Origin: Ettlia oleoabundans
Lineage: Eukaryota > Chlorophyta > Chlorophyceae > Chlamydomonadales
Assembly (NCBI GenBank): GCA_019693395.1
Contig: JAAMXP010000133.1
Span: forward strand, 1-43,785
DNA length: 43,785 bases
Direction: 5' to 3'
In this document: piece by piece, positions 1-43,785 of the stretch
Layout: each line of letters opens with the position of its first letter
How positions within the stretch are numbered: the stretch's first letter is position 1
Position numbers and translations under genes: made by a program
The notes under the pieces: generated by a model
Told to the model about the DNA's origin: nothing
Database searches by the model: none
The model's input: the letters and a program-made list of their open reading frames with translations, nothing else

Positions 1-162
1 TCTCCCCCCCCTCCCAGCAGCACCATCTTCACCACCAGTCCCCTTCACAGGCAAGCCAATTGGAGCCATGGGCTGACGACGACCCAAAATGACTTGTGCC
101 ACACACCCTCATCCCTGCATTTGGACCCCCGCCAGGCCCTGCCTCAAGGCGGCCCCTCTCAC

Positions 163-2217
163 TTGCGCTCTCCACCCGACACGCCACGCATGAATGTATT
201 TCCAATGAGTGTGTCCGCCGCTTTGCCCAGGGCCAGCTCAGCAATGATGTCGTCCACCAGCTGGGAGAGGGGTGGAGGGGACATGCAAACCAGAATGACG
301 ACGACATTAGTTGCGTAGTTGAGGAAAGGGGACCAAGTGGGGCTGGGAATAGGGCAGGGGGGCGCCGCAGCCAAGGCGTAAGGAGAGGCAAAAGGTTGAT
401 TGAAAAGGGCTGAACAGCTGCCAGGAGAACATGCATGATCGTTGTGTATAGCTGGCAATCTTTGATTCCTGTTTAGCAGGTTGTGTGGGCTGCCCCACCT
501 GCGTCCTCATTTCCTTGCTGACGCCGGAGGGCAGGCGCACGTTGGCCGCAAACTCAAAAGTCTCCCGAACGGTCAGGGTGGCAAACAGCACATCGTCCTG
601 CGGCCAAAGCAGTGAGGTTGCAGCAGTGTGAATGAAGGGGGGTGCGTAACAACCTGCAAACTGGCAGGAACGATGTTGACAGATGAACATTGCTTGAAGT
701 CATGTTTAGGAAGCTGGGTGTGTTCCTCTTGAGAACAAATCCTGCAGCAGAAACCTTGTTTAAATGCATGCAAATGTACCCGTTCTGCCGCCATCAAGTA
801 AGCTTGCCTGCAGCACATATGCGGTGATGCTGCGGAAACCGCGGCTGCGTGGCTGCCCATTCACCAACACCTGCACCATGAGGGGAGCAGCAGCGGATGG
901 GGCGCAATGGAATCAGTACCAGGCAAAAGTTCTAAAGCGTTTCCAGCAGTTCAGCACTTTGCCTGCTCGCCCGCCTGGTGCAGCAGGTCGTCAGCTGATG
1001 CAGCGTGCGCAGTGGCTGTGGATGCATCACTAAAATGCCCAGGCCACTTGACCAGGGCTGAGTCCCCCTGTGCAGCTCAGCAGGCGCGCACCTCCCCTTC
1101 TAGCCTGCCACCCCGGGGCAGCCGCCCCGCCAACGCGTTCACCAGGCTCGTCTTGCCGCTGCCTGCAGCACGGGAGGTACCAGCATGACCCGGCGAGTGA
1201 AAAGATACTCGGCAAATTCGTAGGGTTACACAAAAGCACAGCCACCATCCTCCTCCTGCCAGGGCTCCTAACGCTGCATCATCTGCATGCCAGCTGGCTT
1301 CCCACATTCACCAGTGGGGCCCATGACGGCCAGCAGGCGGCCGGGTGACAGGTGGCCGCTGACGCAGTCCAGCACCGTCTTGGTGCTGCGCTTCCTGCCG
1401 CGCCCTATGGGCACGGTATAGGTAAGGCTGTGCCACTGTAGTGTCACCGGAATCAGCTGCACAGGTGTGGAGCGGCAACAAGCACATCAGCAGTGGGAAG
1501 GGCGGGGAGGGGTGGAGGGGTGTGACGCACTCTAGGTGTTTGTTTGCATCACTGCGGTTGCTTGTAACATAGTCAAAAGTTCTAAAACAGCCAGATGGCT
1601 GGAAACAGAGGCATTGTACAGATGTCGCAACAAGAAGTGGGAGGGGCACCCAGCCACACACCCGCTTCAGGCGCAGGGCAGGGGCACCATCTGTGTTTGT
1701 TGCCTGCAGCTTGGACATGCTATCCAGCATGCTGTGGGTGCGCCGGGTGGCAGTGCCGTACCTGCACACATTGATGAGTTACGCTGAGTGGGCCATGGCC
1801 GAGAGCTTGGGTGCTGTTAGTGGTTGGGGGCGGCCCAAGCAGCACAGATAGCAGGTGCAGGATGGAGCTCACTCTGCCCCAGAACGCCACGCATTGCTCT
1901 TCTGGAACACTTCAGCATCCTCAGCAAGGTCCTGCATCAGAACGGATGGTCCCTGTGAATGGATGTACTTTGGACGGGGCAAAGAAAAGCAGGCGTTTGC
2001 TGGTGGTTGCCGGGGCATAGGCTCCGCCACTCCCCTCGGCATAATGGGTCGGACCGGGTGGGCCTTTCCCGCAACGCAAGCTCGCTTGGCGCACATTCAG
2101 AAGCACGTCCTTGTTAAGCCCAGCGCTGTGCCCATTAAGGCCAGCCTCCAGGTCGGCGTGCCGGTTGGCTGCCCCGCCCTGCTCCGCTGCTGCATTGCCT
2201 ATTCTTGCAGTGCGCAT
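163..2217 (-). CDS. ABCG-family ABC transporter, N-terminal part (3' end beyond window)
   Basis: N-terminal nucleotide-binding domain of an ABCG (WBC-type half) transporter, which would export lipids or other hydrophobic compounds across a membrane. Coding exons on the minus strand are 2217-2095, 1931-1873, 1761-1704, 1456-1312, 1162-1092, 870-808, 597-499 and 260-163; all phases agree and give about 238 residues before the window ends. The Walker A motif GPTGSGKT is split across the 1312/1162 junction, the Q-loop region reads VLQDDVLFATLTVRETFEF, and the ABC signature is VSGGERK at the last exon. Having the NBD first is typical of ABCG. The start at 2217 opens the only frame that splices in phase to the NBD. 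Two introns seem to use GC donors (at 1703-1702 and 807-806). Walker B and the membrane domain must lie left of the window; 1-162 is intron. Substrate unknown. Confidence 0.85.
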
Positions 2218-3049
2218 TTTTGCTAAAAGCAGCGGCAGAAGCTACCGCGTCTGGGTGACCGCCAACGTGGTACAGTCGTGCTGCTCTCCGCAGGCGCTCC
2301 GTAAAGTCTGTGTCGACTTGCTCAAAACAGATGTCAAAACAGCTGTAACTTGCAAACAAAAGAAGCAAGCGTTTTACTCAACTTTGGACAATCTCGGAAT
2401 GATAACACAAGGGGTTGCATAACCCCCCCGCCTGCGAGCCGCTGACAAGCGGCTTGTCCGAGCGCTCTGGCGGTTGGGGGCTGTTAGCATACTCGCCTGA
2501 TTGTCAGGGTGTTGTCACCGTGCATCAGCAGCTCGTGTGGGTCCATGAGAAAAAAGGGAAGCCGAAATGAGGTGGAACAGGGAGGCCAGGAGGTCCGCGC
2601 CCAACCCGTGCGGGCAATCGGCACGAGGCGAAGCGGTGTGAACCTCCTACATGACTGCAGATGTGCAAGGCTCTAACTTGCAGACCACAAAATTGACACT
2701 ACGGCACATTTGGCTAGTTTGGGCAAGCTTCATGCTGAATTGTCTCTTCTGCTCTGCTGCCTGCTGCCGGCCCTGCTCCCTCCCGCCATGCACGCTGCCG
2801 CTTGCCACCATGCAGACGAGTTTCCCTGGTACCTGGACGGCGTATGCACGTCACTGGAGCTGGTTTGCCCCCACATTATCGATGCAATTGTTCACAGAGC
2901 GCTCTCTTCAAATCTCCCCTTGAAAGCACCCTACGCGTGCACAAATACGCTGCGTTACCCTGTCCACTTGTGACGGCCCAGCTATCCTGCCTTTATCTCC
3001 GCAAAAGGGAGGCGCTGCAGTCCCTGCACGACGGCCTTGACGGCTGAGG
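2218..3049. other. Intergenic region upstream of the ABCG and TPR/ankyrin/MYND genes
   Basis: This 832-base stretch lies between the divergent starts of the ABCG gene and the TPR/ankyrin/MYND gene. I see no protein of recognisable family on either strand. It holds two small hairpins near 2411-2454. A Kozak-like GCCACCATG occurs near 2807-2815 but opens only a short frame without similarity that I recognise. It probably contains both promoters, and an unrecognised 5' exon of the rightward gene could also lie here. Confidence 0.5.
2411..2454. repeat. Two adjacent small inverted repeats
   Basis: GGGGTT (2411-2416) pairs with AACCCC (2421-2426) around a 4-base loop. AGCCGCT (2437-2443) pairs with AGCGGCT (2448-2454) around loop GACA. 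Both stems are perfect but short. They sit in the upstream region of two divergent genes. No function is assigned. Confidence 0.5.
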
Positions 3050-6000
3050 GTGCCGCACGCCGCCGCCGCTTTCCGGCCTCGCAACAACCCAAAGCATCAC
3101 CATGCAGCTAGGAAGCAATTTCCCACTCACGGCCGTCATGGCCATCCCCAATCATACCTGCCGCGTGTGGGGGAGACCTTTGGTGAGGCACTTGTTGACA
3201 GGCGGCTTGATAAGGAGGCTGTGCCTGCGCCCATGGGCAGGTCCATTGAGGCTATGCCGCTCCAGCTCAAAGACTTCCGCTTCCCAGCCGTCTACCAGGC
3301 AGCCAAAGCCTCCCTGAACGCCCAATCCTACCTGCAACACCACCCGCTAGCTGCCAGAGAAGCGGCACTAGAAGCCCTGGAGGTGAGGTCCGGCTGGCGC
3401 TGCCCCTCAGCTGCCGTTGTGAGGTGCGGGACCTTGCCCTGGAGGCGCTACTGTGCAAGTCACCTGCATTCCACCACAGCTCGGTAGCCTTGGCTGCCAA
3501 CGCAAGCAGCGCCGCTTGTTGTCACAGCAGTGCTGTTCGTTGTGCAGCTGTCGCCACTGTGTCCCGAGGCGCACATGGTGCTGGCGCTGAGCAGCGGGTC
3601 TGATGAGGAGGCACTGCAGCACTACCAGGAGGCAGAGCGCCTGGCCACACAGGCAAGCGAGCACAAATGACCATGCGTAGCTGCACGTTGCAAACAAGCC
3701 GGGCTGGGCAGCGCTTGTGCTGCACCTCCCGCCACTGGTGCAGCTGCCCCCTCCTCTGTTCCTGCTGCAACCGCAGCCATGTTGGAGTGGGTTTGCCACT
3801 GCTCGCGCCCTGTCACTGCAACAGTGCACTCGGCAAGACATGGGTCCCATCTCTCCGACCATGACATGAAGCTGCTAGTGGAACCACCATCGATCCCCAG
3901 CATCGATCCCTGTATCACTCCTTTCCATGCAGGTGGTCCCGCCGGGTCGCCTTGATGTGGAGCTCAGCAACGAGATGCTGTGGTCACGCATCTGCATGCG
4001 CCCATACCTGAGGTGCAGTCACCCTGTCTACTGGACAAACAAGATGACCAGTTGGCTGGATACATGGCGAGAGGGTTGGCTGTCCCTCTGCCTTGTAGTG
4101 CCGTGCACCACCCAGCAACTGCTGGCAATGCAGTCCCCACTCCTATTGCACTTGCTTGCTGCGCTGCAGGGCCATCTTTGGTGTGGGCTGCACCTTGATG
4201 AAACTGGGCGGTACAGCGAGGCACTGGAGAAGTACGAGTTGCTGGCCAAGCTGAACCCGCGGGTGCCCCAAAATTCATCCACCTTTGTCAACTGGTGGGC
4301 TGAGCTGGCGGCTGGCCTGCTGTGCTTGCTGCTCGCACTCTCCCATGGCTGGTTGATCCACGCTACTGCACCATGCCAACATTAGTAACAAGCAACCCCG
4401 CATGTGATGCGGTACTCTTTTATTCAGTTGTGGCCAACGCATGCTTGCAAAATTCACCCATCTGGCCCTTCAATGGCCCCATGTGTTGTTTTTCCTGCCC
4501 TGCAGGAATGCTCATTTTCCAGAGCTGTGGCTGCGTGTGCACGGTGCCCAGGAGTGCCTGAAGTGCATGGAGAGGTGGGTGGCGGGTGGTGGGCGGTTGT
4601 GCAGGACCACGCCTGCAGTTTGCGCCCGCAGGGCAGTTGAAGATGCTGTCACCACAGGACATGATACAGGCAGTGTGGCTGAATGAAGTCAACCATGTGG
4701 GTCACCATTGGGCTAGCAGTGTGGTAATCGGTGCTAGGCAGCGCTGTGCATCGTTTGCCCAACAACCATCCCTGAAACAACAACGACTGCAACTTGCATG
4801 CTGGTCCGCCGGTTGTGGGCAGGGCTCCGTTGCGGGCGTACAGCACCGACTACAACAGCTCCCGCATCTTCTGGCTCTACACTATGGCACTGGCCCAGTT
4901 TGTAACGGGCAAGGCGCGAGTGTACTGCAGCTTTCTACCAGCTGCTTGGGGGCGCATCTTTAGCGAGGCGGGCATGATCTGGGACTGCAGCTGGGCAGGC
5001 AGCGCTGCAGTTGTGGGTAAGCGGGCGAAATACAGCAGGTGCCAGTTGCTCAATGCTGAACCTGGCACCCTGTCGGTTTGCTTAATAGTTGACCAGCTTC
5101 ATTGTCTCAGCTGAATATGACTGTTTACTGCAAAGAAGGTGTCATCAGCATGATTTGCACATGCACCAAACTTCTCTCCTTCTGCCGTTTCCCCTCCCCT
5201 TCTCCCTCCAGCTGTGTGCCAGGCGCCGCATGCTGTGGAGTACTAGCTTGGAGAGAGCCCGCTGCCCTCCAACATCATGCCCCAGCATATGCCAGGTGGC
5301 AACAGCTACACACAGGTGCCCCTCACGCCCCTGCTCTCCTTGCTGCTGCTGGTGCTGCTGCTCTGTCATTGCTGTTGATGCCGCCTGCTGTAACTTGCCT
5401 GCTTTCTGCGTGACACTGCCCCCTGCAGCAATCTGACGCCTTGTTGCCTTTCCAGCCTTTCCAGCCAACCATGGCTGGCAGGCATGGGTGTATTACAGGT
5501 GTTGCATCAAACGATCTGTTCATCTAAACCCACACAAAAGCCACCTTGAAGTGCTCATATGGGGCGCCCGTGGTCTGGTGGATAACCAGTGCAACCTTCC
5601 CAGAGGGTTTGGTGGCCTTATCATCATACTCTCCTGCCCTGATGCAGGCAGCACTGTATGCAAGAATGTGCGGGGATCTGTGGCGAGACACGCCCGGTGC
5701 TCTGGAGTTCTTGCGCAAGATCAGGAACACCCAGGCAAGCAGTGACCTCATGTGCAGTTCTGCAGCCGGCTAAGTGCTGGCCTACCAGTGAGCTGGTAGC
5801 ATCTGCCCCTGGTCTGCCCAACTGCTGTACAGCAGTATCGAGAGCTGCTTTCACGACCGCCAAGTAATCGCCCACTGCCCCTTCCTCCTTGATGCAGTTG
5901 GCTGCCCAGCTGCTTTGTGAGGAGGAGACCAATCCGCTGGATCGTGGAGACGATTGACAGATACCTGCTAGGGGTGCGAAGCTGTACTGACGCAAGGCTT

Positions 6001-8494
6001 TTGTGCTGGCGCGCCTGTTGCTGGCGTCCACTTGCCTGCTTACTGGTAGCCTGGGTTACTTCTCATGAGCCCTCTGTTTTGGTCACCTGCAATGCATAGT
6101 TGGTTTCAGCCCTGGCAGTCAACTTGGCATCCTGCATGCCTTCTAGGATGCTTAATGCCAGGTGCCTGCCTGCCATTCAATTCCATCTGCCCCGCAGGGG
6201 GGGTGCACCAGTGCTGCTGCTGCTCCTGTACCAATGGTTTGTTTCACTGCCGCACGTCCTCTCACTCCTCTGCAGAGTGAGACCAGCCCTCACTGTCTCT
6301 TGATGTGGAGACCAGCCCATCTCCTTACGGCGGCCTCACCCTGCTGCAGACATGTACCCTGCCTTGCAACCTATGCTCGTTTGCCTGCGATGTGTGCTGC
6401 ACTGCGCTATCCTGAGCCGTGCAACCTGACAATGTTGAGTGTGTTGTCCTGACACTTTGCTTATGAGGTGCTCGCCTCTCAACTCCATAACTTGCAACTG
6501 CTCATCTCCTCTGCTTGCCCATGTGCCTTGTGTGCAGTGTGCGCAATGTCTCAGAATGTGCCGGGTCGTGAGGCGGCACAGACGCAGCTGGTCAAAACCC
6601 TGCTGGCGAAGGGCACCGATGTCACTCTGCGCAGCAAGATGGTTCTCACTGCACTGCACAAGGCGTGCTACTACGCCGCTGGCCCAGGTGTGATAGGAGG
6701 TCGACTTGCATCTATGTGGTATGTGCATGTACAAGTGCATGTACCATCCCGACAGCCATCCATCACCTGCCACCGGTGAGCATATGCAGAGGTGGTGCGG
6801 ATGCTGCTGGAGGCGGGTGCCGACCAACTGGCGCCTGACGGCCCTCCCGACATCTTCCGCAACCCGCTGTCACTCACCTGCAACCAAGGCAACGTCAGGT
6901 GAGGGGGCGCTGTGCTGCCTGTGCTGTCTCCTGTGGTCTGGATCACTGCCTTGTGGGCGTGAAGAAGAGAACAGATGAACCAGTCAAGGTCTAGGCCGGG
7001 GTTCCCAGGTTGCATTGCACCACAATGATCTCCAGCCTGAATCAGAGGGGAGCCCCCATCATGGGTGCCAGTAGTGCTGTTGTGGAGAGTTTTGCCTGGC
7101 AGCTGCATCCCCGGGCCACCTCACCCAGCCCAAGGTGCACTTGCGGGTGCAGCGAGCTTGAGGCCATCCTGGCGGCCAGGCCACGCTTGGCCATGCAGCG
7201 GAGCCGAGCGATTGTGGAGGACATTCATACCAGGAACCCAGTGTGTGGGCCTGTGGTGAGTCGCTGGTGCTGCTCTTCAGGTGCAGTGCCTTTAGCTACA
7301 GCCATAATCTTCCAGGTTCGAGAGCAGTGTTGGGCACAAGCAAGTGGGATACCTGCAGCGTGACTGCCTCATGCGGCACCATCACCGGCAACACCGCATG
7401 CCGCATTGCTGCCGCTGTTGTCATGCCTTACTTACAGCTTGTAGCTCCCGCGATCAGCCAGTGTCCTTGATAATTCTTCTTGGCAGTACGCCTGTGCATG
7501 CCCAGCAGTTAGTGCTGTGCTGTGCATGGCCCCATGCATGTTGCAGGTGGAGCTGCTGCTCTACTCAATCCTCACCTCATCCTGCCTGATGTGTGTGGCG
7601 GGAGGCCGCAGGTGCGGGGAGTGCAGTCTTACGCTGCATGCATGTGGAAAGCCTGCCCTTGTCATACAATACCGTCAGGGTTGTTTTTATGACAGGAAGG
7701 CAGGGCAGTCGCAAATACAAGAGTCTGTTGATGCGTGGGTGAGGTGTTGTTCCTCCCCCTTGTTGGTGCTGCAGGTGTCAGCGCTGCCAGCACAACGACC
7801 AGCCCCACAGGTGTGAGCAGTGCACATGCAACACTGGGAGAGCAGATGGGGGAGGGGGGCCCTGCTTTCAACATAAGGGGAAGCGCCGTCCATGCATCAG
7901 ATTCTGACCACCACCAATAAACACACCCACCATTCTGCCCTCTGCCATGCAACCCACCTTTCCTCCCTGACACCTACCGCCCCCTCCCTGACATGTGCAG
8001 CCCCACCGTGAGCTTAAAGGGGTGCGTGGAGGTGCGGTGCAATCCGGTTTGAGGAGCGGGCCTAAAATCGCGGCCAACTGCAAGACCATCCTGCGCTGCA
8101 CCCTGCCGGAGTCCAAGCCGTACATTTGGGACACTGTGCAGTACTTTATAGAGTCCTCCCTGGCAGCTTCCAACAACTCCAACAGTGCCGGTCAGAACAG
8201 CCCCGGCAACAGGGCGGCGGCGGCGGCACTGGCAGCACTGCAAGTGTTGCGGTTACAGCGGATACTGCCACCCCCAGCAGCAGCTCTACTGCGCCCGACA
8301 GAAGAACAAAGAGGTGCCAGCAGTGCGGCATGGCGGAGGTCAAGCTGCAGAAGTGCAGCGGGTGCAAGTCTTGCTACTACTGCTCCCTGGCATGCCAGCA
8401 GCAGGACTGGCCCACCCACAAGCAGTTATGCCGCCAGGTGCAGCGGCAGCAACAGGGGGAACAGCAGCAAGAGGTGGCCGCTGGGCAGGGCTGA
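3050..8494 (+). CDS. TPR-ankyrin-MYND protein gene with broken reading frame (possible pseudogene)
   Basis: Recognisable exons: up to 3382, 3548-3652, 3933-4012, 4170-4262, about 4823-4908, 5212-5315, 5648-5734, 5898-5943, 6538-6687, 6790-6898, 7153-7255, 7547-7611, 7775-7810, and a last exon ending at the TGA at 8492-8494. Order of parts: TPR region (LSPLCPEAHMVLAL, RPYLR, GRYSEALEKYELLAKLNP); a segment like ST7 and bacterial TPR proteins (APHAVEY, then TPGALEFLRK); ankyrin-like repeats (VLTALHKACYYAAG, EVVRMLLEAGADQLAPDG); and a complete C-terminal MYND zinc finger (CQQCG, CSGC, CYYCSLAC, HKQLC). MYND and TPR/ankyrin modules bind proteins, so a scaffold role is inferred. Faults: one G seems missing near 4206, a TAG is in frame at 5244-5246, and the frame changes again between about 8030 and 8215. 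Two introns use GC donors (3653, 5735). The exact start and some exons (4400-4800, 5943-6537) are unresolved; 3050 is only the first in-frame ATG. Confidence 0.6.
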
Positions 8495-8591
8495 CACATC
8501 ACCTATCCCGCCACTCCGGTACTTGTACGTCCACAGGCCGTCCACTGCTTTGCTAGGCACATGTCCGTCGATACTTCTTCAATCTACTGTT

Positions 8592-8596
8592 TGTAA
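8592..8596 (+). promoter_or_regulatory. Candidate TGTAA polyadenylation signal
   Basis: TGTAA lies 98 bases behind the stop of the MYND-ending gene. TGTAA is the usual chlorophyte polyadenylation signal. It overlaps the hairpin at 8595-8615. Confidence 0.5.
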
Positions 8597-8615
8597 ACCT
8601 GTTGTCGACAGGTTT
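8595..8615. repeat. Perfect 8-bp inverted repeat between convergent genes
   Basis: AAACCTGT (8595-8602) and ACAGGTTT (8608-8615) are exact inverted copies around the loop TGTCG. The element lies in the 248-base space between two convergent stops (8494 on plus, 8743 on minus) and touches the TGTAA signal. A role in 3' end formation is only a guess. Confidence 0.6.
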
Positions 8616-8742
8616 AAACCGTTGGTGTCCAAATATTGAAACCGCACGTTTCACGTCGATAAGTTAGCCATGGTAGTGCTGTGGTGCGCATTCCGTCTCT
8701 TTAGGACCGCTTCATAACAGCAGGGGCCTGCCAGCTGTTGGC

Positions 8743-11700
8743 TCAGAGGCGTGGCCTGGCCTTGGTTGCTGGCGGCAGCTGCTCCGCTATCTGCACATAC
8801 ACCTTGCCCACCGAGCGCCCACTCTGCAGCCACTCCACCGCATCCGGCACCGCCTCCAGCCCAACAAAGCGCTGGGGATCCATCTGCAGACGTGCATGGG
8901 AATCCAGGAGGGTGTGGGTGGAGTGTTCATAAAGACACAGTGAGATTTGAACAACGGGGCACAATTGACTCAGATATCTGTCGACCTAAAGCAGCTCAGC
9001 TGGTGCGGCATGGGCCAGGGCCCAATATCTGCACCGTGCCCACTCACCTGCACACGCAGCTGCCCAGCTTCCAGCAGGCCTGCCAGCTTCTTGAGGTGGC
9101 GCCGCCATTCGGATGCGTAGTGTAGCAGGAAGAATCCGTGCAGGGTGGCGCTCTTCCACAGCAGCTTCTCAGCCAGACCCGGGTACTGCCGCTTCTGCCA
9201 GCCCTCGGCATACGAGGACATCATGCCGATGATCAGCAGCCTGCCCCTAACCGCCAGAGCGTCCACGCTTGCGTCAAACATCTTGCCGCCCACTGCAGCA
9301 CGGTGACAGCAGCAGCAGCAGCTGCCACATGAGGGCGACACAACCATTCACTGGGGGCCTCACAACCTTTGGGCATGTGTGGTTACCTTGCAGCCGTGTC
9401 ATGCTGGTACCGGCATGCACATGGCGCTGTGCTGTCTGCAGTGCAAGCTGCGGTACGACTGCACCATCCTGACCTGACTCGTACACCAGGTCCAGCCCCT
9501 TGGGGTACTCCCGCTTCAGCACCTCCCTCAGCTCCTCCTCACGGTAATTCACAACACGGTGGCAACCCAGGGACCTGGGGGTGCGGGGAAGGGGGAAGGG
9601 CTGCGGGGGGGGGGGCTCGCACATCACGCCGCAACCCTGGATGTGAGCAGTGTTCTACCAGCAATGCTGCTCTCTCCCTGCATGCCAATTACCCGCGGCT
9701 CACCTGAGCAGCCGCTCCTTGTCGCCGCCGCTGCATGTGGCGATGACATGGCACCCTGCAAGCACCGCCAACTGCACCGCTATCTGACCTGTGCCGCCCG
9801 CCGCCGCTGTGACCAGCACGGTCTGGCCCTGGCGCTGCAGCCAGACGCAACAGGCATGCCATTGTGGGAGGCAAGCAGTTTTCAAGTGCGATGGTACAGG
9901 AGGACTGCCCCTGTGCCTGCATCTCACCAGCCCGCCAGCCTGCTCCAGAGCAATGCTTGCTGTGAGGCCTGAGGTCATCAGTGCCGCCATCTCTGGTGAG
10001 GCCTCGGGCACAGGGAAGACGTGGCGGGAGCTGACGACGGCCCACTCTGCGAGCACATCAAGACAAGCCCAACAGGGTGACACAACGTGAATCGAGTGTG
10101 CCAGCGCATAAGCCACCAATACATGGAGCCCCAGCAGCATGCCATCAGTCCTCCCAGGGCAGGTGCTGTCCGCTCATGAAGCCTGCACAGAGCGCAGCAG
10201 CCAGCCAACCACTCTGGCATGGTCGCCTGCACTGCTCCTTTTCATGCTTTTTGTCTGGCTCACCAGCAAATCCTCCGTAGGTCATTGTGCAGACTGGCTG
10301 CCCCACAGCCACCCCCTGCACATCGGGTGCTGTGGCCGCCACTACGCCCACAGCTTCAAACCCGGCCTCAAAGGGCAGCCGCTGCTCAGCTGCTGCTGTG
10401 CTCCCAAAGTATCTGCAGACACCACTCATACGCCTTCTCAACACCCGGGCAGCTGCCTGGGGTTCTCTTGGGCATTGAAAAGGTGGCTGCAAGGTGCTGC
10501 AACCTGGCAATACAGGTGCAAGCAAGGCAACACATTAAGATCTTCCTGCATGACAGCTTCTTGCAAAGCCCCATGTGACCAGTTCACCTTCCAGCAGAGT
10601 AATTGACGTCCGATGCATTGATCCCCGCGTACAGCCTCCGAATCAGAACCGCCCCGGCTGGCAGCGCCGGCGGCAGCGGCCGGCGCACAATTTGTGTGGC
10701 TGCTCGGAAATCTGTAGACAGACGGTGAACCTCTATCACACGCGTGCCGCTGGCAGGCAGGCCCGAGGTGTGCGCAGCACCAGTGGCGTCAGCGCCGGTG
10801 GCCCACGCTCGCAGCGCCGGGTTAATACGGGCTGCTGCAGCGCTGGCCGGCATCTCCACTGCAGCAGCATGGCACGCAGTGACAGCTCCCAACTCCTGGC
10901 AAAATAGTTTTGGCAACCGAATGCTGGCAAGATGTATGTCAAGTGCCTTCCACAAGATCAGGAGGTATTAGGCACAAGAGCACATCAGAAGCTGGGTGAG
11001 TAAAATGCAGCTGCTTGCCTGACTTGAAGCGCGTCCTCTGCGGCTCCACCCAGTTGCCATCAGCCAGCACTACCAGGCATGTGCCCACCTTGCTGCTGTC
11101 TGCAAGCAAGTACCCAGCAAGCCAACACACATTCGCTCTCGCAATCACTGACAACAAAGCGACACATGAACTCACACAGTTCCTGATGCCTGCACCACCC
11201 TCCGTCACTGCACACCTGTGAGCAGCACCAGGCCTGCCTGGGTGACCTGCATGCAGGTGGATGGCCCATGCAGATCGAACAGCAGAATGCTGATTGGTGC
11301 TGTTAGGCTGCCATGTGGCAGGCAGTACACAGGGCAGCACCGCCCGACCACAACCAGGCTGCCTGCAAGGTGCGGTCCCTGGCGCACCTTGTCCACCGTG
11401 AGCATGCGGCCCCCCGTGTCCTTCATCACTTCTGCAGCCTGGGCGGCGTTGGCCTGCTGCATCCCACGCACCAACGCCGTGTCTGTGAACTGCAAGCAAG
11501 AAGCATGGGAGCTAGGGAGTGGAGCACAAGCACTTAGTCAGGGGTGACGATTGCATTTCACAAGAACCGTTCATAGCTGTTAAGTGATGGCTGGCAAATT
11601 AGGCAGAACATGCCAGCTAGCCACTCGGAAAATCGCCCCAGCAGCCGCTTGTTCTGCGCTTGCCTGTGGGCAGAGGGCGCATATGCGTATGCCCCTCTGA

Positions 11701-12762
11701 ATGAGGCGAGGCGCCAGTGAGCGGGTCAGCTGCACACACCCAGCCTTGGCCGCGGAATACACGGGGCTGCAGGCAGGCTTCACAGCAATAGAAGGATCTT
11801 GTGCTCAGCCTGTTGATGTGTTGAAGATTGAATGCGGGGTATCGCTTGACCAGACAACTGAAAGACACAGGCCAGGTGCAGCCTGCACCAATCAAGCCAA
11901 CCTCAGGGGCATCTCGTAAATCCCTCCAGCAGAAGCGGTGATCATGATGACCCCTCCCCTGCTGCCGCTGTCGCCGTTACTGCTGCTGCCTTTGCTGCCG
12001 TCTGGGTCTCCAGTCAGCATGGCCCGTGTTGCCAGCCCCACTCCCTCGATCACCGCCCGTAGGTCCACATCCAGTGTAGGGTGCCAGGCGCCGTCCTTAG
12101 ACCACAGCATGTCATCTCGCTCACCGATGCCTGATGCAGGGAAGAACGAATCACATTTTGTACGTTATGCATGCGCAAAAAAGCAGCCTGAGGAACGGGG
12201 AACGGGGAACGGGGCATTCAGCTGTCCATGCAAGAAGACTGCCGGAAGAGGGACGGCTGCACCTGAGTTTATACGACTGGCAGCAACTTGGCAACCAATA
12301 AATGTGGAGCAACATCTGATCTTGTGATAAGAAGCTAGTTTGATTAATACGTTAGCTACCTGCATTGAGCAGCGCATAATCCAGCCTGCCAAAGCGCTGC
12401 ATGTGCTGTTGGAAGGCGGCGCGCTGCGACTCTGGATCCGCTACATTGCAGCGCACTGCCAGTGCCATGCCGCCCTGTTGCTTGATCCCCTCTGCAACAT
12501 AATCCGCCCCAGCAGCATCAATGTCTGCCACCTGTAGCACCACAAGCGCATGCGTATGTGAGTAGCTTTTGTTGGCGTTCTGACACTGAGCGGGCGCAGT
12601 GCGGGCCAGGCGGAGCCGCTGGAGCAGCGGTGCAGCGTCCGCGGGTCGGCACCTTACCGTGATTACCACTCCCCGTCGGGACAGCTCCAGGCAAATGTCC
12701 TTGCCAATGCCGGAAGCGCCTCCAGTAACCAGGGCAGCCCGCCCATTTAGTGAAGGCCCCAT
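8743..12762 (-). CDS. Bifunctional oxidoreductase: HPGD-like SDR fused to PTGR3/ZADH2-like MDR
   Basis: Exons (minus): 12762-12658, 12531-12360, 12130-11902, 11766-11664, 11489-11388, 11246-11216, 11099-11019, 10858-10588, 10412-10264, 10046-9928, 9834-9704, 9574-9474, 9292-9048, 8883-8743. They sum to 1980 bases, predicting 659 residues. Residues 1-274 form a short-chain dehydrogenase: TGGASGIG at 13-20, NAG near 91-93, Ser159, Tyr172 and Lys176 (Ser-Tyr spacing 13, as in human 15-hydroxyprostaglandin dehydrogenase). A Gly/Ser/Asp-rich insert lies at 133-150. Residues 275-659 form a medium-chain reductase like prostaglandin reductase 3: INASDVNYSAGR, the NADP site VTAAAGGTGQ (462-471), YPKGLDLVYESVGG, GFFLLHY. 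Expected reactions are NAD-dependent alcohol oxidation to an enone, then NADPH-dependent double-bond reduction; the substrate is unknown. Two GC donors (11663, 11018). The alternative is two overlapping genes: SDR stop near 10939, MDR start at 10955 or 10853. I prefer one gene because no room is left for a 3' end and promoter. Confidence 0.8.
10859..11018 (-). other. GC-AG intron joining the SDR and MDR halves
   Basis: On the minus strand the SDR half ends TTCAAGTCAG and the intron begins GCAAGC at 11018. It ends GCTGCTGCAG at 10859, followed by TGGAGATGCC of the MDR half. Splicing joins phase 1 to phase 1 (G|TG, Val275) and is the only feature separating the two enzyme domains. The donor is identical in style to other GC donors in this window. 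Confidence 0.65.
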
Positions 12763-12942
12763 AACGAACGTGAGCGACGGAGTTATGAGTGGCGTTCACG
12801 TGTACAATGTTTTGGAACTACTGCATTTTAGAAGGGAGAAGGGTGAGAACCGCTTGGGACCCGCTGACGTGGCTTCGATCAGTTTTCTCTCTCTTATGAT
12901 GTTGAAGGTTACCTATGTGAAAACATCACACCAATATAAAGC
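12763..12942. promoter_or_regulatory. 180-base bidirectional promoter region
   Basis: These bases separate the ATG of the SDR-MDR gene (minus, 12762) from the ATG of the RRM/MYND gene (plus, 12943). Both 5' UTRs and core promoters must fit here or overlap. No clear TATA box is seen; the region is comparatively AT-rich near 12810-12930. Confidence 0.5.
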
Positions 12943-15120
12943 ATGCAGAAGCCCTCACGCAGCCTGTGGATCGGCAACCTGAAGCAAAATGTCGACCATG
13001 CTGACCTTTGGGGCACACTTTGCAGGCGAGTGCACTGCAGTCGGTGGGTCAGGCCTGCTGGGAGCTTGCATGGCGTTCCTTTGGACAACTGTATCCTGTG
13101 TAGGGTTAGCCTGTCCGGCCAAGCCGGTTCCTCGGGCCGCCCTTTTGACCGTTGCAGGTTCGGAGGGACCGCAGAGCACATTATGTGCTGGTCCCGGTGA
13201 CGAGGACGCACGGCAGCAGCATGCGGCGCCAGCTGCAATGCGGCGCACCTTTGGGGGCGGTTGGGTGGCAGAGGATGAGGAGGATGAATGTGATCCACTG
13301 GTGGAGCTCTGGGTGGGCAATCTTTGTGCAGGGGCGACGCGGCTCAGCATTCGCCGCGCGTTCGAGTGGTGAGTTGGTTGCGCAGGCAATCACATGAAGA
13401 CTGCCGCAGGTCCCCCTTACTGTGGTTGTTTGGGCTTAGCAAGCTAGCTATTGCTTTGTTTTCCCACAACCCTTTGCCTCTCCCCGCTTCTCCGCCTTGC
13501 GCTCATAGCTTTGGCGAGGTGGCGAGCGTGCAGCTGCAAGCAGCTCCCGGCGAACATGACCTGCAGTTTGCATTTGTTGAGCTACCCGCCAGCAGCGCTG
13601 AGCTGGCAATCGAGGAGCTGGACGGGCGCATGATCTACGAGCTCTCCGGTGATCAAATGTTGCTGAAAGTCAAGCAGAGCAAGCGCAGCGTTAAGCCCCT
13701 GCTGAAGTGGCAGCAGCAGCAGCAGCAACACAAACAGCAGCATTACAAACAGCAGCAGCGGGCTGAGGGGGCGTGGCAACCGTCGGCATCGGCAGCCTTG
13801 CAGGTAGACTGTGGGGGCGGCGGCAGCACAGCATTACTGCAGGGCACGGTTCGGGAAGTGAAGAAGTTCTTGCTGTGTGATGGCCCGCCCAGCCGCACGC
13901 TGTGGTTGGGGAATGTGGCAGGCACAGCCTCACCAACCAGCCTGCAGGCCTTGTTTGGCAGGCAAGTCAATCGTGTTGGTGGTATGCTTGCTGCCAGGCA
14001 GCATTTGAGGATGCAACCGAAAACTCTTGCATGGATTAACCTGTTAGTGATGGGACCATTGTGTTGGTGTTTGCATGTGAACTCCATTAGGCAACTGCCC
14101 TCTGTTGGGCAGCCACACTGTTTCAACCTTTTCCCTGTGCGCGCCNNNNNNNNNNNNNNNNNNCCCCCAAACACACACCACACCCCACCCCAGGCTCTGC
14201 TGCTGTCTGGTGCAGGTACGGCATCGTGATGCGGGCACGTCTGTTCACTGCGCCAGGACACAATAACCCCTACTTCTTTGGGTTTGTGGACATGAGGAAT
14301 GCAGAAGACGCAGAAACCGCTCAGGAGGAGCTGCAGGCAGGCGATCGGTACAGCTGTGCAGGAGGATTCACCCCCCTCATCCCTGCAAACAGTGCTGCTC
14401 CTTCACTGCTGTCATTGTTGCTGCCTGTCTCCCACGTGCTTTGCTGGCTTTGCATGCATGCCCAGCAATTTGCGTCCGTCATACCGGTGTCTCAGTTGTT
14501 GTCTCTGGCTGCAGGGCGCGGTTCACATTGCCGACTTGTGTGACAGCAAACCCCTCAAGATTCGCTACGCCTGGCCTAAGCACCTGGCACGCCCAGCGTC
14601 AGCTGGCAGCATGGCGGCAATGGCCAGATCAGATGAGTCTTCTGGGCTGAGAGTGCAGCTGCACACCAATGGTGGCAGCCATGCAGCAGTCGTGCAGCAT
14701 CACACTGTGGCGGCAGCAACACAGGAGCAGGCAGCAGCAGCGACAGCAGGCAGCAGCGGCAGCAGCCCAGCAGAAGAAGCTGCTTCTGCCAACCCCGCGC
14801 AACCGCTGTGTGCCTCATGTGGCACTGATTCCTCCTCAGCAGCCCTCAAGCGCTGCAGCGGCTGCCATAGCGTGTTGTACTGCTCCCGGGAGTGCCAGCT
14901 GAGGCATTGGGAGGTGCAGCATGTGCACGACTGTCAGCGGGTGGCGCAGCTGGAGCGCCTGTTCAACAAGCAGCCACAGGGCCCCTCAGCACAGCAAAAC
15001 GTGGTCAGCCTCCTAGCCTCCGCGCTTCAGCAGCCGGGTGGGCGCCAAGCGCAGCTGGTGCAGGCGCTGCTTCAGCAGCAGGCAGGTGTGGCGGCAGGCA
15101 GCAACTCAGTGCCAACCTAA
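12943..15120 (+). CDS. SPEN/FPA-like RRM protein with C-terminal MYND zinc finger
   Basis: Predicted RNA-binding protein. Exons: 12943-13025 (or 13029), an exon ending at 13368, 13509-13961, 14216-14336 and 14515-15120. Three RNP2-like strands are visible: SLWIGNL (start), ELWVGNLCAGATRLSIRRAFE then CFGEVASVQLQ and FAFVEL (second RRM), and TLWLGNV then YGIVMRARLF and YFFGFVDMRNAEDAETAQEE, closing with GAVHIADLCDSKPLKIRYAWP (third RRM). A Gln-rich linker lies at 13710-13765. After a Ser/Ala/Gln-rich stretch comes a MYND finger with CASCG, CSGCHSVLYCSREC and HVHDC, then a Gln-rich tail. The RRM series resembles plant FPA, which has a SPOC domain rather than MYND at its end. The first RRM is poorly resolved: frames at 13158-13230 cannot be joined cleanly to the second RRM. 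GC donors occur at 13962, 14337 and possibly 13026. An N gap lies in the third intron. Confidence 0.75.
14146..14163. other. Assembly gap of 18 N
   Basis: Eighteen undetermined bases lie in the intron 13962-14215 of the RRM/MYND gene. No coding sequence appears lost, because the flanking exons join in phase. Confidence 0.95.
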
Positions 15121-15246
15121 CACACGCCGGCATATCCCAGCTAGAACGAGTCGTTTGCATGCCGGCTCAACCTTTTCTTGCCACTCAGCCCGTTCTGGTT
15201 GATTGAAATGCGTGGAGCGATATCCTTTGCCAGCGACTGACAAACC

Positions 15247-15251
15247 TGTAA
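15247..15251 (+). promoter_or_regulatory. Candidate TGTAA polyadenylation signal
   Basis: TGTAA lies 127 bases behind the stop of the RRM/MYND gene, in the 297-base space before the convergent LeuD stop. Confidence 0.5.
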
Positions 15252-15417
15252 GGATACACACCCACAAGGCCTAGAATGAGGGTTTGTTACTGCTGCTGAC
15301 TAGGGGCAGTTTTGTTCGCTGCGTGCATGGTACAAGTACATGAAATCATGGGAATGCTGCTAGTGATGGTAGGATAGGGGTGCTGCTGCTGCTGCAAGGA
15401 CAGCTGACGTTTCAGCC

Positions 15418-17454
15418 TCACGCCGACGCCTTTGCCTTGATCATGCCTGTTGACCGCGCATACTCAAAGATGCCGCCCGCATCAATCACCGGACCCGCCT
15501 GCAGGATAGGCGCAAGGGTGGTAGGGATGAGACGCCACCAGCGACACCTGCCATTTGAGAGCGTTCCTTGCATATGAAGGAGGGACTGAGCGTGGGTCTT
15601 TGAGCTGCACAGGCCGCTGCCTGTGGCCATCCCCAACATATGCCCCAAGAACCAGCAGAAAACCTGCCCGCCTCCGCCCTCAAATTCTGACTCGTCTCGC
15701 AACCGTTGTGGCTACCCCAGCCACCCCAGCCACCCCTTGCAGTGCACTCACGTCTCCCAGCGGCTTGAGCGAGTACTTCTTGCCGGTGGACAGGTCTGTG
15801 AGCACGTCGTTCACCATGTCCACCTCAACCTCACGCCCCGTCTCAAGCTCCTCACACATCCGCACATCAGTTTCAACCGGGTACAGCTCACCGCTGCAGG
15901 AGGTGGGGAGGGAGAAGGCCAGGCGAGCACAAGTTGGGGCAGGCACGCAGGTGATACTGAGCCACGGCTTGAAATGCTGGAACATGCAAGTGTTGAGTTT
16001 TGATGCAGCTGGACCAATTCGCATTGACACTGATCCTTATGTGATGCAAGGCAGAGCCTCCCCAGCTTCCAACTGTCAACTGACACACCACAGCGGATAC
16101 AGCAGCCCGCCTCTGCCATATTGGACTCAAGCAGATGTTGGTAAGCTTACCCCCGCTGACAAATCATAGATCAAGCAACAAAGCCAGCCAATCAGACTCA
16201 CGTGGACACGCAGTTCCTGAAGAAGATGCGCGCATACGACTCGGCCACCACCACTGAGGCACCGGAGGCTCCCAGGGCCACAGGCGCATGCTCGCGTGAT
16301 GACCCACACCCAAAGTTCTGGCCGCCAATGATCACCGGGTACTCAGTCTTCATGCTGTCAACCTGGATGAGGATTTACAACAGATTGGCAACGACCCGGT
16401 TGCAGGAATGGTTGGAAAGAAGGACTGGGAACACCTTGAGCCGTGATGATGGGGAATGCAGAAGGTGAGTTGACTGGTGACATCAACGCAGGCTGGGGCC
16501 CTAACAACCACCCTGCACTGCCTCGCCTAGGACAACCTAGGGGCGAACATAATTGTAGGAGTGGAAGCGGTGCGCTCCTGATGTCTGCCGGCAGCCACTC
16601 TTACAGCTGCTGGCAGGTGCCTCCACAGCTGCTCATGCGCACCTCCACAAAGCGAGTGGGGTACAGGTCGTCAGGCAGGCCGCAGAGCGCGTAGCTGCCC
16701 AGCTTTTCATATTCGTCGGGCTGCATGAGGGGAAGGGCAGGGAGAGGCGCAAAGCTGGGAGTGGGTCACGAAGAAAAAGGAGCATTAATCGTGGGTTGAG
16801 TCGCAGATAGCATGGTGCTGTGTTGCGGATGCCCAAACTTAATCGCGCTGTTCACAACGCTGACATCAACAACATTAGCGACTCAAGCAGGTAAGGGAGG
16901 CAAGGACATACGCAACCATGCCAGCGCAGCATGAGGCCCCACATGCGTGCAGACACAGGGCCAATCCAAGAAACCCATTGGCGAGAATAGTTTGCCCACA
17001 GCGGCCCACCTTGGATGGCACAAGGGTCAGGTACTCTGCTGGAATGATCTGGTCAGTGTCAATGTTCTGCATAAGTAAACCAGGGGGCACCAAGGCCAGA
17101 AGTACAGGTAACCTGCTTGCGCCACCGGGCAAGTCCCCCACAAGTCCCGCCACCCACCCGCACCGCCCGCATACAATGCCCCCTGGCCACTCCTCTGCTG
17201 TTACATACCACATCCTGGGGAAATCCAGCCATTGATGATGCTGTGCATGAGCAGCATCACCCACTTGCAAGCCAGGAACTCACGTCTTTGGTCACAAAGC
17301 ACTTGCCGCGAATGACACGCGGGCCGCCCTGCAGGTCCACCTTGGCCTGCACCACCAGCCTGGCACCCCTGCTGCTGCGCTTGCTGGCGCTGCTACGGAA
17401 CGACGCCCGCGCAGCGACGCCATTGCGGCTGCACGTGCAGCTGCCAGCCTGCAT
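15418..17454 (-). CDS. leuD: 3-isopropylmalate dehydratase small subunit (LeuD), probably plastid-targeted
   Basis: Small subunit of isopropylmalate isomerase, which converts 2- to 3-isopropylmalate in leucine synthesis together with a separately encoded 4Fe-4S large subunit. Exons (minus): 17454-17284, 17066-17010, 16720-16643, 16362-16202, 15893-15752, 15498-15418; all GT-AG, 690 bases, 229 residues, close to plant LeuD length. The first 35 residues are rich in Ser, Arg and Ala without acidic residues, as in a chloroplast transit peptide. Landmarks: [44 protein letters not shown] (substrate-binding loop), [10 protein letters not shown]. The small subunit carries no cluster ligands. An AT-rich TATA-like run lies about 60 bases upstream of the ATG at 17516-17524. 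The gene is divergent from eL21. Confidence 0.95.
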
Positions 17455-17928
17455 ACTCTGCTGCTACTGCTGGTTTTGGTGCAGCGGTGAAATAAAGCGA
17501 AGGGCTGGCACACGAATATATATGAAACGTTTGCTGGAGACGTTCAACACAAGCGGCATGCCCGTAGAACGGGTTGCTGGCTCAAGTCCCGACCTGCAGT
17601 GCCACGTTGACCCAGGACGGTGCCCGTTGACAGGGTGCCCTGTGCCTGCCTAGGCCTCTTTCCAAGCTTGTTGGCTTGCCCAGGGTGAGAAGCCGCGCCG
17701 AGAATGGCGCAGAGACTGCATGAGTCGGGCGGCAGAGCCTGCATGGCTGGCAGTGGAGGCGGTGGAGGCAGCAGGCTGCCGGAAGTGACGGTTATCGTGT
17801 CATATGCCTTCATAGCAGCAGCGTGCAGCGCCAGAGGGCCAACGACTGGGGGCGTGCCATGCGGAGCCGCTCTCGCCACTGTTGATTGGGTGCTGCTGGT
17901 GCGCCTTGCAGGGTAAAGAGCAGCAGAA
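17455..17928. promoter_or_regulatory. Divergent promoter region of leuD and eL21
   Basis: This 474-base region separates two divergent starts. ATATATATG at 17516-17524 is a plausible TATA element for the leftward leuD gene. For eL21 no TATA is evident. An open frame at 17704-17916 is Gly/Ala-rich, matches nothing I recognise and is probably chance. Confidence 0.5.
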
Positions 17929-19891
17929 ATGCCGGGCGGCCAGGGCTATCGCGCGCGGACGCGCGATTCCTTCTCTCGCGGCTACAGGTGCGGGCGGCGG
18001 TGTTTCCAGTTCTGCCAGTGTCGAATTTTGCAGATTGACAGCCGTCAGCATGGCGTCAAGAACCGTTTTATAGCACCTGGACGTGTGACGACCTTTCCAC
18101 ATCATCTGCTTCAGCATGGGGCTCAGCATGTGCATCCACTGCGCCTCGTTGAGCTTGCCGCCCTCCCGCATTGCCCTTGCTGTGCGCAGGCAGAAGGGCT
18201 ACATCCCCCTTAGCACCTACCTCACCACCTACAAGCTGGGTGACTATGTTGACATCAAGGTCAACGCTGCTGTGCACAAGGTACGCAAGGGGCAGCACTC
18301 ATCTGGACCGCGGCGACAGTTGGGGATGACGGTTGCCACGTCGGATTTTTTAACTGCTTGCATTCACTAGGCGGTGGAACGTGTGGTCAAAGGGTTGCAG
18401 ATGGAATAGGTTAGCAGCACATATCGCCAGGGATAATTGGAAGGAAAGGGGTGCAGCAGCCTAAAACCGGCATTCACAGCGCAGCGCTGCACCGCTATGT
18501 GCCATCCCAGCAAGCAGCGGGCCACACGCCCGCCTGTTCCGCCTGCTTGCACTGAGCTGCCTTGTTGTTGGGGGCTGGCTTGGTATGGCGCAGGGCATGC
18601 CACACAAGTTCTACCACGGCAAGACTGGGCGCGTGTGGAATGTGACCAAGCGTGCCATCGGCGTGGAGCTGCTGAAGCAGGTGCGAAGGGTGGACTGATT
18701 GGTGAGGGCTAAAGAGGCGGCCTACATATTGTTGCTGCCGGCTGGGTTGGCTGGAATGCCCAATACATCGAACGGAAGTCAAACTTTCTATTCAGCACAC
18801 CCAGGAGGTGTGCATGTCACTCAGTATGAGTTGAAGTACAGCTGGGTTTCAAAGGAACCGTGGAACCGGCAAACCGCCAGTGTTGGGAGTCTGGCAGCGA
18901 GCTGTTGGCGGGCACGAGTGCCCGGGCTTTGGCACTGCAAGAGCAGCTGTTGCGCTGGTGCCGCCACGAAACTGCAGCATTGACGAGTGACATGCGGTCG
19001 GCCGCAAGCAGACATCATGCCTGGAGGGATGGAGGGGATGGCATTGGCAGTTGTGCTCGGTTGGGGCTTGCCCCTTGGTGCCAGCAGTCATGGAACCAGC
19101 ATGCCAGCGCCCGATCCAGCAGCAGTGGGAGTTGTCAAACCCGGCGTGATGAGGCTTCCAGAATAAGTGGGAAGTGGAGCCGCTGAGGCAGCCAAACCCG
19201 GCGGAGGCAGCTTGCACACCAGAACCAGCTGCACAAACAGGGAGCAGCACACAGCCGCGAGTTAGGGAGCCAGTCACCTCAGTGCCAGTCCGACACAGCC
19301 CTTGTGTACGAGTCAATTGCTCAACGCCGCCTGTCTCAATGGCGCTCCCTTGCCTCTCCCGGCATTGCTTTTTTGTTAAACATTGCTGTCCAAGGATTGC
19401 TATTCCCACTCAGTGCACGCTCGCCTCCACGTGTTCCTCCACACAGTGTTGATAAGCTGCCTTTGTTTGACAGTCGTATTCTTATACACACAGATGATTG
19501 TCGCCGTTCATGTTGCAGGTCAACGGGCGGTACATCAAGAAGCGCATCCACGTGCGCATTGAGCACGTCACCCCCAGCCGCTGCCACGAGGAGTTCCTGC
19601 GGCGCTGCAAGGCCAACGATGAGGCGCGCCGCTCAGCCAAGGCAGCGGGCCAGCCCGTGCCTCCCCTCAAGCGCCAGCCCAAGGGCCCACGCACTGAGGG
19701 CTTCATGCTGGAGAATGTGTCGATGGAGACCATCACCCCCATCCCCTACGATATCCTCAAGGTGCGACACATGCTGCAGCCACACACGTTTGCTGGTTGT
19801 TCCCCGGCTGGGCTTGCCTTTGCCTGCTTGAACAATTTTCTAACCCTGTTTTCTGCCCCGCCTGTCCCTGCTGCAGGAGGGTGTGCTGTAA
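17929..19891 (+). CDS. RPL21: 60S ribosomal protein eL21
   Basis: Structural protein of the cytosolic large ribosomal subunit. Exons: 17929-17987, 18190-18280, 18594-18680, 19519-19761, 19877-19891; 495 bases, 164 residues, the normal family length. Diagnostic stretches are [61 protein letters not shown] and PIPYDILK. The N-terminus [13 protein letters not shown] starts after an in-frame ATG with good family match. All introns are GT-AG. The third intron is long (838 bases). The last coding exon is only 15 bases, encoding four residues and the stop. Confidence 0.96.
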
Positions 19892-19939
19892 GCCGCCCAG
19901 ATCGCATGGTTGCACTAGCAGCATAGGCAATACCGACAA

Positions 19940-19944
19940 TGTAA
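19940..19944 (+). promoter_or_regulatory. Candidate TGTAA polyadenylation signal of eL21
   Basis: TGTAA is 49 bases behind the eL21 stop. Confidence 0.5.
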
Positions 19945-20046
19945 ACCACCACTGCAATCTGTTGCTCACAGACTCAAAAGAGGGGATAGCAGCAGGGTCG
20001 TGTAGCCACTGCACAACCTGCGGTGCAACTGCATCATGAGTCATGC

Positions 20047-20057
20047 TTACAGTTACA
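20047..20057 (-). promoter_or_regulatory. Paired candidate TGTAA signals of the PRP4 kinase gene
   Basis: Two minus-strand TGTAA copies (20051-20047 and 20057-20053) lie about 445 bases behind the PRP4 stop. The implied 3' UTR is plausible but unproven. Confidence 0.35.
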
Positions 20058-20499
20058 GCTGGAAGAAACATCGTTTGAAATTGAAGCAGAGGAGAGCAGG
20101 GAAATTTAGCTAATGCAGGTAGAAAATCAGGCACTGTGGGTGGTGTGGAAAGGACAGGACGAGTAGCGTGTGCAGAGTAGTGATAGGTGGATACTGCAGG
20201 AGTGTTAATCCAAGGCTTTTCTCAGGACCCAACCGACCACGGCTGCTGGCTGGCGAAGCGGCGCCTACTTGGTGCTGGGCGGTTCCTGCAGCAAGCAGCA
20301 GATCGAGAGGTGCACACACACAGGCGGAGCATTTGTCAGCAACTGTGGCACCAGCCCAGCTGCACACACCCAAATCAGCTTCCTGGTTGCGGCTGCTACT
20401 TGGCCACCACAAGTGCTGCGACACTGCTGTTCAGTCATGCCACCCCAAGCCAATCCGCAAGCTGCACAGCTGCAAGCATGCTCGCATGCACCACCCATG

Positions 20500-26705
<6,206 letters not shown>

Positions 26706-27090
26706 GTCAGGCTTGCCCCAACAGAACCCCCGCCAACAAAGCACCAAGCAACCCCGAGCCCGAGATGCAAGCCTACCAACACAGCCGCGCTCCCTGTGCT
26801 GGGCAAAGCTTTGTCGACAATAACTGCCAAGTGTGCGGAAAGTGATGGGTTTCAGCGTGAATGGCGACCGCAAAAGACCCACAAAGGTACAGCACTACAG
26901 GTGTGTGCCGCTAGGACCGTGCCGTGCTGCCTGCCGCCAGGCTGGACACGGCAGTGGACCAATCCTGCCCTTTAGACGAAAGAGATCAGGCTTATTACAG
27001 GTGGATACAGAGTTGTACACGTACTTGAGCACTTATGAGAGCATTGTCAAGGAATTGGGATGGTTCGCCAGCTGACCTGTGGTGCGCTCT
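26706..27090. other. Spacer between tandem PRP4 and SEC8 genes
   Basis: This 385-base stretch contains the PRP4 promoter side and the SEC8 3' UTR. A minus-strand TGTAA lies at 26999-26995, 92 bases behind the SEC8 stop. Nothing else is recognised. Confidence 0.6.
26995..26999 (-). promoter_or_regulatory. Candidate TGTAA polyadenylation signal of SEC8
   Basis: Minus-strand TGTAA 92 bases behind the SEC8 stop at 27091. Confidence 0.5.
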
Positions 27091-30000
27091 TCACTGTTTA
27101 ATGGCCTTGACGGCCTTAGCAATGGCTCCCTGCAACGTGGCATTAGCCTTGGATGTTGACTTGGCCAGTCGGCCTGCGTCAGTGAGCACCCGTTGCAGCG
27201 TCGCACGATGCTCGGGCGTGACGGTGCGCTCCGCCACGTCAGCACCCAGCAGCGCCAAATACTCTGCTGCTGTGAATCGGTGCGGTCGCTCCGCAACTGT
27301 CGCCACCAAACCCTCAGCGCTGTAGGTCAGCAGAGTATAGTAAAGCTTGGCACGATCGAAATGGCGAGCAGCATCAGGGCGGAAGCTTCCCGTACCGCCG
27401 CTGCCGCTGCCCAACCCCGACAGCGCAGGCTGCAGGCTGGCCAGCATGCGGCACATGCGCTGCACTCCCAGGTGGTTCCAGGAGCGGATGCTGGGCAGCA
27501 GCCAGACAACCATGCGTGCGGCGGCAGACGCTAGAGAGCCGAACACATATGCGCGCTTGTGGGGAGGCAGGTACGGCTCGAGCCCCTCATCCAACCGCCC
27601 AACCAGCCTACAGGTACATAGCAGCACAGGTGGTATAAGCATAAAGAAAGGGAATGCTGTCAGAAATGCCACCCCCCGCATTATGCCGATCACAAGTTGG
27701 TGAACGAGAACATGCGCGTGCACACCGCATACAATACCCTCCGGCCACTCCCAAGAGCCTAACTCCAAGAGCCTGACTGGCACCGCACTTAAGGGAAGGC
27801 ATCATTGCAGCTTGGGAGCGATGTTACGATGAAACTGTGTGACTCATAGCACCAACCCTCGCCTGCCCCACCTCGCAAGTGCGGCCACGCACTCGTCCAC
27901 CCCCCTTGCCTCCTCCTCCGCCTGACACACATAGTTGGACTTGGGCAACTGCTGCAGGTGGTGCAGCACCAGCAGCAGCAGATCCAGCCGCAATGCCCGC
28001 ACACACTGCCCCGCCAGCGCGCGATAGCGGTCTGACAGGTGGCTGAGGCCCTCTGTCAGCCCACCAGCCTCCCCGGCCCCCGCCTTGCGCCAGCTCTTCA
28101 ACCGGCTTCCCAGCAGCTGCTGCTGCCAGCTGGGCCCGGAGGCTGCAAGAGCGGTGGCTGAGCTGCCACTGCCACTGGCGGCCAGCTGCAGGTGCTGCTG
28201 GGAGGAGTTGGCTGCCAGCGGGGTGGCGGCCCCGCTGCCGCTCGTGCTGCTGCCCCCATCGGTGCTCAGCCGCTCGGCATGCCTGGGGAGCCGAGAGGCG
28301 CCGTCACTCCCAACTCCACCACCTCCACCACCTGCCACCACTACCCAACCATCCTCCCTTCCACCGCTGCTGCTTCCCCCCGACGAGGTGCAGCGATGTA
28401 TCACATCAGCCACATAATCCAAGCTATCACTCAGCGCCGCCAGGCTGGCCAGCCGTGCCACGTCACCACCACCCGACAGCAGCTTGCTTGCGGCCACAGG
28501 GCCCTCTGCCATCATGCGCTGCAGTATGTCGCACTCAACGGCCTCGTCGTTGGCACCAAACCCCGCAGCGATCACCGAGGAAACAAACGACTCCATGGCC
28601 TCTGCAAACAAGTGGGAGCTGGGGGGTGGGGGTACACCGGCTTGGGTACCTGAAAGGGCGATAAGTTGAATGGGGTAAGGCTGGGAACCTGCCAAAGCAC
28701 AGCAGAACTTGACAGGTTGTTAGCGACCAGAGTATATGGTCGTGAGGGACAGGAAGGGTGCGTGGGTGGTACAGTTGTCGGTAAAGTTGTCATGGTGCAC
28801 TCATTGGTTACTTTGTGGGAAGGTGAAAAAATGCTGGTGCCCTCAGCAGTAACCCGCAAGCTGCCGGTGTCCTTGCTAACCTGTGTTCCTGCCCACGAAG
28901 AAGGCCACGGGTGAGCCCAGCAGCGCCGCCGCCGGCTCCTTCACCATCAGCTGCACCACAGGCAGGCTCTCAGCCAGCCGCCCTGCGCTGCTGCCACCCA
29001 GCAACGCCGCCATCTGCGCCTCAAAAGCGTCCACCACGCGCCCCAACACATTCTCAACCACACCTGCACGCCCACAGGATGTGGTGCCCAGAAGGCCACA
29101 CAGAAAGATGCACACAGAGCACGAGTCAGTTCAAACAGTTGCAGGTGAAGAGGACAGGCCAGCCACGCATGCGTACATCTGCAGGTGAGGCTTCTGCCAG
29201 CAAGCAACAACCTAGCACCCATGCTGCTTGCAAGCTGCTCGCTTGACCATGGCAAGCGCCCTGTGTGGGGACATATCCCTGTCCTCGGCAGCGCCTGGTG
29301 TTGCAAGTCGCAGCCATCTAGCTTTGTATTGTGCGATGGTGTATCCATTGCAACCATTTTGCATACTGTTGAGGGGAAGCTGTGCATGGTGATAGTCTCA
29401 CCTGTGAGGTGTGTGGCGAAAGGCGGCACCTGAGCAGCCCAGCCCAGCAGCTCTTCCACCATGCGCTCTGTGGACAGTGCGGCAGGCAGCAGGGGCCGCC
29501 CTTCAGGGCCGCTGCCTGCCTGGTAGGGCGCACGCAGGCGGGTGCGTGGCTTGAATGCATCTGCATCCTCCAAAGCGGCAGAACACCGGGCCCTGCAGGA
29601 GTGTGCATACGGCGGGCAGTAAACGTAAGCAGCGACCCCCGAGGCGCAAGTGATGGCGTGCAGTATTCAGGCAGCCAACCAGCCTAATTGGCTGATGCCA
29701 GCAGTGCAAAAGAGCACGGAATGCAGCACAGAGAAATGCCTCAGCTCTGGCACAGTAACCATGCATGTATGTTGCCGCCGCCCGACATGCTAGCTCCCAC
29801 CTGGCGCTGACATACACTGCTGGCAGAAACTCCATGCGCAGGAAACTCTCCACATAGGTTTTGAGCAGGGAGCGCTCCGCAGCAGCAGCCTCGCTGGCGC
29901 CCCTCCAAGGCATGCTGAGCAGCGACGCCATGCGGCTGCCTGACTCACCACCGCCTCCCACTAGGCTGCTGACGTGGCTTTCTGCCACCTCAGCAAATGT

Positions 30001-30667
30001 CAGTACAGGGCGGTACAGGCTGGCCACCAGGGCGGGGCCACCCGGGTGCCCACCTAGGACGGCCCGTATGCGACCCCGAAGGTCACCTGCTTCCTCAATC
30101 CCACGCGCCCTGCCAACAGCAGCCGCCATGTCTCTGCCGCTGCTGCCGCCCGCTGTGTCTGGTGGGTGAGTCATCAGCTTGCCCACCTCGTGCTCCAATG
30201 AGAAGGTGAGGGCGCCTGCCTCTGCTGGTGCTGCCACTGGTGGGGGCGCCCCCAAAGCGTCAAGCTCGCCGCTGACAGATGCCAGCCAGCCAGCCAGCGG
30301 CACATCCCCCTGATCCTCGCTGCGCTGCGCGTGCTGCGCTGGCACCGGCGCGTTCAACAAGTCCCCTAGCAGCAGTTGGCATTCTACCTGCAGGCACTCC
30401 CAGGCTGCCGCAACCTCAACACGAGTGGCGTCAGCACCCGGAGGACCCAGAGGTGGCAGCTCCTCCGCCGCCCCTGCTGCAGGGTCGACGCCAGGTGGGT
30501 GCTGCAAGCGCTGCTGGTTCTGTTGTCGTAGCAGGAGCTCCAGGCCGGACGAGGCCTTGGGCACGCGTGCTAGCGACAGCATGTGCAGCAGGCGAGTGAG
30601 CTGCTTGAACACCTGCAAGCAAACGGTCGAGAGGGGTTGTGAACCGTGAGACAAATGGGCTTGCGAG

Positions 30668-30720
<53 letters not shown>

Positions 30721-33140
30721 ATAACGGAAACGTAACTGGGGGACGCTGCACTGGATATGAGGTCCAGCTCATGCGCACTGGCTTGCAGGTGCAAGCATGC
30801 TTCTTTCAACCCGTTGACGTAATCCCAACCAATCAACTTCCAGCCAACCAAACTTAACCCTTCTCCCCACATCATGCACATTCACCCACCTGCATGCAGC
30901 AGGCCAGCACATGCTCCAGCAGTGCTGCCGCTGTGGCAGCCACCGCCGGCGGCACCGAAATATCATCGCTGCCACCACCACCCGCGCTTTCCGGCTGGTG
31001 CTGCCGTCGCTGCTCCCATGTGTATGCATCGGGTGGCAGGCGCTGGCTGGCGGGGAAGGTGTCAATGGCACGGGCGATGAGGTGGCGCAGCTGACGTGGC
31101 ATGTGTCGTCGCAGCGCCTGCTGGGCCTCGTGCAGTCCACCTAGCTGGGCAACGCAGTCAACTAGGGCTGCAGGCAGGTGCACAGTGATTTAAAGGCTGT
31201 CAAGAGGGCAGGCAGGTTGTCAAGTTGGCAGGATCCGGTCACTAGGAGTAAGACATGCAGGCTGCATAGACCACCAGGTGGGTGCCTTATTGGATCAGCC
31301 TGACATTAATGTCGTACTCGACCCGGGCCTTCACGCTACATGCCGCAATGGCTGCAACAAGCACTTTATTGGGCAAAGATGGCCGGCCAGCCCCACAGCG
31401 GGACTACTCACCCAAAACCGGCAGCTCAGTGTCAACCAGGTGTCCATCCACAGCGGTCAAACCAGATGCACCTGGCATGAGCCCCCCCAGAGTCTGAGCC
31501 CGCCGGTGTGTCGGCCGCCGTGGCATGCTGGACAGGCTGGCCAGCTGGTCACCACCTGAGTCTGCATTGCCCGCAGCAAAGCCGCCGCCCCGTCCCCAGC
31601 TGTTGGTCCTGCCCATCAGGCCCATGCCTGGGGATCGGGGAGGCAGCCCTCGGGCACTCAGATTGCCCGCCACTGATGAAAGCTCTGCCTCCTGGCTGCT
31701 GCTGTGTCGCTGACCTGCAGGCAGTGCCAGACGCGGCACGCCGGCCGCACTGCTGCCCATCATGTCCCCTCCGGCGATCGCCATCAAACTGCTGCCATTG
31801 GCTGCGCTGTGAGGCCCTCCCCCTGCCGCTGCTGGGCCCTGTGCATCCAACCTGTACACTCTTGACTCCAACTCAGCCACCAGGCTGGCCTGCAGAGCCG
31901 TGCGCCTGCGCCCCATCTCCCCAGCCAGCTCCTGCACCGCACCAACGGACTGCAGCTCCTCCCGCGCCAGCTTGTTGCAGCCGTCCAGCAGGACTGACAC
32001 AGCCATGGGCCACTCCTGAAAGTTAGGGAAAGAGGGGTGATAAAGAGCGCTGGGAGATCCAGGACAAGACGAGTGCAGGCAGCAAGCTGGCACTACCAAG
32101 CTGTTGCCACGGCAGCTGATCTCTACGCCCCCTGCTAACTTTCCTAGCTGCCGCTCTTCTGCGTTGTAAACAACCTCCTACACAATCCACACCAAAAACA
32201 GCAACTAAACTCACGCTTCCAGCACCCACCTTGCTTTCCTCGAGACGCTGCACCCTGGCTGGCACCTCCAGGCAGCCCTGTATGTCGTCCAGCAGGCGCA
32301 GCGTGCAGGTCAGCATGAGGTCACGCTGGTACTGCGCAACCATGTGGCGAGACTGGGTGCTCAACCGCCGCCGAGCAGACTCCAGGGAGCGGCCCAAGGA
32401 CTCAAGCTGCACAGGGAGGAAGACGAGAGCAGGCCGGTGGAGCTGGGCTGTCACCAGTTCGGAACAGCAGACTGGCGGTTGACGGACAGCCGCCCAAACT
32501 CGCCTCACACAGGCAAACCACGTGGCTGCCAAGCCAATTCAAACCATTCACATCTACACCAACGCAAGTGCCACTTCCTGTTGACCCGCACCCACCTGCA
32601 GCTTTGACTCATTGAAGAGGCGCAGGATCTGAGAGTAGTTGTGTATGGACTTGTTGAAGCCCGAGTGGTAGCCCTCCACCACGGCGTCCACCAGCTCCTC
32701 AATGGCGGCACGCTGCTCCCGCAGCTGCACAACAAGGCGGCAGGCAGAGCAGGATCGGAGCCAGGATGCACAGTTTCAGCCAGGAAAGGGAAGAAAGGAT
32801 GGGAGCATGCGGTCACAATCAAGGCAGCACTCAGTAGGAGTGCCTGGATTATAATGTGCCAAGATGAACTGCAAAGCAGCACGATTTCAGCTGCAGAGAA
32901 GGCCATGCCATAAAACTTGCTGCACAAGACCTGGCTGAACTGCCCTCGCACCTCCTCCAGTTCTTGGTCCGCATTGTTGCTGCTCAGCACGGTCAGCACG
33001 TGCTTGAGCGAGTCAAAGCGTGGATCCGAAAAGCGTGGGTCAACCCTGGCCAAGGTCTCACCAAAAGCCTCCCAGTCTACTTTGCTGGTCCTTTGGCTGC
33101 CCAGGGATGCCGATGACTTGCGGTATTGCAGCCCAGACAT
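27091..33140 (-). CDS. SEC8: Exocyst complex subunit SEC8 (EXOC4)
   Basis: Subunit of the octameric exocyst, which tethers secretory vesicles to the plasma membrane. Ten exons (minus): 33140-32952, 32724-32596, 32406-32230, 32015-31412, 31167-30890, 30612-29801, 29592-29402, 29063-28881, 28649-27872, 27607-27091; 3858 bases, 1285 residues. The N-terminal part matches Sec8: IEELVDAVVEGYHSGFNKSI, then YSQILRLFNESK, a helical stretch through LLDDIQGCLEVPARVQRLEE, and WPMAVSVLLDGCNKLAREEL. The C-terminus has SWNHLGVQRMCRMLASLQPAL and DRAKLYYTLLTY, typical of Sec8. It is longer than plant SEC8 (about 1050) because of low-complexity Gly/Ser/Ala/Pro inserts in exons 4, 6 and 9. Exon 9 has an alternative in-frame acceptor at 28601. 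All donors are GT. It is divergent from the GCNA-like gene. Confidence 0.93.
30671..30719. repeat. Tetranucleotide microsatellite (GCAG)n
   Basis: About twelve tandem copies of GCAG/GGCA without interruption. It lies in the intron 30613-30889 of SEC8, so length changes would not alter the protein. Confidence 0.95.
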
Positions 33141-34014
33141 GGCGCCTTAGTGCGATTGCTGCCGCACCGCTGTCTGGGTGGCCCACACCCCTTGCTTTTG
33201 ATAAGATGGTAAGGTGTTATGCTGCCAAGCAATTAGATAGACTGCATCTTTATCCAATCGCTCTTCTGGATCTGGAAGATCAACAGCAAGGCGTAGTGGG
33301 CGCTGTGGGCGCTGTATGCATCCGCAGCCGGGCTCGGCGCGCCGCTACTAATACCTCCACCCCACAGAGCAGCGTTCGCTGCTTCCGGCCAGGCTGACGC
33401 CTTCTGCAGTAGCGCACAGTTTGTAGCTGTTTTCCAACGATCTCTTCACGCCGACTGACTGCTCGATCACGAATTGATCGAGTGCGCTGGGCTATCCGCT
33501 GCTAACGCTACCCACCGTCGTCCGTTCAACTTAGTAACGCAAGACGAGTTCTTCTATGTGCAACGAACACCAACAGCTGACATGGCAACAGCCAGGTCAG
33601 CACTGTGACGGTTGGCTGAGCGGCGAAGCCATCTCTCCCATTACCGACTCCTTAGTCTAGTGTTGCCTCCAAATTAGCTCCCTCCTTTCATAAAGAACAG
33701 CGCCTCAGCAGTCATCTATGCCCCGGGAACCAAACCGCACGTCCCCCAACCCACACCACGGTCGGCTGCAGGCCTCGCCTGCCAATCTGGCCTAGATTGC
33801 CGCACTAGCATATCAGCAATTGACACATAGCTAAATTTCAACAGTTAACATGCACAATTCCTGGCACCGACTAAGACGAGCGCTGCCACAGCTGCTGTTA
33901 CCCGCCTGGGTCCCCCGCCGGCGCCAAGCTGACGTCGCTATTCAATCAACACCATGAGGACTTCCCTGCATCGCCTCCCCGCCTCGCCCATACTCTTCTT
34001 ATGGCATAACCGCC
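33141..34014. promoter_or_regulatory. Divergent promoter region of SEC8 and the GCNA-like gene
   Basis: An 874-base region between two divergent ATGs, without recognisable coding sequence. It contains a perfect 8-base inverted repeat at 33462-33482. It is the largest shared upstream region in the window whose two flanking starts are well supported. Confidence 0.55.
33462..33482. repeat. Perfect 8-bp dyad in divergent promoter
   Basis: CTCGATCA (33462-33469) and TGATCGAG (33475-33482) are inverted copies around CGAAT. The symmetry could be a binding site for a dimeric factor; this is inference. Confidence 0.55.
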
Positions 34015-36252
34015 ATGCCAGGAAACAGCAATGGCAGTGAGGTTTTCCTGACGGCCAGCTCTTCGCTGCAGGCCGGCGACAGCCCCTGCTTGCCAGCCCC
34101 TTCCATCGACTCTGAAAACAGCGTAGACTCCCAAGAGCTCCAGAGCTTGCTAGATGAACTCCAGATATATCCCTCGAGGGGCAAGCGGCGGCTCGACAGC
34201 GGCAGCGACTCAGACGTTCCCAGCTCGCCAAGCACTTCTCCACCACACCTCTCGCCACGCTTAAATGCCGACAACCAGAGTGCAATAGCGGTGCCAGCCC
34301 TGGCTGCCCACCCGGTGGCGCCGCCGCCTCCACCGCCACCGCCTCAGCATTATGCAGGTGGAGCAGCAGCAGAACCAGAGGTCATCGACCTCCTTGATAG
34401 CAGTGAGAGCGACTCCGATGAAGATTGGCACATAGCCGCACCCGGCACTGCGAGGAAGCGGTGAGCAGCAGGGTCAGCCTGGTTGGCACCGGAGGAAGGT
34501 TGCGCTCGAAACGGTTTTGCTCAGGCTCAGCACCTGCATCACACCTCCACAGTAACCTGCTGGCTCCTTTGCTGTGTGTGCAGGATAGTTGTGGACAGCG
34601 AGGAGGATGGCGATGTTGATGACGTTGGCGACAAAGCAGCATCCATACGCACGGCAGTATTGCCGCCCTTCCTTGCCGCCATTCCAGGCCTGGGCGCAAC
34701 ACCACCGCCACCACGCCAACAGCAACAGCCCACAGCAGCGCTGCCACCTCACGGACGGCCTGTAGAGCAGCAATATGCAGCGCCGCCAGCACCACGCAGC
34801 ACCAGTAGCCGCCCGCTGTCCGCCTCTGCCTTTAAGAAGCAGCGTGAGGAGCTGACCACGCAGCTGTTCCGGGAGTTCAACCGCACAGTGTTTCAGGGGC
34901 GCCTGCCGCGGGATCTTGAGCTCAAGTGGAACTCACGGCTGCTGACCACAGCGGGGCTGACGCACTATCGACGAGAGATACCTGATGACCCCTATGCGCC
35001 GCCCATGTGAGCAGAGCTGGCACACATGCAAGGGCTGTTGCGACCAGAAGTGTTGGTGGCTGCGATTGACTAGCTGTTTTGCTGTCGCTGGTAAATTTTC
35101 TATCAACAGTAAGCTCTCTCTGCCCTACCCTGCCAAGTGGTGTGCACTCAGCAGCCACACCATCACCCCACCTTCCCTGCACCCACCCTGCGCTGCCCTC
35201 CCTCTCCCTATTCCGCCCACAGCTACTCGGCGCGTGTGGAGCTCAGCAGCAAGGTGTTGGACAGTTTTAGCAAGCTGGAACGCACGCTTTGCCATGAGCT
35301 GTGCCATGTGGCGGCCTGGCTGCTGGACCACACAGCCAAGCCTCCGCACGGCCCAGTGTTCAAGGCCTGGGCTGACCGGGCAATGCGGCTGTACAGCCAC
35401 ATGGACATCACCACCTGCCATGCGTACGAAATTTTCTACCCCTTCAGGTGTGACGCACCCCTCATTGCCGGTAATGCGATGCTGGGAATGGATTGTTTGA
35501 GTTGCAGCTCATACACTGCTGGTGGTATGGACCGCATCAGCCCACCAACATATGTCCCATTCATGTGGGTGTTGGTTTGTTCCGTGAATGCCCGTTGGCC
35601 AAAAATTGCAAAAGATGATTTGTGTCTGCACCTGGCGCACTTGCAACTGCTTGGCCAGCTGTTAGTTCCAAGCCACCCGGCCGCCCCAAATGTGGACGCT
35701 GCCTCATCCACCATGCTGGCTGCTCCTTGCTCCCTGCACCCTGGCACGCCCGCCGCTTGTATGCAGGTGGCAGTGCACCAACAGCGGGTGCCTGCAGGAG
35801 TATGGGCGGCACAGCAACAGCATCGACATCAGCAAGAAGGTGTGCGGCGCCTGCCGCGCCCCGTTGGCCTTCCTGGGGCGTTTCAAGCTTGATGGCACAC
35901 CCGCCAAGCAGCGCTCGGCCTCCAGCAGCAAGTTTATCCAGTTTGTCAAAGAAAACCACGCAGAAAGTGAGTTGCGCGGTGCTGGCATGGGTGCAAAGGG
36001 GCGGTGCACTTGGTGTGTACATGGTACAGTGCACTGTTGCGCCATGCGTTGGCCAGGCGCCTTGCCAACAGGGTTGCTGATGGCTTGTTGCTAAAACAGT
36101 CGGAGCAGGCTGCTGGTTACCAGTAACTTGCAACTACTGTACGGCCTGTCCTTGGAATTGCAGTTCGCAAAGCTCTGCCAGCTGGCACTCCCCAGAAGGT
36201 TGTCATGCAGCACATCAGCGCCAAGTATGCAGAGGCACGGCAGCGCAGCTAG
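34015..36252 (+). CDS. GCNA: GCNA-like SprT metalloprotease with SUMO-interaction-like motifs and HMG-like tail
   Basis: Predicted nuclear protease of the GCNA (ACRC)/Spartan-related SprT group, which acts on DNA-protein crosslinks. Exons: 34015-34460, 34584-35006, 35223-35447, 35767-35966, 36164-36252; 1383 bases, 460 residues, all GT-AG. The N-terminal 230 residues are disordered and acidic, with two SUMO-interaction-like motifs: VIDLLDSSESDSDED (from 123) and IVVDSEEDGDVDD (150-162), plus a Pro run. The SprT domain covers about 235-360, with the zinc-protease motif HELCH at 314-318 and a third His candidate at 332. A zinc ribbon follows: Cys368, Cys373, Cys391, Cys394. The tail FIQFVKENHAEIRKALP and VVMQHISAKYAEAR resembles the first two helices of an HMG box, the domain order of animal GCNA. 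The name is assigned by domain order, not alignment. Confidence 0.88.
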
Positions 36253-36979
36253 CAGCAGCAGCAGTAGGGTGCAGGTAGAGAAAGGTAGGCAGACTTTGGG
36301 CAATGTGTAGAATCAAATGAAGCCTGGAGCAATTGACAGCCCATGTCAGGACCATGTTACCTGGAGCATGGTGTTGCCATGTTGCCGGGCAGTTTCCCTC
36401 ACTTGCGTTTCACATACCAATCAGCCATTGAAGTGACTACCCAAACGAGTTGATCATTGAGTATGAGGTTCCCCCACGTTTTATTTACTGACCCTGCTTT
36501 TCAAGAGCTCTTCATTTGTTACAGAAGATTTGCCCAAAAAATGGCTGAACCGAAGGGGCAGGATAATCCAGAGATAGCCTAAGGAAAGGAATGTTTCCAG
36601 CATGACACACAGAAGGGGAGGGTGGTGGGTGATAGTATGAATTCAACGCCACACACTACTTTTCTTCATTTCAATCCTGGCACACATTCCGTACAGCAGG
36701 CAGCAGGCTATAACGACAAGCAAGGGGAGAATGAGGAAGCGGGGAAAGAAAGCAGCAGGACATGGTAAGGGCCAGATGAAGGAAAAGCAGCAGAACTAGG
36801 CGCCACGGGCGCGGCATGCACAAAAAGGTTGTATACTGTTGACAGCAGCCCTGTGGCAGGGCGGTTGGACACATTATGGTGCAGCTGCTTGAAAGAAAGC
36901 CAAGCATCAACGCCCGACAGCAGGATCAGGGGACGTATGACAGTGTGTGCCAGGTACTGTGCACCACACCGAAAGGGGT
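36253..36979. other. Convergent 3' region between GCNA-like and ARIA-like genes
   Basis: This 727-base, relatively AT-rich stretch contains no recognisable protein. A minus-strand TGTAA at 36523-36519 could end the leftward ARIA-like transcript. No clear TGTAA follows the GCNA-like stop closely. Short AGC repeats occur just behind that stop. Confidence 0.55.
36519..36523 (-). promoter_or_regulatory. Candidate TGTAA polyadenylation signal of the ARIA-like gene
   Basis: Minus-strand TGTAA about 457 bases behind the stop at 36980. Confidence 0.3.
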
Positions 36980-39900
36980 TCACAACACCATGGCATTGCT
37001 CTTATCAATGACCGCTTCCGTGATGGCGTCCCGCAGGCGAGGCGCCATCTTCTGCAGGCCAGGGCAAGCGCGCAAGGTGCGGGCAGCAACGTAAGCGCTG
37101 GCAAACTGGGGTGTCACTTGCAAGGTAAGGCCTCCAAGGCAATACACAGCGCAGTCCGGTACACCTTCCTTGTACTGGAACCCGGGTGCTGCCCTCAGGC
37201 CTGGGTCAGCCTACCAACCAGACTCACAGCACAACAGCTTTCCCACCCACAGCCAAACACCTTCACGCACAAACCACCACAGCCCTGCCTCAGTTAATGA
37301 ACAACAGGCACGCGCCTGCATGACGATCGCGTAGCTGGCAGGCGTGTTCTTGCTGCCACCCTTGACCATCTCTGGCTGCTCCCGCAGGCAATACAGCGCG
37401 CACTGCTTGCTCAGCTCGGGTGCGTTGTACGCCTCTGCCAGCTCGAATGCGGCGCTGACATTGTCGGGCGCCAGCTGGTCTGTGATTGTCTGCTCGCATA
37501 AATGCTTGAGGGTGTCTAGCATGTACTGGTCGGAAGCCTCCAGCAGCTCCTGGGCCAGCTCGGGGGGCACGTCAACACGACCTGCGCACACACACAGACA
37601 CACACATACATCAAAGAGGGGTAGGAGGCTGGAACAGTGAAGGTGGGGGTGGGAGGGCTGGGGCAAGGCACGTATGTTTGAATGCACATGGCTTAACTCA
37701 CCAACCATTAACCAAGATTACCAAATATTGCTTTGATTACGCCACCTCAACCATTCACTTGACCACCAACTCAGCAAGCCACCTGAGCAGTCTGGAAACA
37801 CACACCCGCCCACCGACCTACCCACCTGTCCCAGCTCCGATGGCTTACATCATTCCACCCACCCACCTGTGTAGATGCAGGTCATCATGCGCTCAAAAAC
37901 CTCGTAGCGAATGTTTGGTATGGGGATGCTGCTGGCATCCTTCTCACGGTAGTGCCCATCAAACATGGTGCGGAAGATCTCAGAGGCACCCAGCAGCCCC
38001 ACTCGGTGTGCGTGGAAGGGGCGCCCCTCAACCACAAACGTCACGTCGCTCATCTTGGGGCTGTTCACCAGGGCAGCACCCAGGAGCGCCTGCCACAGGC
38101 AACCAGGGGGAAAGGGGAGGGGCAGGGCTTGAGGCAGGAAAGAGGAAGCCTGCTGCGTGTTGCCAGAGGCAGCCAAAAGCTGGTGGGTACGCCCTGCCCT
38201 CCCACAGTTGCGTTGGCCTGCACGCCCTTCCACCCCGCCCAACCAGCCTACCCCCCTCGTCCACCTACCGTAGGCTCCTTGGGCATGATGTCGTCCACGC
38301 TGGCACGGTCGGCAGCGCCGCAGCTCTCTGCCAGGCGATATAGGGACTTGGCCGCAGTGCGTTGCATGTCCACTGGCATGTGGGGGTCCTGCAGATGCAG
38401 GGAGGAGGGAAATTAGAACCTTTTGCATCCAGTGATAGTCAACGCCGGCTGCTGACACTTGGATAATGAATAAAGTTTCGAAGCAGCTTGCATCCAGCCA
38501 CACCGCCTTGACAACCACACACATTTCCAAACCCTGATGTCTGGGATGTACTGCTACAACCACCTCAGGACCTTTTAACCGCTCTGCAAGCCCCTTACAT
38601 GCCTCATGCATGCCATATACCTCCTTTCTTCCACCTCTACAATAACGATGTCTTCCACATCTTCCAAGACGCAATCAAATAACCACATACCGCAACCCCC
38701 CGCACCCCAACCACCCCAAGGAAACACAGGCCCGGGGACGGCCCCTTACCTGCACCATTTCAAGCAGCACATCCAGCCCCTTCTTGTCGATGAAGATGAG
38801 GCGCAGCTGCGCGCCGCTGGGCTGCTCACGACTGGTCAGCTGGCTGAGCGCCACAGCAATGCGCTGCTTTCCGGCTACCTGGTTGGACTGCATGACGTAC
38901 AGGATCTGGCCCAGGATGCGGGTGCTCAGCTTGTCCTGGAAAGGGGTAGAGTGGATGATTGAAGTGTCAGCCAGCCAGCCAGCAAGCAAGCAAGAGATGG
39001 GCCCATACAAGCTGAGGAAACATGTTACTGAGGCAAATGGTTGACCGGCGCACAACTAGCAAAGGATGATGGCCAAGTTCACCAAATTGAATGCTTAGTC
39101 TCGCGAGTCCCACCACCTCCACACCACGCATGCACCCCACCTGCAGCCTCTTCATGAGCTTGTTGACACAGTCCTTGCTGGCCTGCACCACCAGCTCACA
39201 CTCGTGGATGCGCTGCACCGCGCCTTCACGCACAAACTCCAACAGGTTGTCCTCGTTGTCGCTCAAACCGTACAGCGCAAAGGCCGCGTTGTGCTACGGC
39301 GGGGCATCGAGGGGGAGAAGATGGCAAGTGGGTGCGAGACGGACGGCAGATGAAGGAGGGGCAAGAGAGGGAAGGGCAGCGGAAAAGGGCAAGAAGTGGT
39401 GGTAGGACCCTTAAGGGCTGCTGCCTAGCTAGTCTTGCTTCCCATCTACTTAGTCCAACTCAAATCTACAAGCAACTGTTGCGACCCAGGCTGCCCTCCC
39501 AACTGGCAATTCTTGCAACGACAGCCACCTGCAGGTTTGACTGGCACGTCTCCAGCAGGTCCAGCAGTGGCGACAGGCCCCCCTGCGCCACAATGCCCGC
39601 CTGGTTGTCGCTGTTCTGCGCCAGGCGCCCCAGCGCAAAGGCCGCCATCTCCCGCAGCTGGTTGTCATCATTGCTGAGCATGTCTATCAGCGGCGGCACC
39701 GCACCGCGCTGCACAATCTTGTGTTTGTAGTCCCCCTCAGCTGCAAAGGAAGGGTTGTAGCAGGCCAGAGATGAGCGGAAAGACAAGCCACATGGTGCCA
39801 GAATCGATAAGCTCAGGGGATACGTAGATGTGGCACGAGTAAGGCAAGGGGAACAAAGAGCAAGGCAGGGAGGGTGAGCGTTTTATTTCGAGAATCGTAA

Positions 39901-41788
39901 CACAACAAGCCGGAAATGACCATGACACCATAACATCGCCGACCAGCCTGTGGCACAGCTCCGACCCAGCCCACCCACCCGTTGCGAATTGGCCAAGCAG
40001 CAGCGCCGCCTCCCGTTGTGAGTCAGTGCAGCTGGATGAGAGGAGGTTGATGACTGGCTGCAGGGCGCCCTCTTCCAAAACCCGCCGCTTGATCGTGGCC
40101 GAAGAGTGCACAAGGTTGCCAATCACGCCCACAGCCTGCGGTGGAGAAGAAGAGCAGCAGGGCAGCACCCATGCATTTGTGGGTGACACATTACTAGATG
40201 TGGTTTCAAAGAGAGGAAGCATCAAACACAAACAGGTGCTCCCATACAAGTGCCCCACAGCGATTGACCCACCAAAGCAACGAGCAACTACCCAGCCGTT
40301 CTTTGACAGGCTTGTGCACACCTCATAGTGTATGGTTGTGTCCTCAGCACGCAGCATCTGTATAAGCAGCGGCAGCGAGCCCAGATCCACAATAATGTTC
40401 TTGTTCTCCTCGTTCTTGAAGGCTAGTGTGCGCAGGCTGCCAGCCACTGCGCGCTGCACCTTTGGATCCACGCTGTGCAGCAGGGTGACCAGAGGCGGGA
40501 TGCCGCCCTCCTGGCGCACACGGTTTTTAATCCCGTTGTTCTCGTGTGCAAGGTTAGTGATGGCATCACTAGTGCGGCGGCACGTCTGTGCTGGCACACC
40601 ACTCAGGTGGACATCATTGCGCCCCGCGTAACGCCGGATCATGCACACCAGGGTGGGCAGCGCGCCGGCATCACAGATGGCCGCCTGGTGGTCCACCTTG
40701 ATGGCCAGCAGGCCCAGGATGAAGCAGATGTCGCGCTCAAGCTCCTCCACACCGCTTCAGACAGGCAGATAGGCAGGATGGACAGGGATAAAAGACAAGA
40801 AAGCAGGTGAGGAAGAGATTGGCGGATAGCGCACATGATCAGGGCGTTAAAGGGAACCAGCAGTTGATGGGAATGCTGAATGTGGTAGGTGGGTGCTCAG
40901 TGCTGCGTGCTCACCACTATCAACTGCCCCAACAACACAAAATAGAAACGAGGACAAGCAAATGGTGGGGCTGGTCGGGCTAGCAAGCTGCCTGTATTAA
41001 CATCCCAGCTGACTAAAGCCGGTTGCATGGTTGCAGCACCAACCACTCCCCGGTGCCAGCACCCGCACCTGATTGTGGGCTGCTCCTGCGCCTTCATGTC
41101 GCCCCCATTCAGCTTCTTCAAGAGCGGCACAACCACATCCACAGCCCCCTCCTTGGCAGCATCGTCTAGGTTCTCCTCTGCGAGGAGAGCAGCAACGACA
41201 CAACAGGCCACGCAAGAGAGCCAAGTAAGAAGCTTGGTGGGAAACTTTCTACCCGTTGCGAGGGCCTGCCCAGCCGCTATGCTGCAAGTATCTACTAGCT
41301 GCGCATTTAAACTGAGCCACGAAAACCAATTGGCAGGGGCCCAAGAGTAGGCGCACCGTTCTTGCAAACCTCCAGTAGCCCGCGGACCCCCTTGCGCACA
41401 GTGGCCAGGTCGCGTAAAGGGTCGTCAATCTCCCGAAGGACCGTGGTCCAACGCTTGGCCTGCAACACGGGCTACTGATGGTTGAGATTGCAACGACAAT
41501 TTGGCAAGACCTCCTTGCCTCCAAGGGATGGTCAACACTATCATCCACGTGACGCTCCAGCCGCCGGCGGTCTGCCCAAAGGGCACAACCAGGGGCGGAC
41601 CGCGCGCGACACGCAGAACGTTCGCCCCATGGGCCGAGTACGCGGCCCTTGTCCCAGGAAGGCCATGAAAACAGCGGGGCCGTGCAGCGCGGACTCACTC
41701 GTGCCTTAACTTGCTCGCGCTCGTCCATCACTGTCCTCTGCCCAGTGGTAGACTCAACTCGTCGCCGCTTGGAGTCTGAAGAGGACAT
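36980..41788 (-). CDS. ARIA: ARIA/ABAP1-like protein: armadillo repeats plus BTB/POZ domain
   Basis: Plant-type adaptor. In Arabidopsis ARIA (710 residues) binds the transcription factor ABF2 in abscisic acid signalling, and its relative ABAP1 restrains DNA replication licensing. Exons (minus): 41788-41699, 41459-41357, 41177-41069, 40754-40322, 40135-39979, 39740-39529, 39293-39141, 38935-38750, 38388-38269, 38089-37867, 37581-37316, 37051-36980; 2124 bases, 707 residues. A basic KRRR nuclear signal lies at 7-10. ARM repeats run to about residue 500 (SDAITNLAHENNGIKNRVRQ, GGIPPLVTLL, AVAGSLRTLAFKNEENKNII, GALQPVINLLSS). The BTB domain starts near 533 (MSDVTFVVEGRPFHAHRVGL, IFRTMFDGHYRE, YEVFERMMTCIYTG), followed by a BACK-like segment (LLEASDQYMLDTLKHLCEQT). 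The last intron uses a GC donor (37315). The partner in an alga is unknown. Confidence 0.93.
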
Positions 41789-42037
41789 TAGAACATTTGG
41801 GAGCCCTGGCCCTCCGCAGGGCTGTGGCGATCAAGCTGTGCAGCACGAGAGCGGGGCGAATGGCCGGCACCACAAATAGCAGGCACGAACGGAGTGACAG
41901 GTACCGTGCCGAGGACCAGAAGCCACTTCAAGCGTCGTGGTTCTTTCTAAATTTCCACCGGCGTTAAAAAGGGTGACGGGCGTGCTGCGCAGTTTGCCTT
42001 GGGTCTAGGGCTGTTTTGCTCCTTGTTGCCCTGCCAG
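41789..42037. promoter_or_regulatory. Short divergent promoter region of ARIA-like and malic enzyme genes
   Basis: About 250 bases between the ARIA-like ATG and the first supported malic enzyme exon. It must hold the ARIA-like promoter and probably the malic enzyme 5' exon. No TATA box is evident. Confidence 0.4.
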
Positions 42038-43520
42038 GAACGTATTAAGAAACGTAAAGCAGGGGAGGCAGTCGCCTTAAAACAACTGGCAACTTGTAAA
42101 CCAATGACTGTGCCTGGCCCCCTTGCGGCCGCTCAAACGACTCGTCAGGAGGAGAGCAGCAATAAGGCGTTGATGACTGTGGCAATGGTGATGCAGGAGC
42201 TGCGCAACCAACCTACTGACCTCGACCGATACCTGCAACTGCGGCGCCTTCAGTCCCAGTGGGTGTAAGGCGGCCCTGTGTCCTGCTGTTGCTGCTGCCG
42301 TGACGCCCTCCAGATGCTGCTGCACTTGTGGCTCAACTTGTGGTTCTGGCGGCGATTAGCGCCCAGTTCCTTGTCGTTGGCTGGCTTGTGCGGGGGGGTG
42401 ACTGCGCTCTGAAGCAGGCCCTTGGGACAACCCCTGTGGCGGATGCCTGTTGCTACCTGAACTCCAGTCGCCATCCGCACAGCCTTGCCTTCACAATGCG
42501 AAGTTTGGGCGCTGTGCACTTTCGCGGGTATTAGCGCACTACAGGGTAGTCAAATGACGCAGCCCGCCAACCCTGCTGCACACCTAGTTGTTCCGCTGGT
42601 GCTGCCGCTTGCATCCCTGCCGCAGCAATCCTGTCCTGTTCTACCGTCTACTGCTTGCCCACACAGAGGACATCCTGCCCTTTGTGTATACACCCACCGT
42701 TGGGGAGGCCTGTCAAAAGTGAGGAGACAGCTCATGCCTTTGCTTGCAGCCGGGATGTGGCTTGGCTAGGGACCAAGGTTGTCCATTGCTGGGGAATTGC
42801 CCAGTAGCCTCCCTTTTCCAGTTCTCTGCCGCCACAGCCTCGACCCACGCCAGCGTCTAGACTTGTCTGTCTTTTCTTGATTAGTCTAACCAAGCAGCTT
42901 TGTGTGCAATGCCCAAATGGTCGCCGCCGCTTCCTTTTCTGTGTGTTTTTATTGCTTGCTTTCTAGGTATCACCTCATCAACGTGCCCACCTACGGAGTC
43001 TATTTGCGCGCAAGCGACTGCGGCAGCTTCCTGGCCCGCCTGCGGTCGCACTCGCAGCAGGAAGTTCGTGTGGTGGTGGTTACAGATGGGGAGCGCATCC
43101 TTGGATTAGGGGACCTTGGCACAGGGGGCATGGGAATCAGCGAGGGCAAGTCCCTGCTGTACACGGCGGCAGCAGGGGTGCCCCCACACCACATCCTGCC
43201 GGTCACGCTTGATGTCGGTGAGCAATGGCCACCTGCAGCCAACCCCCAGCCTGCAGGTTGACCACTGTGGCCGCTTTCGCCAAGCCCCTGTTTGATGTCC
43301 AAGAGGGATTGTGTTGTTGCAGTCGATTTTACACACCATCACCCAAACGACTCTCTCACTCTTCTTATTTGCAGGCACCAACAACCCGGCGCTGCTTGAT
43401 GATCCCGCCTACCCCGGGCTGCGCCGCCGCCGCCTTACTGGAGCTGAGTATGATGCTGTGGTTGAGGAGTTTGTGGCCGCACTGCAGGCATGGCAGCCCC
43501 ACCTGCTGCTGCAGTTTGAG
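42038..43520 (+). CDS. Malic enzyme (malate dehydrogenase, decarboxylating), N-terminal part; 3' end beyond window
   Basis: Oxidative decarboxylation of malate to pyruvate and CO2 with NAD or NADP reduction. Exons seen: one ending at 42258 (start uncertain, candidate acceptor at 42037), 42626-42718, 42967-43217, 43375-43520; phases agree. Family motifs are [91 protein letters not shown] and [20 protein letters not shown], covering the malic N-terminal domain up to the substrate region. The NAD(P) domain lies beyond the right edge, so cofactor and compartment cannot be told. The 5' end is unresolved; an ATG at 41860 with a donor at 41901 is one candidate first exon, but its phase does not fit the acceptor at 42037. 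It is divergent from the ARIA-like gene. Confidence 0.88.
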
Positions 43521-43748
43521 GTGAGGCAACGGAGACGTCTGGCAACAGGGTCGTAGTGCTTTTACCAGAGGGTATGCGTATGGCTGTCGGTGGGGCGTTG
43601 TGGGGGCGGGTCGCGCCAACGGTGTTGAATATCTGCCTGCTCCCTGCTCCTGCTATGAATTGCTTGTTCTACTGTGTGTTGCTGCGCTTGAGCTTCCATG
43701 CTCGCTCGCACAGTGCTGGTTGCAGATCTTGACATTGTTTGCGTGCGC

Positions 43749-43753
43749 GCACA

Positions 43754-43785
<32 letters not shown>
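43749..43785. repeat. Dinucleotide microsatellite (AC)n at the window edge
   Basis: An AC/CA run continues to the last base, interrupted only near its start. It lies in an intron or beyond the last seen exon of malic enzyme, and its full length is unknown. Confidence 0.9.

What the first reader, a model, noticed from the sequence alone, without database searches (positions are those of the whole stretch)
8743..12762. HPGD-like SDR fused to a PTGR3-like reductase: two successive lipid-inactivation steps in one protein
Seen: SDR exons and MDR exons lie on the same strand, every junction is in phase, and the intron 11018-10859 links them into one 659-residue frame. If they were separate genes, the SDR stop (near 10939) would overlap the MDR start (10955) or lie 86 bases from its second Met (10853), with no UTR space. 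Known: 15-hydroxyprostaglandin dehydrogenase oxidises the 15-hydroxyl of eicosanoids to an enone, and prostaglandin reductase 3 (ZADH2) reduces that enone. Inference: the alga may channel an oxylipin-like hydroxy-enoic lipid through both steps, NAD-dependent then NADPH-dependent. I do not know whether this fusion has been described elsewhere.
Basis: partly seen in the sequence, partly recalled or inferred. Interest (0 to 1): 0.85.

Follow-up and report, generated by a model that had tools for sequence, protein, structure and literature searches.

The report
Peroxisomal two-step lipid dehydrogenase-reductase fusion
A green alga encodes one protein that joins an alcohol-oxidising enzyme to a double-bond-reducing enzyme; the joining is real, but the same fused protein occurs in many green algae and land plants (the Arabidopsis NQR family) and carries a peroxisome address tag, so it belongs to a known plant family whose function has not been worked out.

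Summary
On the minus strand, 12762-8743, 14 exons splice in phase into 659 residues: SDR half (adh_short 9-215) and MDR half (ADH_N/ADH_zinc_N, 342-600). The linking intron 11018-10859 is GC-AG, and five of the six nearest relatives cross the joint at the same residue. The fusion is not particular to this alga: all 120 listed hits (best of 663) match both halves, and every organism name visible among them is a green alga or land plant. 'PTGR3-like' is well supported; 'HPGD-like' is supported with a small margin. Both active sites are conserved. Most likely mechanism, inferred: in the peroxisome the SDR oxidises an allylic hydroxy-lipid with NAD and the MDR reduces the resulting enone with NADPH. 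Substrate, direction and channelling are untested. New member of a known kind; interest moderate.

The parts
12658..12762 (-). exon 1, start Met, SDR: TGGASGIG NAD-binding motif
   Evidence: its three Gly kept in 57 of 57 rows with letters, of 61
12360..12531 (-). exon 2, SDR: Asp38 (NAD-type) and LNA of LNAG
   Evidence: D 174 and E 2 of 177 with letters, of 185 rows
11902..12130 (-). exon 3, SDR: catalytic Ser159
   Evidence: S in 182 of 183
11664..11766 (-). exon 4, SDR: catalytic Tyr172 and Lys176
   Evidence: Y 181 of 182, K 183 of 183
11490..11663 (-). intron 4, GC-AG
   Evidence: the C. variabilis gene model lacks 9 residues here
11388..11489 (-). exon 5, SDR C-terminal region
11216..11246 (-). 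exon 6 (31 bases), SDR
11019..11099 (-). exon 7, end of SDR half
10859..11018 (-). intron 7, GC-AG, joins SDR and MDR halves
   Evidence: 5 of 6 nearest relatives have the same joint
10588..10858 (-). exon 8, linker and start of MDR half
   Evidence: linker of low confidence in the model of relative P0004
10264..10412 (-). exon 9, MDR, GroES-like (ADH_N) region
9928..10046 (-). exon 10, MDR
9704..9834 (-). exon 11, MDR: AAAGGTGQ and Lys493 (NADPH-type)
   Evidence: K in 185 of 185
9474..9574 (-). exon 12, MDR
9048..9292 (-). exon 13, MDR
8743..8883 (-). exon 14, MDR end, stop, C-terminal PRL peroxisome signal

Best explanation
A single bifunctional protein of the green-lineage NQR/AT1G49670 family, imported into peroxisomes by a C-terminal PTS1 (PRL here). 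The 15-PGDH-like SDR half uses NAD to oxidise an allylic secondary alcohol of a lipid (a hydroxy-polyunsaturated fatty acid or related oxylipin) to an enone; the PTGR3-like MDR half uses NADPH to reduce the conjugated double bond, giving a saturated ketone that is no longer electrophilic and can go on to beta-oxidation. Shown here: the fusion, its spread among green algae and land plants, both intact active sites with opposite cofactor types, the import signal in sequence. Shown by others: Arabidopsis NQR is peroxisomal; the Chlamydomonas orthologue varies together with acyl-CoA oxidases and HADH. Inferred: the substrate, the direction, and that the two steps act on one molecule.
Against: No substrate or activity was measured in anything I read. 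The 15-PGDH lead over other SDRs is small, and by single sequence 7djs and 5x8h rank above it. PMC10288848 states that NQR groups with no non-plant SDR of established function in its tree (whether 15-PGDH was in that tree I did not see). PTGR3-like genes of bacteria stand alone in 80 of 80 loci, with an SDR in the flanks of 2 (24 and 27% identity), so there is no operon support. The model gives no fixed contact between the halves. SDR-only entries of green plants of 291-299 residues exist (such as P0193, P0197); I did not test whether these are partial gene models. PRL is a non-canonical tripeptide (PMC9328179), and such tripeptides work only in the right context (PMC3427985). A tomato homologue is tabulated as trans-2-enoyl-CoA reductase in a chloroplast stroma study (PMC10493611, table row).
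Confidence: 0.5

Rival explanations
1. Two separate activities tethered for co-import: the SDR and the MDR act on different substrates and were joined because the PTGR3-like half already carried a PTS1.
For: Human PTGR3 alone has an SKL PTS1 (PMC8919083); the linker is of low confidence, so probably flexible; bacterial MDR relatives have no SDR partner in 78 of 80 loci.
Against: Both active sites are kept together with opposite cofactor types in the hits held, which fits successive steps but does not prove them.
Confidence: 0.3
2. Quinone or alkenal detoxifier: the MDR half reduces quinones or reactive carbonyls, as the name NQR and the oxidative-stress notes imply, and the SDR half reduces carbonyls.
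Against: The MDR profile scores the best quinone oxidoreductase far below PTGR3 (132.6 against 364 bits); the SDR half carries an NAD-type Asp, usual in oxidation (usual role recalled).
Confidence: 0.17
3. Two adjacent genes, read as one by mistake.
For: The joining intron has a non-standard GC donor, and no cDNA of this alga was at hand.
Against: Same joint in 5 of 6 nearest relatives; fused sequences with transcript-type names (MMETSP P0026 and P0059, TSA P0058, TRINITY P0025); an Arabidopsis thaliana and a Chlamydomonas reinhardtii protein are fused.
Confidence: 0.02

Closest known systems
Arabidopsis NQR / AT1G49670 ('ARP protein (REF)'), taken to be P0139
   Same: Same fused order SDR-MDR, PTS1 at the C-terminus (SRL in P0139)
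   Different: 43% identity; PRL here. That P0139 is AT1G49670 is inferred: the record is only named 'unnamed protein product [Arabidopsis thaliana]'
Chlamydomonas reinhardtii CHLRE_16g677950v5 (P0040)
   Same: Same fusion, ends SKL
   Different: 46% identity
Human 15-hydroxyprostaglandin dehydrogenase (HPGD)
   Same: Best solved-structure match of the SDR half by profile; catalytic Ser/Tyr/Lys aligned
   Different: Stand-alone; substrate residues and activity not tested here
Human prostaglandin reductase 3 (PTGR3/ZADH2)
   Same: Best match of the MDR half by a wide margin; has a PTS1 too
   Different: Stand-alone; not fused to an SDR

Membership tests
green-lineage SDR-MDR fusion (NQR/AT1G49670) | adh_short followed by ADH_N/ADH_zinc_N in one protein | tested here: met
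   same in P0139 and P0004
green-lineage SDR-MDR fusion (NQR/AT1G49670) | homology with named members over both halves | tested here: met
   tree of 116 of the 120 hits plus the query puts it with C. variabilis
green-lineage SDR-MDR fusion (NQR/AT1G49670) | C-terminal PTS1 | tested here: met
   PRL is on the list of validated plant tripeptides but non-canonical; import in this alga not tested
HPGD (15-PGDH) | closest to 15-PGDH among SDRs | tested here: inconclusive
   first by profile, by 6 bits; third among SDRs by single sequence
HPGD (15-PGDH) | NAD-dependent oxidation of the 15-hydroxyl of prostaglandins | not testable with these tools
   needs an assay
PTGR3/ZADH2 | closest to PTGR3 among MDRs | tested here: met
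PTGR3/ZADH2 | NADPH-dependent enone reduction | not testable with these tools
   NADPH-type Lys kept in 185 of 185; activity needs an assay
quinone oxidoreductase (PIG3 family, TIGR02824) | score over the curated cut-off | tested here: not met
   156.5 bits against 296.8

The most novel reading that the evidence does not exclude
Green algae and land plants keep, in their peroxisomes, a one-protein version of the two-enzyme route by which animals inactivate eicosanoids: oxidise an allylic hydroxyl, then reduce the enone, so that hydroxy-fatty acids from lipid peroxidation become harmless and enter beta-oxidation. This would give a function to an SDR group that the plant inventory lists with none.
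Probability: 0.35. Interest if true: 0.65.

Novelty: new member of a known kind. Interest (0 to 1): 0.4.

Why it matters
AT1G49670 stands in the plant SDR inventory as a Viridiplantae-wide group with no class and no function in its table row (PMC3541173), and NQR is named a putative quinone reductase (PMC10288848). Reading it as a 15-PGDH-like plus PTGR3-like fusion gives a direct test: one recombinant protein, hydroxy fatty acids, NAD, then NADPH. If right, it adds an auxiliary lipid step to plant and algal peroxisomes.

Tried and rejected
Of these 80 (65 at 40-51% identity, 15 at 29-37%), 0 ORFs matched both halves, and 2 had an ORF matching our SDR half (blastp 1e-8) in the flanks, which were up to 4 kb and often shorter. 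Recurrent neighbours were listed, and ORFs of ten loci, but their families were not identified; they taught nothing on the substrate. Rfam and tRNA scans of the window: none. A second copy in the alga's own genome could not be sought by protein: not answered; only the ADH_zinc_N family search ran. NCBIfam: none of the 25 models shown (of 206) for the SDR half, and none of the 23 for the MDR half, reaches its cut-off. In the fold comparison, SDR families are barely tested, as MDR chains fill the list.

Selections: the tree used 116 of 120 hits plus the query (P0013, P0022, P0050, P0100 left out as odd lengths or models); structure and first residue counts used 60 hits that I picked from 184, so I recounted on all 184 plus the query. 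Four of the 64 further hits (P0125, P0126, P0127, P0135) do not match the SDR half but are in the tripeptide counts.

Literature: AT1G49670 occurs in 8 papers of the library. I saw passages or table rows in six (PMC3633942, PMC9047180, PMC4517385, PMC3541173, PMC4218711, PMC10493611), and only the listing and start of the abstract of PMC5217369 and PMC7761559. PMC10288848: outline and passages; it does not print the locus number, so NQR = AT1G49670 rests on a table row of PMC4517385. PMC4320484: section 5 and one passage. PMC8919083, PMC3427985, PMC9328179, PMC9244630: passages. PMC9637915, PMC8133638 and PMC11719350: passages, with nothing on this protein. Searches for the fusion as such gave 44 papers with 20 listed and 3, none with a title on it; Cre16.g677950 occurs in one. 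I do not claim that the fusion is unpublished: most subscription papers are not held.

Full report
Observation. On the minus strand, 12762-8743, fourteen exons splice in phase into 659 residues. Pfam finds adh_short at 9-215, ADH_N at 342-429 and ADH_zinc_N at 468-600. Introns 4 and 7 begin with GC. Five of the six nearest relatives (P0002-P0006) cross the SDR-MDR joint at the same residue; the sixth, the Chlorella variabilis gene model, differs from ours exactly at the two GC-AG introns (9 residues missing, 11 extra), which looks like gene prediction that does not allow GC donors (the cause is inferred). P0002, 660 residues on a 2256-base contig, is transcript-sized, and P0026, P0059, P0058 and P0025 bear transcript-type names, so the fusion is also seen outside genomic gene prediction.

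Distribution. The protein search found 663 hits at E <= 0.001 among 7993 scored candidates and lists the best 120; 120 of 120 match both halves. A second search, from a divergent member, adds 64 proteins, of which 60 match both halves; the four that do not include one oomycete protein (P0135, Lagenidium giganteum, MDR only). The lists are cut at 120, so fusions outside the green lineage are not excluded. A quick tree of 116 of the 120 hits plus the query joins it to C. variabilis (support 99). In bacteria the MDR relatives are stand-alone in all 80 loci kept.

Active sites and address. Over the query and all 184 hits, counting rows with a letter: Ser159 182 of 183, Tyr172 181 of 182, Lys176 183 of 183, Asp38 174 D and 2 E of 177, MDR Lys493 185 of 185. 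What these residues do is recalled from the families. The last three residues are strict [SA][KR][LM] in 107 of 121 and 56 of 64 further hits, and on the list of validated plant tripeptides in 114 of 121 and 61 of 64; inside the last 100 residues of the 120 hits the list matches 147 of 12000 positions. Our PRL is on the list (PMC3427985) but counts as non-canonical (PMC9328179), so import of this alga's protein is likely, not shown.

Literature. AT1G49670 is NQR (PMC4517385) and is named among confirmed peroxisomal proteins (PMC3633942). PMC10288848 calls NQR peroxisomal, a putative quinone reductase, grouped with no non-plant SDR of established function, and without an obvious gymnosperm peroxisomal homologue; P0058, labelled Wollemia nobilis, 635 residues ending SRL, speaks against the last point. 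PMC3541173 lists AT1G49670 as Viridiplantae-wide with class and function blank. The Chlamydomonas orthologue loads with acyl-CoA oxidases and HADH on the component that the authors read as nitrogen recovery by lipid degradation (PMC4320484). ZADH2/PTGR3 is peroxisomal in mammals, and mouse PTGR3 is cited as a 15-oxoprostaglandin reductase (PMC8919083).

Mechanism. Most likely an NAD-dependent oxidation followed by an NADPH-dependent enone reduction on one lipid in the peroxisome; net, an allylic alcohol becomes a saturated ketone. Substrate, direction and shared use are inferred. The alternatives are tethering for co-import, and a quinone or alkenal detoxifier.

Verdict. The finding is real and well read from raw sequence; its novelty is limited, because the fused family is already known and widespread. 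What is left open, and testable, is the function.

Noticed in passing
window 8066-8491 (+) and 14296-15117 (+): ORFs with a MYND zinc finger (E 5.7e-11 and 3.2e-10) lie on both sides of the gene, on the other strand.
   Followed up: partly
window 14146-14163: Run of 18 N, the only one in the window, between the gene and the MYND ORF at 14296.
   Followed up: no
G000 contig C360, 51369-100977 (L001-L004, L006, L007): Six ADH_zinc_N matches on one strand within 50 kb. The spacing suggests a modular polyketide synthase with enoyl reductase domains, a guess from recall; the one ORF scanned matched only ADH_zinc_N families.
   Followed up: partly
window 11663-11490 and 11018-10859: Two GC-AG introns in one gene; the C. 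variabilis gene model departs from ours at both places, so GC donors may spoil gene models in Chlorella.
   Followed up: partly
P0058 (labelled Wollemia nobilis): A gymnosperm fusion ending SRL, against the statement in PMC10288848 that NQR has no obvious gymnosperm peroxisomal homologue.
   Followed up: partly
L024-L072, mostly cyanobacterial loci: Recurrent neighbours of the stand-alone PTGR3-like gene; the commonest is shared by 26 of the 65 loci compared. Families not identified.
   Followed up: no
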